A DNA stretch of 53,127 nucleotides, taken from positions 1 to 53,127 of IMG/VR virus record IMGVR_UViG_3300030116_006303; one strand, given 5' to 3'. The position numbers and the translations under genes are program-made. Shown piece after piece: positions 1 through 53,127 of this stretch (positions within the stretch are counted from its first letter, which is position 1; each line of letters starts with the position of its first letter). This stretch comes from a virus. The notes under the pieces are model-generated. The model had not been told where the DNA came from. It searched no databases and saw nothing but the letters and a program-made list of their open reading frames with translations.

Positions 1-722
1 AGATCCGTCATATCAGGTGTCCAGTTCAACCATTTATCTCGATACCATTCCTGTGACGGTATAGAATCACCGATAGCTCTTGAGAAGTTTATAGCTGTAA
101 GATGTTTATATAACATCGTTTTATCATTAAGGCAGAAACCAAAGTTATAGTTCTGAAAGTGGCTGCTCGCAATCTGTAGTGCTTCGTGCCATGTACCAAA
201 GTAAGTCTTAATTCCGTCGACTCGTTTCGTTGCCCATATCATTGGTCCAACGCGATCTCTCTGAGGTACTCTCCAATTTATATTCTTCCACAGTTCTACC
301 TGCTTTGTTCCTAAGCATGGTATATCGGTTCTCTTGTCGAGCTCTTCGAATAAACCAACTAGCGACGGCCGATAGAATACCATATCAGGTTCCATGAACA
401 ATACATACGCAGGTTCGTATCCTACACGATCAACGGACTTACGGTACAACTGCGCAAACTGATTCGCAGGACTTTCAGTTTCAAAGCGTGCATAACGAAT
501 CTTATACTTATGGCGATAGTTTTGATAAAGAAATGTCTGTACATCTTCGTGTAGATCAGGCATAGGTATAGTTTCACCAAGATAGTTTACAGTCGGATGT
601 TCTACCCACGGTGTTAATGAATAGTATACAAAAACCCTATCCACTTCGTGTCTCACTGAATCTATTGATCTTTTTAAAAAGTCAAGACCATAGTGTATAC
701 GATATATAGCCCAACGTTCCAT
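1..722 (-). CDS. Glycosyltransferase-like protein (partial, 3' end outside window)
   Basis: The frame is open from an ATG at 722 to the window edge, giving about 240 residues with the C-terminus missing. The start overlaps the stop of the upstream gene as TAATG, the usual junction in this operon. A hydrophobic strand followed by an acidic motif, AYVLFMEPDMVFY (about residues 103-115), resembles the DxD metal and nucleotide-sugar site of GT-A fold glycosyltransferases, and the aromatic-rich C-terminal half would fit an acceptor domain. It lies beside two other glycosyltransferase-type genes, so a role in modifying host or virion glycans is likely. The sugar and acceptor cannot be told. The family call is by motif and context only. 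Confidence 0.6.
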   Translation of the reverse strand, partial: MERWAIYRIHYGLDFLKRSIDSVRHEVDRVFVYYSLTPWVEHPTVNYLGETIPMPDLHEDVQTFLYQNYRHKYKIRYARFETESPANQFAQLYRKSVDRVGYEPAYVLFMEPDMVFYRPSLVGLFEELDKRTDIPCLGTKQVELWKNINWRVPQRDRVGPMIWATKRVDGIKTYFGTWHEALQIASSHFQNYNFGFCLNDKTMLYKHLTAINFSRAIGDSIPSQEWYRDKWLNWTPDMTD

Positions 723-880
723 TACCACCATCCCATTGCATAGCCGTTACCCATTATGATAAAGAGACAGGTAACGACATGGAGTATAACCCATACCGTT
801 CGTATGATTGCAACCCTATCTGCTTTCGTATCTTCATTATAAGCCTTTGATCCAAGAGCCTTGCACCAATAGTTCCACAT
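722..880 (-). CDS. Small single-span membrane protein
   Basis: This encodes 52 residues starting MWNYWCKALG. The chosen ATG at 880 follows a GGGGA Shine-Dalgarno-like element at 886-890, which overlaps the end of the upstream glycosyltransferase. An upstream in-frame ATG at 919 would give 65 residues but lies deep inside that gene. Residues about 26-45 (VWVILHVVTCLFIIMGNGYAMG) form one hydrophobic span preceded by a charged segment. The stop overlaps the next start (TAATG), so it belongs to the operon. No family recognised. It could be a membrane anchor for neighbouring glycosyltransferases, but nothing in the sequence proves this. Confidence 0.55.
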   Translation of the reverse strand: MWNYWCKALGSKAYNEDTKADRVAIIRTVWVILHVVTCLFIIMGNGYAMGWW

Positions 881-881
881 T

Positions 882-1661
882 CTATCCCCAGTCGTGTATT
901 TTCTCGTGATCATATACACTCAAACCTGCTGCAGCCCTTTCATATTCCGAGTCCATCATTTCTAACAAGCCAAGTGCAATAGCAGCTCTCTTTTGTTTTG
1001 ATTCGCTGCTGTTAAAGATTACTTTATCCTTTTCATATAGGTTACCACGTTCAGCTGTACGATTGCGTTTCGTGGTTTCATCGGCTGCTGACTTTCCTGT
1101 TGTGAAGTGCAGATGTTCATTTACGACGTTTGGTATAAAGTGAGTCCGACCAATCCTTTGGCCGAGATCGAAGATCCATGTATCGTTGTATCCAAAGTTG
1201 AAGATACCTGGTGTAAAGTAACCAACTGTTTCGTACCACGTCTTTGATACTATCGGAAACGCGCAGTGCGACTCTCCATTGATAAGATCTTCGAACCACA
1301 TCACATATATATCGTCGGGATACTTTTTGATCTCCTCTTCTAACAGTTCGTCCCATCTTTCAGTCCTATACATCAGATCATCGTTACCCATAATAAGAAC
1401 GTCGGCGCCTCTGTCGATGGCGGCTTCAGCAAGAACGTTCCACGATTTAGAAACAGACTGAGGCTCACCGGTGCAGTTATGATTATTTGCTGGCTGCTTA
1501 CGAAGATAATCTTCATACGCTTTTTGCCTAGGATCATCTGAATCGATGTAGTTAAATGTATAGACTCTATCTTTATTTGCCGCAAGACCATGTACGGAAC
1601 TGATAAAGTTATCTAACTTACCAGGCCTTTGTCTTGTAGGAGTAAGCACTGCAAAGTTCAT
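882..1661 (-). CDS. Glycosyltransferase family 2-like protein
   Basis: This encodes 259 residues starting MNFAVLTPTRQRPGKL. The ATG at 1661 overlaps the upstream stop as ATGA; an in-frame ATG ten codons earlier is less likely. The N-terminus has the GT-A pattern of family 2 enzymes: a first strand (FAVLTPTRQRP), then NYIDSDDPRQ, then a strand ending in a DxD-like motif (DVLIMGNDDLMY, about residues 88-99). Such enzymes move a sugar from a nucleotide donor to a carbohydrate or lipid acceptor in the cytoplasm. The C-terminal half is rich in W, F and Y. It sits among other glycosyltransferases and a cupin gene. Donor and acceptor are unknown. Confidence 0.75.
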   Translation of the reverse strand: MNFAVLTPTRQRPGKLDNFISSVHGLAANKDRVYTFNYIDSDDPRQKAYEDYLRKQPANNHNCTGEPQSVSKSWNVLAEAAIDRGADVLIMGNDDLMYRTERWDELLEEEIKKYPDDIYVMWFEDLINGESHCAFPIVSKTWYETVGYFTPGIFNFGYNDTWIFDLGQRIGRTHFIPNVVNEHLHFTTGKSAADETTKRNRTAERGNLYEKDKVIFNSSESKQKRAAIALGLLEMMDSEYERAAAGLSVYDHEKIHDWG

Positions 1662-1912
1662 ATGTTTATATCTTTCTTCTGCGGGACGCATAATATGTTT
1701 CGACCTTGGATAGGTTTAACTTCATTATCTTTATAGATCGACATTGCATACTTATACAGTTTTTCACTGTGATCCTCATAATTAACATGCCTTACGCAAT
1801 CTTCAAAAGATTCAAAGTATAGCTCTTTTCCAGCATTATGAGTTATAAGAACACCATCGTCACCCTTGTATGCTTCAGGAAAGAGTAGAACGACAAGTAT
1901 AATCCATTTCAT
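1658..1912 (-). CDS. Small secreted or membrane-anchored protein
   Basis: This encodes 84 residues starting MKWIILVVLLFPEAYKG. The ATG at 1912 is preferred over the one at 1939 because GGAGA lies 6 bases upstream and the ATG overlaps the previous stop as ATGA. The first 17 residues form a signal peptide or N-terminal anchor; the rest (GDDGVLITHNAGKELYFESF...) is polar with two cysteines. The stop overlaps the next start (ATGA). No known family recognised. It is probably exported and sits between two glycosyltransferase genes. The small size and tight overlaps suggest co-translation with them. Confidence 0.6.
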   Translation of the reverse strand: MKWIILVVLLFPEAYKGDDGVLITHNAGKELYFESFEDCVRHVNYEDHSEKLYKYAMSIYKDNEVKPIQGRNILCVPQKKDINI

Positions 1913-2628
1913 GTTCGTCTCCAGTATTCTGCTATCCATGGGTTTGGTTTAAATTCTACTCCCCAAGGATGAGTGATTTGATTGATCGCTTGATGCGGAC
2001 GTGGTTCACCGTGAAAACATATGATAGCCGTTTCTTCATCAAGACCGGTTTCATATATCTGATACTTGTATGATTTTAGTTTACCAGGCCACTGATGTTG
2101 AAATAAATCTACAGGTATACGAAGTTGCTGAAATATCTCATGTAGTAACTCGCCATCACCACGTATGTTCTTTGTAATTTCTTCTTGGCGGTCGTAAAAT
2201 ATATCGTATATGAAATGAGCCCAATCTCGTTTCCATGCCAGGACGCCCGATTGAAATACATTGCGATAAGCATCGGGTTGCTCGTACTTATTATTTACTC
2301 CAAGGTTCTCGATACCGCAAAAGTCACGATCGTATTCTAGGAAGAAGTCTATGTTGCCTGTGATAACAGTATCGAGATCGAAGTACACAACGCGATCATT
2401 AAGTGTACCATCGTAAGTATGATGTTTTGCAAAGAGGTATAGTTTATTCCACCAGCCGTTCAGTCCAGTGGGAAGCGGTACACAATCAATTCCTTCGATC
2501 GGTCCATCCGTAAACGCTTTGAAACGAAACGGTACATTAGTGTTTCGCTGCACCATTTCTTTAAGGATATGAACATATTCATCAGAGTATTCCGTTCCCC
2601 ACTTGACGCATACAACATCAATCGACAT
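1909..2628 (-). CDS. Glycosyltransferase family 8-like protein
   Basis: This encodes 239 residues beginning MSIDVVCVKWG. The segment RVVYFDLDTVITGN (about residues 79-92) carries the DxD motif (DLD) of GT-A retaining glycosyltransferases such as family 8. A late HGEPRPHQ motif (about residues 205-212) resembles the H-G-x-x-K/R-P element near the C-terminus of that family. The fold would take a nucleotide sugar, with Mn2+ bound by the DxD. The upstream cupin gene overlaps its start by 11 bases. Likely roles are modification of host surface polysaccharide or of phage components. The precise sugar is unknown. Confidence 0.75.
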   Translation of the reverse strand: MSIDVVCVKWGTEYSDEYVHILKEMVQRNTNVPFRFKAFTDGPIEGIDCVPLPTGLNGWWNKLYLFAKHHTYDGTLNDRVVYFDLDTVITGNIDFFLEYDRDFCGIENLGVNNKYEQPDAYRNVFQSGVLAWKRDWAHFIYDIFYDRQEEITKNIRGDGELLHEIFQQLRIPVDLFQHQWPGKLKSYKYQIYETGLDEETAIICFHGEPRPHQAINQITHPWGVEFKPNPWIAEYWRRT

Positions 2629-2974
2629 TATTTATACCACCCACTGTCTTACGAACAATGTCTTCTGATATTTCATTCAAGTAGTAGACTTCAAGAGCCT
2701 GAGCCGGCTCGTCGGTCGTCTTGAACATATGATACTCATTAGGAGCTACAGATGTGTATTGACCCTGAAAGAGAGTCGTTGTATCTACAAGATCGTAGTC
2801 GTTCTTATGAACCTCGATGTGGAGCTTTCCTTTGATCACATAGAACATGTTGTACTTGAACTCGTGTTTATGTAACGAGCATTGTGATCTCGGATTGATA
2901 TCGATGCGATGAACCTCGACCATCGATGTCGTCAGAAGGGTTTCAGTTGTTCCCCAGATCTTTCCGTGCTTCAT
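2618..2974 (-). CDS. Cupin-domain protein
   Basis: This encodes 118 residues. The motif SLHKHEFKYNMFYVIKGKLHIEV (about 34-56) is a cupin metal-binding motif 1 (HxH then E/Y and a G-rich turn), and TSVAPNEYHMFKT (about 73-85) matches motif 2 with its histidine. It is one cupin barrel, similar to small sugar-phosphate isomerase or epimerase type cupins. Its position directly before glycosyltransferase genes suggests work on a nucleotide sugar or phospho-sugar, but the substrate cannot be read from the sequence. Start MKHGKIWG is inside the 3' end of the small upstream gene. Confidence 0.75.
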   Translation of the reverse strand: MKHGKIWGTTETLLTTSMVEVHRIDINPRSQCSLHKHEFKYNMFYVIKGKLHIEVHKNDYDLVDTTTLFQGQYTSVAPNEYHMFKTTDEPAQALEVYYLNEISEDIVRKTVGGINNVD

Positions 2975-3116
2975 CGTATAATCGCTTTTCTTTCATTTTA
3001 CGAACGAGAAACATATCCCATGACTCACCGGGATTGCCTATCGTCGGCAGTTTATCAAATATATTATACTTTAGTTCTTCATCTTTGTCAATAAGTGGTA
3101 TCTGTTTACTTTGCAT
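2943..3116 (-). CDS. Small hypothetical protein (57 aa)
   Basis: This short gene is deduced from an open frame starting ATGCAAAGT at 3116 and ending TGA at 2943-2945. The product of 57 residues begins MQSKQIPLIDKDEEL and is highly charged, with a W-containing centre and no Cys. It fills the space between the GIY-YIG gene and the cupin gene. It overlaps the 3' end of the former by 46 bases and the start of the latter by 32. The Shine-Dalgarno signal is weak (GAG eight bases before the ATG). No family recognised. The length of overlap lowers confidence, but without this frame the interval would be non-coding in an otherwise fully coding operon. Confidence 0.45.
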   Translation of the reverse strand: MQSKQIPLIDKDEELKYNIFDKLPTIGNPGESWDMFLVRKMKEKRLYDEARKDLGNN

Positions 3117-3493
3117 CCTATAAACTCATTGTAGTATTGGTCAGGATATAACAAGCAGTCTGACTCAAATTGTAACTTAGCTTCATAGTAACTCATCTCC
3201 GCTTTCTTTTTACATAGGCGTATGATTTCACGGTGGAAGTTATCTCTTCCTTTCTCTTCTACAAGTAGCTTAACTGATTCGCTTGAACCGTAGTAGTCCT
3301 GCCAATCCGTTTCAACGATTTTAGTTCGCCTTCTTTTCTTACCCTTAAGAGGTGGTAGTTTTCTTTTTGAGATTAAGCCTTTCTTACCGATGTATTTCAG
3401 GCCATTTGAAAGATCTGTGATCACATATACCATACCTACGTAATCACCTATCATTTCACTCGTAAAGGGTTCATTATTATAATACCAAGTCAT
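3071..3493 (-). CDS. GIY-YIG family endonuclease-like protein
   Basis: This encodes 140 residues. GMVYVITDLSNGLKYIGKK (about 20-38) matches the GIY...YIG signature, here VYV and YIG. WQDYYGSSESVKLLVEEKG follows, like the KYYGSS segment of Seg-type phage homing endonucleases, then a later glutamate in SYYEAKLQFE, which would be the metal ligand. Proteins of this type nick or cut DNA and are often free-standing homing endonucleases in T4-like phages. The basic stretch KRKLPPLKGKKRRRTK lies between the two motifs and may bind DNA. There is little space upstream and no clear ribosome site. It may be mobile, or a domesticated nuclease. Confidence 0.7.
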   Translation of the reverse strand: MTWYYNNEPFTSEMIGDYVGMVYVITDLSNGLKYIGKKGLISKRKLPPLKGKKRRRTKIVETDWQDYYGSSESVKLLVEEKGRDNFHREIIRLCKKKAEMSYYEAKLQFESDCLLYPDQYYNEFIGCKVNRYHLLTKMKN

Positions 3494-3507
3494 ATATTAT
3501 ATATAAC

Positions 3508-3897
3508 TTATAATTGTCTGTCCTTCTCTAAACTGAGTTTATCCTTCATACTCATAACATAAGCTGCGATCGAGAGTACAAGTATCGCTCCTGCTTCTGC
3601 CATCAGCACTAATGGATCTGCATCTTTACTATTCAGAACGATGAGTCTACAGAGCGCTGTGATAGCGATTACGATCGGTAAAGTAACAGGTATTCGATTG
3701 CTTGTGTAAAACACTCCGACCATACCGACGATCTCTGCATAGATGAACAACAGAAAAAGATCTGCCAGTTCTATCTTCATATCTATCCACACCATCTGAT
3801 ATATATCGAGTCCTGCTGCTATCATCGTAAGTATACCTATGACAGCGAGTAACCCTTTTTCACTTACTTCAGTGGTCCAATGTAATTTACTTTTGAT
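3508..3897 (-). CDS. psiE: PsiE family phosphate-starvation-inducible membrane protein
   Basis: The product is a multi-span membrane protein of the PsiE family, recognised by ADLFLLFIYAEIVGMVG, then RIPVTLPIVIAITALCRLIVL, then ILVLSIAAYVM. The family is induced by phosphate starvation in bacteria and is common in marine T4-like phages; its biochemical role is not settled. The first ATG (3825) would give 105 residues and cut the first membrane helix. The frame is open upstream, adding KSKLHWTTEVSEKGLLAVIG, and AAGGAG sits at 3905-3910. No ATG, GTG or TTG follows at the right distance, so initiation probably uses ATC (3895-3897) or ATA (3898-3900), giving about 130 residues, close to E. coli PsiE. 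Confidence 0.75.
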   Translation of the reverse strand: MKSKLHWTTEVSEKGLLAVIGILTMIAAGLDIYQMVWIDMKIELADLFLLFIYAEIVGMVGVFYTSNRIPVTLPIVIAITALCRLIVLNSKDADPLVLMAEAGAILVLSIAAYVMSMKDKLSLEKDRQL

Positions 3898-3908
3898 TAT
3901 ATCACTCC

Positions 3909-4100
3909 TTAAAAATCAATACATCTACCTTTGTGTTCCCAATCACCATAGCGAGTGGCATCTTTATTATAATCCGTACGCCCATCTATTTCATTTGGTA
4001 GATTTTCGGTGGCAGCAGAATATACATCAGGCTTATGTATGTCAGTTATACTTTCTGTAAATTTATGAGTAGTCGTCGTTATCTGGGTCGGACCATTCAT
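3909..4100 (-). CDS. DUF1674/SDHAF4-like small protein
   Basis: The C-terminus ATRYGDWEHKGRCIDF is the hallmark of the DUF1674/SDHAF4 family (T-R-Y-G-D-W-E-x-K-G-R-x-x-D-F). In mitochondria and alphaproteobacteria these proteins assist flavinylation and assembly of succinate dehydrogenase. LPNEIDG corresponds to the family's EIGG segment. The start is uncertain. The ATG at 4100 gives 63 residues and follows AAGAAGG but overlaps the zinc-ribbon gene; an ATG at 4190 overlaps it much more; a non-standard ATA at 4049 would give 46 residues and a normal family length. The stop overlaps the Shine-Dalgarno of psiE. A phage copy may act on host respiration; this is inference. Confidence 0.7.
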   Translation of the reverse strand: MNGPTQITTTTHKFTESITDIHKPDVYSAATENLPNEIDGRTDYNKDATRYGDWEHKGRCIDF

Positions 4101-4245
4101 ATCCTTCTTCTTCGTCGTCGTCGTCTTCTTCTTCCCAGAAAAGATCTGCTCCACAGAACGGACAGTATGCTGGATCATGTTCTTCATCATTGTACTTTAA
4201 CTCGAAATCTGCACCACAATCAGTACATATTATCTTTTGTTTCAT
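4063..4245 (-). CDS. Small zinc-ribbon protein
   Basis: This encodes 60 residues. Two CxxC knuckles, CTDCG (residues 7-11) and CPFCG (28-32), form a rubredoxin or zinc-ribbon type site for one Zn2+ or Fe. The C-terminal half is an acidic tail (a run of E and D, then YEWSDPDNDDYS). The start MKQKIICTDCG follows AAGAGAG directly. It lies 10 bases downstream of nrdB and overlaps the possible start of the DUF1674 gene. Proteins with this build are common near RNR genes in marine myoviruses, with no known function. Protein-protein or nucleic-acid contact through the ribbon is possible. Confidence 0.8.
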   Translation of the reverse strand: MKQKIICTDCGADFELKYNDEEHDPAYCPFCGADLFWEEEDDDDEEEGYEWSDPDNDDYS

Positions 4246-4254
4246 TCATCTCTC

Positions 4255-5226
4255 TTATGTTGCCCAAACTTCATCCCAAGAACCGGAGAGTGCTCCCTTT
4301 GCATAATCAGTCGCGCGATTCTCAAAGAAGTTTGTATGAGTTGGTGCATTAATCATTTCTTCTACCCAGGGTAATGGATTCTTTTTAACTTTAAAGATAC
4401 CTTTCATTCCCATGGATATCAAACGTCTATCCGCAATGTAACGAATGTACTGCTTGATCTCACTATCTCGCAGACCTTGCACGGGACCCATGCTGTATGC
4501 AAGATCGATAAAGGAGTCTTCGAGCTCAACCATCTTTGTACAAACAGAATAGATCTGGCTCTTTGTTGCATCATTCCATACTTCACGATTCTCTTCGACA
4601 TATGTACGGAACAACTGAATTACACCTTCGGCATGTTGTGTTTCATCGACGATTGACCACGTAACGATCTGTCCCATACCTTTCATCTTGCCATGACGTG
4701 GAAAGTTCAACAGCATAATGAATGATGCAAAGAGTGCAAGCCCTTCGGAGAAGGCAGAGATTGCAGCCAGTTTGACAGGAAGCGCAACACCGTTGTTGAT
4801 CTTCTTCACAAAGTACTCATGCTTCTCTCGCATTACATCGTATTCCATAAACTCGTTGTATGTCGTTTCCGGCATACCGAGCGATTCGATCAGATGAGAA
4901 TATGCTGCAATGTGTAAGGCTTCACGCGCAGCAAAAGAAGAAAGCATCATACGTACTTCAGGCTGCGGAAACTCTGGCAAATAATTCTTTACATATCCGC
5001 CAGCAACATCGATGTCAGCCTGTGTAAAGAAACGAAAGATTTGTGTTAAGAAATACTTTTCTTCTGTACTTAAACGGTTTTTCCAATCTTTTACATCCTC
5101 AAGCATAGGAACTTCTGTATGTAACCAGTGAGACTGTTCATGCTTCAACCATCTGTCGTATGCCCACGGATAGTGGAAAGGTTTGAAGTAGTCTCTCTCG
5201 TCCTGAAGCTTAAGAGTCTTGGCCAT
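4255..5226 (-). CDS. nrdB: Ribonucleotide reductase class I small (beta) subunit
   Basis: This encodes 323 residues and holds the di-iron cofactor and tyrosyl radical that starts catalysis in NrdA. Ligands can be aligned: D71 (FTQADIDV), E102 and H105 (REALHIAAYSH), E161 (FSEGLALF), E195 and H198 (VDETQHAE). Y109 in ExxHxxxY is the radical tyrosine, so this is a tyrosyl-radical type and not the Phe-bearing class Ic. It overlaps the end of the glutaredoxin gene, with AAGGA eight bases before the ATG. Together with nrdA and the glutaredoxin it supplies dNTPs for phage replication. Confidence 0.97.
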   Translation of the reverse strand: MAKTLKLQDERDYFKPFHYPWAYDRWLKHEQSHWLHTEVPMLEDVKDWKNRLSTEEKYFLTQIFRFFTQADIDVAGGYVKNYLPEFPQPEVRMMLSSFAAREALHIAAYSHLIESLGMPETTYNEFMEYDVMREKHEYFVKKINNGVALPVKLAAISAFSEGLALFASFIMLLNFPRHGKMKGMGQIVTWSIVDETQHAEGVIQLFRTYVEENREVWNDATKSQIYSVCTKMVELEDSFIDLAYSMGPVQGLRDSEIKQYIRYIADRRLISMGMKGIFKVKKNPLPWVEEMINAPTHTNFFENRATDYAKGALSGSWDEVWAT

Positions 5227-5440
5227 TGTAGTATTCCTTTAGTCCTGTGTATCCACCCTCAAGAAGTTCACCATCGATGAAGATCTGAGGGACTGTTTTT
5301 AAGTTGTATTCTGCCATGATGGCTGATGCTTCCATCACATCAACTTCTTCATACTCTTGACCATGAAATTTAAGCAAACTTTTTGCGGCATCACAATATC
5401 CGCATAATATTCCGGTGACTATTTTTACGTTCATAGCCAT
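5210..5440 (-). CDS. nrdC: Glutaredoxin
   Basis: This encodes 76 residues. The active site CGYC (about residues 13-16) lies after the first strand, and TVPQIFIDG carries the cis-proline that shapes the glutathione site. EGGYTGLKEYY is the usual C-terminal helix region. It acts as a dithiol electron donor, most likely for the neighbouring ribonucleotide reductase, whose large subunit ends in a CxxC tail. The first ATG is 5440; a second at 5434 (MNVKIV) would overlap the upstream stop as ATGA and may be the true start. It lies between nrdA and nrdB, which supports its role. Confidence 0.93.
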   Translation of the reverse strand: MAMNVKIVTGILCGYCDAAKSLLKFHGQEYEEVDVMEASAIMAEYNLKTVPQIFIDGELLEGGYTGLKEYYNGQDS

Positions 5441-5628
5441 TTATCACGCAATACTTCAAGTTTATCTTTTGCTTCCGCGATGCGTTCGATCTGCGTATCA
5501 ACAGCTGCAGTTATGTCAGGGTGTTCTCCGATACCTGCAGGATTTGAAAGATACACTCCAACGTTCGCCTCGCCCTCTGCGATAGCCGCTAGATATTTTT
5601 GTTCCAGTGCTTTTAATAATTCAATCAT
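5431..5628 (-). CDS. Conserved small hypothetical protein of the nrd cluster
   Basis: This encodes 65 residues starting MIELLKALEQKYLAAI. It is mostly helical, with NPAGIGEHPD in the middle and a charged C-terminal helix. There is no Cys and no membrane span. The start follows the nrdA stop immediately and the end overlaps the glutaredoxin start, so it is co-translated with the RNR genes. Proteins like this accompany nrd genes in marine T4-like phages as far as I recall, with no assigned function. It could be an RNR accessory factor, but that is only a guess from position. Confidence 0.8.
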   Translation of the reverse strand: MIELLKALEQKYLAAIAEGEANVGVYLSNPAGIGEHPDITAAVDTQIERIAEAKDKLEVLRDKWL

Positions 5629-7419
5629 TTATCCCTCGCAAGCTAAACATTCTTCGCCAGCCGCAAGTGCCGACATATCTATTTCTTGTATGATCTGTCT
5701 CTCGATTCGTTTCGAGACACGATCTGCTTTGCCGATCTTTTCTGATCGGCAGTAATACATTGTCTTTAGTTGTTTCTTCCACGCTAAAAAATGAACAGCG
5801 TGCAGATACGAAATATTCGCATCTGGTCTAAAGAAGACATTTAAAGATTGTGATTGGTCGATATACTCCTGACGATCAGCGGCATGCTCAATAACCCAAC
5901 GCTGATCAATTTCCATTGCTGTTTTATATATATCTTTCTCATATTCCGACAAGCATTTAAGGTTTTGAACCGAGCCATCATTTGCGATGATACTCGACCA
6001 AAGCTTGTCGTAGTCCAGTGAACTATCCTCTTCGCATTTTTGTCTTAAAAGTTTATCAAGGTACTTGTTCTTATTTAAAAAGGAACCGCTAAGCGTATCT
6101 TGACGGTAGGCATTAGCTCGCCACGGTTCAATCGAGGGGGATGTATTACCCATGATGATAGAAGACGAGGCGTTTGGAGCCACTGCCATGACATGACTAC
6201 ATCTCCGTCCAGTTCCTTCAGCATCGGGAGCCTCACCGCGTTCTCTTCCAAGTTTAAGATTAGCCTCGTCAAGACCTTTTCGGATATGCCTAAACATTCT
6301 GATGTTAGCGGATTTTGCAAGGGCAGATTCCCAGGGCATTCCCTTTTTCTGTAGGTAGGCATGGAAACCGAGTGCTCCGACTCCGATCGAGCGTTCTCGC
6401 ATAGCGGAAAACTTAGCACGAGCAATATTGTCAGGAGCGTTATCGATAAATTTATCCAGGACGTTGTCCAACATTTCAAGAATGTCATGCAGGAATCTTT
6501 TATCTTTTGACCATTCATCGAAGTATTCTAGATTTACTGAAGAGAGACAACATACCGCTGTTCTTTCTTCGTTAGTAGGTAAAATAATTTCAGAACAAAG
6601 ATTTGACTGATGAATCTTAAGATCACGTTCCTTAAGCCATGCCGGTAATTTACGGTTAGATTCATCAATAAAGTGCAGATAAGGTTCACCCGTCTGCATA
6701 CGCATTTCAAGTATACGCTGCCAAAGGTCACGCGCTGATACAGTTTCCCGCACATCACCCGTATGCGGATCCTTCAGCTGCCAAGAATCATCAAACTCAG
6801 GATCGGTCATACAGGATTCAAGTACCTGCATAAACTCATCAGAGATATTTATACCATGATGCAGATTAAGACAACGAAAGTTTTGATCACCAGTTGGTTT
6901 TCTCATCTCCAAAAAGAGTAAAAGATCGGGATGAGATATATCCAAATAAGCGGCGTAAGAACCACGACGAGTGCGACCTTGACGATAAGCGAGGGAAGAA
7001 GCATCATACATTTTAAGATGAGGCATGACACCAGTAGACTTGTCATCAGCGCTGCGAATTCCAAAACCAATTCCTACTCCTCCTCCTAACATCGAGAGCC
7101 AGTTCGTCTCCGAGAGATTTTCAACCAGACCTTCCGCTGTATCATTAATGAAATTGAGATAACAACTAATAGGAAGGCCACGCTTAGAACGGCCATAGGA
7201 TAAGATAGGAGTACTATAACTAAGCCAATGCTTGCTGACATAATCGTACAGCCGCTGAGAATGATCTGAATCAGATCCGAATGTCTTTGAAACATATGCA
7301 AACCTTTCCTGCGGTGATATCTCTTCCTCGATCATATAAGATTCTTTAAGTCGCATTGTTCCAAGATCATCGAACAACGCGTCACGATTTGGGTCAATAG
7401 TAATACCCATATGTTCCAT
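5629..7419 (-). CDS. nrdA: Ribonucleotide reductase class I large (alpha) subunit, lacking the ATP cone
   Basis: This encodes 596 residues and reduces ribonucleotides to deoxyribonucleotides. Visible residues are C86 (PISCYLNF) and C290/C291 (AVCCLSSVNL) of the redox pair region, NLCSEI (N273, C275 as the thiyl radical site, E277), the tyrosine pair in TMYYCRSEK near 565, and the C-terminal shuttle CLAC (C591, C594). It is about 160 residues shorter than E. coli NrdA because the N-terminal ATP-cone domain is missing; the start MEHMGITIDPNRD enters the catalytic domain almost at once. It should therefore escape dATP inhibition. AGGAG lies 6-7 bases before the ATG. Confidence 0.97.
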   Translation of the reverse strand: MEHMGITIDPNRDALFDDLGTMRLKESYMIEEEISPQERFAYVSKTFGSDSDHSQRLYDYVSKHWLSYSTPILSYGRSKRGLPISCYLNFINDTAEGLVENLSETNWLSMLGGGVGIGFGIRSADDKSTGVMPHLKMYDASSLAYRQGRTRRGSYAAYLDISHPDLLLFLEMRKPTGDQNFRCLNLHHGINISDEFMQVLESCMTDPEFDDSWQLKDPHTGDVRETVSARDLWQRILEMRMQTGEPYLHFIDESNRKLPAWLKERDLKIHQSNLCSEIILPTNEERTAVCCLSSVNLEYFDEWSKDKRFLHDILEMLDNVLDKFIDNAPDNIARAKFSAMRERSIGVGALGFHAYLQKKGMPWESALAKSANIRMFRHIRKGLDEANLKLGRERGEAPDAEGTGRRCSHVMAVAPNASSSIIMGNTSPSIEPWRANAYRQDTLSGSFLNKNKYLDKLLRQKCEEDSSLDYDKLWSSIIANDGSVQNLKCLSEYEKDIYKTAMEIDQRWVIEHAADRQEYIDQSQSLNVFFRPDANISYLHAVHFLAWKKQLKTMYYCRSEKIGKADRVSKRIERQIIQEIDMSALAAGEECLACEG

Positions 7420-7428
7420 AAACTTCTC

Positions 7429-7953
7429 CTAGTATAAATGCAAGTACGTACTTAAAAGATACTTTTTTGTTAGTGGTTGTTTTAATTTATTACCTCGATG
7501 TGGATGCGTCCAGTACGGAGGAAACATAACAACACGTCCCTGCTGCGGTTTAATGCTCATACCTTGCATCGGAAAATCTGTTTCGCCACCCTCTTCGACA
7601 TCGTTCAGGTACCAAAAGATTGCGAGATATCTTTGCATACTCTGATCGTCGTTTGCATCTATGTGTAGATCGAACCAATCATCAGATTGGTACGTATACT
7701 TCTTGATACGAAAATCTTCGAGCTTTGTGATCTTATCGTGTATATGATTGAAGTATCCGGGACCGTACCCCTCAATGTAGCGATCTACAGCAGATCGAGT
7801 AACATCGATTAAAGTCTTATTGGGCTGTAGTGTAATCTGAGTGAAACGAGGTACGTCAACAAATCTTTCTTGCTCATCGGTGCATTCTTCAAAGTAATGC
7901 ATCAGGCTCGCACACAGTTCTCGATCCATATGATTTTCTATAGTGAATATCAT
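7429..7953 (-). CDS. 2-oxoglutarate/Fe(II)-dependent oxygenase (prolyl 4-hydroxylase type)
   Basis: This encodes 174 residues. WFDLHIDAND gives the HxD iron pair and HPHRGNK the distal His plus the Arg that binds the 2-oxoglutarate carboxylate. FWYLNDVEEGGETDFP and GRVVMFPPYWTHPHRG are typical of the prolyl 4-hydroxylase-like (P4Hc) family. The enzyme would hydroxylate a protein or other substrate with O2, 2OG and Fe2+. The start overlaps the thyX stop as ATGA, and nrdA follows 9 bases after the stop. Such genes are frequent in marine T4-like phages; the substrate is unknown. Confidence 0.93.
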   Translation of the reverse strand: MIFTIENHMDRELCASLMHYFEECTDEQERFVDVPRFTQITLQPNKTLIDVTRSAVDRYIEGYGPGYFNHIHDKITKLEDFRIKKYTYQSDDWFDLHIDANDDQSMQRYLAIFWYLNDVEEGGETDFPMQGMSIKPQQGRVVMFPPYWTHPHRGNKLKQPLTKKYLLSTYLHLY

Positions 7954-8591
7954 TTTATATCGGCCAACATCGGAAAGATTTTAGCAATCTCCGTTGCGCA
8001 TGCTTCAGCAACTTCCATATGTTCTTTCTGTGTACCGTTTGCAGTACGCAGTTCAATGTAGTGTATCCAACTTCGCAATGTTCCGTTCATATACATTCGA
8101 GACATTGTTAACCCTTCAGGAAGTACAGCCCTTGCCTGTTCTTTAGCTATACCTTTACTGATTGCCCATTGGTATGCAGCTTTTGCATCTTCAATAACCA
8201 TCTGTTGCAATGTATCCCAATCAGATTGCAATTTTTTATCATCTGTTTCGATGCTGTTCTGACGATTCTTTTTATCTTGCAATCTTGCTTCACGTAATGA
8301 AAAGTCAAGGTCTGATGTCGGATCGGCATAGCGTTGGCTGAACTCTTGAAAAGAAAAAGAACGATGACGCAGTATCTGACGAGCAATATCACGAGTTGTT
8401 TCGATCTCAAGGCAAGCGCTTACCATCTCGAAAGGAGACCAATGTTTATGCTTGATTAGATACTTTAGCAGTTTATCTGATGTTTGTTTATTATTTTGGT
8501 TGGATGGATTTGATACGCGAGCGGCAAAAGCAATAAGATCTTGTAGGTCTCCAGACTGACCTTGAGAATATGATATAAGACTTACTTGCAT
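7950..8591 (-). CDS. thyX: Flavin-dependent thymidylate synthase
   Basis: This encodes 213 residues from the chosen ATG at 8591. That ATG overlaps the primase stop as TAATG and has GGAG nine bases upstream; two earlier in-frame ATGs (8606, 8597) are less well placed. The motif RHRSFSFQEFSQRY contains the RHRx7S signature of ThyX, which binds dUMP and FAD. ThyX makes dTMP from dUMP using methylene-tetrahydrofolate and NAD(P)H. The segment RSWIHYIELRTANGTQKE near the C-terminus is also typical. It stands between primase and the RNR cluster and supplies dTTP for replication. Confidence 0.97.
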   Translation of the reverse strand: MQVSLISYSQGQSGDLQDLIAFAARVSNPSNQNNKQTSDKLLKYLIKHKHWSPFEMVSACLEIETTRDIARQILRHRSFSFQEFSQRYADPTSDLDFSLREARLQDKKNRQNSIETDDKKLQSDWDTLQQMVIEDAKAAYQWAISKGIAKEQARAVLPEGLTMSRMYMNGTLRSWIHYIELRTANGTQKEHMEVAEACATEIAKIFPMLADIK

Positions 8592-9619
8592 TAACATTTG
8601 CTCCAAGCATTCAATTTAAGGCGTAGGGATAACCCCGAGTGGGTATTTTTATTTATCACATCTTCAACTTTATCAGCAGTTGTGCCTGACATAATCATTT
8701 CATTTATATCCTTTTCCAAAATAGTATCCGGCCATACACAAACATTCCAGCCATCAGTCATGGCATCTTTCATAATCTTAACGATGGATGAGGACCGCGG
8801 TTGATTATCAAATACGAGTGTTGTGTTTCCCTTTGGTATTTCGTTCTCGACTCTCGTTAGATCTGCATTGCCAGCTGCCACTGCGTTGCTAAGAAACATA
8901 CTATCGAGTGGACCTTCAGTAACATATATCTGTTTACTTGTATCGACTCTATTTAAATTGTACACCATCGGTTTGTGTTTGTCAATACGAAGTGTTACAT
9001 ATCTCATCTTCATATCATCAACTGCTCGAGCGGTAACACCGACAAGATTACTATTACGATCATAGAATGGAATAATAAGACGAGGTTCTTCGTATGTAAC
9101 GATCTGATCATAATCAGGACAGAGCTCGATCAGCTTTTTAGTTTCATACGCAAAGTATATGTTTGACCACTCGCTACGTGGCAACTTACGTCTATCAAGA
9201 TATCTTACACCGATATTATGTTTTGGCAATTCACTTACTTTATCGAATAAACGATCAAGCGGTGACTTTTCTTCGAACTGAGGAGTAAAGTTTTGAAACT
9301 CAACCTTAGCATGTGGACGAGGAGCATTACCAATATCAAGACCTTCTGTATAACGTTCGAGCTTATACTGATCAAACAGTCCAGGATTGACCGTCTTAAC
9401 AAGGTTGCCAAGAGAAGTACCTACACCACAGTTGTGGCATTTATAGAATAATCCATTGGCTTTTGTAAACAGATAGCCACGAGCTCTGTTCTTATTCTTT
9501 CGGCTATCACCACAGATAGGACAGCGAAAGTTAGCAAGAAAAGGATTCTGTTGCTTAACCGCATATCGTTCAAGTTGAACAGATAATAGATTAGCATACT
9601 TGATGTCAATCCACAACAT
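8591..9619 (-). CDS. gp61: DNA primase (T4 gp61-like, DnaG type)
   Basis: This encodes 342 residues. The N-terminal zinc ribbon has C33, C36, C61 and C64 (CPICG and CHNCG). A Toprim domain follows: YVTEGPLDSMF (about 232-242) holds the catalytic Glu, and TTLVFDNQPRS (about 265-275) is in the position of the DxD metal site with only one Asp, as in gp61-type enzymes. It makes RNA primers for lagging-strand synthesis with helicase gp41. It is the first gene of the minus-strand operon. A sigma70-type promoter lies at 9654-9681, and a palindrome at 9639-9655 covers the expected start of transcription. Confidence 0.93.
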   Translation of the reverse strand: MLWIDIKYANLLSVQLERYAVKQQNPFLANFRCPICGDSRKNKNRARGYLFTKANGLFYKCHNCGVGTSLGNLVKTVNPGLFDQYKLERYTEGLDIGNAPRPHAKVEFQNFTPQFEEKSPLDRLFDKVSELPKHNIGVRYLDRRKLPRSEWSNIYFAYETKKLIELCPDYDQIVTYEEPRLIIPFYDRNSNLVGVTARAVDDMKMRYVTLRIDKHKPMVYNLNRVDTSKQIYVTEGPLDSMFLSNAVAAGNADLTRVENEIPKGNTTLVFDNQPRSSSIVKIMKDAMTDGWNVCVWPDTILEKDINEMIMSGTTADKVEDVINKNTHSGLSLRLKLNAWSKC

Positions 9620-9638
9620 ATAAGTAACTCAAATTGAA

Positions 9639-9655
9639 ATAGGTACAATACCTAT
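9639..9655. promoter_or_regulatory. Operator-like palindrome at the early promoter
   Basis: ATAGGTA-CAA-TACCTAT is a perfect 7-bp inverted repeat with a 3-base centre. It overlaps the -10 box by two bases and covers the expected +1 (about 9647) of the promoter for the primase operon. This is the usual position of a repressor site. It could also fold as a small hairpin at the 5' end of the transcript. No binding protein is identified in the window. Confidence 0.4.
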
Positions 9656-9681
9656 TATATCATAGTATTCGTAAATGTAAA
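9654..9681 (-). promoter_or_regulatory. Sigma70-type promoter for the primase-thyX-nrd operon
   Basis: On the minus strand TTTACA (9681-9676) is separated by 16 bases from a perfect TATAAT (9659-9654). It is the only clear promoter upstream of the long overlapping gene set 9619 to 1, and it would be read by the host polymerase before late modification. No TATAAATA octamer is present here, which fits early or middle expression of replication and nucleotide genes. Confidence 0.6.
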
Positions 9682-9686
9682 TAAGT

Positions 9687-10073
9687 TTAGGAGAATAACT
9701 TCGATATGTTGCTGAGCTGTGCAAAGAGAAAGCCAATGACTGTGGCAACACCTACGACAAACCATCTCCACTTTTCAAGCCTGCCTAATCTTTCGCTTAC
9801 TTCATTATGTTGTCTTGTATTTTCTTCTCGGAGAGCGCGAAAATCATCTGACATTTCTTTCTTCATATCAGTGATTCGCTGATGTATGATCTCACGTTGT
9901 TGCTCTTGAGCAGCTAAACGTGTTTCATGTACCGCAAGCATCTTATCGACTGATGCGCTTACATCGCTGAGCCGATCTATTGCAATGTCAAACTTTTCAG
10001 CTAAGCCAGCTAAAAGTTCCATATCTCTCTTTAATATTTCTACGTCAGTTTTTACTTGGCCATTCTCTGCCAT
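9687..10073 (-). CDS. Coiled-coil protein with C-terminal membrane anchor
   Basis: This encodes 128 residues. Residues about 10-100 are charged heptad-like helix (ILKRDMELLAGLAEKFDIAIDR and RITDMKKEMSDDFRALREEN), followed by a single span at the C-terminus (WRWFVVGVATVIGFLFAQL, about 102-120). The build resembles the XhlA-type tail-anchored proteins found near lysis genes. It is transcribed apart from the primase operon, from the minus-strand half of the bidirectional late promoter at 10097-10108, so it is probably a late protein. It could act in lysis or as an envelope-bound factor. Function not established. Confidence 0.75.
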   Translation of the reverse strand: MAENGQVKTDVEILKRDMELLAGLAEKFDIAIDRLSDVSASVDKMLAVHETRLAAQEQQREIIHQRITDMKKEMSDDFRALREENTRQHNEVSERLGRLEKWRWFVVGVATVIGFLFAQLSNISKLFS

Positions 10074-10096
10074 TTTATAACTCCGTGATAACTATA

Positions 10097-10108
10097 TATT
10101 TATAAATA
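10097..10108. promoter_or_regulatory. Palindromic bidirectional late promoter
   Basis: TATTTATAAATA is its own reverse complement and contains the T4 late octamer TATAAATA on both strands: plus at 10101-10108 and minus at 10104-10097. The plus copy faces the gene at 10146 (38 bases away) and the minus copy faces the gene ending its start at 10073 (24 bases away). Both distances fit late promoters. Because the two octamers share four bases, only one polymerase could be bound at a time. Confidence 0.7.
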
Positions 10109-10145
10109 ATCAGTAGCCGCAGTGGCTGCCAACCAAGGAGCTCCT

Positions 10146-10679
10146 ATGAGAAAGAAATTCTTCAGAGCTGTCACTTTGGTTATGTTATTTTCGATTTACT
10201 CAAGTACAGCTCTTGCGCAAACTAATACGGTTTCAACGGTAACAAGTGGGACCGTCACTGTAGACAAAACACCACCGACTGCGTCGGCACCGTCGATCGT
10301 AATCAATAACTCTGATGTATGTAAATCAGCGTTTAGTGCTGGTGTTCAAACTCAAATACTTGGTATCGCATCAGGCGTTACCATTACAGATAAAAATTGC
10401 GAAAGACTTAAACTCGCTCGCTCTTTATTCGGTATGGGAATGAAGGTTGCTGCAGTATCCACTTTATGTCAGGATGCGCGCATCTTCGATGCTATGATTA
10501 TGGCTGGTACACCATGTCCTTATAAAGGCAAGATAGGAACCGAAGCAACGAAAGCATGGGAAGAAAATCCTAATGATATTCCTGCCGGTTCTAAAATGAT
10601 GGTGTCTCAGAGGGACGAGGCAAAAGAGGAGGACGCTGAGACCACCGATGACCCTTTTATACAGGAGGATCATCAGTAG
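10146..10679 (+). CDS. Secreted phage protein with possible -1 frameshift extension
   Basis: This encodes 177 residues starting MRKKFFRAVTLVMLF. The ATG at 10146 has AAGGAG six bases upstream. A signal peptide (cleavage near STALA-Q, residue 24) is followed by a T/V-rich stretch, then a conserved-looking core with cysteine positions VCKSAF, NCERLKLAR, LCQDARIF and AGTPCP, and an acidic tail. The protein is exported and probably disulphide-bonded. Similar genes sit before the lysis region in marine T4-like phages. The last codons contain C CCT TTT (10652-10658), a canonical -1 slippery heptamer. Slipping there would add a 67-residue acidic tail ending in a membrane span, for 238 residues in total. 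No known function. Confidence 0.8.
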   Translation: MRKKFFRAVTLVMLFSIYSSTALAQTNTVSTVTSGTVTVDKTPPTASAPSIVINNSDVCKSAFSAGVQTQILGIASGVTITDKNCERLKLARSLFGMGMKVAAVSTLCQDARIFDAMIMAGTPCPYKGKIGTEATKAWEENPNDIPAGSKMMVSQRDEAKEEDAETTDDPFIQEDHQ

Positions 10680-10861
10680 ATGATGGGAATGTTAGCAGTT
10701 CGGATTATGGAAACTTCGATGATGAATACGAGATTTACGCCGAAGAAGAAGAGTTCGATGACTACAGACCTGCCACAGTACTTGCGGGTGTTGCTATATT
10801 GGGTGTTGGTTGTTTCTTCACTAGCGGCATTGCTTGTCTTGGTATACCCTTCTTATTCTAA
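10652..10861 (+). other. Overlapping -1 frame with membrane-anchor tail (candidate frameshift product)
   Basis: The frame is open from a TGA at 10649-10651 to TAA at 10859-10861. Its first 45 codons contain no ATG, GTG or TTG. The slippery heptamer CCCTTTT lies exactly at its 5' end, in the right phase of the upstream gene. The encoded tail has an acidic region (NFDDEYEIYAEEEEFDDYRP) and then a Gly-rich hydrophobic span (ATVLAGVAILGVGCFFTSGI). It overlaps the signal-peptide region of the next gene in another frame. The composition looks like a real protein, not a chance frame. Expression is unproven. Confidence 0.45.
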
Positions 10862-12278
10862 TGCAGCAGAGGGTGACGAGACTCGTACAACGGTATCAGA
10901 AACAACTGAAGTGGAGCAACTCGGTGGAGGACTTGAAGAGCACACAACTACAACTGTAGAAGACGTAGTAACCGAGGGTGCTCAGGAAACTACTGGTAAC
11001 TATCTTACGAATCCAGGTTTCCAGACCGGCAATACGAACGGTTGGGATAAGAGTGGCTCGGTTAAGGTCTGTGCCACGTGTGGACCCTTTGGTGGTAAAG
11101 CACTGCAGACAGGACCCGAGACCGCAGGAGGTACAGTAAGTCAGACCGTAGATCTCTTTGATAAAATGAATCAGCAGGAGATCAATGAAGGTTTCACTAT
11201 CAACTACGGCTCTCACGTTTTCTCTGATCAGTCAAATGCAACCGTTCCAGCATGTGATTCAGATCCTGCTAATGGTCCGGATTGTCGTGATTCATTTAGC
11301 ATTACACTTGATATCAAAGACTCAAGCGGTACATTACTTCATAAGTTCGAACACGAGTTTAAAGAAATTACTTTCACGGGCTGGAATACCACAGACTTTT
11401 TCTTTAACTCAACGGTACCAGAAAATACATACACGAGTGCTCTTGCAACACTTGAGTTGTTCGGTATCGATGCAGGATTTCCGAACGGACACTTCGGTCC
11501 AGCATTTGATAATGCAACGATTACTACAACTCATACGAATATGATAGTCGAGCAGATCACTACGATCACTACGGAATTGATACAGACGGCGATAGAAACG
11601 ATAGAGGATACTACAACCATAGAAACAACTGATGTGGTTGAAGTTGAAACATCAACAGAACCCGAAGTTGTAGAATCATTCGAGATAACCGTGTCAGATA
11701 ATTTTGGAGAAACTATTGACAATTTTGAGATTTCAATAGATAATAATATGGAGATAACTATTGAACCAATAGGTCCTGAGTCAACAGAGACAACCGTTGA
11801 AGTAGAAACAACGGTGGCTGAAGTCGAGAATCAGATCGAAGCAGAAGTCGAGGTAAACAATGATACCGGAGATACCGAACCAACTGATACTGCCTCTGCA
11901 GATGCCGAAGAGCCACAAGAGGAAAGTGGAACCGACGAGCAAAAGCCAGAGCCAAAAACAGCATCAAAACCCAAGGCAAAGTCTGAAGTACGAAAAGCAG
12001 AATCCAAGGAGCAGAGGAAGAAAAATATCGCTACTCGTGTAGTGACTAAGATCATATCGAAGCTCGGTACTGATGCAGCCTCACAGGCAACACAACTCGC
12101 ATTGATGAATGCAATCGGTGCTAACTTATCAGCAGCCGCACCAAATCTTCAGGATGCATCAGCATGGTATGCATCTTCACAGTTACCAGATAATGTAATA
12201 AGCGACCCATCCGCTGTTCTATTCAGTTCAGCACAGGACAGTATTATGAACAGTTTAGTAAACAACCAGTATAAGTAA
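10680..12278 (+). CDS. Large secreted protein with E/T-rich linker
   Basis: This encodes 532 residues from the first ATG at 10680, 11 bases after an AGGAGG; ATGs at 10722 or 10758 are alternatives. A signal peptide spans about 35-63 (YLRVLLYWVLVVSSLAALLVLV, then SNA-AEG). Residues about 105-280 begin YLTNPGFQTGNTNGWDKSG, resembling a carbohydrate-binding or jelly-roll module with paired cysteines (CATC, CDSD...DCRD). A long E/T/V-rich low-complexity linker follows, then a basic stretch, then a C-terminal domain ending SLVNNQYK. That domain is typical of virion-associated proteins of marine T4-like phages. The protein may be exported or be carried on the virion. Function not known. Confidence 0.75.
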   Translation: MMGMLAVRIMETSMMNTRFTPKKKSSMTTDLPQYLRVLLYWVLVVSSLAALLVLVYPSYSNAAEGDETRTTVSETTEVEQLGGGLEEHTTTTVEDVVTEGAQETTGNYLTNPGFQTGNTNGWDKSGSVKVCATCGPFGGKALQTGPETAGGTVSQTVDLFDKMNQQEINEGFTINYGSHVFSDQSNATVPACDSDPANGPDCRDSFSITLDIKDSSGTLLHKFEHEFKEITFTGWNTTDFFFNSTVPENTYTSALATLELFGIDAGFPNGHFGPAFDNATITTTHTNMIVEQITTITTELIQTAIETIEDTTTIETTDVVEVETSTEPEVVESFEITVSDNFGETIDNFEISIDNNMEITIEPIGPESTETTVEVETTVAEVENQIEAEVEVNNDTGDTEPTDTASADAEEPQEESGTDEQKPEPKTASKPKAKSEVRKAESKEQRKKNIATRVVTKIISKLGTDAASQATQLALMNAIGANLSAAAPNLQDASAWYASSQLPDNVISDPSAVLFSSAQDSIMNSLVNNQYK

Positions 12279-12283
12279 AAACG

Positions 12284-12523
12284 ATGGATTTATTAATAGC
12301 ACACTGGCATCAAATACTTTTCGTAATGGGAATCATTGTAGTGGCAGTACGTTTAGAGTCTGAAGTAAAGAACTTGAGAAAAGATGTAGATCAAATGCAA
12401 AAAAGAGATACGTACGTTGAAACGGTAAAGTTAAGAGCAGAAATGGATGTACAGAACAAACAGGTATCTGCACTTTGGGATTTTTGTAACAAGCTCAGAG
12501 AAAAGTTCAACGGGCACTCATGA
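12284..12523 (+). CDS. Small membrane-anchored coiled-coil protein
   Basis: This encodes 79 residues. One N-terminal span (HQILFVMGIIVVAVRL, about 8-23) is followed by a charged helix (ESEVKNLRKDVDQMQKRDTY...). It starts 5 bases after the previous stop, and its own stop overlaps the next start (ATGA). The architecture is common among small proteins of phage lysis regions, such as spanin or holin partners, but no family motif is present. Its place just before a tiny basic membrane protein and the SleB-type hydrolase suggests a lysis or envelope role. Confidence 0.7.
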   Translation: MDLLIAHWHQILFVMGIIVVAVRLESEVKNLRKDVDQMQKRDTYVETVKLRAEMDVQNKQVSALWDFCNKLREKFNGHS

Positions 12524-12657
12524 CTACTTTAGGTATATTTTGGGTCTTATCTATCATAGTATCATACGGTGTAGGTATGTACCTAGGAATGTATTTGTCT
12601 AAACCAAAGGCGAAGAAAAAGAATCAACGAAGAAGTAGAAGAAGAAGGAGACGTTAA
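12520..12657 (+). CDS. Tiny membrane protein with polybasic tail (holin candidate)
   Basis: This short gene encodes 45 residues. One span (GIFWVLSIIVSYGVGMYLGMYL, about 5-26) is followed by a tail made almost only of K and R (SKPKAKKKNQRRSRRRRRR). The ATG overlaps the previous stop as ATGA, and the next gene starts 2 bases after the stop. A single span with a strongly basic cytoplasmic end is a feature of several phage holins. The polybasic tail could also bind nucleic acid or phospholipid. No homologue recalled. Confidence 0.65.
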   Translation: MTTLGIFWVLSIIVSYGVGMYLGMYLSKPKAKKKNQRRSRRRRRR

Positions 12658-12659
12658 TA

Positions 12660-13184
12660 ATGTCTGACGACGACGGCAAAACAGAAGTTGAGTTTGCCGG
12701 GGTCAAGTTTCGAGGTGGGAAGATATTTGTTATTATTACAGCATTGAGTACCCTCGGCGGTGGTCTTTATGCAGGCTTCGAGTTCTGGAAAGACTACATG
12801 GACATGAAAGAAAAGATAGAGACTTATGTAGCACCAGACCTGTCAGAGTTTGATAAGAAGCTAGCGGTGCTGAAAGAGGAGATGACATCTCTCAAGAAAG
12901 AGTTAGTTGTATTTGAAAAACTAGAAGCTAACATCCAAACAATGGCTGAATCTGCTCGTGATGAAGCGAGAGAGATCAAACGAGATCTAAAACGTGAGAT
13001 GGATCACATCGAAAAGACAACCGATGATACCGAGAGGCGAGTCAAGGAAGACAGCCGAGAGTTCGGCAATGCCATCCGTTCTCTGGAGAAAGAAACGGAC
13101 ACACGATTAAAAAATATGGAAAGAGATCTCGACCTGAAGATCAAGAAGGCTCTAAACAATCCACTCAGTGCAATTAGTAAATAG
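12660..13184 (+). CDS. Membrane protein with large coiled-coil ectodomain
   Basis: This encodes 174 residues. A short polar N-terminus (about 20 residues) is followed by one span (KIFVIITALSTLGGGLYAGF, about 21-40) and then an uninterrupted, highly charged coiled coil to the C-terminus. The topology (short N-terminus inside, one span, large outer domain) resembles the T4 holin T, though no sequence similarity can be claimed. It lies just upstream of the cell-wall hydrolase. Alternatives are a spanin-like or virion-associated protein. A good Shine-Dalgarno (AAGGAG) lies 7 bases before the ATG. Confidence 0.75.
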   Translation: MSDDDGKTEVEFAGVKFRGGKIFVIITALSTLGGGLYAGFEFWKDYMDMKEKIETYVAPDLSEFDKKLAVLKEEMTSLKKELVVFEKLEANIQTMAESARDEAREIKRDLKREMDHIEKTTDDTERRVKEDSREFGNAIRSLEKETDTRLKNMERDLDLKIKKALNNPLSAISK

Positions 13185-13192
13185 GAAATAGG

Positions 13193-13221
13193 TTGACATT
13201 TTTAAGGATTTAATATAGTAT
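13193..13221 (+). promoter_or_regulatory. Sigma70-type promoter abutting the hydrolase start codon
   Basis: A perfect -35 TTGACA (13193-13198) is followed by TATAGT (13214-13219, spacer 15) or TAGTAT (13216-13221, spacer 17). The predicted start of transcription is about 13226-13228, at the ATG of the next gene (13228). It would drive hydrolase, gp33, sufU, gp59 and the genes between without a late octamer, suggesting early or middle expression. Confidence 0.5.
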
Positions 13222-13227
13222 AGAAAA

Positions 13228-13728
13228 ATGGAACAGGCACTAGCAACACTACTACTTAGCGCATTGTTAATTGGCGGCAATACACCACCAAGCGCATCAC
13301 ACAATCAAATATCTTGTTTGGCAATGAACATATATCATGAATCTAGAGGTCAGTCTATTGCTGGACATCTCGCCGTGGGTCAAGTAACACTCAATAGAGT
13401 AAAAGATGATAGATTTCCAAATACAGTCTGCGAAGTTGTAATGCAGGGACCACACCGTGCATCCTGGAAGGGAACTGGTGAAATGATTCCAATTCGGAAT
13501 AGGTGTCATTTTTCCTGGTACTGTGATGGCAAGTCAGATAAAATTGTAGACGAGGAAGCATATCGTAACATTTACAACCTGTCTCGTATGCTCATGAATC
13601 AGAAGATGATTGACATCACATCTGGTGCCACTCACTATCATGCCTACTATGTAGCACCAGCATGGGCAAAAACCAAAAAACGAACCACTAAAATTGAAGA
13701 TCACATATTTTATAAATGGGAAAAATAA
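13228..13728 (+). CDS. Cell-wall hydrolase, SleB type (endolysin candidate)
   Basis: This encodes 166 residues. The N-terminus MEQALATLLLSALLIGG is a signal or signal-arrest-like segment. NIYHESRGQSIAGHLAVGQVTLNRV is the SleB/Hydrolase_2 signature with its catalytic Glu (HESRG). Later elements, FPNTVCEVVMQ and CHFSWYCDGKSD, are also typical. The enzyme cleaves peptidoglycan and is the only free muralytic enzyme in the window, so it is the probable endolysin. It follows three small membrane proteins and is directly followed by gp33. There is no Shine-Dalgarno before the ATG; the promoter lies directly upstream, so the message may be leaderless. Confidence 0.88.
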   Translation: MEQALATLLLSALLIGGNTPPSASHNQISCLAMNIYHESRGQSIAGHLAVGQVTLNRVKDDRFPNTVCEVVMQGPHRASWKGTGEMIPIRNRCHFSWYCDGKSDKIVDEEAYRNIYNLSRMLMNQKMIDITSGATHYHAYYVAPAWAKTKKRTTKIEDHIFYKWEK

Positions 13729-13947
13729 ATGTCTTTGAATACAAGTACTTTTTCTATGCGAATAGAAGAACTCGTTTGTGAGTTAAATATACCATATATG
13801 GATGCAATAGTTCATTATTGTGAAAATAACGAAATAGAGATTGAAACGGCTGCAAAGCTTTTAAACAATAAAATAAAACAATCCATCGCCTCAGAGGCAA
13901 GTGACCTTAATATGATGAAAGAAAAAATTAACAAACTGCCGGTATGA
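13729..13947 (+). CDS. gp33: Late-transcription co-activator (T4 gp33-like)
   Basis: This encodes 72 residues starting one base after the hydrolase stop. FSMRIEELVCELNIPYMDAIVHYCENNEIEIETAAKLLNN is the pattern of marine gp33 homologues. In T4, gp33 bridges the RNA polymerase beta flap and the sliding clamp, allowing late promoters read with gp55 to be activated. The TATAAATA octamers in this window are its expected targets. The C-terminus overlaps the sufU start (ATGA), so gp33 and SufU are co-translated. Confidence 0.88.
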   Translation: MSLNTSTFSMRIEELVCELNIPYMDAIVHYCENNEIEIETAAKLLNNKIKQSIASEASDLNMMKEKINKLPV

Positions 13948-14366
13948 TTGACGAACTGTATCAAGAAGTCATATTGGACCACTCTAAGAGTCCACGCAAC
14001 TTCGGTGTGCTAGATCAATACACTTGCACCGCTGAAGGAAACAATCCCATGTGTGGCGATCAGCTTACAGTATATGTTGATATCAAGGATGATATCGTAT
14101 CGGATGTAAGTTTTCGTGCTCGGGGTTGTGCTATCAGTATAGCGAGTGCATCGATTATGTCAAGTATGATCAAGGGCCGGACAATTGAAGAGTTACATAA
14201 ACTTTTTGATAAGTTCCATAAGTTATGTATGGGTGAAGAAATGGAAGACGATGATGACATCGAAAGACTTCGAGCGCTATCTGGTGTCAGTAAGTTTCCT
14301 ACTCGAGTAAAATGTGCCACTATGAGTTGGCATGCAGTGAGGGAAGCAGTTGATAACACTGAATAA
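13944..14366 (+). CDS. sufU: SufU/IscU-like Fe-S cluster scaffold
   Basis: This encodes 140 residues. The three cluster-binding cysteines and the Asp are present: C37 and D39 in NPMCGDQ, C62 in RGCAIS, C124 in RVKCATMSWH. MIDELYQEVILDHSKSPRNFG is the typical N-terminus. The insertion around residues 85-115 and the KFPTRVKCAT motif match SufU more than IscU, which has LPPVK. SufU receives sulphur from a cysteine desulphurase and builds or relays Fe-S units. The gene overlaps gp33 (ATGA) and is overlapped by a TTG-started gene, so it is fixed inside the replication/late-switch operon and not a loose insert. A phage copy is an auxiliary metabolic gene; the host or phage target is unknown. Confidence 0.92.
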   Translation: MIDELYQEVILDHSKSPRNFGVLDQYTCTAEGNNPMCGDQLTVYVDIKDDIVSDVSFRARGCAISIASASIMSSMIKGRTIEELHKLFDKFHKLCMGEEMEDDDDIERLRALSGVSKFPTRVKCATMSWHAVREAVDNTE

Positions 14367-14556
14367 GAGAGAACTGCGTCTCCTGAAAGAATATATGGGG
14401 CATCATGGATGGAACGATCTGCTCGTATCACATCGTAATACGGATACCTTATACAATTCAAATGCGGATGCTGTTAAACGATATGGGGGATTACGTCCTA
14501 AATTTAAAATGACATCTGGTGAGATAGACAACTTTCGTAAGAAGATAGGTATATAA
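14350..14556 (+). CDS. Small hypothetical protein with TTG start
   Basis: This encodes 68 residues reading MITLNKRELRLLKEYMGHHGWND if TTG at 14350 initiates; GAGGGAAG lies 4-11 bases upstream. The next ATG in frame (MGHHGW) would remove a predicted helix. The product is basic, with a helix, then HHGW, and RYGGLRPKFKMTSGEIDNFRKKIGI at the end. It overlaps the end of sufU by 17 bases, and its last base is the first base of the gp59 ATG. No family recognised. Its place next to gp59 suggests a replication accessory role. Confidence 0.7.
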   Translation: MITLNKRELRLLKEYMGHHGWNDLLVSHRNTDTLYNSNADAVKRYGGLRPKFKMTSGEIDNFRKKIGI

Positions 14557-15167
14557 TGTACGATGTAGCAGAAGGTTTTGATGCGTACAAAACGTACTTG
14601 GCACTTAAGCGGCACTTTACTAGTGATTATGACTATTTTAAATATAACGGCAAGGTGCGTGCCGGAGTCGAGTCATTCCTCAAAAGGAATGATAAGTTCT
14701 TTTTCCGAAAATTAGCGAAGAAATATGATGACAAAGAGCTAGTTGATTTCTTTGTGAGCAACTTTATTGTAAGCGATAACTGGATTGGTAATCTCATATC
14801 ACAGGAGAGTGAGGATAATTATGTTCGATTTAAGAAGCGTCGTGAATCTCTTAGCTATCATTTTGATAACGAGTTACATTGGCTTGTTGATTACTGCAGG
14901 AGTCGGGATCTGGAGCTTAATAAATTATTATTGGTAGTGGATAACAATCATCCTCTGCTATTAAAACTTTTGCTACAAAAGAAGATCAGTATTGAGACCA
15001 TCATAATTATGGACAGTATATTGAAGTTTTTAAAACACTGGGATAACAATTTAGACGACATAGTATGGGAGGAAAAGAAAAGACTTATCGTCAAATACAA
15101 TAAGTTTTTAACCTACGATCCGTTTGTATATCGTAAAAAACTCAAGGAGATTATAAATGAATCTTGA
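14556..15167 (+). CDS. gp59: Helicase loader (T4 gp59-like)
   Basis: This encodes 203 residues. The N-terminus FDAYKTYLALKRHFTSDYDYFKYNGKVRAG is the conserved marine gp59 pattern, and the protein is a basic, two-domain helical protein of the usual length (T4 gp59 has 217). It loads the gp41 helicase on forked or gp32-coated DNA and contacts gp32. The gene is followed by a small coiled-coil gene and then gp32, so the proteins that work together are neighbours. The ATG overlaps the previous stop (TAATG). Confidence 0.88.
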   Translation: MYDVAEGFDAYKTYLALKRHFTSDYDYFKYNGKVRAGVESFLKRNDKFFFRKLAKKYDDKELVDFFVSNFIVSDNWIGNLISQESEDNYVRFKKRRESLSYHFDNELHWLVDYCRSRDLELNKLLLVVDNNHPLLLKLLLQKKISIETIIIMDSILKFLKHWDNNLDDIVWEEKKRLIVKYNKFLTYDPFVYRKKLKEIINES

Positions 15168-15312
15168 AGTGGAAAGATACAAAGGTGAACTGCATAAGCT
15201 ACGAGAGCGTGTAAGGGAACTCGAAAATGAAGTTAGCTATATGCAAAATGAGCTACGAACTGTTGTACCGAACTGGGAAGAAAAAACTGTAGAACAAGAC
15301 AGATTTTTTTAA
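15157..15312 (+). CDS. Small coiled-coil protein
   Basis: This 51-residue gene starts ATG at 15157, with AAGGAG eight bases upstream inside the end of gp59. The product MNLEVERYKGELHKLRERV is one heptad-rich helix followed by a short tail with PNWEEK and ending RFF. It overlaps the gp59 stop by 11 bases. It lies between gp59 and gp32. A helix this short could form a dimer or bind a partner in the replication complex. No family recognised. Confidence 0.7.
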   Translation: MNLEVERYKGELHKLRERVRELENEVSYMQNELRTVVPNWEEKTVEQDRFF

Positions 15313-15320
15313 GAAATTTA

Positions 15321-15351
15321 TTTACAGTGGGCATAATATATGATATAAATA
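15321..15351 (+). promoter_or_regulatory. Composite sigma70/late promoter for gp32
   Basis: TTTACA (15321-15326) lies 17 bases before TATAAATA (15344-15351). The octamer is the T4 late consensus and its first six bases, TATAAA, also match a sigma70 -10 box. Transcription would begin about 15357, with gp32 starting at 15415. The same site could thus be used by host sigma70 early and by gp55/gp33 late, which would suit a protein needed throughout infection. Confidence 0.6.
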
Positions 15352-15414
15352 ACTTATTATATTATGACTATGTGGACAAGTAAACATACAATTTATACAA
15401 GGATACAAAAAAAT

Positions 15415-16311
15415 ATGAGTACATCTTTTGCAGAACTTAAACGATCCCGCAAGTCAGTTTACGACAAGATCGTTTCCGAAACCAACAAATTAAATTCCGG
15501 AGGACAGCAGGGTGCCGATACTCGGTTCTGGCAACCTGAAGTCGACAAGGCTGGAAACGGCTATGCCGTTATTCGGTTCCTGCCAGCACCAAAGGGTGAA
15601 GATCTTCCCTGGGTTCGTTTGTTCTCTCACGGTTTCCAAGGACCAGGTGGCTGGTATATCGAGAACTCTCTGACGACCCTTAATGAAAAAGATCCTGTTG
15701 GCGAGTACAACTCGATGCTCTGGAACCGCGGTGATGAAGCCGGTAAGGAACAGGCACGCAAGCAGAAACGTCGTCTGAACTACATCTCAAACATCTATGT
15801 TGTAAAGGATCCCTCTCGTCCAGAAAATGATGGCAAGGTCTTCTTGTACAAGTACGGCAAGCGGATCTTTGATAAGATCAATGACCAGATGCATCCTGAG
15901 TTTGAGGATGAGTCTCCAGTAAATCCATTTGATTTCTGGGAGGGTGCAAACTTCAAGATGAAGATTCGGAATGTTGAGGGTTATCGAAACTATGATCGTT
16001 CTGAGTTTGACAGCCCGTCTTCTATGCTTGATGATGATGATGAGCTCGAACGGGTATGGGGTACACAATACTCTCTGCAGGAGTTTGTTGATCGGAAGAA
16101 CTTCAAGAGTTTTGCAGAGCTTCAGACTAAACTCAATCGAGTTCTTGGAGCCACTGCGGTATCGTCTACGGCTGAAGAGGTCGAGGAAGATACATTCAGT
16201 GAACCTCGCAAGACTGCCGCCCCCAAGGTTGAAGAGTCAGACACACCTTGGAGCGATGACTCATCTGACGACAGCTTAGATTTCTTTAAACAACTGGCTG
16301 ATGATGAGTAA
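15415..16311 (+). CDS. gp32: Single-stranded DNA-binding protein (T4 gp32-like)
   Basis: This encodes 298 residues from MSTSFAELKRSR; the upstream in-frame ATG at 15364 would add 17 residues lying in the leader. The basic N-terminus (KRSRKSVYDKI) is the cooperativity region. The core holds FLPAPKGEDLPWVRLFSHGFQ, KRRLNYISNIYVVKDPSRPEN and NPFDFWEGANFKMKI. An acidic C-terminal tail ends SDDSLDFFKQLADDE and contacts replication partners. There is no cysteine anywhere, so the T4 zinc site (His-Cys3) is absent. The gene ends 1 base before two terminator hairpins. Confidence 0.95.
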   Translation: MSTSFAELKRSRKSVYDKIVSETNKLNSGGQQGADTRFWQPEVDKAGNGYAVIRFLPAPKGEDLPWVRLFSHGFQGPGGWYIENSLTTLNEKDPVGEYNSMLWNRGDEAGKEQARKQKRRLNYISNIYVVKDPSRPENDGKVFLYKYGKRIFDKINDQMHPEFEDESPVNPFDFWEGANFKMKIRNVEGYRNYDRSEFDSPSSMLDDDDELERVWGTQYSLQEFVDRKNFKSFAELQTKLNRVLGATAVSSTAEEVEEDTFSEPRKTAAPKVEESDTPWSDDSSDDSLDFFKQLADDE

Positions 16312-16312
16312 A

Positions 16313-16339
16313 AAAAGCCCATCCCTAACCCGGGCTTTT
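16313..16339. terminator. Hairpin terminator after gp32
   Basis: AAAAGCCC (16313-16320) pairs with GGGCTTTT (16332-16339) around an 11-base loop. It lies directly after the gp32 stop. The A/T tracts at both ends make it able to work in both directions. Confidence 0.8.
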
Positions 16340-16341
16340 AA

Positions 16342-16369
16342 GGGGGATCCATTGGGTCCCCCTTTTTTT
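16342..16369. terminator. Second hairpin terminator between convergent genes
   Basis: GGGGGATCC (16342-16350) pairs with GGGTCCCCC (16354-16362), with one G-T wobble, around a 3-base loop, and is followed by seven T's. It ends the plus-strand transcript and overlaps the stop of the convergent tape-measure gene. The pair of hairpins isolates the replication operon from the tail operon. Confidence 0.8.
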
Positions 16370-18248
16370 ATGGCATGAATGCGCTTGCAGCTGCATTTTG
16401 TGGTCGGGCGCCGGGCTTGCTTTGAGCAACGGAATTATTGGTTGTGGATACATTAGTGTCACCCATTTTCTGTGACTGATCTACAACATTTGTACCACCA
16501 CCCTCTTTTTTGGCCGCAACATCTTTTGAGAGTTCACCAGTAGCCGCACCCGTACCTCCACCGCTACCAGTAGTGGACTCTTTCAGCTGCACTGTTTCCA
16601 TTCCACCACCACCACTGCCGCTAAATTTTTGCACTGATTCTGCACCAAAAGCCCCGGCCGCTTTGACTCCGGCGTCTGCAAAAAAATTCGTTAGTTTATC
16701 ACCAACAAGTGGAAGATCTTCTTCATGAATTTTCCGAGCGATAAATTGAAAAACATCATTGATTTTAGTTCCAACTTTTGCCAGAATATTATTAACTGTA
16801 GGAAATTCAAAATCTAAAAATCCAAAGATACTAGATATATCAAATCCTCCTCCACCACCCGCATCATCACCACCGCCAAAGAAACCTTTTATGGTATCCT
16901 TGATTTTTTTTGCTCTATCAACTATGAATTTTACAATACTAAATTCACCCTCTTCGGGTTCTGGAGAGAATAGATTTGTGGCAATTTTTACTATCCCATC
17001 GAATGCTTTCGATACCGTATCTCCAGCACCTTCGAACCCTTTTTTAACAGAATCTAGCCCATTATTGAAACCATCTACTAGAAATTTTACAATACTGAAA
17101 TACCCTTCTTCCGGTTCCATAGAAAAGAAATTTTTATAAGCTGCAACAAACTTATCAAACATTTCGTTAAAGGAAAATGAGTCTAATGTTTTCTCTAGCT
17201 CTGTAAATCCTAATTTTCCCATTAGCCACGAAAATCCACTCTTCAACAAATCAAGAGGGATGATGAGGATACCTCGAATAACTTCCACGGCACCGTTCAC
17301 CATACCATCAAATACTTTCTCCAACATACCTCGAGCATCGTCTTCGCCTTTCGAAGCAAAGCCTCCAATGAATCCCTTTATGAAGTCAAAGACTGCAAAG
17401 AGAGCCATTATGATCTGACCGACTATGGGTATTCCCTTTAAGAAGTTACCAGCAATTTTAAAGAACGGACCCAGTGCTGACATTATACTACCGAATACAC
17501 CAGAGATCGTTTTAAATATAGACCCGATTGGTTTCAAAAAACTGGTGATAGTTTTAAATGTAGATCCGATCGGTTTCATAAAACTTGTTAAAGATTTAAA
17601 TGCTGATACTATTGGTTTCACTATGGTCCCTACAACAGCTCCTATCTTACCGAATATCGTAGTAAATTCTTTTATCGCAACGGGTGTTTTTACAGCACCT
17701 ATAACTTTACCGACACGTCTGAATCCGTTCATAAAATCATCGAATGCTGTAGTGAAGGGTTTGATTGCTGTTAGGAAGATCTTCGAGCTAAATAATGCTT
17801 TAAATGCAGCCCCTATACCCGTGAAGGCGGCTTTGACTCCATTCACGAGTGGTCTGAATAATACTTTCGCTGCAAATGCTGTGCGAATATATTTGTCAAG
17901 ATCAAAAACATAAGCAAGGAGTGCTGCACCTAGAATGTTTCCAAAGCCTCCAGCATTCTTTATGATGTCTTTCCAATTTAACTTACCAGCACTAATCGCT
18001 CCAGCAGTATCCTTTACCTCTCTTTTTTCATCGGGTTCACCAATAAACTGTTCCAGTCGAGTATCTATTATGTTTAGAACATTCAGAATATTTCTCTGAA
18101 TATTAACCATATCTTTAGTGAGTGTCATTAAAGATTTAACTGTAGATGCAGAGCCGGAAGAGTCACTTCCACCCCCACTACCACCTCCCGGGAATGGTAC
18201 CACAGTTGCGCCAGCCTGACCGCCTGGATTTGGATTAGGTAAAGCCAT
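16368..18248 (-). CDS. gp29: Tail length tape-measure protein
   Basis: This encodes 626 residues, close to T4 gp29 (590). A Pro/Gly-rich N-terminus is followed by a helix (SLMTLTKDMVNIQRNIL) and by long alternating hydrophobic and Gly-rich helices with internal repeats. These include copies of FMKPIGSTFKTITSFLKPIGSIFKTI, and a duplicated PEEGYFSIVKFLVDG / PEEGEFSIVKFIVDR segment (about residues 380 and 430). The C-terminus is Gly/Ser/Thr-rich. Tape-measure proteins span the tail tube and fix its length. The start overlaps the gp51 stop (TAATG). The assignment rests on build and neighbours gp51/gp26, not on a sequence motif. Confidence 0.75.
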   Translation of the reverse strand: MALPNPNPGGQAGATVVPFPGGGSGGGSDSSGSASTVKSLMTLTKDMVNIQRNILNVLNIIDTRLEQFIGEPDEKREVKDTAGAISAGKLNWKDIIKNAGGFGNILGAALLAYVFDLDKYIRTAFAAKVLFRPLVNGVKAAFTGIGAAFKALFSSKIFLTAIKPFTTAFDDFMNGFRRVGKVIGAVKTPVAIKEFTTIFGKIGAVVGTIVKPIVSAFKSLTSFMKPIGSTFKTITSFLKPIGSIFKTISGVFGSIMSALGPFFKIAGNFLKGIPIVGQIIMALFAVFDFIKGFIGGFASKGEDDARGMLEKVFDGMVNGAVEVIRGILIIPLDLLKSGFSWLMGKLGFTELEKTLDSFSFNEMFDKFVAAYKNFFSMEPEEGYFSIVKFLVDGFNNGLDSVKKGFEGAGDTVSKAFDGIVKIATNLFSPEPEEGEFSIVKFIVDRAKKIKDTIKGFFGGGDDAGGGGGFDISSIFGFLDFEFPTVNNILAKVGTKINDVFQFIARKIHEEDLPLVGDKLTNFFADAGVKAAGAFGAESVQKFSGSGGGGMETVQLKESTTGSGGGTGAATGELSKDVAAKKEGGGTNVVDQSQKMGDTNVSTTNNSVAQSKPGARPQNAAASAFMP

Positions 18249-18424
18249 TATTGTTGTTCCAATCTCTCTTTCTCTTCCTCAAGATATTGTAATAACAAAT
18301 TGACATAAATCTGTCGTTCAAATGGTATCATATTTTCAAGCTCAGTCAAAGAATACTTATGATGTTGCATCAAATTAAAATTCACATAGTATATGTTATA
18401 TAGTGTATCGTGACTGAGCGCTAT
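18248..18424 (-). CDS. gp51: gp51-like small hub-assembly protein, probable ATA start
   Basis: The frame between gp26 and the tape measure encodes IYYVNFNLMQHHKYSLTELENMIPFERQIYV, then a charged C-terminal helix, and ends TAATG over the next start. This is the pattern and place of the short gp51 of marine T4-like phages; T4 gp51 is needed for hub assembly. The first ATG (18370) gives only 40 residues and cuts the conserved N-terminal half. The frame is open upstream to ATA at 18422-18424, which overlaps the gp26 TAG (ATAG) and would give 58 residues starting MALSHDTLYN. A GTG at 18385 is another option. Confidence 0.6.
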   Translation of the reverse strand: MALSHDTLYNIYYVNFNLMQHHKYSLTELENMIPFERQIYVNLLLQYLEEEKERLEQQ

Positions 18425-19140
18425 GTAAAAAAACTTTGTAGCCCTTCGAGTGTAATAGTTTCAGTCTCACCGCATTCCGGACACGTGAACTCGATGGTAT
18501 GTTTCAATGCAGGTATTGTATTAAAAAATTCAGTGATATTTTCAAACTGGTCCTTTGATAGTTGACCTATAAAGTCATTCATCTCCTCTTTGGTAAAATC
18601 ATTATATACATCGTTTTCGTCATAAACAAAATCAACACAGTTATAAACCATAGATAGCATTTGATCGAATTCATTATCTTTTTCGTTGATTTTGGTAAAC
18701 AGAGAAGCATTTGGATCTTTTAATTTTATTCCAATTCCGTTACCAAGTTCCACAGTATCACTGTGATTTTCATCGTATTGAATCTCAATGGAATCAATAT
18801 CGATAGATACCTTATTTGATGCCTTGCATTTTTCGAGATATTCTTCCTTCATGTGTTTAATGTTTAAATCAATCTTTTCACCGACCGACTTGGATCTCAA
18901 TTTTAAAAATAAGTACTCTAAATCATAAGATGTAAAATCATGATAGTTCACACCTGGAGTCAAAATGCAAGACTCTAGGATACCCATAGTTGCATTATAG
19001 ATGTCTTTTTGCTCTCCTCCCTCGAGAGCCATATATAAAATTTTCTCTTCTTTCACCAAAAAGGGTCTAAATTTAATTGGTTCTTTTGACGAAGGAATAA
19101 CAGTTTCAAACTCAGGGGTACTTAATTGTGGTAAAGCCAT
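18421..19140 (-). CDS. gp26: Baseplate hub protein (T4 gp26-like)
   Basis: This encodes 239 residues. PIKFRPFLVKEEKILYMALEG and the C-terminal zinc-knuckle-like pair in TCPECGETETITLEGL match marine gp26 homologues (T4 baseplate hub family). In T4, gp26 is part of the central hub that plugs the tail tube. The ATG lies 18 bases after the gp54 stop. Its stop overlaps the presumed ATA start of gp51. Confidence 0.88.
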   Translation of the reverse strand: MALPQLSTPEFETVIPSSKEPIKFRPFLVKEEKILYMALEGGEQKDIYNATMGILESCILTPGVNYHDFTSYDLEYLFLKLRSKSVGEKIDLNIKHMKEEYLEKCKASNKVSIDIDSIEIQYDENHSDTVELGNGIGIKLKDPNASLFTKINEKDNEFDQMLSMVYNCVDFVYDENDVYNDFTKEEMNDFIGQLSKDQFENITEFFNTIPALKHTIEFTCPECGETETITLEGLQSFFT

Positions 19141-19158
19141 ATTCTACTCCATTTCAAT

Positions 19159-19923
19159 TTAAAATCTAGGAAGTCCAGCCCTATCAAGTGCTGCTCTTGA
19201 TCTTCCCTTAATCTGTGCTGGAAGGTTTCGTACCGTATTTGCCGCAGACAATACATTTTCAGCTGTAAAGTTAAACGGTGGTACGGGCACGTCTTCCTCC
19301 TCAAAATATCTGTATGTCATCGTAACAGGTAATCGTACAACATCTGTTGCGGCCCAAGAATAAGAGATATCGCCGATGTTTACTGGATATGAATCAACAA
19401 GCTTGATTACTCTAGTTCTATTGCCATTCGGATCTAGTTGGAAAATTTGAAATCCTCTCTTGCAGATATACTCGTCATAGAAACCTAGGTCAAAATTGGG
19501 CGTACCTGTTCTATGGTCGCCACCAATCAGATCTTGCCAAGCCAGAAAAAATTCCCTCTCGATGAGATTAGGACTGCAGATGGCTGTAAATACAACAGTG
19601 TTAGTATAGTTTGTCTTGCCGCCAACTTTGTACGGTGCCCCGTAGTCAATGTAATCAATGTTAGCGATGCTTCTGCCGGGAAACTGAACAGTGTCGATGC
19701 GAAATGAAAGCGATTGAGCTACATCATTTGCTCCACCAACAAGACCGCCTAAGCCCACAGCACTTGCTGCAGTAGAAATTAGTCCATCAAGTACATTTGA
19801 TATTGACACAGTTCCAGATCCTACTGAAACTGGCGTTCCTGTAACTTCTACTTCGAAATCGCTAGTCTTAGCAATCCCGTTTTTTGCCATTTCTCCAGAA
19901 AATTGATTGATGTCAAAAGCCAT
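19159..19923 (-). CDS. gp54: Baseplate tail-tube initiator (T4 gp54-like)
   Basis: This encodes 254 residues from MAFDINQFSGEM. The ATG at 19923 overlaps the upstream stop (TAATG) and has AGAGG about 7 bases before it. LSFRIDTVQFPGRSIANIDYIDYGAPYKVGG and NIGDISYSWAATDVVRLPVTMTYRYF are the hallmarks of the T4-like tube-protein fold (gp19/gp54/gp48). Together with position beside gp26/gp51 this favours gp54, which starts tube polymerisation on the baseplate. Confusion with the major tube protein gp19 is possible, but that gene usually sits next to the sheath gene. Confidence 0.75.
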   Translation of the reverse strand: MAFDINQFSGEMAKNGIAKTSDFEVEVTGTPVSVGSGTVSISNVLDGLISTAASAVGLGGLVGGANDVAQSLSFRIDTVQFPGRSIANIDYIDYGAPYKVGGKTNYTNTVVFTAICSPNLIEREFFLAWQDLIGGDHRTGTPNFDLGFYDEYICKRGFQIFQLDPNGNRTRVIKLVDSYPVNIGDISYSWAATDVVRLPVTMTYRYFEEEDVPVPPFNFTAENVLSAANTVRNLPAQIKGRSRAALDRAGLPRF

Positions 19924-20552
19924 TATCTGCCTCTTATTGCTTCTCTGCTTTCTTTCCAAACAGTTAATTTATTTCTTTTTCTAAATCTTTCAGTGGGTAA
20001 AAATAATGCCATATCCCACTCGGTGGAGTCTACAAGAATAAATCTTGACTTTACATGATTTCTCAAATACATTTTTAATGTTGGCTTGAAGAATCGATAC
20101 CGAGATGCTGCCTGAAGCCTATCGTATGTGAGTCGTAGTCGTGTGTTTTCATCATATCTGGTATCAGTAGCAAGTTGATACATAGAGTCCATGAGTCTTG
20201 CTCTCAGTGCCGGAGGAAGGTAGTGCATATTCAGTCCCATGAACCCACCACTCACATCTTTTACTTTGAAGATTAATGGAAACACATCGTAGTACGGTAG
20301 ATCCTTTTTGTGTTTGGGATCATACATGAACATATACATCCTGCCGATACCAGTTGTACCTGCTATGGGTCTAGTTAAAAGAGCACTGCCACCTTCTTTC
20401 TTGGCGGCTTGCTGTATCAGTCTATTTGGAGATATAGCAGTCGTTTCAGATGCTTTATTTCTGAACCAAGCTCTCGACGCGCGTGTTCTAGCAGGTATCT
20501 GGTTATCACGAACTCCCTGTGCTAGAATCTTATCAAAGATATATGCGACCAT
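19923..20552 (-). CDS. gp2: DNA end protector-like protein (gp2 position)
   Basis: This encodes 209 residues, basic and Arg-rich. The centre reads MYMFMYDPKHKKDLPYYDVFPLIFKV, then GGFMGLNMHYLPPALRARLMDSMYQ. This matches the protein usually found beside gp4 in marine T4-like phages and commonly named gp2, the DNA terminus protector needed for head completion. T4 gp2 binds DNA ends and shields them from RecBCD. The sequence link to T4 gp2 is from memory of this gene order and should be confirmed. A minus-strand TATAAATA (20577-20570) lies upstream. Confidence 0.65.
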   Translation of the reverse strand: MVAYIFDKILAQGVRDNQIPARTRASRAWFRNKASETTAISPNRLIQQAAKKEGGSALLTRPIAGTTGIGRMYMFMYDPKHKKDLPYYDVFPLIFKVKDVSGGFMGLNMHYLPPALRARLMDSMYQLATDTRYDENTRLRLTYDRLQAASRYRFFKPTLKMYLRNHVKSRFILVDSTEWDMALFLPTERFRKRNKLTVWKESREAIRGR

Positions 20553-20569
20553 TTAAAACTCCTTCTCAT

Positions 20570-20577
20570 TATTTATA
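20570..20577 (-). promoter_or_regulatory. Late promoter for gp2 and tail genes
   Basis: The octamer TATAAATA on the minus strand lies 18 bases before the gp2 ATG (20552). It is the only exact late octamer upstream of gp2, gp54, gp26, gp51 and the tape measure, so it probably drives the whole minus-strand tail operon. The 3' end of gp4 lies next to it. Confidence 0.75.
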
Positions 20578-20581
20578 ATGG

Positions 20582-21022
20582 TCACTTTATATGAAGTTGT
20601 CTTTCAGTAAGTATAATAAACTTATAGTTTCGATCTCGACACCACTCTTCTGCATAGTCCCATTTGTATCTATTTACTGCATAGGTCTTTACTTCGTTTA
20701 AGTATCTTTTCGTGAGTCTTTTTTGTATTTTAGGCTCTTGTGTTTGCTTGAGTGGCTTGATCTCTACGACCCATGTCTCGATGACATTATTTTTGTTCTT
20801 TATCTTTACAAGAAAGTCCGGAAAATATCTGTGCATTCTACCGTCGATGGGACTCTTATACGGTATGAAAAACTCTTCCGATTGCCAATATATTACAGCC
20901 TCATTGAAATCACACCACTTCATGAATTTTAGTTCCCACGAACTGCGGTATATGATGTTCGTAGGATCACCCTTGTATTTTTGTGGTTTTGATGGTCTGT
21001 AGCGACCCTTGTATGTACTCAT
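20582..21022 (-). CDS. gp4: Head completion protein (T4 gp4-like)
   Basis: This encodes 146 residues. The N-terminus YRPSKPQKYKGDPTNIIYRSSWELKFMKWCD, FPDFLVKI and ETWVVEIKPLKQ (about 79-90) show a nuclease-like fold related to TnsA-type endonucleases: E in SWELKF, D in FPDF and ExK in VVEIK. gp4 (gp50/4) is needed to finish heads so tails can attach. The start lies 30 bases from a near-consensus late octamer, GATAAATA, on the minus strand at 21059-21052. The next gene on the other strand is gp48. Confidence 0.92.
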   Translation of the reverse strand: MSTYKGRYRPSKPQKYKGDPTNIIYRSSWELKFMKWCDFNEAVIYWQSEEFFIPYKSPIDGRMHRYFPDFLVKIKNKNNVIETWVVEIKPLKQTQEPKIQKRLTKRYLNEVKTYAVNRYKWDYAEEWCRDRNYKFIILTERQLHIK

Positions 21023-21030
21023 TATAAATA
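21023..21030 (+). promoter_or_regulatory. Late promoter for gp48 operon
   Basis: TATAAATA on the plus strand, 30 bases before the gp48 ATG. It directly touches the start codon of gp4 on the opposite strand. Transcription should begin near 21037-21041. Confidence 0.75.
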
Positions 21031-21051
21031 ATCAAAATAGTTTAGCAAAGG

Positions 21052-21059
21052 TATTTATC
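21052..21059 (-). promoter_or_regulatory. Near-consensus late promoter for gp4
   Basis: GATAAATA on the minus strand (one base off TATAAATA) ends 29 bases before the gp4 ATG. With the plus-strand octamer at 21023 it makes two late promoters pointing toward each other, with start points only a few bases apart. Confidence 0.45.
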
Positions 21060-21060
21060 A

Positions 21061-21981
21061 ATGCCCGTAGGCGCCGCACCACAACCCGCATTTCCATCTA
21101 AAACACAAGACGACCCAAAAGGGGCTCTAGCAAAATCGCTAGCAAAGACACCAAAAGAGCTCAGATATCCTTTGAATATTGAAGAGCTAGATCACTGGAT
21201 GGTATTTAAAATCAATCACCCTGTGTTCAGGAAAAAAGATGACTTTCCAAAAAAGAACAGCATCAGGCTAATATATTTGCCTATGCCGCTGAATTTGGGA
21301 ACACAATACTCTCATGAGTACAACACAGAGGGTCTCGGTATTGCTGGTGTTGCTGGAGCTGGGGCAGCACAAGCGGGCATGTCCGGGGGTATATCATCTA
21401 TTATAGATCAAGCATCAAGCATTACAAAAAAGGATTTACAGGCAGTCACTCAATACTACGGGCTTCAGGCCGGGACTGAAGCGGCAGCTCTCGCCGGTGC
21501 GAAAATAGGTGGAATACCTGGAGGGATTGCAGGTGCTGCTGCTGGTCAAGCAATAAAAGGTGCGATGGCAGGTGCTGGTATTGCACAAAATCCATATATG
21601 GCCGTGATGTATTCACAGCCGTCTTTCAGAGAGTATTCTTTTTCTTGGAAACTAGTTTCAAGGAATAGAAGGGAGACACAAGCAATAGAAGACATCATTC
21701 ACGCATTTAAGTTTCATGCAGCCCCCGGAGTTAACTCGAAGAATAAGCACTTCTTTGATTATCCAGAGCAGTTTGATATGGACTTCCACCACGCAAAGCA
21801 TCTTTTTAATCCTGCGCCTAGTGTGTGTAAGACTGTGCAGGTAAATTATCATGCTGAGGGACAACCACTATATCATGCATTTGGCGCTACTGAAAAGTCT
21901 CCAGTATCAGTGCAGCTTGATCTTCAGTTTCAAGAAATATCTATTGTCACGAAGGACTCCATTGTAAAGAGTAACAGATAA
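21061..21981 (+). CDS. gp48: Baseplate tail-tube cap (T4 gp48-like)
   Basis: This encodes 306 residues. The tube-like fold is split by a Gly/Ala-rich segment (about residues 95-175, including GIAGVAGAGAAQAGMSGG). The C-terminal part has PYMAVMYSQPSFREYSFSWKLVSRNRRET and NSKNKHFFDYPEQFDMDFHH, typical of gp48. gp48 caps the baseplate hub and, with gp54, starts the tail tube. The low-complexity insertion is usual in marine homologues. gp53 follows with a 1-base overlap. Confidence 0.88.
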   Translation: MPVGAAPQPAFPSKTQDDPKGALAKSLAKTPKELRYPLNIEELDHWMVFKINHPVFRKKDDFPKKNSIRLIYLPMPLNLGTQYSHEYNTEGLGIAGVAGAGAAQAGMSGGISSIIDQASSITKKDLQAVTQYYGLQAGTEAAALAGAKIGGIPGGIAGAAAGQAIKGAMAGAGIAQNPYMAVMYSQPSFREYSFSWKLVSRNRRETQAIEDIIHAFKFHAAPGVNSKNKHFFDYPEQFDMDFHHAKHLFNPAPSVCKTVQVNYHAEGQPLYHAFGATEKSPVSVQLDLQFQEISIVTKDSIVKSNR

Positions 21982-22547
21982 TGGCACACTTTTTTAATAA
22001 TTTCCCATCCGTGGAGTATGATATGGGCAGAGTCAACGTTCCGTTGACTATACAGAATCCATTATTGAGATTCAAGCTTCAAGATATTCTCAAAGGTAGA
22101 TCCGCTCTTTACTATGAACACATTGTAGAAGAGGATCAGTCTGCACAGTTTATTGCTAATAGGTACTATGGAGATGTAACTCTTGACTGGGTTATCTTTT
22201 TAGTCAATGATATTTTTGATTATGAATATGAATGGCCAATGAATTATCAAAAATTTACAGCATACGTAAAATCAAAATACGGATCTATTGAGTCAGCTTT
22301 AAACACCACACATCATTACGAATGGATCTATCAGCCGCGAGAAGTTTTGTTTGATGGGACAATTATACCTGAGGATGTTATTATAGTAGACAAAACAACA
22401 TTTGATAGTTTGGGTCTTAACGAAAGAAGAGAAGTGTCGAACTATGTGTATGAAGAAAATGAAAATGAGAATAAGAGAAATGTTAAGATTTTGCAAAGAC
22501 AATTTTTAGATCAGTTCTTAGAAGAAGCAGAAAGCATTTTTGAATAA
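21981..22547 (+). CDS. gp53: Baseplate wedge subunit (T4 gp53-like)
   Basis: This encodes 188 residues. ALYYEHIVEEDQSAQFIANRYYGDVTLDWVIFLVNDIFD is the LysM-like gp53 motif, and YEWPMNYQKFTAYVKSKYGS follows as in relatives. gp53 joins wedges to the central hub in baseplate assembly. The length is close to T4 gp53 (196). It overlaps both neighbours by one base (TAATG junctions). Confidence 0.93.
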   Translation: MAHFFNNFPSVEYDMGRVNVPLTIQNPLLRFKLQDILKGRSALYYEHIVEEDQSAQFIANRYYGDVTLDWVIFLVNDIFDYEYEWPMNYQKFTAYVKSKYGSIESALNTTHHYEWIYQPREVLFDGTIIPEDVIIVDKTTFDSLGLNERREVSNYVYEENENENKRNVKILQRQFLDQFLEEAESIFE

Positions 22548-23920
22548 TGCCAGTCACTGAATATAAAGCGAATGATATTGAACTCGATTCGGTTTTGCTA
22601 TATAATTCAAAGCGAAATTTTGTCGATATTAATGATGTTATGGTGGAGTTTAGTATCTACCACGACCTTTTTAAAAAAGTTACCTTGTGTGATGTTTTCA
22701 TTAATGATGCGAATGCAATGGTCGATACCTTTCCAATAGTTGGTGATGAAACACTTGTAATTGTTTTTAGAACGCCGACGTTTGAAAAAAGACTTAAGTA
22801 CGTTTTTAGAATATACAAGATCTCCGAAAGAGAAGCTGTAGAGCAAAGATCAGAGGGTTATGTTCTGCACGGCTGCAGTCAGGAATCAATAGCTGATCTT
22901 AGAAAATCGGTAAATAGAAGCTATGTTGATTTAAAGGGTCATGAAATAGTCGAAGGAATATATAATGATTTCTTGAGGCCGACTGAAGAAGAATTCGGTA
23001 TTGTTAAAGATAATATAAGCCTTAATCTACAGGAGACATTGCAAAATCACTCGATTGTATTTCCTGGAGAAAAACCTTTTAGTGCAATCGATTATGTTTG
23101 CTATGAGGCATTTCCAGAAGTTCAAACACAAGAGAGTCAAGCTCCTAATTTTATATTCTTTCAAAGAGAAGACGGGTGGTATTTTAATACTATTGATTCA
23201 TTAATCGAAGCTGATCCTGTAGAAGATTTCTTTTATGCTCCAGCAAATGCAGAGGAAACAAGTAAAACAGAAAAGATACATGATCATCAGAAAATTAGCA
23301 CAATGGATATTATTAGTCAGCTAGATACTATTGATAATCTGAAAAATGGTTTATATGCTCATAAAATAGAGACAATAGATCCGATTTTGAAAAGATTCAC
23401 GACTGACACGTTCGTGTACTCTCAAGAGATGAATGAAATTGCTCATTTAGAAAAAGCGAAAAAAGATTTTGGTAGTGAGTTTTTAATCACTGAAGATTCT
23501 TTTTTTAATTCTGATTCGGATACTTCCAAGTCATATTATACCATAGGACACATTGGTGAAAACTATTCAGCACAAACAACATTATCAGGAGCTGATGTAA
23601 CCGACCCGCAGATTAGAAACCCCAGAAGAATGCATGAAAGACTAAAATATAATATTGCATCTCGTTTTCAGCTATCTAACATTGAGGTAAGTGTTACAGT
23701 ACCAGGGAACAGTGACTTGCATGTAGGGCAGATTGTAAACCTGCATGTTCCGTTGGCAACTGAAAATGCTGATTTTGCCAAGAGGTTGAAAATGTTGTGG
23801 GATAAAAAGTTTTTAGTTACCGCTCTTCGTCACACTTATCAAAAAAATGATAATGTATTTTTTACGGTTTTAGAGTGTGTGAAAGACACATATGCTAAGA
23901 AGACCATTGAGGTGAAATAA
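22547..23920 (+). CDS. gp27: Baseplate hub protein (gp27-like)
   Basis: This encodes 457 residues. The N-terminus SVLLYNSKRNFVDINDVMVEFSIYHDLF and LCDVFINDANAMVDTFPIVGDETL, then EKRLKYVFRIYKISER, match hub proteins of the gp27/VgrG-base type, which form a trimeric ring that holds gp5. The C-terminal part VTVPGNSDLHVGQIVNLHVP is the OB/tube-like domain of such hubs. It lies directly before gp5 (1-base overlap), the usual order. The family is inferred from pattern and position; T4 gp27 (391) is a little shorter. Confidence 0.75.
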   Translation: MPVTEYKANDIELDSVLLYNSKRNFVDINDVMVEFSIYHDLFKKVTLCDVFINDANAMVDTFPIVGDETLVIVFRTPTFEKRLKYVFRIYKISEREAVEQRSEGYVLHGCSQESIADLRKSVNRSYVDLKGHEIVEGIYNDFLRPTEEEFGIVKDNISLNLQETLQNHSIVFPGEKPFSAIDYVCYEAFPEVQTQESQAPNFIFFQREDGWYFNTIDSLIEADPVEDFFYAPANAEETSKTEKIHDHQKISTMDIISQLDTIDNLKNGLYAHKIETIDPILKRFTTDTFVYSQEMNEIAHLEKAKKDFGSEFLITEDSFFNSDSDTSKSYYTIGHIGENYSAQTTLSGADVTDPQIRNPRRMHERLKYNIASRFQLSNIEVSVTVPGNSDLHVGQIVNLHVPLATENADFAKRLKMLWDKKFLVTALRHTYQKNDNVFFTVLECVKDTYAKKTIEVK

Positions 23921-25407
23921 TGAAAAATTTAGGTGATCAATTTATCTGGTGGTATGGAGTTGTAGAAGATCGATCAGATCCTTTAGAGCTTGGTCGTGTT
24001 CGTGTTCGCTGTTATGGTTGGCACACTGATGATTTGAAGGAGATACCCACAGAGTCTTTACCATGGGCACAGCCCATTCAGGACATTACGTCAGCTGCAC
24101 TTGGTGGAATCGGAAAGAGCCCAACAGGAATACTAGAGGGCACGTGGGTTGTAGGTTTCTTTGCTGATGGTCAGGAAGCTCAACGACCAATAGTGATGGG
24201 AACACTCGCAGGTATTCCCACAGATGATAATCCTGGTGGACCAATAAGGGGTTTCATGGATCCACAGGGCAGATATCCAAAAACATTTAATGCACCTGAT
24301 ACTCCCGTTTTGGCAAGGGATAATGCTGAGGAAGATTTGATTTTAATTAATAAAAGAGCTGGTAAACTCGAAAGTGTGCCAACCGCTACAGCACCCGATA
24401 CCTCAACGCTCGGTGATAGGCTAGATGGTGATTATGCATTAGACGAAGCGGATGAAGTAGATACCAGACCAACTTGGGCAGAACCAAACCCTCGATATGG
24501 TGGCGAGACGAAAGGTGAATTTCCTGAAAGCATCACATCTTCATCAACGTATCCATATAATCACGTTTACAGATCTGAAAGTGGACACGTATTTGAAGTC
24601 GATGATTCTCCAGGAGTAGAAAGAATTCATCAGTATCACCGTATGGGAACATTTCAGGAAATACAACCTGATGGCACAAGAGTAACGAAAGTTGTTGGTA
24701 GAGATTATCATGTTACGGTTAAGGATAATAATGTATATGTTCAGGGCAATCAAACTGTAACGATAGCGGGCAACTGTAAACTTTATGTACAGGGCGATCA
24801 CTATACTGAAGTAGATGGAAATCAATATATCACGGTGCGTGGTGACAGAATTACTAAAATACAAGGTAATGATAAGAAAGAAGTGATGAGTGATGAAGTT
24901 ACACAGATAAACGGCAACAAGACTATGCGTGTTACAGGTGACCGTAAAACTATTATTGATGGAAACTACACAGAAACGATTGGCAAGGATAATAAAATAC
25001 AGATTAAAAAGAATGAGGTGAAGACTATATTCGTCAACAGTAAGACGACTGTCACGGGAAATACAAATCTAATAACAATTAAAAATATGCAGATCGGTTC
25101 AGGTAATACAATGAGTATCGGCGCCGAGTCGACATACGACTTAAAAGTAAAGGGAGCTGCGACTATGGATTTTGATAGCACTCTGAAGGAGAGGGTCACT
25201 GGAGCTTCTCACCTTACATTTAATTCTACGCACTTCGTGCAGTATGGCGACACTAATTCATTCACTCATGTCGGGGATCGTAAGATATTCATCAAAGCAG
25301 ATACCTTTGCTCGACATGATGCGGGAACAGATCACTCATGTTCTAGCGACCCATCGAGAACGGGCGCTAATGATTGCTCCACGCCTGAAACGCCAACGGC
25401 ACCATAA
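23920..25407 (+). CDS. gp5: Baseplate spike protein (T4 gp5-like, without lysozyme domain)
   Basis: This encodes 495 residues. The N-terminal OB-fold (FIWWYGVVEDRSDPLELGRVRVRCYGWH, and GILEGTWVVGFFADGQEAQRPIVMGTL) is the gp5/VgrG N-terminal domain. A linker and then a triple-stranded beta-helix follow (DYHVTVKDNNVYVQGNQTVTI, YTEVDGNQYITVRGDRITKI, TQINGNKTMRVTGDRKTII, about residues 260-400). The T4 lysozyme domain between them is absent. The C-terminus is Ser/Thr/Pro-rich and carries two cysteines. It forms the membrane-piercing spike with gp27. Confidence 0.9.
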   Translation: MKNLGDQFIWWYGVVEDRSDPLELGRVRVRCYGWHTDDLKEIPTESLPWAQPIQDITSAALGGIGKSPTGILEGTWVVGFFADGQEAQRPIVMGTLAGIPTDDNPGGPIRGFMDPQGRYPKTFNAPDTPVLARDNAEEDLILINKRAGKLESVPTATAPDTSTLGDRLDGDYALDEADEVDTRPTWAEPNPRYGGETKGEFPESITSSSTYPYNHVYRSESGHVFEVDDSPGVERIHQYHRMGTFQEIQPDGTRVTKVVGRDYHVTVKDNNVYVQGNQTVTIAGNCKLYVQGDHYTEVDGNQYITVRGDRITKIQGNDKKEVMSDEVTQINGNKTMRVTGDRKTIIDGNYTETIGKDNKIQIKKNEVKTIFVNSKTTVTGNTNLITIKNMQIGSGNTMSIGAESTYDLKVKGAATMDFDSTLKERVTGASHLTFNSTHFVQYGDTNSFTHVGDRKIFIKADTFARHDAGTDHSCSSDPSRTGANDCSTPETPTAP

Positions 25408-25418
25408 AGGAGGATTGA

Positions 25419-26570
25419 ATGTCTATTCCAGTTAATCTCAGTCTATGCGGTGTTGATCTTAAAATACAAGGCATCGATAATGCTATGCTCGAGGTCGAAG
25501 CGAAGTTAGCGGAACTTACCTCAGGCGCAAAAGGTCTTGCTGGAAACCTAGATAAAATTAAGGGTGATATACAGGCTAAGATGGCAGCTATGCAAGCTGA
25601 AATGGAAGGATTAATCCCAGATATAAAACCAGAGTTGCCTAATCTCCAAGCTGAAATGAATAATTTATTAGGTCAGTTATCCAGTCCATTAGGTTTCTCA
25701 TCACAACTAGCATCTATTCAAGAAAAGTTTGGAAACATTCCTGGTGTTGATATTGATTCATTGGTCGGAGAATTAAAATCAAATCCCTTGGGATTCGATC
25801 CTTGTAAAGCAGTTCCTAATATTGATGTTGAAGAAACTGTTGACGAGGATGGCGCAGTAATTTATCTCCCGATCAAAAAAGGATTGCCACCTGAAGTACC
25901 TGTCGTGGATGCTAAAAAATTGCCAACTCCCCCCGAGGCAAAAAAGACAGAAGATGTGACACCAGCACCAGATGCAACAATAGTTGAAAAATCATCTCAA
26001 GAAGAGAAAAAACTTGCTGGTGCGACAGTACCGCCAGCAACCAATCCACCTGCATCCACAGGTCAAACAATCACACTACCAGCACCAGCTTTATGGACTA
26101 ATATATTAGATGCTATGGACAAAACAAAATTCAACGTCCCAGACTTACAGAGGGGTCCATTCACCTTTACCGCAGCGACAGAGGGCAAAAACCATTCCGG
26201 TGTGTTTGAAGAGGGTGGAGCTGAATATTGGAAACCAAATAATTTTCCTACACAGTTAGTTTTTGAAGAGTGGCTTGTCATCACTGCCTTTAGGTATTGG
26301 CAACATGCAAATAAGAAATTAGATCTTATTAATGATACGAGTCCGGAAGTTTTGGCTACATTGCAGCAAAGAAATCCTGATAGGTGGTCTCGTGGCAATT
26401 ATGAGGCAGTAAAATCTGCAATTATTGCTTATATAAGAAATGGTTTACCACAAGGTCAAGGACCAGACGGGACATTTAGCTCAGATGGAAGTGTCAGTGT
26501 GGAACAAGCAAAGCGAAGTGCGGCACCAAAACCAGAAGGCTCTTTTGGTAAGTTTAGTATTCTTGTATAG
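25419..26570 (+). CDS. Virion structural protein of the baseplate cluster
   Basis: This encodes 383 residues with a strong Shine-Dalgarno (AAAGGAGG). An N-terminal helical region (AMLEVEAKLAELTSGAKGLAGN, MAAMQAEMEGLI) is followed by a P/V/E-rich linker (about residues 150-220) and a C-terminal globular region (about 230-350; ALWTNILDAMDKTKFNVPDLQ, and WLVITAFRYWQHANKKLDL). It lies between gp5 and gp25. No known family recognised. It may be a spike-tip or hub-associated protein. The linker between two folded parts suggests a tether. Confidence 0.7.
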   Translation: MSIPVNLSLCGVDLKIQGIDNAMLEVEAKLAELTSGAKGLAGNLDKIKGDIQAKMAAMQAEMEGLIPDIKPELPNLQAEMNNLLGQLSSPLGFSSQLASIQEKFGNIPGVDIDSLVGELKSNPLGFDPCKAVPNIDVEETVDEDGAVIYLPIKKGLPPEVPVVDAKKLPTPPEAKKTEDVTPAPDATIVEKSSQEEKKLAGATVPPATNPPASTGQTITLPAPALWTNILDAMDKTKFNVPDLQRGPFTFTAATEGKNHSGVFEEGGAEYWKPNNFPTQLVFEEWLVITAFRYWQHANKKLDLINDTSPEVLATLQQRNPDRWSRGNYEAVKSAIIAYIRNGLPQGQGPDGTFSSDGSVSVEQAKRSAAPKPEGSFGKFSILV

Positions 26571-26574
26571 CAGT

Positions 26575-26582
26575 TATAAATA
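26575..26582 (+). promoter_or_regulatory. Late promoter for gp25 operon
   Basis: TATAAATA, 5 bases after the preceding stop and 21 bases before the gp25 ATG. It should drive gp25, gp6 and the genes after them. Confidence 0.8.
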
Positions 26583-26602
26583 ATAGAAAATAGAGAATAA
26601 AA

Positions 26603-26998
26603 ATGCCAGAGATAAGAGAACCAGTATATAAAGACATTCCTATTTCATTTACTGCTCATCCCATCACTGGAAAAATAAAGAGCTTAATTAATAGAGATGC
26701 CGTAAAGCAGAGTGTCAAGAATATTGTATTAACAAATTTTTATGAAAGACCTTATAATCCCATATTAGGCGGTGATGTGTTAGCAAAACTTTTTGAGAAT
26801 ATGGGACCTCTCACTGAATACGAGATTTCAAATAATATACGTGAAGCATTAGATAACTTTGAACCAAGAGCTGAAGTGGATGAGATAAAGGTAGATGCCC
26901 TAGAAGATCAAAATGCACTGAATGTAACAATTACTTTTAGGGTGATTAATGATGTTGAACCAATATCGGTCACAGTATTTTTAGAGAGAGTTAGATAA
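26603..26998 (+). CDS. gp25: Baseplate wedge subunit (T4 gp25-like)
   Basis: This encodes 131 residues (T4 gp25 is 132). DIPISFTAHPITGKIKSLINRDAVKQSVKNIVLTNFYERPYNPILGG carries the gp25/GPW family N-terminus and the central FYERPYNP motif. gp25 is a universal wedge component of contractile injection systems and binds the sheath. It is followed by gp6 with no gap, as usual. The octamer TATAAATA lies upstream. Confidence 0.97.
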   Translation: MPEIREPVYKDIPISFTAHPITGKIKSLINRDAVKQSVKNIVLTNFYERPYNPILGGDVLAKLFENMGPLTEYEISNNIREALDNFEPRAEVDEIKVDALEDQNALNVTITFRVINDVEPISVTVFLERVR

Positions 26999-28867
26999 AT
27001 GGCTGCAAATTCGTCCATTAGTGTCACAGATCTAGACTTTGATTCCATCAAATCTTCCATAAAGACATACATCTCTTCAAAGCCAGAGTTCACAGATTAT
27101 GATTTCGAAGGCTCTACGATTTCGATGCTTTTGGATTTATTATCATACAATACATATCAGAATGCTTTTTATACCAGCATGGTCGGCAATGAGATGTTTT
27201 TGGACTCTGCTCAATTACGAGAGAGTGTTGTTTCACGCGGTAAGATGTTGAACTATACTCCATCGTCAGAGAAAGGTGCGAGTGTATTTGTAAACATTGA
27301 CATTATACCGGATGATTCTCCAAATTTTGTAACTATTTCAAAAAATACTGAATTTTCGTCAACGATCGATGGCCGTACTTTTAAATATGTGACACCAGAA
27401 GCTACAACAATTTTTTCGTCTACGGGTACATTTACCGCTAATGTCGAGATTATAGAGGGTAGGCCAGTTACGCATCAATGGACGGTCGACAGCAATAATC
27501 CAGTTAAATATATTTTACCAAATGATAAGATAGATACGCGGTCTATCGATGTCGTAGTGCAAACAAGCTCGACCGACACATCTACAACAGTTTATACTCT
27601 TGCGGATGACATAACTGAAGTTAAAGCAACAACGCCGGTTTATTTTTTGCAGGAAGTTGATGAAGAGCAGTATGAAGTTTATTTTGGAGACAACGTTATT
27701 GGTAAATCTCCAGATAACGGAAATATAATAAAAATTTCATACCGCGTCTGCAATGGCGAAGACGGTAATGGTGTGTCGTCACTGACAAACCCATCTAGCA
27801 TCGGTGGTTATACATCCTTTACGGTTACTGTAAACGGATCAACTGCTGGTGGTCAATCGAAAGAAACAATAGAACAAATTAAATTTAATGCTCCAAAGAA
27901 TTTTGAAACTCAAAACAGAGCAGTCCTCGCAGAAGATTATAAACGTATCATACTCAGGGATAATTCTGATTTCAATTCAGTGAGTGTTTGGGGTGGTGAG
28001 GAAAATGATCCTCCCATCTTCGGTAAAGTATTTATAGCTATCAAACCTAAAGAATCAAATTTAATTTCATCGGATAGAAAAAATTCTATTAAAACAAACT
28101 TGAAAAAATATAACGTCCTATCCATAGATCCAGAGTTTGTCGACGCAACATTTTTGTATATCAATCCTACAGTAGAAGTATTTTTTGATAAAACTAGAAC
28201 ATCGCTGACTGCAGCGGAAGTTCAAAATAAAGTTTTAGATGCCATAACAGATTTTGAATCTAACTATCTTGGAACATTCATTCAACGTAGATTTAGATTT
28301 TCCACATTCGTCCGTGCGATAGATGTTGCGGATGGCTCTATTTTAGCTAGCCTCACATCATTACAGATGGAAAAGAGATTCGAGCCTTCAGTCACTGCAT
28401 CTTCAAACTACACCCTTGCTTTTAATAATAGACTGCATCACCCACATGCCGGTCACATTTATTCTATTGATTCTTCAGCATTCACGTTTAAGGGACGGAC
28501 AGAATCGTATTTTGATGATGATGGATATGGGATATTACGTATCTATTATATAGATGAATCACAGAATCAGCGTGTATATCTTGATAATACTGCAGGAACT
28601 GTCGATTACAAAAATGGTGTTGTAAAGATAGAAGGTTTCTTACCCTCCGCTTTTTCTGGATCAAGTATAAGCGTGTTCGCGAAACCGGACAAAGAAAATA
28701 TAGATTCACTGCGTAACCAAATACTACTAATTTCTAATGCTAAAGTTACTATGGTTGATGATGCTACATCCGCTATCTCAGCCACTACAGCAACTGCTAC
28801 TACATCTGGCGTAACGACAAGCACGCCTGGTACTTCATCTACACTTTCGAGTTCATCGGTTTACTAA
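26999..28867 (+). CDS. gp6: Baseplate wedge subunit (T4 gp6-like)
   Basis: This encodes 622 residues, close to T4 gp6 (660). STISMLLDLLSYNTYQNAFYTSMVGNEMFLDSAQLRESVVSRGKMLNYTP is the J-protein (gp6/gpJ) wedge motif. ETIEQIKFNAPKNFETQNRAVLAEDYKRIIL is the conserved second motif. The C-terminus (about 590-622) is Ser/Thr/Ala-rich. gp6 makes the wedge ring and triggers the sheath. It starts immediately after the gp25 stop. Confidence 0.95.
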   Translation: MAANSSISVTDLDFDSIKSSIKTYISSKPEFTDYDFEGSTISMLLDLLSYNTYQNAFYTSMVGNEMFLDSAQLRESVVSRGKMLNYTPSSEKGASVFVNIDIIPDDSPNFVTISKNTEFSSTIDGRTFKYVTPEATTIFSSTGTFTANVEIIEGRPVTHQWTVDSNNPVKYILPNDKIDTRSIDVVVQTSSTDTSTTVYTLADDITEVKATTPVYFLQEVDEEQYEVYFGDNVIGKSPDNGNIIKISYRVCNGEDGNGVSSLTNPSSIGGYTSFTVTVNGSTAGGQSKETIEQIKFNAPKNFETQNRAVLAEDYKRIILRDNSDFNSVSVWGGEENDPPIFGKVFIAIKPKESNLISSDRKNSIKTNLKKYNVLSIDPEFVDATFLYINPTVEVFFDKTRTSLTAAEVQNKVLDAITDFESNYLGTFIQRRFRFSTFVRAIDVADGSILASLTSLQMEKRFEPSVTASSNYTLAFNNRLHHPHAGHIYSIDSSAFTFKGRTESYFDDDGYGILRIYYIDESQNQRVYLDNTAGTVDYKNGVVKIEGFLPSAFSGSSISVFAKPDKENIDSLRNQILLISNAKVTMVDDATSAISATTATATTSGVTTSTPGTSSTLSSSSVY

Positions 28868-28870
28868 ACA

Positions 28871-31291
28871 ATGTCTACTGACGAAAAAATATCAACCATT
28901 GTTGATCAACAGTTTCCGTTCTTTGTTCGAGACGATGGTCCGCAGCTCATAGCATTCGTCAAAGCATATTATGAGTATCTGGAGCAATCTAATAATGCTC
29001 TTGAGGTATCGAAAAATCTTTTAAATTATCAAGACATCGATAATACGTATGAAAAATACTTAGAATTCTTTCATCGTGAGATTATGGATGATATTCCTCG
29101 AGATGTTTTAGCAGATAGAAATAAACTAGCAAAACACATCAAAGATTTATACAGATCAAGGGGTTCCCAACTTTCTTATCAGTTGCTGTTTAGAATCCTT
29201 TACAATGAAGAAATAGATTTTTATTATCCAGGCGAAGACATACTACGTGCATCTGACGGTCGTTGGGTTTTGGAAAAATCCATTCGTGTCGGTCCACCTA
29301 AATCTTCAAGCTATAGTGCGGATGCTTTTGTCAATAATAAAATTATTGGATTGAGTAGCCTAGCAACTGCCAGGGTAGAAAGGGCTGATTTAACTCTAAG
29401 TAGTGGTGTTGTCGTTGACGAATTTTATCTCATCGACATCGAAGGAACTTTTGAGGACAATGAAGAAGTTGCTCTATATGATGACAGAACTGTCAAAGCC
29501 ACTTTGTTTGCGACATCCGGACCACTACAGAGTTTAACAATACAAAAAGGTGGAGCATTCCATCAAACTGGGGATTCGGTCGACTTACTGAGCACTTCTG
29601 GGTCTGGCGCTAATGGTGTTGTACTAGAGACTACAGGAACGAGTGCCGCTCAGTGGAGTATCGAAAGAGGTGGATCCGGATACACCCTCGGATCTACGAT
29701 TAACATCGATCACGGATCTGGTTTTGAATCAAGTTTTAGTATAGCAACTCTATCTAATACAAGTGTTGTTGCTATTAACTCTGATACTATTTTGCCTATG
29801 GCAAATGTAGTTTTAAATACTGGTCCAAGATTTGTTTCGCTTGGTGCTAACACAACTTCTGTAAGCGCCAATCTTGCAGTTGCGAATGTTTCTTCTAAGA
29901 TTGTTAACGGACTTAAATTTACCAACACAACGTTCGGAACGATTAATTCGTTATCACAATCTAATTATGGTTATGGGTATAATCCCGCTTTACCTACAGC
30001 GAATGTAACAGAGCCTCTACTTGCCGATACATTTACAATAGATCCTGACGGTGGGTTTAAAGGTAGAAACGCAGTTATCGTTGCGACTCATGCTCCAGGT
30101 GCGATATCATCGGTGAAAGTGAGTAACTTTGGAAGTGAGTATAGTAGATTTGATCCTATTACGATAAACAATCTAACAAGAGCTGGGACACAATCGGCTG
30201 TAGGTTATCCAAATATTTCGGGTATCATTAATTATCCAGGAAAATATATTGATACTAAAGGTTGGCTTTCTTGGAATAATAAACTTCAAGATAACTTCTA
30301 TTATCAAGAGTTTTCGTATGAATTAAAAACTAACCAAGTCACTAATACATATCGCCAGTTGGTTCATGATATAGTTCATCCTGCCGGAACTAAAATGTTT
30401 GGTCGGTATACGTTTTATTCCGATCTCCAAACAACTTTGGCTGTTATGGATGATTCGAGTGTAACTTATAATATTGAAAACACGATAACACTAAATGTGC
30501 CAGAGGTTGTATCTGATACTGTATCTGAATATGTAGAAACTGCGGCAAACACCTCGCCTGAAATTACTTACAACACTCTGACCGCAGAGCCGACAGTCGT
30601 AACGGCTGAGTCTATATTTAATATTATGAAAACAGCGAGGGGAACGATTAGCATCTCTTCGAATAATATTATCGGTGCATATGCTAGTATTCCGATTAGC
30701 ACATACGCTAGCATGCCGATCGGTAATCTTGGACAACCGACAACTCTGGTTGGTAATAATACATTCTTCACATCTGATATCCCGATGGCGAATACCAGAA
30801 TTATGATCGTCGGTGGCGCACCGTTTAATATTGCTAACGGTGTATACTTTATCGCGAATACAAGTTCGAATACCAACTCGACAATATCTTACCGCTACGT
30901 GGCAAATACTTTAACGAATGGTACGTTCTTCTACAATACACTAACAGAAAATACATATAACATCAACGTTGTAAATTCCGGAGCAGCTGCATTTGTACTT
31001 ACTGGTGTGGATAGGCTGGCAGCAGTTAGTGGTAACAATAAGACCGTAACAATGAATGTTGGTGATACTGTAAACTTTGCAGTGAATGCATCGGGTCATC
31101 CGTTCTACATCAAGACAGCCGCAGGAACAGGCTCAGGTAATCAGGTTACGACACCGACAGCAACGAACCAAGGCGCACAGGTTGGAACAGTGTCTTGGAA
31201 GCCGAACACTGCTGGTACTTACTTCTATCAGTGCGGCAACCACAGCGCCATGGTCGGACAAATTATAGTAAGAGCAGCTGGAACCGCCTAG
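28871..31291 (+). CDS. Baseplate/virion structural protein with C-terminal cupredoxin domain (gp7 position)
   Basis: This encodes 806 residues. The N-terminus (FPFFVRDDGPQLIAFVKAYYEYLEQ, then RSRGSQLSYQLLFRILYNEEIDFYYPGEDILRAS) is the usual start of the protein between gp6 and gp8 in marine T4-like phages. A long beta-rich, Ser/Thr/Asn-rich body follows. Residues about 700-806 form a plastocyanin-like domain with four type-1 copper ligands in order: H743 (GHPFYIK), C788 and H791 (YQCGNHS), M794 (AMVG). It is probably a baseplate wedge protein with a copper-binding tip. The cupredoxin role is unknown. Confidence 0.75.
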   Translation: MSTDEKISTIVDQQFPFFVRDDGPQLIAFVKAYYEYLEQSNNALEVSKNLLNYQDIDNTYEKYLEFFHREIMDDIPRDVLADRNKLAKHIKDLYRSRGSQLSYQLLFRILYNEEIDFYYPGEDILRASDGRWVLEKSIRVGPPKSSSYSADAFVNNKIIGLSSLATARVERADLTLSSGVVVDEFYLIDIEGTFEDNEEVALYDDRTVKATLFATSGPLQSLTIQKGGAFHQTGDSVDLLSTSGSGANGVVLETTGTSAAQWSIERGGSGYTLGSTINIDHGSGFESSFSIATLSNTSVVAINSDTILPMANVVLNTGPRFVSLGANTTSVSANLAVANVSSKIVNGLKFTNTTFGTINSLSQSNYGYGYNPALPTANVTEPLLADTFTIDPDGGFKGRNAVIVATHAPGAISSVKVSNFGSEYSRFDPITINNLTRAGTQSAVGYPNISGIINYPGKYIDTKGWLSWNNKLQDNFYYQEFSYELKTNQVTNTYRQLVHDIVHPAGTKMFGRYTFYSDLQTTLAVMDDSSVTYNIENTITLNVPEVVSDTVSEYVETAANTSPEITYNTLTAEPTVVTAESIFNIMKTARGTISISSNNIIGAYASIPISTYASMPIGNLGQPTTLVGNNTFFTSDIPMANTRIMIVGGAPFNIANGVYFIANTSSNTNSTISYRYVANTLTNGTFFYNTLTENTYNINVVNSGAAAFVLTGVDRLAAVSGNNKTVTMNVGDTVNFAVNASGHPFYIKTAAGTGSGNQVTTPTATNQGAQVGTVSWKPNTAGTYFYQCGNHSAMVGQIIVRAAGTA

Positions 31292-31297
31292 ATGCTT

Positions 31298-31305
31298 TAT
31301 AAATA
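31298..31305 (+). promoter_or_regulatory. Late promoter for gp8 operon
   Basis: TATAAATA, 35 bases before the ATG at 31340, placed 7 bases after the preceding stop. It should drive gp8 and the DUF4815-type giant gene. Confidence 0.8.
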
Positions 31306-31339
31306 AAAGGAAATAATCTTAGGATTCGAGGGTTAAATA

Positions 31340-32920
31340 ATGCCAGGGACAGTAACAAGACGCTTCAGGGTTCATAATGCTGAACAATTTCATGAAGCAT
31401 TTAGTGAAACCGCATCCACAAAGATGTATCTATACATTGCTCGTGTATCATCTTGGCCAGATGATGCAAATCCGCCTACTCCGACGGACAGTATTCAGCA
31501 AACTGAATACGATAACTGGAAGAAGATGTTGGCGGCGAAAAGAGTTCAGTCGTCTGATGTAACATTTGCGATTCCGAGATACAACTGGTCGACTGGTAAA
31601 GTTTATCGTGAATATGATACTACATCCACCACCCTCTTCGATACGCCTGCAGGATCAAATACATTTTATGTAGTGTCTAGTGCATTCAATGTTTATAAAT
31701 GCCTATTTAATAACAAAGGTGCAGCTTCTACGGTAGAACCAACTGGCACATCCACTTCCACTCTACAAACGGCTGACGGTTATAAGTGGAAGTTCATGTA
31801 CAATATTAATGCTGGCGATGCTCTGAAGTTTTTGACTGATAACTTCGCTCCTATTAAAACATTAGCAGCGGATGATGGATCAGCTCAGTTCGATGTTCAA
31901 AGTGCGGCTGCGAATGGTGCTATCGACGTTATCGATGTTCGGGCGGGTGGCAGCTTGTATATGACAAACTCTGGCACGTTAGCTGCTGTTGCCGATGGCG
32001 ACACGATGACACTCGCCGCTGGCGCTAATACATCAGATAATATTTACAATGGTTCTGCGCTTTACCTCGCAAGCGGAACAGGCGCTGGACAGGTTCGCGA
32101 AATCGTTGATTACAACGGATCCACTAGAGTGGTGCAGTTGAAATCAGTATTCTCGGTTGTCCCTAATACCTCGACGACTTATCAGATTGGTCCGCTCGTA
32201 ACTGTAACGGGTGATGGCACGGGCGCTACAGCCTTCGCTAATGTTGCGACAGCATCATCGAACGCAGTCAATCAAATCACTATGATTTCTACGGGCACTA
32301 ATTATTCTGAGGCAACTGTCGCTATCACAGCGAATAGTAGTCATGGTTCTGGTGCTACTGCTGTAGCTTATGTTTCACCTCCAGGCGGTCACGGATCGGA
32401 TCCTGTGGGTGAGTTTGCAGCGCACAACGTTATATTAAACGTACAGCTCTCAGGTACGGAAGGGGGAACTTTCCCAACAACAAATGATTTCCGAACGGTT
32501 GGTTTACTTCGTGATCCTCAAGTCGCCAATGGTTCGGTGGCTACGGGCACAAGATATGATCAAACAACTCGCCTTACGGTAGCCAGTGTTTCGGGATCGG
32601 CGGCATATACTCTCGATGAAACGATTCGTGGAAATACATCAGGAGCGGTTGGTAAATTTGTTAAGTTTGCGAATACAAATGCCGCTAATACAGCGGGTGT
32701 GGTTCATATAACAGATAGTATTTCTAATGGTTCTTTCAGCGGGTCAGAAACTGTCAAAGGGTTGACAAGTGGTATCACCGCAACATTGAGTTCAATCACA
32801 CTACCGAAAACGAGCGATTTGGTGCCGTTCACTGGAGATCATATATATGTTGAAAACCGAGCGCCGATCTCACGTGCATCCGATCAAATAGAAGATATCA
32901 AACTCGTAGTGAAATTCTAA
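31340..32920 (+). CDS. gp8: Baseplate wedge protein (T4 gp8-like)
   Basis: This encodes 526 residues. The N-terminus (RFRVHNAEQFHEAFSE, KMYLYIARVSSWPDDANPP, YVVSSAFNVYKCLFNNKGAASTVEPTGTS, YKWKFMYNINAGDALKFLTDNFAP) is the gp8 wedge pattern (T4 gp8 is 334 residues). A beta-rich extension with Ala/Thr/Gly-rich repeats follows, not present in T4. gp8 forms part of the wedge with gp7, gp10 and gp6. The C-terminus ends DHIYVENRAPISRASDQIEDIKLVVKF. Confidence 0.82.
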   Translation: MPGTVTRRFRVHNAEQFHEAFSETASTKMYLYIARVSSWPDDANPPTPTDSIQQTEYDNWKKMLAAKRVQSSDVTFAIPRYNWSTGKVYREYDTTSTTLFDTPAGSNTFYVVSSAFNVYKCLFNNKGAASTVEPTGTSTSTLQTADGYKWKFMYNINAGDALKFLTDNFAPIKTLAADDGSAQFDVQSAAANGAIDVIDVRAGGSLYMTNSGTLAAVADGDTMTLAAGANTSDNIYNGSALYLASGTGAGQVREIVDYNGSTRVVQLKSVFSVVPNTSTTYQIGPLVTVTGDGTGATAFANVATASSNAVNQITMISTGTNYSEATVAITANSSHGSGATAVAYVSPPGGHGSDPVGEFAAHNVILNVQLSGTEGGTFPTTNDFRTVGLLRDPQVANGSVATGTRYDQTTRLTVASVSGSAAYTLDETIRGNTSGAVGKFVKFANTNAANTAGVVHITDSISNGSFSGSETVKGLTSGITATLSSITLPKTSDLVPFTGDHIYVENRAPISRASDQIEDIKLVVKF

Positions 32921-32932
32921 GGATTTAGTTGA

Positions 32933-35068
32933 ATGGCTTTCGCAAATACTGCATCTTTATCGACAGATTTAAATGTCGATCCTTATTATGATGACTTCGA
33001 TGAAACAAAAAACTTTCATCGAATACTGTTCCGTCCGGGATTAGCAGTTCAGGCACGTGAACTCACACAGTTACAAACTATGCTCCAAAACCAAATAGAT
33101 CGGTTTGGTGAGCATATTTTCAAAGAGGGCAGTACGGTTCGTGGTTTGGAAATGAATTATGATAGGGTTTTACCTTTCGTAAAGTTGAGAGATGCAGATC
33201 AAACCGGAGCGACCGTCAACACCGCAGCGTTTATAGGATCCGAGCTTACCGGAGGAACGACTGGTGTAAAGGCATTCGTGGTAGATGCACTAGAGGGTGC
33301 TGAAGCCAATAATCCGAATATGAAAACGCTGTATATCAAGTATATCAGTTCTGGAACAACAGGAACGACTGCTGCATTTGCTAGCGGAGAAGTGCTTACT
33401 TCGAATACATCATTACAAGCCAACGTCGTAACTTCTAATTCATCAGTAACTCCTACAGGCACTGGCTCTCGGATAGATTTTGCCGAGGGAATATTTTATG
33501 CAAAAGATCACTTCATTCGAGTTCCTCAAGCCAATAGTATAGTTGGTAGGTATGATGCGAATACAAATGTAAAAATTGGGTTCGTAATTAATGAAACTCA
33601 AACTACCTCTGACACAGATACAACATTGTTAGATCCTGCTCAAGGATCCTTTAACTTCGCTGCGCCAGGAGCGAATAGATTAAAACTAACTCCAGTCCTC
33701 ACTGTGAAAAACTTAACAGATGAAGATCTTAATTTCGTCGAGCGTGCAAGGATAAAGAATGGAGAATTATATGCTAAACAAGATAAACCGATGTACTCTG
33801 TTATTAATGAGTATATCGCTAGGAGAACGCACGACGAATCAGGCGATTATATTGTTAAGGGATTATTCACAAAAGTAAGAGAACACCTAAACACTGCTAA
33901 TAATGGTGGGATATTCACAGCGCCAACAGGAGATACCAACAAATTAGCAATTAAGGTTGCGCCAGGTAAAGCATATATTAAAGGGTATGAAACAGAACTA
34001 ACAAGTTCAAGAGTAGCGGTCGTAGATAAAGCTACTGATTTCGAAAGCGTAGATGATATTCCTATTACTGTTCAGTATGGGAACTTTGTTCAGGTTAATG
34101 AAGTTTCTGGAGCATTTGATATCACAGGGCATGATGTTGTTTCCCTTTATAATACACCATTCAATTCCATATCCAATAGCAGTTTTGGTTCATCTAGTAT
34201 TACCGGAAGGACTAAAATTGGTGAGGCTCGTGTGAGAGCACTTGAACATAGCAGTGGCGAAAAAGGCGATAACGACTGCGTCTATAATATGTACCTCTAT
34301 GATATCAATATGACAGCTAATAATATAAGTGCTGTGCGTGGAATTTATTTTGATAATGGTGCATTTGATGGAGTTGCAGATACGGTAGTCACGACCGGAA
34401 ATACTGTTTTATCTGATACCAAATTTAATCGTGGTGTCTTTGAAATACCAGCAAGTAATATTAAAACGATTCGTGAATCCGATGGAAATACCATAGATAA
34501 TGATTTTATTTTCCAAGATGGATTTGATGTCACGATCGCAGCGGCTGGAACTGTTACAGTAACGACTGATGGCTCCGATGAAATTTTTAATCTGTCAACC
34601 GGAGCGGTAAGCGACGCAAATAAAAAGTCAAACTTTCAGCTCGTATTAAAAGGTACGGCTACTAGCGCTGGATCTCTTGGTTCTGCTACCATATCAAACC
34701 AAGGGCACACCATTAGTATGACGGGCGCAGCTACGAAATTAAATGTTGGTGAGGTCGTCTCAGTTGCGGGTTACTCTAATACCTTTACCATTAACAGCGT
34801 AGCAACCAACTCAATTACTACCCATGAAAGAGGGTTAAAAGCTGTAACAGGGAACCTAACTAAATCATTCCAGGCTGGTCAGGTTATTAATCTTTCTGGT
34901 GTTGGCGGGGATGCTGCATCAAGATCAGTGACAATCAACTCCACAACACAAGCTACTATTGATCTTCAAGAAACACTGGCTTCGGGTGTCACCGCAAAGG
35001 TGTTTGCTAAACTGAAAAAACAGAACGGACGAGAGATGCCAAAACGATCAATGAAAGTAGGTTTGTAG
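32933..35068 (+). CDS. Large virion protein (DUF4815 type), N-terminal part of a frame-disrupted gene
   Basis: The open frame codes for 711 residues. PYYDDFDETKNFHRILFRPGLAVQARELTQLQTMLQNQIDRFGEHIFKEGS is the DUF4815 N-terminal motif of large tail or baseplate proteins. It ends at 35066-35068 just after a run of six A's (35015-35020). In the -1 frame the sequence goes on without a gap: TERTRDAKTINESRFVELNIS, joining the next frame. One extra A in the run would give an intact protein of about 2030 residues (32933-39024). The product is probably a baseplate-attached tail structure. Whether the break is a sequencing error, a mutation or a programmed shift is open. Confidence 0.8.
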   Translation: MAFANTASLSTDLNVDPYYDDFDETKNFHRILFRPGLAVQARELTQLQTMLQNQIDRFGEHIFKEGSTVRGLEMNYDRVLPFVKLRDADQTGATVNTAAFIGSELTGGTTGVKAFVVDALEGAEANNPNMKTLYIKYISSGTTGTTAAFASGEVLTSNTSLQANVVTSNSSVTPTGTGSRIDFAEGIFYAKDHFIRVPQANSIVGRYDANTNVKIGFVINETQTTSDTDTTLLDPAQGSFNFAAPGANRLKLTPVLTVKNLTDEDLNFVERARIKNGELYAKQDKPMYSVINEYIARRTHDESGDYIVKGLFTKVREHLNTANNGGIFTAPTGDTNKLAIKVAPGKAYIKGYETELTSSRVAVVDKATDFESVDDIPITVQYGNFVQVNEVSGAFDITGHDVVSLYNTPFNSISNSSFGSSSITGRTKIGEARVRALEHSSGEKGDNDCVYNMYLYDINMTANNISAVRGIYFDNGAFDGVADTVVTTGNTVLSDTKFNRGVFEIPASNIKTIRESDGNTIDNDFIFQDGFDVTIAAAGTVTVTTDGSDEIFNLSTGAVSDANKKSNFQLVLKGTATSAGSLGSATISNQGHTISMTGAATKLNVGEVVSVAGYSNTFTINSVATNSITTHERGLKAVTGNLTKSFQAGQVINLSGVGGDAASRSVTINSTTQATIDLQETLASGVTAKVFAKLKKQNGREMPKRSMKVGL

Positions 35069-35253
35069 AATTAAATATATCACAAGGTCACTCTAATACA
35101 TCGGTTGGTTCTCCAGGAACTTCTGGACCATTCAACCTTGGTTTATCCGATGGGCATAAACTTCGCTCGGTAAGATTAAAAACTGGCAATACGTTTTTCG
35201 CTAACACGACCGAGGGAACAGATGTAACCACGGAGTTCTTACTTGACACAGGG

Positions 35254-38200
35254 ATGACGGATAACTTGTACGGTCATTCAAAATTAAAACTCAAGGGTGG
35301 TTCTACACATCTCATTGCTAACGGTAATGTTTACCTCGTAGAGTTAGACTTCTTCACGCATGATACATCTTCTGGTGTTGGATATTTCTCAGTCGATTCC
35401 TATCCGATTGATGATACAAATACGGCAAACACAACAGCAATTCAAACAGCCGAGATACCTATCTACGAGTCCAAAACGACTGGTGAGAGATTTGATCTTC
35501 GCAACTGTATTGACATTCGTCCAAGGATTACAGATACTGCTAATAATGTTGCAGTGGGAGCCTTTGCTAATATAACACGTAACCCTGCACTTTCTACAGA
35601 GGTAGTCGAACCAACCAGCGGTTTAAGGTATCCTGCACCGGATGAAAACTTCACTATAGATTTCCAATACTATCTACCAAGAAGAGATAGGATTTTAATC
35701 ACCAAAACTGGAGCGGTTCAAGTAGTAAAGGGTGTCCCAAGTTTAGATCCCAGAACTCCTGGTGCAACAACGGAAGGAATGACGATTGCTATTGTTGATG
35801 TAAAGCCATTCCCATCACTTCCGCAAGAAAATGCCGCAAGGATAAGAACAGCAACTGCCCCGAATGGTCGACCGGATGTGGCAATAAGATTACGACCCAA
35901 ACGTATCCGTAGATATACAATGAAAGATATTATGGGTCTTGAGGAAAGAATCGATAACCTAGAGTACTATACATCTCTATCGTTACTCGAAGCGGATACT
36001 AAGAGCTTGTTCTTAGTGGATGGATCGGGTGTTGATAGATTTAAGAATGGTATTATTGTAGATCAATTTGTTGATTTTACGTCATCAGATTTCTTTAATG
36101 AAGGATATGCGGTTTCCCTTGATAGGAAGAAAAAAGAAGCGAGACCGTCATTTAAGGTCGATGATGTTCAGTTTGAATTTTTGTCAGCAAATTCGACAAA
36201 TGCAACTGTAAGATCCAAAGATGCGACAGTAACCATATCAACCTCAGGCACATACTCTAATGGAGAGACTATTTCCCAGGGTTCAACAAATGGTAAGTTA
36301 GTCTATCAGGTAGGCGATAAACTTTATATAGAAAATGTTACTGGAGCATTCACCACCTCTGCTAATGTTGTGGGCGGCACCTCATCAACTTCTCGGGCAG
36401 TTTCCACGGTAGCAACGCCAAATGATGGTAAACTTGTTACATTACCATACACACATGATCTTGCTATAGAACAAAATTTTGCCTCGACGACTCGAAATAC
36501 TGCTGGATTGTTTTATAACTTTAGAGGTTTATTGCAACTGAATCCAGAAACTGATTACTGGCAAGATATAACAACAGCTCCAGCTGTCCAAATAGATTTC
36601 GGTAACTTTGCTGATGCGCTTGAGAATATAGCTAATGCTGTAGGAACTCAGTTCGGAGAGTTTTCCACATTCTCAGTTGATACCGATATATCAGCGGCTG
36701 GTATAACAACTGTAACAAATCAGAGAAGAGAGGGAACCAAAATTAATGTTAATCGAGGTAGAGTTGTAGAAACTGACCTCGGAGAATCTATTCAAGATTT
36801 AAACATTATTCCTCATATGAGATCTCGCGAAATACAAGTTACGGCATCGGGAATGAAGCCGAGCACTAAATTATTTGCTTTCTTCGACGATGAAAATGTA
36901 ACAGCATTTATATCACCAGCTAACTCTACTTTCGGTAATACAGCCTCTGAAGGATCAGACTTAATTACAGATTCCGAGGGAGTCGCTAGAGCCATATTCC
37001 GGTTACCTAATAATGATCAAATCAAGTTCTTAAATGGTAATTTAAAATTAAGGCTATCTGATAGCCCCACAAATTCCAGAGAGCAAGGATTGTTTACCAC
37101 ATCCGCAGAAGCAGTTTATAGTGCTAGTGGTATGGAATTGTTTAAACAAGGTGCTGTTATAACCACTAGAGATATATCAATTACAACTGAACAAGTATTT
37201 GAAACTCGATCGGTATCTAGTTTCTCACCTGCGGCTCCTCAAACCGCTGGTAATGTCGATGACAATGGCGATGCCGGTGATGATCCTATTGCACAGTCAT
37301 TTAGAGTTGATGATGGAATTGGTACTTTAACAACTGGAGTATTCCTGACCAAGTTAGATTTGTATTTCAGGACTAAAGATCCCAACTTACCAATTCAGTT
37401 AGAAATAGTTGAGGTTGATCCTGAAAGTTCATATCTAACTAATAGAGTTGTTCCTTTCAGCGAGTTCGAAGTACCAGCGGCTGATATCAATGTCAGTTCG
37501 GACGCTAGCGCACCAACTCCCATTATATTTGAAACTCCAATTTATCTAGTGCGTGGCGAACAATATGCATTTAAGATTACTCCCGCTCAGGCAAATCCAA
37601 ACTATACGGTCTGGGCAGCAAAGCTAGGGGAAACTGATACCTTAACTAATAATAGAATCGTAAAACAACCTGCCTCGGGAACTATGTTCGCTTCTTCGAA
37701 TGATTTGGGTTTCAGTCCGGTGCAAACAGAAGATATCAAGTATAGAATGTATTTTGCTGACTTTGGAACAAATAAAACCGGAACTGCGGTATTTAAAAAT
37801 GTCGATAAAGAATACTTTACTCTCGCGAACACAGATAACACGAGCGTGTTCAATCGTATCGGCGAAACTGTACATGGCGAATCTACCATCACCTTTACTT
37901 CACAACCGAGCGCTAATGCTGGATTAAGTTTATTGAGCATCTCCGGTTCCGGAGCTGGAGCGAATGGCATCGTAACATTCAAGAGCGCAAACACCGCTCG
38001 GGTCAAAGAGGTCACGCTTGCAAATAAATTCCAAGCTGGTGATACTGTAAGGGTGATGAACACCAATGGTAGTGCGACTGGAACGACTGCGGTAATCCAC
38101 AGCGTTACCACTCCAACAGGTAAGGTGTACTTCTTTGACAATCAAACACAGGCAAACACATTCGTACATCTTGAAAAACCCACTGGTAACTTTGCCGCTA

Positions 38201-39024
38201 ACACCTTCCTACGTGGTCAGGTAAGCGGTTTGGATGCTAGAATTAAAACTGTCGAAAATTTACCAGCCGATATGTTTGAAACTCGGGTCAGTAAGCTGGT
38301 ACCGGAAACTACTGCTGTTTCGGCAACTGCTAAATTTGCGGCAGCTCCTGGTAGTTTAGATACAACATTCAGGGTGTATAACTTAATCGGTGAAACGATT
38401 TATGCGGACAGGAAGTTTATTCATAGTAGATCAAACGAGATTGCCAACCTTAGTAGTAAAAAATCTGGTGAAATTAGAATGACTCTTACGAATGGTGGAA
38501 CAAAACAATTATCACCTGCTATTGATAATGACCGAAGTGCGGTATTAACAATAGAGAATCTAATTAACAACGATTCCACTAATGAAACGACATCTGATAA
38601 AGGTAATGCTCTCGCTCGATATGTAATGAGAACTGTCACCCTCGATGATGGTCAGGATGCTGAAGACCTGAAAGTTTTCTGCGGTGCATATAAACCATCG
38701 ACCGCTACGATCGAAGTCTTCGGTAAATTCTTGAATGGAGAGGATGGACAAAACTTCGATGACAAGACTTGGATAAAATTGACACAGGTCACCCCTGCTA
38801 CAATTCATTCGGATTCTGAAAATCAGGAAGATTTCGAGGAGTTTGAATTTACAGTACCGACTGCAAGTTTGACCGGAGATGCTGGTGAGTTGCAATACAC
38901 TACCGCAGAGGGAGTAACATTCACAGGCTTCAAACGATTTAAAATTAAGGTCGTGTTACTTTCAACTTCAACTTCAAGAGTGCCCCGTATACGAGACTTA
39001 CGAGCGGTCGCACTTCAAATCTAA
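35254..39024 (+). CDS. Large virion protein (DUF4815 type), C-terminal part of the same gene
   Basis: The frame is open from 35011 to 39024 and should be read as continuing from the gene at 32933; the ATG at 35254 is internal. It carries LRNCIDIRPRITDTANN, FTIDFQYYLPRRDRILITKTG, VDVKPFPSLPQENAARIRTATAPNGRPDVAIRLRPKRIRRYTMKDIMGLEERIDNLEYYTSLSLLE and QSFRVDDGIGTLTTGVFLTKLDLYF, all typical of the C-terminal half of this protein family in marine phages. A Thr/Ser/Gly-rich beta domain (about residues 840-1000) lies before an end domain. No independent ribosome site is seen before 35254. Confidence 0.75.
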   Translation: MTDNLYGHSKLKLKGGSTHLIANGNVYLVELDFFTHDTSSGVGYFSVDSYPIDDTNTANTTAIQTAEIPIYESKTTGERFDLRNCIDIRPRITDTANNVAVGAFANITRNPALSTEVVEPTSGLRYPAPDENFTIDFQYYLPRRDRILITKTGAVQVVKGVPSLDPRTPGATTEGMTIAIVDVKPFPSLPQENAARIRTATAPNGRPDVAIRLRPKRIRRYTMKDIMGLEERIDNLEYYTSLSLLEADTKSLFLVDGSGVDRFKNGIIVDQFVDFTSSDFFNEGYAVSLDRKKKEARPSFKVDDVQFEFLSANSTNATVRSKDATVTISTSGTYSNGETISQGSTNGKLVYQVGDKLYIENVTGAFTTSANVVGGTSSTSRAVSTVATPNDGKLVTLPYTHDLAIEQNFASTTRNTAGLFYNFRGLLQLNPETDYWQDITTAPAVQIDFGNFADALENIANAVGTQFGEFSTFSVDTDISAAGITTVTNQRREGTKINVNRGRVVETDLGESIQDLNIIPHMRSREIQVTASGMKPSTKLFAFFDDENVTAFISPANSTFGNTASEGSDLITDSEGVARAIFRLPNNDQIKFLNGNLKLRLSDSPTNSREQGLFTTSAEAVYSASGMELFKQGAVITTRDISITTEQVFETRSVSSFSPAAPQTAGNVDDNGDAGDDPIAQSFRVDDGIGTLTTGVFLTKLDLYFRTKDPNLPIQLEIVEVDPESSYLTNRVVPFSEFEVPAADINVSSDASAPTPIIFETPIYLVRGEQYAFKITPAQANPNYTVWAAKLGETDTLTNNRIVKQPASGTMFASSNDLGFSPVQTEDIKYRMYFADFGTNKTGTAVFKNVDKEYFTLANTDNTSVFNRIGETVHGESTITFTSQPSANAGLSLLSISGSGAGANGIVTFKSANTARVKEVTLANKFQAGDTVRVMNTNGSATGTTAVIHSVTTPTGKVYFFDNQTQANTFVHLEKPTGNFAANTFLRGQVSGLDARIKTVENLPADMFETRVSKLVPETTAVSATAKFAAAPGSLDTTFRVYNLIGETIYADRKFIHSRSNEIANLSSKKSGEIRMTLTNGGTKQLSPAIDNDRSAVLTIENLINNDSTNETTSDKGNALARYVMRTVTLDDGQDAEDLKVFCGAYKPSTATIEVFGKFLNGEDGQNFDDKTWIKLTQVTPATIHSDSENQEDFEEFEFTVPTASLTGDAGELQYTTAEGVTFTGFKRFKIKVVLLSTSTSRVPRIRDLRAVALQI

Positions 39025-39035
39025 GAGAAGGAATA

Positions 39036-39248
39036 ATGAAGTTACAACCAATAAAGGATGCCGAAGGGTATAAAAGAGATCCAGAAAGTGGAGCTGTTCT
39101 GTCTGTTGACAAACGAGCACTCCAAGCATACAAACTTAAAAAAAGAAAACAGAATGCAGTTCTGGACGATATAAATATTATAAAATCGGAACTTGAAGAG
39201 TTGAAAACAATGCTAAAACTTATTCTCTCTTCGGAAAAAGGTAATTAA
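39036..39248 (+). CDS. Small coiled-coil protein of the fibre cluster
   Basis: This encodes 70 residues with GAAGGA upstream. The N-terminus KLQPIKDAEGYKRDPESGAVLSVDKRALQAYKLKKRKQN is conserved in small proteins near tail-fibre genes of marine T4-like phages. The C-terminal half is a helix (DDINIIKSELEELKTMLKLIL). It could be a fibre-assembly chaperone or trimerisation factor. No function proven. Confidence 0.7.
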   Translation: MKLQPIKDAEGYKRDPESGAVLSVDKRALQAYKLKKRKQNAVLDDINIIKSELEELKTMLKLILSSEKGN

Positions 39249-39250
39249 AA

Positions 39251-39577
39251 ATGGGTAAAGTAGCTAACGTAGCACTGACTGACACATTTGATACTTGGAG
39301 GATAAGATCTAACCAAGGTTTCACAAACCTATTTGAGATTAATCCGACTGCTAATGTTGTAAGTGCGAACTCTATCTCAGTCGGCGGTAAAGTCACGGTA
39401 ACACCGTCGAACACAAACATTACAACGCATACTCATCTTCATGCTGCTAATACAAATATACGTGGAGGTACTCTTCTTGTAACCTCGAACACGAATATAA
39501 CTGGCACTCTACTAATCAACGGTACCGCTCCAGGTACCGATGATAACGCACTCGCTTTCGCAATCGCACTAGGATAG
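39251..39577 (+). CDS. Short tail-fibre-like protein
   Basis: This encodes 108 residues. MGKVANVALTDTFDTWRIRSNQGFTNLFEIN is a usual opening of phage fibre proteins of this group. The rest is T/N/S-rich beta sequence (NTNIRGGTLLVTSNTNITGTLLING). Fibres of this kind form trimeric shafts. It is 2 bases after the previous stop. The truncated length suggests that it is a short adaptor for the large adhesins downstream. Confidence 0.7.
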   Translation: MGKVANVALTDTFDTWRIRSNQGFTNLFEINPTANVVSANSISVGGKVTVTPSNTNITTHTHLHAANTNIRGGTLLVTSNTNITGTLLINGTAPGTDDNALAFAIALG

Positions 39578-39582
39578 GATAA

Positions 39583-39915
39583 ATGGCTAACGTATTTGAA
39601 ACATTCGCATCCAGAAGTGTAGGCAATTCACTTACCGCTGTTGGCAGTCATACGGTCGCTGGAGGTACTACGGAGACTGTAATCGGACTGACAGTTTCTA
39701 ATATTACAGGATCGGCTGTAAATGTGACAGTTGCTTACAATGATGGAGCAAACGATACACGCATCGTTAAAGATGCACCAGTACCAGCTGGTGGCGCTCT
39801 CACGCCGATCGGAGGGGATCAAAAAATTGTCCTCACTGTCGGCGACTCAATTAAAGTGTCATCCAATACAGCTTCGTCGATTGACGCAGTAATGTCAGTC
39901 TTGCAGCAAACGTAA
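39583..39915 (+). CDS. Small beta-sandwich virion protein
   Basis: This encodes 110 residues. The centre is a short Gly/Thr-rich beta-sandwich (VAGGTTETVIGLTVSNITGSAVNVTVAYNDG, and KIVLTVGDSIKVSSNTASSIDAVMSVLQQT). Proteins of this type are frequent in marine phage fibre regions and may decorate the fibres. There are no Cys. It is followed by a fibre/neck gene 11 bases on. Confidence 0.7.
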   Translation: MANVFETFASRSVGNSLTAVGSHTVAGGTTETVIGLTVSNITGSAVNVTVAYNDGANDTRIVKDAPVPAGGALTPIGGDQKIVLTVGDSIKVSSNTASSIDAVMSVLQQT

Positions 39916-39926
39916 GGAGAATTTAA

Positions 39927-40520
39927 ATGCCTTACATCGGTTCAAGTCCTCCAGCTGCTCCGGTCACATCTTTAGACATTACTGATGGATCGATTGCAAA
40001 CACTGATATGGATACAGCCTCAATCACCCCGCATGCACTTGCTACTGGAGCGGTGACTGCTGGTAAAATTGCAACTGGTGGTATATCTGCAAACACTCAA
40101 TTAGCAACTGGTGTAGTTACGGCTCATTCGACAGCAGCAGACATCGCTAAGACAGATGTACAACAGTCATTTAGTAGAGCGCAAAGGGGTACAATAAGTG
40201 ATTTAGGTGTTCGTAGTGCGGGTGCTAGTAATTTAACCGTGACCCTAGACATGCATACTGCAAATCACTTTAAGTTAGTAGCGAATGGTAACATCACTAT
40301 AGCGAATCCAACGAACATCACAGCGGGACAAGGTGGTAGCATCGTAATCACTTCAAATGGCAGCTTTACTACATCGTTCGGATCACAGTGGAGATTTAAA
40401 TCTGGCACAGCGCCGACTATGTCCACAGTTGCTGGCAAAGAAGATCGATTAGATTATTATGTAGCATCATCTAATACGATCCATACCATTGCGACGATTG
40501 ATCTCCTTGGTACCGCATAG
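39927..40520 (+). CDS. Short fibre/neck protein of adhesin cassette 1
   Basis: This encodes 197 residues. The N-terminus MPYIGSSPPAAPVTSLDITDGSIANTDMD is followed by a Thr/Ala-rich shaft (GAVTAGKIATGGISANTQLATGVVTAHS) and a C-terminal beta domain (KLVANGNITIANPTNITAGQGGSIVITSNGSFTTSFGSQWRF). The same C-terminal domain recurs in the proteins at 44739 and 50136. Together with the large gene that follows it forms one cassette. It probably links the adhesin to the baseplate or trimerises it. Confidence 0.75.
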   Translation: MPYIGSSPPAAPVTSLDITDGSIANTDMDTASITPHALATGAVTAGKIATGGISANTQLATGVVTAHSTAADIAKTDVQQSFSRAQRGTISDLGVRSAGASNLTVTLDMHTANHFKLVANGNITIANPTNITAGQGGSIVITSNGSFTTSFGSQWRFKSGTAPTMSTVAGKEDRLDYYVASSNTIHTIATIDLLGTA

Positions 40521-40531
40521 GAGACCCGATA

Positions 40532-43500
40532 ATGCCTTTATTCGGTGAAAGTAATCTACGGCAAGGATTTTCCAACGCTGGTGTAGCAGGATGGCACTCG
40601 CAATTCTCAGGAAATATTCCGAACTCTTGTTCATTTGACAAAGATGATAGTCAGTATTTACAGAGAACGACTTCGAGCCATAGCAACAATGAAGTTACAC
40701 TGGCTTGCTGGTTCCAAAATATAGATGAAGCTGATGGTAGAATGGGTGGTGGTAACACAGGGTTAATTTCTATCGGAGATGGTTCGGGAACCGGAAGTCC
40801 GAACAACGGTATATTTCTCGCTAGCGGTGTCGTTTATTTGTATGTAAACGGTCAGGGAGCAACTACTAATAAGGTATTAGGCGACCAAGGGTGGTATCAC
40901 ATAATCGCGAGTTTTAAACTGGATGAAGCGTCGGGTCCAAGAAAAGGTAGGCTTTTCATAAATGGTATAGAATATCACGATTGGAATGCTGACCCAAGAG
41001 CGAGTGGTTGGGGAACGACTTTTAATAATGTAACCAAACAATTTGTTGGTCTGCTAGCCAATACTACATCACCAGACGGGTACATCGCTCAGCCAGTATT
41101 CCTTGATGGTCAATCTATTCAAGGTGGTGATTGGACTGTTGATTCATTCCTCGATACTTATGCAGTTACACCTAATAGATCCGTTCGCACTCCAAAAAGT
41201 AATGACGATATCAAAACCTTGGTAGACGCAGCTCCATCCAATAATAGCGCATTCTTACCATTCACGAATGCTTCTGCTATGGGAAACGATGGTAGCACTC
41301 ACGGTAATAATTTTAGTCTGAATAACATATCTTCAGCGGATCAGTCAAGTCATACTCCAAGCCAAGTATACGTGCATTGGAACGGTAGGGCAAACTCGTT
41401 TACCGGAGATAACGTATTAGGAAATCCAGCTCAGGGTAGGATAGATGATCACGGCACGACGTTAAATGCAGACACACAGAGCTTGTCAGCAGATGTATCA
41501 GGGGTCGGTGATCTCTTTATCAATACCACAGACAACAGCGGAAAGTATTATCTTGAGTATCAGTTGGGAGGCAGTAGCTTTTCTGGATCATTTTATCTCG
41601 GATTTATCGGCGATCGAAATGCCGATCATCTAGGAGATGGCGGTCAGCTTACGCCAGCACAGTCTGGTTTTCAAGGACCAGAAACTACAGATATGATTAA
41701 ATTTTACGCTTCAAACGGTACTGTTGCTGGGCAGATGACGTACTTCATAGATTCCGCTAGTGGTGTTAATCTTACTTTAGCTTCCGGTGGCTCTTTCCCA
41801 AGAATTGTGAGTGCTTCTGATAGATTAGGTATACTCTACGACTTCGATAACAATCAAGTGGTTATGTACGATAAAGATGGCAATGCATCCACTCCTGTAT
41901 CATGGACTCCGGATTCACCAAGCATTTCTATATATGCTGTTGGTAACGGCATTAATGGTACGATCTTCACAGATTCTGCTGATTGGACACATAGTGTTGC
42001 TGACGTAAAAGAATGGAAATCAGAGAATATTTCTGCACCAACTTATAACGGTGTAGACTACTTCGATGCTATTACATACGAGGGTAATGGCGCTGGACAG
42101 AGAGTGGGTGACTTTGTACCCTACACAGATTTATACGCCGTGAATAATTCTATTATCTTTGATCCTGAAACAAAGAACCATCTTCAAAGAACTATGTCTG
42201 CGGCAGCAAGTGACTCTAATAAAAAATTTACTCTGAGTGCTTGGGCAAAACGAGTTAGTATATCGGACACGTATGCCTTTCCTCTTTTAGAAAGCAGCAA
42301 TGCCAATGGAGCAGACTTAACTGGCATACGACTCTATTCTCAGAGTAGTAGCGCCGGCGTCAACATGTATTTTCAGTTTATTGCACAAGGTTCTGGGGTT
42401 ACTGGGTCTGACGTTAATGTTGCTACTGTAGGATCGGCTGTCCAAACTTCATCTTGGCAACATTTTTTCATTCAAGTAGATACCACGCAATCAACTGCTT
42501 CGGATAGGGTAAAGCTGTATATTGATGGGGTACTGCAAGAAGTAGATAACACTTCCGGCAGCGCTGCCGCTTATCCAGATCAAGACGCTGTATTTTATCT
42601 GGGAGATAACGATTTCGTAACTCAGATCGGAAAGATACCATATGGCGCATTTTACAGTAGCATGTATATAGCCGAACATGCTTTTCTTACCGGAACCAAC
42701 TCAACAGGAAAAACCATATCTGATTTTGGAGCTGTGGATACTGCAACAAATAAATGGGTTCCAAAAGATATAAGTGGATTTACTTTTGGTCACAACGGAC
42801 ATTACTTAGAGTTTAAAGTTACTCCTGGAAGCAGTAATGGAGCCGGCACTGATACTTCTGGAAACGGCAATCACTTCGCAGAGGCTATAAATAACAGTGC
42901 ATCAGCTTGGTCGAGTTACACTTTCTATCAAACTGTAGATGCACCTACAAAAAATTATGCAACTTTAAGTCAAGTTATAGGACCTACACCAAGTCATTCC
43001 TCGGGCGGTGATGCTGATATGTCCGATGGAAACCTGCGGTTTACACTTACAGGTGGGACTAATAGTAATAGCTCAACACAAACTCCGTCAGAAGCATTTG
43101 CTATTCAAGAGGGGAAGTGGTACTTTGAGGTAGAGGCGGTTACACTTGGGCAGGCATGGAATCATGTCGGTCTTGTAGATGTCGATGACTACGCACAGAT
43201 AGGTTCATCTTCCACTATATCAGATGCAATACAGGGTCAGTGGGCATACTCAATAAATAATGCGTCAACATCACCTGACGGCATCATAGAGGATGGAAAT
43301 TTTCTATACGATACATCTGGTGCTGCTGAAAGTCCGTTCAATGGAATCTCGAATCATAAAGTCGATACAGGTGATGTGCTAGGAGTGCACATTGAGAGAA
43401 CTGGAAATACATACAAGATGTGGTTTTCGAGAAACGGAACCCACTATTTACGCAACACCACGCAGCAACCCATTATAGAATTTGGTACACGTGGTCGAGT

Positions 43501-44701
43501 AGTGCCGTTCACAAGATCTACAAACGGTACTGGTAATAGAGAGCTTCACTTCAACTTTGGTCAGCAGTTAGTGTTTGATGGATCGTCTACTACCTTTAAT
43601 GCTGCATCCGATGGGTATTGGAAAAATGCTCCTGCATCCGGATATAAAGCACTCAACCAAGATAATCTAGACTCTACGGCATCTAAACTTACAGCATTCG
43701 CATGGATTAAGAATAGAGATGCTACTGACTCACACATATTAGTCGACAGACTACGGGGTGTCGGTAAAACTGTAAATTCAAATGATGAATCTATTGAAGC
43801 TTCAGAACCTGATACTGTACAGAGGTTTCTACAAAGAGGTGTGCAAATTGGTAATGATGTTCAAGTAAATACCGACCGAGAAAGCTACGTTATGTGGCAG
43901 TGGTTATCGGGTGAGACCGCCGGAACGGGCAGCGTTACGAGTCCAGCTGGTGGAATATCAAGTAACACGATTGTTTCGACTCCAGGGAATTTCTCAGTTG
44001 GAACTTATAGAGGTACAGGAAGCACCAACACGGTGGGTCACGGTCTTGGTGGCGCACCGGAATTAATCTTTATCAAAAATAGATCGAGCGGATCTACATC
44101 AACATCGGATTGGGTTGTAGGAACTCAATATTCAATCTTCGAGCACGACGGTAGCACCCCTTGGAACAATTACGGACATCTTGATACGACTGGTGGTTTT
44201 GTACCTGCTACTACTAAGTGGAATGATACTGCACCCAATGCGAATACTTTTACAATCGGGACTCATAATCGTGTAAACAAGTCTAATGATGACTATGTTT
44301 TCTATGCTTTCCGTAGTGTACCAGGTGTATGTAAGATTGGCAATTATCTAGGTAATCATACTGGACAACCGGGACCAGCAGCCTACATCAACTGTGGTTT
44401 CACGCCTCGTATGGTTATGGTGAAAAATCTCACCAACTCAGGAGACGGTTGGATCGTATTCGATACGGCACGGCATCCGTTTAATGTTACCTCGGGACTT
44501 TACTGGAACGCTACGACCGAAGAATCAAGTATCACAACATCAGTTGGTACTATAGATATTCTTGCCAATGGTTTTAAGATACAGGCTTCTACTAGCGGAT
44601 CGAACATACATACCCTCAACGAGTCAAACAATGTTTACTTGTATTTTGCAATGGCTGATATAGGTGGTAATGGAGATTTACCTCCACTCTATGGCAGATA
44701 G
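40532..44701 (+). CDS. Giant tail adhesin 1 (LamG, SPRY, LamG, SPRY, DUF7483-like)
   Basis: This encodes 1389 residues with repeated lectin-like modules. LamG-type concanavalin fold 1 covers about 30-250 (SCSFDKDDSQYLQRTT...GWYHIIASF). SPRY-like 1 covers about 335-500 (KYYLEYQLGG). A linker VDYFDAITYEGNGAGQRVGDFVPY lies at about 507-530. LamG 2 follows at about 538-770, SPRY-like 2 at about 860-1020 (GKWYFEVEAV), and a C-terminal domain at about 1098-1389 (FLQRGVQIGNDV...FRSVPGVCKIGNYLG) that ends LPPLYGR. Tail adhesins recognise host-surface glycans or proteins. Paralogues lie at 45552 and 50612. The C-terminal name is from memory of the family. Confidence 0.82.
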   Translation: MPLFGESNLRQGFSNAGVAGWHSQFSGNIPNSCSFDKDDSQYLQRTTSSHSNNEVTLACWFQNIDEADGRMGGGNTGLISIGDGSGTGSPNNGIFLASGVVYLYVNGQGATTNKVLGDQGWYHIIASFKLDEASGPRKGRLFINGIEYHDWNADPRASGWGTTFNNVTKQFVGLLANTTSPDGYIAQPVFLDGQSIQGGDWTVDSFLDTYAVTPNRSVRTPKSNDDIKTLVDAAPSNNSAFLPFTNASAMGNDGSTHGNNFSLNNISSADQSSHTPSQVYVHWNGRANSFTGDNVLGNPAQGRIDDHGTTLNADTQSLSADVSGVGDLFINTTDNSGKYYLEYQLGGSSFSGSFYLGFIGDRNADHLGDGGQLTPAQSGFQGPETTDMIKFYASNGTVAGQMTYFIDSASGVNLTLASGGSFPRIVSASDRLGILYDFDNNQVVMYDKDGNASTPVSWTPDSPSISIYAVGNGINGTIFTDSADWTHSVADVKEWKSENISAPTYNGVDYFDAITYEGNGAGQRVGDFVPYTDLYAVNNSIIFDPETKNHLQRTMSAAASDSNKKFTLSAWAKRVSISDTYAFPLLESSNANGADLTGIRLYSQSSSAGVNMYFQFIAQGSGVTGSDVNVATVGSAVQTSSWQHFFIQVDTTQSTASDRVKLYIDGVLQEVDNTSGSAAAYPDQDAVFYLGDNDFVTQIGKIPYGAFYSSMYIAEHAFLTGTNSTGKTISDFGAVDTATNKWVPKDISGFTFGHNGHYLEFKVTPGSSNGAGTDTSGNGNHFAEAINNSASAWSSYTFYQTVDAPTKNYATLSQVIGPTPSHSSGGDADMSDGNLRFTLTGGTNSNSSTQTPSEAFAIQEGKWYFEVEAVTLGQAWNHVGLVDVDDYAQIGSSSTISDAIQGQWAYSINNASTSPDGIIEDGNFLYDTSGAAESPFNGISNHKVDTGDVLGVHIERTGNTYKMWFSRNGTHYLRNTTQQPIIEFGTRGRVVPFTRSTNGTGNRELHFNFGQQLVFDGSSTTFNAASDGYWKNAPASGYKALNQDNLDSTASKLTAFAWIKNRDATDSHILVDRLRGVGKTVNSNDESIEASEPDTVQRFLQRGVQIGNDVQVNTDRESYVMWQWLSGETAGTGSVTSPAGGISSNTIVSTPGNFSVGTYRGTGSTNTVGHGLGGAPELIFIKNRSSGSTSTSDWVVGTQYSIFEHDGSTPWNNYGHLDTTGGFVPATTKWNDTAPNANTFTIGTHNRVNKSNDDYVFYAFRSVPGVCKIGNYLGNHTGQPGPAAYINCGFTPRMVMVKNLTNSGDGWIVFDTARHPFNVTSGLYWNATTEESSITTSVGTIDILANGFKIQASTSGSNIHTLNESNNVYLYFAMADIGGNGDLPPLYGR

Positions 44702-44704
44702 GTT

Positions 44705-44712
44705 TATAAATA
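44705..44712 (+). promoter_or_regulatory. Late promoter at adhesin cassette boundary 1
   Basis: TATAAATA directly after the stop of adhesin 1, and 27 bases before the next ATG. The surrounding sequence (AGATAGGTTTATAAATAAAC) is repeated at 49461-49480, after the next adhesin. Confidence 0.8.
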
Positions 44713-44738
44713 AACAAAAGAAATAAAGGTTTAATGAA

Positions 44739-45539
44739 ATGCCCTACATTGGAAGAAGCCCACAGATTGGTAATTATAGGAAGTTAGATAGCATAGCAGC
44801 TAGCTTTAATACTTCTTTAACGACCTTCAACCTGACCATATCGGGCGATGCTTTTACTCCTGGAGTTTCTACGCAGTTAATTATTTCTATCGCAGGTGTT
44901 ATTCAAGAACCAGAGACGGCATATACCGTATCCGGATCTACAATTACGTTCACATCTGCTCCTGCCACCGGAGCTAGTTTCTATGGCATCGTGCTCGGTG
45001 ACACGCTTGACTTAGGGACACCATCTGATAATACGGTTAGTGCCGCTAAACTTACATCGGGTGCGGTTATCGCTGGAAAGATTGGTAGTGGTGCGGTTCA
45101 AGCTGGTCAAATCGCTACTGGCGGTATCAGCGCTAACACAAACTTCGCTACGGGTGTTGTTACGGGGCATGCTATAGCACCATCGGCGAACGTTGCTTTC
45201 GCCAATAGAAGTCAAAAGTTTACAGAAGCACAGTTCGGTAATACTCATATTGTATCAACAGGGGCTGCTGTCCTTAGACCAGCTATGGGAAATGCTAACT
45301 TCCTTCAGTTTACAATCAGCGGTAACATAACACTTGCCAATCCAACCACACAGAATGTTGGTCAAACGGGTGCGATAACTATTGTTAATGGTGGATCTCA
45401 TACGGTATCATTTGGCAGTGACTTTAAATTTGCAGCTGGTGCCGCTCCCACGATTACAGCTAGCGGAACTGATGTTTTATCTTACTACATAAGGTCAGCG
45501 AACAACATTGTAATTGATGCGCTCCAAGCAATATCTTAA
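44739..45539 (+). CDS. Short fibre/neck protein of adhesin cassette 2
   Basis: This encodes 266 residues. The N-terminus MPYIGRSPQIGNYRKLDSI, then FNLTISGDAFTPGVSTQLIISIAGVIQEP and VSGSTITFTSAPATGASFYGIVLGDTLDLG, is a common phage fibre module. A shaft (SGAVIAGKIGSGAVQAGQIATGG) and a C-terminal beta domain (FTISGNITLANPTTQNVGQTGAITIVNGGSHTVSFGSDFKF) like that at 39927 follow. It is the longest neck protein because of the extra N-terminal module. Confidence 0.78.
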   Translation: MPYIGRSPQIGNYRKLDSIAASFNTSLTTFNLTISGDAFTPGVSTQLIISIAGVIQEPETAYTVSGSTITFTSAPATGASFYGIVLGDTLDLGTPSDNTVSAAKLTSGAVIAGKIGSGAVQAGQIATGGISANTNFATGVVTGHAIAPSANVAFANRSQKFTEAQFGNTHIVSTGAAVLRPAMGNANFLQFTISGNITLANPTTQNVGQTGAITIVNGGSHTVSFGSDFKFAAGAAPTITASGTDVLSYYIRSANNIVIDALQAIS

Positions 45540-45551
45540 GGAGTTTACTAT

Positions 45552-48500
45552 ATGATACCCGGTACCCTTGGACACGCTACGATACGAAAAACTCGTGGTC
45601 TGCACTGGCATAATCAAAAGATTGACAACATAGAACAATCGATGTGGTTCGATGGTAGTTCTCAATACTTAACAAGAACACCCAGCGCTGGAAACCGTAC
45701 AAGATGGACACTCGCTTGGTGGTTTAAGTTAAACGCTATCTCAACTGAGTTTACATTTTTCTCAGCAAACACAGGTACCAATGAATTTCAGGTCCTCATG
45801 GACCCTGACATGATTAAGGTCTTCGATGATAATGCTTCACTAAATGTCTTCACACCTAAATTGAGAGATATTGGATGGTATCACTGTATCATAAGTTTGG
45901 ATACAGCTCAGACCAATGAAATAGAACGCATTCAGATTTATATCAATGGAGTTAAACAAGATATTGATACAGGAACAGCCGCATATCCGTCGAGTAGCGG
46001 TGAGACCTTTTGGAATAATAACCAAGCGAATGAAATAGGTAGGCGTTCCAGAACATCTAGTAATTATGCAAAAGCATATATGGCTCAAGTCGTTTTCTTG
46101 AACGGAGATAGTATTCAAAACGGCGATTGCACTGTATCTGATTTTCTTGATACTTGGCCATTCGGTGATAACGGTAGTCAGTTTGTTCCGAAGAAAACAA
46201 GCGATCTTACTACACTCGCGAGCAACGCAGGTGGTAATAGTTTCTGCCTTGATTTTGCCGATTCATCAGCTTTAGGCAATGATGTTAGTTCTAATAACAA
46301 TGATTTTTCAGATGCCGGTTCTCCAGGCGCAGCAAACCAAACATCAAATACTCCGAGTAGAGAGTATGCAACATTCAATACACTGGTAAAATCTCAAAAC
46401 GGATTTACTCTCACAAATGGAAATACCAAAGCTAATCTTCCTTCGGGTGGTGGGTTTATTCCACTCACACAGTTAGTGCAGGGAAATGAAAAGGTATATG
46501 TAGAGTTTGTTGCAGACGATGCTAACAATGGTAACTGGAGTATCGGTGTTGCCGATCCTAGCGTTGATCAGGATGCAGCAGTCAGACAGAGTGGAATCAT
46601 AGCATGGGAAAGTGATGGAGATAAGTATGTAGATGCATCACAAACCGCAACTGATGTTCGTGCCTGGACTGACGGTGCCGTGATGGCACTCGCTCTTGAT
46701 ATGGAAAATCGAAAGTTATGGATACGTGATTCTACCGGATGGCAGGGTAGTGGAGGTTCGGATGATCCTACAAATAGTAGCACGGGTGTTGCACTGCCCT
46801 CTTCAATAGGTAATCAAGCTGTGATTATATTTGGTAATTCAGCCGGATCATTCGATCAAGATTGCGAATTAAAAACGGAAGCTAATTCAGCACTCACTTA
46901 TGCAATACCAGCGGGATTTAAAACACTCAGCACAAAAGATGGTACTGAACCTGAATATCAAGGTATAGATTACTTTGATTCTACGCTATACGAGGGCAAC
47001 GGTGCTGGACAGCGAGTTGGTGACTTTGTACCATTTACTGATGCTTATACCGTAACAAATTCAGTGATATTCGATGATGGAGATAGCAGATCACTCACAC
47101 TAAATTCTTCTGCGACTAGAACCTCTGCAACAGTTGCTGCTTATAGTATCTGGGTAAAGAGAGGAAATATAGTAAATGGAGGAACTGTACAGCGTCCTTT
47201 GACTGTTCAAGTCGATGGCAATAACTACTTCGGTATTCACTATAATGCGAGCGACCAACTCGATTTTACAATTAATAATGGTGGTGCTACGATTCTTCAA
47301 AGAATCACAAATAGAGTATTTGAAGATACAGCTTCTTGGCACAACATAGTTGTTATTATCAATCAAGCAGATGGCACTCAAGCAGACAGAGTAAAAATAT
47401 TCTATGATGGTGTGCAGATTCCTAATACATCAGTGGGGTTTGGTACTAATACCTGCAGTCTTGATGGATCATCGGCTCTAAACTTTCTCGATAACTCAAG
47501 TTCAGTAGTCGATATAGGTGGTGGTTCAAGTAGTGGTTTTTCTCAGCCTTTTGATGGTTACATAGCCGAAGTTGTTTATCTCGATGGCGCAGATAGTGGT
47601 GGTAAATTGGATGCTTCTCACTTTGGTCAAGTAGATACAAGCACGAATCGTTGGGTAGCTAAAGATCCCGGTAGCTATACTTTCGGTAATACAGGATATT
47701 ACCTTGAGTTTAAAGTTGCTCCTGGAACTAGTAATGGTGCTGGCACAGATACATCCGGAGGAAGCAATCACTTCACTTCTAATGGAGCATGGGCAACCAC
47801 GGACCAATCCAATGATGCACCATCGAACAACTTGGCTGTTCTTGATAGCGCTGATACGATAGGTAGTGCCACTCCAGCATTGAGTCAAGGCAATCTAACG
47901 TACACTGGCGCTGATAACGGTGGTAGGTACGTTTCAGGATTTCCTTTAACGTCTGGTAAATGGTATTGGGAGTTAGAACTTACTACAGCAGCGGCATTTT
48001 ATCCAGGATTCTTTACGCCAGCTGGTGTTGCATTTTCTTCAACAACGCCATGGAATAGCAACTCAGGTTCATTCTTGATAGCACCTGCCGAGGGTCACTG
48101 GCTCGGTGCAGATGGTGATGGCACAAAGATTCTGTATAGTGCAGCGAGCGGAGCCTCTCCAAGTGGCGGTCCTGGAGCATTTATCGCAAACGGAGACCGA
48201 ATGTTCTTTGCATACGATGCTGATAACAAGTATGCTTATGTGGGTGAGGTTGGATCCGGAGGAAGCGGTTCTACACTCACATATTATGGCAGGAGTGGTT
48301 CGGTAACGGGTGATCCTACATCTGGTGAAGCCGGAACTGGTGCGGCACCGTTTGGGTTGCATCTAACCGGAGAAGATACTTTCTATTTCGGTGCAGTCAG
48401 TGGTGGCTCTAGTAACTCTGTAAACTTTTTATTCGATTCTACAAAATGGAACGGTACGCCACCAACGGGTTATAAGGCACTTACTCAAGATAATAAAGAT

Positions 48501-49466
48501 GGTGCTGATGATAAGATCACTGCTTGGTCGTGGATCAAGAATAGGGATGATAGTGATAATCACAATTTAGTAGATCGTGTGAGAGGCGTTCAAAAAAGTT
48601 TAAGTTTCAATAACACGAGTGTAGAAGTTGATGGTCAAAATGGTGTACAGCGGTTTTTACAACGAGGCGTGCAGGTTGGCAGTGGTGGAGAAGAAAACAC
48701 TGTTAATGAAAGCCATGTTCTATGGCAGTGGCTCGTTGGATCCAGTGCAACAACCACTACACCAAGTGGTGGATCAATAGCGAGCACCGTGGCTGCTGCT
48801 GATGCGGGACATTTTTCTGTCGTAGGATTTACAGGTGCTACTGGAGTGCAAACAGTCGCCCACGGTATGGGTGGTGCACCAGAGATGATGATATTCATTA
48901 ACAGAGAGCAGAATGGTGCTAACAGAACTGTTTATCATAAAGAGATAGGAGCGACTAACTACATTTTATTAAGTAGCACTGCTGCTAAACCAGGCTCTGG
49001 CAATTCAAACTATTTCAATGATGCAGAACCTAATTCTACGGTCTTTACGATTGGTTCTGGAGCAACACCAGATACTAACGGAAACGGACAGGGTATGATT
49101 GTTTATTGTTTCCGTTCAGTTCCCGGTGTATGTAGCGTAGGAAGCTATGAAGGAAATAATGCTGCCGATGGAACTTTTGTAAATCTAGGCTTTAAACCTG
49201 CTTGGGTTATGACCAAGACTATTGATGCAACTGGTGCATGGGGAATTCTGGACAATAAAAGAGATATAGATAATCCAGTGCAACAAAGACTTTTTGGTAA
49301 TGCAAATTCAGCAGAAGATACAGATGGCGAACAGATGGATTTCTTATCAAATGGGTTTAAGCTCAGAAAAACTGGCGGCTTCAATAATAGCAACCAAACC
49401 TACATCTACCTAGCGATGGCAGAAATAGCTCCGAATGGAGCCTATCCACCGATCTATGGTAGATAG
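45552..49466 (+). CDS. Giant tail adhesin 2
   Basis: This encodes 1304 residues. It has the same module order as adhesin 1: LamG (from about 30, MWFDGSSQYLTRTP), SPRY-like (about 312, EKVYVEFVAD), linker DYFDSTLYEGNGAGQRVGDFVPF (about 470), LamG 2 (about 502), SPRY-like 2 (about 801, GKWYWELELTTA), and a C-terminal domain (about 1033-1304, FLQRGVQVGSGG...FRSVPGVCSVGSYEG) ending YPPIYGR. LamG faces and loops differ from adhesin 1, while linkers and the C-terminus are better kept, as expected for receptor-binding variation. It probably binds a different host-surface target. Confidence 0.82.
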   Translation: MIPGTLGHATIRKTRGLHWHNQKIDNIEQSMWFDGSSQYLTRTPSAGNRTRWTLAWWFKLNAISTEFTFFSANTGTNEFQVLMDPDMIKVFDDNASLNVFTPKLRDIGWYHCIISLDTAQTNEIERIQIYINGVKQDIDTGTAAYPSSSGETFWNNNQANEIGRRSRTSSNYAKAYMAQVVFLNGDSIQNGDCTVSDFLDTWPFGDNGSQFVPKKTSDLTTLASNAGGNSFCLDFADSSALGNDVSSNNNDFSDAGSPGAANQTSNTPSREYATFNTLVKSQNGFTLTNGNTKANLPSGGGFIPLTQLVQGNEKVYVEFVADDANNGNWSIGVADPSVDQDAAVRQSGIIAWESDGDKYVDASQTATDVRAWTDGAVMALALDMENRKLWIRDSTGWQGSGGSDDPTNSSTGVALPSSIGNQAVIIFGNSAGSFDQDCELKTEANSALTYAIPAGFKTLSTKDGTEPEYQGIDYFDSTLYEGNGAGQRVGDFVPFTDAYTVTNSVIFDDGDSRSLTLNSSATRTSATVAAYSIWVKRGNIVNGGTVQRPLTVQVDGNNYFGIHYNASDQLDFTINNGGATILQRITNRVFEDTASWHNIVVIINQADGTQADRVKIFYDGVQIPNTSVGFGTNTCSLDGSSALNFLDNSSSVVDIGGGSSSGFSQPFDGYIAEVVYLDGADSGGKLDASHFGQVDTSTNRWVAKDPGSYTFGNTGYYLEFKVAPGTSNGAGTDTSGGSNHFTSNGAWATTDQSNDAPSNNLAVLDSADTIGSATPALSQGNLTYTGADNGGRYVSGFPLTSGKWYWELELTTAAAFYPGFFTPAGVAFSSTTPWNSNSGSFLIAPAEGHWLGADGDGTKILYSAASGASPSGGPGAFIANGDRMFFAYDADNKYAYVGEVGSGGSGSTLTYYGRSGSVTGDPTSGEAGTGAAPFGLHLTGEDTFYFGAVSGGSSNSVNFLFDSTKWNGTPPTGYKALTQDNKDGADDKITAWSWIKNRDDSDNHNLVDRVRGVQKSLSFNNTSVEVDGQNGVQRFLQRGVQVGSGGEENTVNESHVLWQWLVGSSATTTTPSGGSIASTVAAADAGHFSVVGFTGATGVQTVAHGMGGAPEMMIFINREQNGANRTVYHKEIGATNYILLSSTAAKPGSGNSNYFNDAEPNSTVFTIGSGATPDTNGNGQGMIVYCFRSVPGVCSVGSYEGNNAADGTFVNLGFKPAWVMTKTIDATGAWGILDNKRDIDNPVQQRLFGNANSAEDTDGEQMDFLSNGFKLRKTGGFNNSNQTYIYLAMAEIAPNGAYPPIYGR

Positions 49467-49469
49467 GTT

Positions 49470-49477
49470 TATAAATA
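49470..49477 (+). promoter_or_regulatory. Late promoter at adhesin cassette boundary 2
   Basis: TATAAATA after the stop of adhesin 2, 54 bases before the next ATG. The flanking sequence repeats that at 44705. The leader up to 49531 contains AGAGGAGG before the next gene. Confidence 0.8.
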
Positions 49478-49531
49478 AACTAAACGAGTGAAATACTACA
49501 TGATGTTGCTCAAACAGAGGAGGAATATAAA

Positions 49532-50125
49532 ATGTGGGCAATGGTAAAAGCAGGTCAGGTAACAGCGATTTATCCACGACCAAAAGCATTGACAATCGAT
49601 GGTGTTCAACATCCAGCTGCTATCTTTACAGCTTGGACAAAGGATCAGAAGAAAGCTATCGGTATCTACGACTATAGCGAAGTTAATGCACAACCAAATA
49701 ATCGTTACTACAAACAGGGAACGTCTGAAACCGTAGTTGATGATTCGGCTGGAACGGTTGTAAAGACATGGACACCTGCCGCTAAAAATCTTGCTGATAC
49801 AGGAAGCAAGGGCGATGATAACTATGCGCCTGGTGTAAAAACTAATGAGAAGAATATGGTCAAGAGTACAGCGGCAAGTCTCCTAGAAGCATCTGACTGG
49901 ATGGCGATTCGTGCAGCCGAGGGTGGAACAGCCGTTCCATCTGCAGTTGCTACATATCGTGCAGCGGTTCGCACTAAGTCTAATTCTATGGAAACTGCAA
50001 TCGATAACGCATCGGACTTAGCAGCGGTTATTGCCCTCGATACGACCACATATCACGCTAACGGTGATATCAACGTGGTAGCTACACTGCAGGATTGGCC
50101 AGAAGTACCAGACGCACTCAAGTAA
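49532..50125 (+). CDS. Tail-fibre assembly-like protein
   Basis: This encodes 197 residues with AGAGGAGG upstream. The N-terminal half (MWAMVKAGQVTAIYPRPKALTIDGVQHPAAIF, and KAIGIYDYSEVNAQPNNRYYKQG) and the C-terminal helical part (ASDWMAIRAAEGGTAVPSAVATYRAAVRTKSNSME) resemble DUF4376/tail-fibre-assembly type proteins, which often help fibres fold. It is found only in the third cassette. It could be a chaperone for adhesin 3 or a minor fibre part. Confidence 0.7.
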   Translation: MWAMVKAGQVTAIYPRPKALTIDGVQHPAAIFTAWTKDQKKAIGIYDYSEVNAQPNNRYYKQGTSETVVDDSAGTVVKTWTPAAKNLADTGSKGDDNYAPGVKTNEKNMVKSTAASLLEASDWMAIRAAEGGTAVPSAVATYRAAVRTKSNSMETAIDNASDLAAVIALDTTTYHANGDINVVATLQDWPEVPDALK

Positions 50126-50135
50126 GGAAAGATAA

Positions 50136-50600
50136 ATGGCACTGACAACATTAGGAAATACGGCATTCGGCACTTCGTCCGTTGTAAGTGCTGCTATCAA
50201 AGATAATGCGGTGGTATTCAATAAGTTGGATGCAAATACGGCTCACACCGATCGTAACCAATCTTTCACGGTTGCGCAACGTGGTGCGATTAGTGCACTC
50301 GGTGTACAAACATCAACGGTCACTCTCAATATGAACACGTCAAACTATTTTAGTTTGACGGCAAATGGAAACATTACCATAGCAAATCCTAGTAATACAA
50401 CTGCGGGTCAGGCTGGTGCTTTATTCGTAACTGCGAACGGTAGCTTTACAACATCATTCGGTTCTCACTGGCGGTTTGCGACAGGGACTGCTCCTACGAT
50501 GTCGACTTCTGCTGGTAAAGTTGACAGGATTGATTATGTAGTACAATCAGCAAATACCATACATGCGGTAGCTACGATTGATCTTCTTGGCACTGCATAG
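50136..50600 (+). CDS. Short fibre/neck protein of adhesin cassette 3
   Basis: This encodes 154 residues. It lacks the N-terminal MPYIG module of the proteins at 39927 and 44739 but shares their C-terminal domain (SLTANGNITIANPSNTTAGQAGALFVTANGSFTTSFGSHWRF...TIDLLGTA), close to the 39927 version. It stands directly before adhesin 3, as the other neck genes do. It is probably an adaptor or trimerisation unit. Confidence 0.78.
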   Translation: MALTTLGNTAFGTSSVVSAAIKDNAVVFNKLDANTAHTDRNQSFTVAQRGAISALGVQTSTVTLNMNTSNYFSLTANGNITIANPSNTTAGQAGALFVTANGSFTTSFGSHWRFATGTAPTMSTSAGKVDRIDYVVQSANTIHAVATIDLLGTA

Positions 50601-50611
50601 GGAGTTTCTTT

Positions 50612-53127
50612 ATGTCGGTATTTAACTTACACCAAGGTGTTGTTGCGGGAACTGCTGCGGCTGCTGGAGGTAGTACTGTATTTGACTCAACTCTGATTGG
50701 TAATTCAGTGTGGTTTGATGGTTCTTCAGATCAGCTTGAAATGGCAAAGACGAGTGGTGGATCAGCTTCATCAAAATTTACAGTATCATGTTGGGTGCAA
50801 CGAAATGAATTTACAGAAGGTACTTTTACAGGAATATTCAATCACTATTTTGATTCAAACACTGGTGTTCAACTCACTTGGTTAAATGCCGACACACTTA
50901 CGTGGATTGTATTTTCTAGCGTTTCTGGTTCTGGCAGCCAGATTACAACAAATGAAGTATTTCGAGATTTTGGGTGGTATCATATATTAGCAAATTATGA
51001 TGGCACGAATGGCAGAATGCAACTTTTTGTAAACGGAGAACATGTTGGATCCAACGATGTTGGAGAGAAAAGATTCACCGCTGGTAGTACAAATCCTATA
51101 GGCAGTGGCACAGGTGGTGCTTCTTATTATTGGGGTGCTTGTAAAAATACAGCGGGAACGTTTGGCAGAACAAATTCATACCTTGCTCAATGCGCTTTAG
51201 AATTAGGTACTGCTGCTGTTCCATCTGATTATGTAGATACTTTTACATTTGGAACTAATGGTTCTCAAGTAATACCAAAGAAAACATCTGATTTAGTAGC
51301 TAGAATTAATTCTGCTGGTGGTCACTCGCATTTATTAGATTTTTCTGATGCCTCTAATCTTGGGAATGATATTAGCAGCAATAATAATGATTTTACTGCT
51401 ACAAGTATGGCAGCAGCTAATCAATCAAGTCACACACCTAGCTTATCATATCCAGTTTTAAATATTATTGATACGACTACCGCTACTGCGACAAGCGGCA
51501 ATCTTGATTTTGCTGGACCATCTGCAGACGACAAAGCTGCAATGAGAACTACCATTGGAATACCAGATGATTCCGGAAAATATTACTGGGAATATTTGTT
51601 GACTGGTGGTTCAAACGATGCACTTATGTTTGGCATTGCGGGAGATGGATCAGTCAATCATGGTTACGATGATTGGGTTCAAGATATCACACCTCAAATT
51701 GCGGTGTATACTGAAAGCGGTAGTAATAAACTATATGAAGACGGATCGGAAACAAGCGGCACTGTTTTTAGTACCGGAGCACCCGTATCCGGCACTACTA
51801 TTGGAGTTGCTTATGATTCAGCTACAAGAAAAATATGGTTCGCTTCAAATAATGTCTATGCAAATACCGGAAATCCTGCTGCTGGGTCTGGAGAAACTGG
51901 CACGTTAAGCGGAAGCGGCACAGCATTTCCAACTGTATCTGCCAGAGGTTCATCAGACACGTTGACACTTCGCTTCGATAGTAGTGATTTTGTTTACAGC
52001 GCACCAAGTGGTTTTAAGGAACTTAACACTAAAAACCTAACAGCACCAACATATCAAGGAATAGATTACTTTGATGCTACTACATACGAAGGTAATGGTG
52101 GTGTTCAAAGAGTAGGTGACTTTGTTCCGTTCACTGATACTTACACTGTAGATAAATCTGCAATGTTTGAATATGATGATAGAAGATATTTATCATTTAC
52201 TCCAAGTTCTGGTGGCAATCAAAAAACTTTTACTTTGAGTTTTTGGTTTAAACTTACAGGTTTGAGTGATCCTAGCTATGTAAATGCTGTTTTAACTACC
52301 ACCGGTGCGAAACAGGCGGAAATTTCCTTTCGATCATCTGGATCACTTAAACCACTTGATCAACAGATGAGAATACTTCTTTATAATGGTTCTTCTTTTG
52401 TTGCTAATTTAACTACAGATAGATCATTTGCACCATCTGATGGTTGGACACATGCTGTTATTGCTTTTGATACAAGAACGGGAGTGGCTGCTGCTAATAA
52501 GATAAAAATTTATATTAATGGTGTGCTGCAGACTACAACTGGTACACAGTTAAGCACTGATGATTATGATACGTTTTTTAATAATAACCAAGAACATAAC
52601 ATTGGACGGCAAATGAGCAGCGCAATTGGCGAAGCAGATGCTTATTTTGCTGAAATGGTTATGGTCGAAGATCAACAGCTAGACCCATCTAGCTTTGGTC
52701 AAGTAGATACATCAACAAACCGTTGGGTGCCTAAAGATGTATCTGGTCTTACGTTTGGTGATGAGGGTTGGTACTTAGAATTTGACGGAACATTTAATTC
52801 TGGGTTGACAACGGGTGCAGGAAAAGATTCATCTGGTAACGGAAATCACTGGGCAGAACAAAATGATAGTGGATCAGCTTGGGCAACCACAGATCGATTT
52901 ACAGATACACCTTCTAAAAACTTTTGTACTTGGGATCATGGTAGAAATGCTGGACACACATTAACTGAAGGCGCTTTAAAAGCAACGGGTGGCGCCGTGA
53001 GTTCCAGTCAGTTTGATACTGGACTAGGCACTATGTTTGTTTCTTCTGGCAAATATTATTGGGAGATTAATAGAGACAACGATCCAGCTGGAACAGATAG
53101 ATTTAGAACAGGCGTTGCTCAAGATTC
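50612..53127 (+). CDS. Giant tail adhesin 3 (partial, continues past the window)
   Basis: The frame is open from ATG 50612, with GGAG upstream, to the window end: 838 residues so far. MSVFNLHQGVVAGTAAAAGG is followed by LamG 1 (about 31, NSVWFDGSSDQLEMA), SPRY-like 1 (about 322, KYYWEYLLTGG), linker DYFDATTYEGNGGVQRVGDFVPF (about 485), LamG 2 (about 513) and the start of SPRY-like 2 (about 813, KYYWEINRDN). It has the same order as adhesins 1 and 2. If it has the usual C-terminus, about 450-550 more residues lie outside. The N-terminus differs from the others and may attach through the neck protein at 50136. Confidence 0.8.
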   Translation, partial: MSVFNLHQGVVAGTAAAAGGSTVFDSTLIGNSVWFDGSSDQLEMAKTSGGSASSKFTVSCWVQRNEFTEGTFTGIFNHYFDSNTGVQLTWLNADTLTWIVFSSVSGSGSQITTNEVFRDFGWYHILANYDGTNGRMQLFVNGEHVGSNDVGEKRFTAGSTNPIGSGTGGASYYWGACKNTAGTFGRTNSYLAQCALELGTAAVPSDYVDTFTFGTNGSQVIPKKTSDLVARINSAGGHSHLLDFSDASNLGNDISSNNNDFTATSMAAANQSSHTPSLSYPVLNIIDTTTATATSGNLDFAGPSADDKAAMRTTIGIPDDSGKYYWEYLLTGGSNDALMFGIAGDGSVNHGYDDWVQDITPQIAVYTESGSNKLYEDGSETSGTVFSTGAPVSGTTIGVAYDSATRKIWFASNNVYANTGNPAAGSGETGTLSGSGTAFPTVSARGSSDTLTLRFDSSDFVYSAPSGFKELNTKNLTAPTYQGIDYFDATTYEGNGGVQRVGDFVPFTDTYTVDKSAMFEYDDRRYLSFTPSSGGNQKTFTLSFWFKLTGLSDPSYVNAVLTTTGAKQAEISFRSSGSLKPLDQQMRILLYNGSSFVANLTTDRSFAPSDGWTHAVIAFDTRTGVAAANKIKIYINGVLQTTTGTQLSTDDYDTFFNNNQEHNIGRQMSSAIGEADAYFAEMVMVEDQQLDPSSFGQVDTSTNRWVPKDVSGLTFGDEGWYLEFDGTFNSGLTTGAGKDSSGNGNHWAEQNDSGSAWATTDRFTDTPSKNFCTWDHGRNAGHTLTEGALKATGGAVSSSQFDTGLGTMFVSSGKYYWEINRDNDPAGTDRFRTGVAQD

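Follow-up and report, generated by a model that had tools for sequence, protein, structure and literature searches.

The gene at 10146 very probably undergoes a programmed −1 frameshift that would yield a soluble and a membrane-anchored form of one exported protein. Comparison with homologous genes carries this reading: a conserved slip site and the tail hidden behind it point to a real signal and not to a chance overlap. Most ribosomes would reach the zero-frame stop and produce a 177-residue protein that is exported and soluble in the periplasm, while at C CCT TTT a fraction would slip back by one base as the tRNAs for Pro and Phe re-pair on CCC and TTT. The slip would append a 67-residue extension past the Pro-Phe pair, made up of an acidic linker and a hydrophobic C-terminal span. 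The resulting 238-residue form would be exported by the same signal peptide and halt in the inner membrane, in a type I topology predicted from hydropathy that leaves hardly any cytoplasmic tail, and would keep some of the domain at that membrane. Since slipping would add the anchor to a fraction of the product, it would set the ratio between the soluble and anchored states of one domain. We infer the translation, ratio and topology of the two forms, as well as a role for the protein in the cell envelope, probably within or close to the lysis module.

The −1 frame in the gene at 10146

The window, by which we mean the whole 53,127-nucleotide stretch that was analyzed, is part of a 73.6-kb virus record and contains T4-type structural genes, a ribonucleotide reductase and other phage genes, named by reading their translations. 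The features of the gene and its neighbors are collected in Table 1.

Table 1. Features of the gene at 10146 and its downstream neighbors, in window coordinates.
Feature	Position	Strand	Basis
Zero-frame gene, exported protein, short form 177 aa	10146..10679	+	Translation; phrog_20531 match
Probable Sec signal peptide MRKKFFRAVTLVMLFSIYSSTALA, cleavage between ...SSTALA and QTNT	10146..10217	+	Inferred by reading the translation
Conserved core domain, residues 43–137	10272..10556	+	Alignments A1 and A3; helical core in model
AGGAGG, 19 bases upstream of the heptamer, possible stimulator	10627..10632	+	GAGG-type sequence near here in 10/11 C-site genes
Slippery heptamer C CCT TTT, in phase with the zero frame	10652..10658	+	Sequence, homologues
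−1 frame tail ORF, 69 codons, PFYTGGSSVDDG...DDYRPATVLAGVAILGVGCFFTSGIACLGIPFLF, part of the 238-aa long form	10652..10861	+	Sequence; purifying selection in relatives
Zero-frame stop TAG, ATG of the next open frame immediately after	10677..10679	+	Sequence
Next gene, large exported protein, ORF 532 aa; probable start ATG 10758 (inferred)	10680..12278	+	Sequence
Hydrophobic C-terminal span ATVLAGVAILGVGCFFTSGIACLGIPFLF, predicted membrane anchor	10772..10858	+	Hydropathy; topology inferred
Endolysin (Cell Wall Hydrolase), neighboring lysis-type cassette	13228..13728	+	PF07486 1.2e-22; PHROG endolysin 2.9e-24

The initial annotation had placed a C CCT TTT heptamer in the zero frame of this gene, with the −1 frame opening right at it, and the positions proved exact: the −1 frame is shut by a TGA at 10649–10651, is open from 10652 and ends with the TAA at 10859–10861. 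It had also stated that the first 45 tail codons hold no ATG, GTG or TTG, which is correct because the first possible start is a TTG at codon 50, within the membrane span. The length given there for the long form, 238 residues, is likewise right (169 + 69).

Taken alone, the window's heptamer is weak evidence, because the window shows no enrichment of the motif and in-phase heptamers turn up in its other genes at a background rate. CCCTTTT is found seven times in the window, equal to the chance expectation, and the other window genes have in-phase heptamers at 37 of 8365 codons (0.44%), a rate that puts the chance of one in the 8-codon overlap at about 3–4%. The comparative data raise the heptamer far above chance.

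Slip site and tail among homologues

Viral contigs searched with the protein yielded 80 loci, three further searches used diverged members, and 11 annotated phage records contributed as well. Together with the window, this made 322 loci, which were reduced to 130 non-redundant genes; three tblastn queries found the same 11 annotated records, or 9 of those. Tails were defined without regard to heptamers, as a −1 ORF with at least 7 nt of overlap with the zero-frame stop, an end within 330 nt and a hydrophobic stretch of 12 residues. By this definition, 82 of the 130 genes had a tail in the −1 frame, whereas only 5 had one in the +1 frame. From the 82, six were set aside as small ORFs with their own ATG and NPYNF or NPYDF ends, representing a different protein.

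The initial annotation had named loss of the heptamer among homologues as a result that would speak against a frameshift. An in-phase X XXY YYZ heptamer is kept in the overlap in 75 of the 76 tail-bearing non-redundant homologues, though not always as CCCTTTT, where the conserved cores of the same genes (7 of 6560 codons in phase) predict 1.2 of 76. A stricter null, in which the amino acids were fixed and the codons resampled from the locus, gave 40.7 ± 3.6 genes with a maximum of 52 in 300 trials, and 2.1 C-type sites compared with the 11 observed; the homologues are related, so these rows are not independent trials, but the types and positions of the sites nonetheless differ. Among eight aligned C-site genes, C CCT TTT is invariant. 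The heptamer is conserved beyond amino-acid need. The sole tail-bearing homologue without any heptamer in the overlap (L034:5387-5551) has a tail whose end is also diverged.

Selection on the tail was assessed by aligning pairs of tails in the −1 frame and comparing the amino-acid changes with those expected if equally many nucleotide changes fell at random. For tails that overlap the leader of the next gene (46 genes, 19 pairs), the O/E ratio was 0.76 in the −1 frame (z −8.8), 0.98 in the next gene's frame (z −0.5) and 1.09 in the third frame; for tails with no overlapping gene (29 genes, mostly of the Mosig branch, 12 pairs), it was 0.71 in the −1 frame (z −4.7) and 1.11 and 0.97 in the remaining two, with kinship among the tails inflating all z-scores somewhat. 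Within the tail, purifying selection acts on the −1 frame alone. Where the initial annotation had considered that homologues might carry stops in this frame, they have an open and selected tail. Common to the tails are an acidic linker, which is DDYxDSDEHE-like in the branch of the window, a span and an FFG(I/V)PxxF-like end. A tblastn search of the phage records with the 69-residue tail alone gave no match; the tail is short, acidic and hydrophobic.

These data also bear on the idea that the frameshift is real but serves translational coupling, with shifted ribosomes stopping near the next start and raising expression of the next gene, and a tail of little function. The layout would suit such a role, as the tail stop lies 3 nt before the ATG of the next gene in the Mosig branch and the zero-frame stop in the window abuts an ATG. 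Selection acts on the tail amino acids, however, with the hydrophobic span and the FFG(I/V)P-like end kept, and other branches have the span in frame, so we consider coupling a very unlikely purpose.

Site types and slippage mechanism

The heptamers are of several kinds: C CCT TTT, C CCT TTA, A AAA AAG and runs of A9–A10. The C sites read GAC CCT TTT, TAC CCT TTT, GCC CCT TTT, GAC CCT TTA or TAC CCT TTA. The codon before CCT thus varies (GAC, TAC, GCC) while always ending in C, and the change from TTT to TTA, Phe to Leu in the zero frame, leaves the −1 codon TTT unchanged; around these sites, the amino acids vary and the slip-competent bases are constant. C and A sites are interleaved on the tree of the core, in which columns are few and many forks weak. 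One homologue (L005) has NDDYPF with a C site, whereas another (L028) has NDDYPG there, an A9 run further upstream and the −1 tail kept, showing that the slip site has moved within the gene while the tail stayed.

C_CC.U_UU.U falls in the class H_HH.U_UU.Y, among the most efficient in E. coli, and C_CCU_UUA is listed among the motifs that shift by >0.1% without a stimulator in that host (PMC4066793). As CCC TTT is not a homopolymer, a slip in the window would have to be ribosomal, the only mechanism that readily applies there. No significant downstream RNA structure was found at the window site (z 0.1 to −0.6), nor was such structure general across the family sites (mean z −0.27). In the cultured Pelagibacter phage Mosig, A AAA AAG is followed by a 6-nt spacer and a 6-bp hairpin, CCGGUG/CACCGG (−11.2 kcal/mol, z −4.55), and L172 has the same heptamer and spacer with a 6-bp G+C-rich hairpin (−10.6 kcal/mol, z −2.71); both have AAGGAG upstream of the heptamer. 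SD-like GGAGG occurs in L200/L202/L215. A GAGG or AGGAGG recurs about 16–23 bases upstream of 10 of the 11 C-type sites (10626–10632 in the window), a distance beyond the reach of the known SD effect. The AGGAGG in the window is a possible stimulator, lying farther from the heptamer than known SD-type stimulators do.

The A-type sites raise the question of transcriptional slippage, in which RNA polymerase would add a base within a homopolymer run, so that the frame is altered in the mRNA and the same products result. Of 62 such sites, 8 are runs of 7, 2 of 8, 48 of exactly 9 and 4 of 10, with G as the next base in 58, whereas the cores of 75 genes have no run of at least seven A. The A9 sites have no general RNA stimulator, and L173/L174 have an A9 run together with a broken form of the hairpin carried by their sisters L082/L172 (A7), which suggests a switch towards transcriptional slippage. 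For relatives with A9–A10 runs, this mechanism is as good as a ribosomal one. A homopolymer of about nine or more A or T is present in 52 of the 62 A-type relatives but absent at the window site (C CCT TTT), and slippage by the polymerase is hard to invoke for the window, for the 10 other C CCT TT[TA] sites or for A7 sites with a hairpin, like that of Mosig. As the explanation for this gene, we rate it very unlikely.

Other branches, gene neighborhood and known systems

Several branches have a short C-terminal span in the zero frame (HTVC115P, L062, L072, L076, L079, L141, L147, L158 and others). Bacterial and archaeal genome assemblies, scanned independently, yielded 29 loci, among them some with an in-frame C-terminal span (L323-L326, L329, L334, L335) and two with an A run and a −1 tail ending KLWISVLSIGLFGVAL (L344/L345). 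The anchor is therefore a recurrent part of the protein, which the frameshift would make optional. Other homologues have no tail at all (L024-L032, L026, L033, L035, L039 and others), so the anchored form would be dispensable in those phages. In L140, L141, L147, L158 and L171, in-phase A-run heptamers lie upstream of an in-frame span and the −1 product ends within a few residues; a slip there would yield the soluble form, the reverse of the window, and chance is a possible cause, because the linkers are mostly Lys-rich. L063:2584-4092 lacks a tail, and its A9 site leads in the −1 frame straight into the next exported gene. A slip there would fuse both proteins, and the arrangement may reflect a deletion or an assembly fault.

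Four phages or contigs have a small membrane ORF (MIWLTIMIIGAAYAIYRINKFADDINPYNF...), unannotated in the records, whose start codon overlaps the homologous gene's stop in an ATGA: HTVC023P (L083:3465-3566), HTVC202P (L084:3408-3521), L222 and L251. It may replace the frameshifted tail there. With such ORFs at an ATGA overlap or an ATG near the stop, the tail in the window might be thought a separate small membrane gene as well, translated by ribosomes that start internally or re-initiate past the zero-frame stop. The ORFs in question, however, have their own ATG, end in NPYNF/NPYDF-type sequences and encode a different protein, while the first possible start in the window is the TTG inside the span and 39 of the 82 tails have no ATG, GTG or TTG ahead of the span. 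A separate gene would also leave the heptamers unexplained, and we hold this reading to be highly improbable.

The open frame of the next gene is the zero frame, resuming directly past the stop of the gene at 10146. A start at ATG 10758 would give that next gene a probable signal peptide, which overlaps the −1 tail. NTN hydrophobic codons shifted by one base tend to remain hydrophobic, so in the 46 genes where the tail overlaps the next gene's leader, the tail could be a by-product of a signal peptide in another frame, with the heptamer there by chance. This is scarcely credible, and it is contradicted by the constraint, which is specific to the −1 frame and not seen in that of the next gene; in addition, 29 genes have the tail without such an overlap, and an in-phase heptamer goes with 75 of 76 tails. 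The overlap of tail and signal peptide, which the initial annotation proposed as possible dual-coding DNA, exists in most relatives as well, although the next gene's frame is almost unconstrained there. In L062, L072, L076 and L079, the zero-frame span likewise shares bases with the signal peptide of the next gene, read in a different frame, and the stop falls close to where that peptide is probably cleaved. Such a hydrophobic overlap is thus more widespread than frameshifting. An assembly error was rejected in view of the many independent contigs, a cultured phage and the differing heptamers. So was a simple indel, a caution that had come with the initial annotation, since relatives with a zero-frame tail are separate lineages with the same architecture, not single-base indel versions.

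The core matches phrog_20531 (8.4e-16 over residues 43–137 in the window; 4e-13 in Mosig), a family of unknown function in PHROG. It has four conserved cysteines, which fits a periplasmic location, and the conserved motifs NCER, GMKVAAV and GTPCP..GKIG (alignments A1 and A3). For the gene at 10146, no Pfam or NCBIfam profile matched above the cut-off and the holin and spanin families of Pfam, NCBIfam and PHROG gave no lysis match, with an endolysin as a close neighbor. A structure prediction, run without three rows from phage records, gave no function, because the mean pLDDT was 64, with only the helical core good (block pLDDT about 80–92), no PDB relative was found by sequence or by fold (best E 3.7 in the fold search) and the BFVD matches were uncharacterized viral proteins.

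Between the exported pair and the endolysin lie two small proteins (12284–12523 and 12660–13184), each with a membrane span at the N terminus and a coiled coil, which are candidates for inner-membrane lysis proteins. A peptidoglycan hydrolase lies nearby in the window and in HTVC033P and, by annotation, in HTVC023P, CRP-207, CRP-810 and ctXG6705; the next gene is annotated as carbohydrate-binding in two relatives. We give even chances to the protein having a role in the envelope linked to the lysis module.

On balance, we favor a broader picture in which a widespread marine phage family would set the ratio between periplasmic soluble and membrane-anchored forms by recoding. Its members would have replaced one slip device by another (ribosomal at C CCU UUU, A AAA AAG with a hairpin, A9 possibly transcriptional) and moved the slip site, with an in-frame anchor in some branches and an anchor overlapping the next gene's signal peptide in many members. 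Annotation misses the frameshifted tail, the Mosig record calling the zero frame only. The series of site types within one gene family makes replacement between ribosomal and transcriptional slippage directly testable. In phages that infect SAR11 and other marine bacteria, this abundant protein has no assigned function, and the anchored/soluble pair offers a way to approach it.

In dnaX, frameshifting truncates the product, whereas in the phage family it would extend the protein with an anchor. As described in a reference cited in PMC3711429, dnaX uses A AAA AAG with an SD and a hairpin, a set also seen in Mosig with its A AAA AAG, AAGGAG upstream and hairpin, and dnaX homologues use either ribosomal frameshifting or transcriptional slippage; in this respect, too, the two appear alike, with homologous genes seeming to use different slip devices. 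IS3 and IS911 follow the same heptamer rules in their −1 frameshifting, most often with A_AAA_AAG or A_AAA_AAA (PMC4066793), but their shifts join parts of a transposase and add no membrane tail. The known programmed frameshifts of dsDNA phages are found chiefly in genes for tail chaperones and capsid proteins (PMC5009743). The open-licence PMC literature yielded no description of frameshifting in these phages, and PHROG, which holds the family of the core, is silent on frameshifting as on function; the signal in this marine phage family thus appears to be previously undescribed. If the reading is true, frameshifting would have a different use here, as a conserved slip that equips an exported phage protein with a membrane anchor.

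The genes for phage tail assembly chaperones (lambda G/GT and their relatives; PMC5009743, PMC10885494) are likewise dsDNA phage genes with X XXY YYZ near the 3' end and a −1 C-terminal extension; their products are non-exported, and they lie beside the tape measure gene. They differ from the present gene, which has a signal peptide, a membrane span in its extension, an exported protein and an endolysin as neighbors, and a match to phrog_20531 in place of a tail-chaperone location or profile match; a G/GT identity was rejected on these grounds. Glycoprotein editing in Ebola virus (PMC5009743) concerns an animal RNA virus and slippage by the polymerase, whereas C-type sites of the phage family would need the ribosome, and there is no homology between the two; in both, a slip site would decide between a soluble secreted form and a membrane-anchored one.
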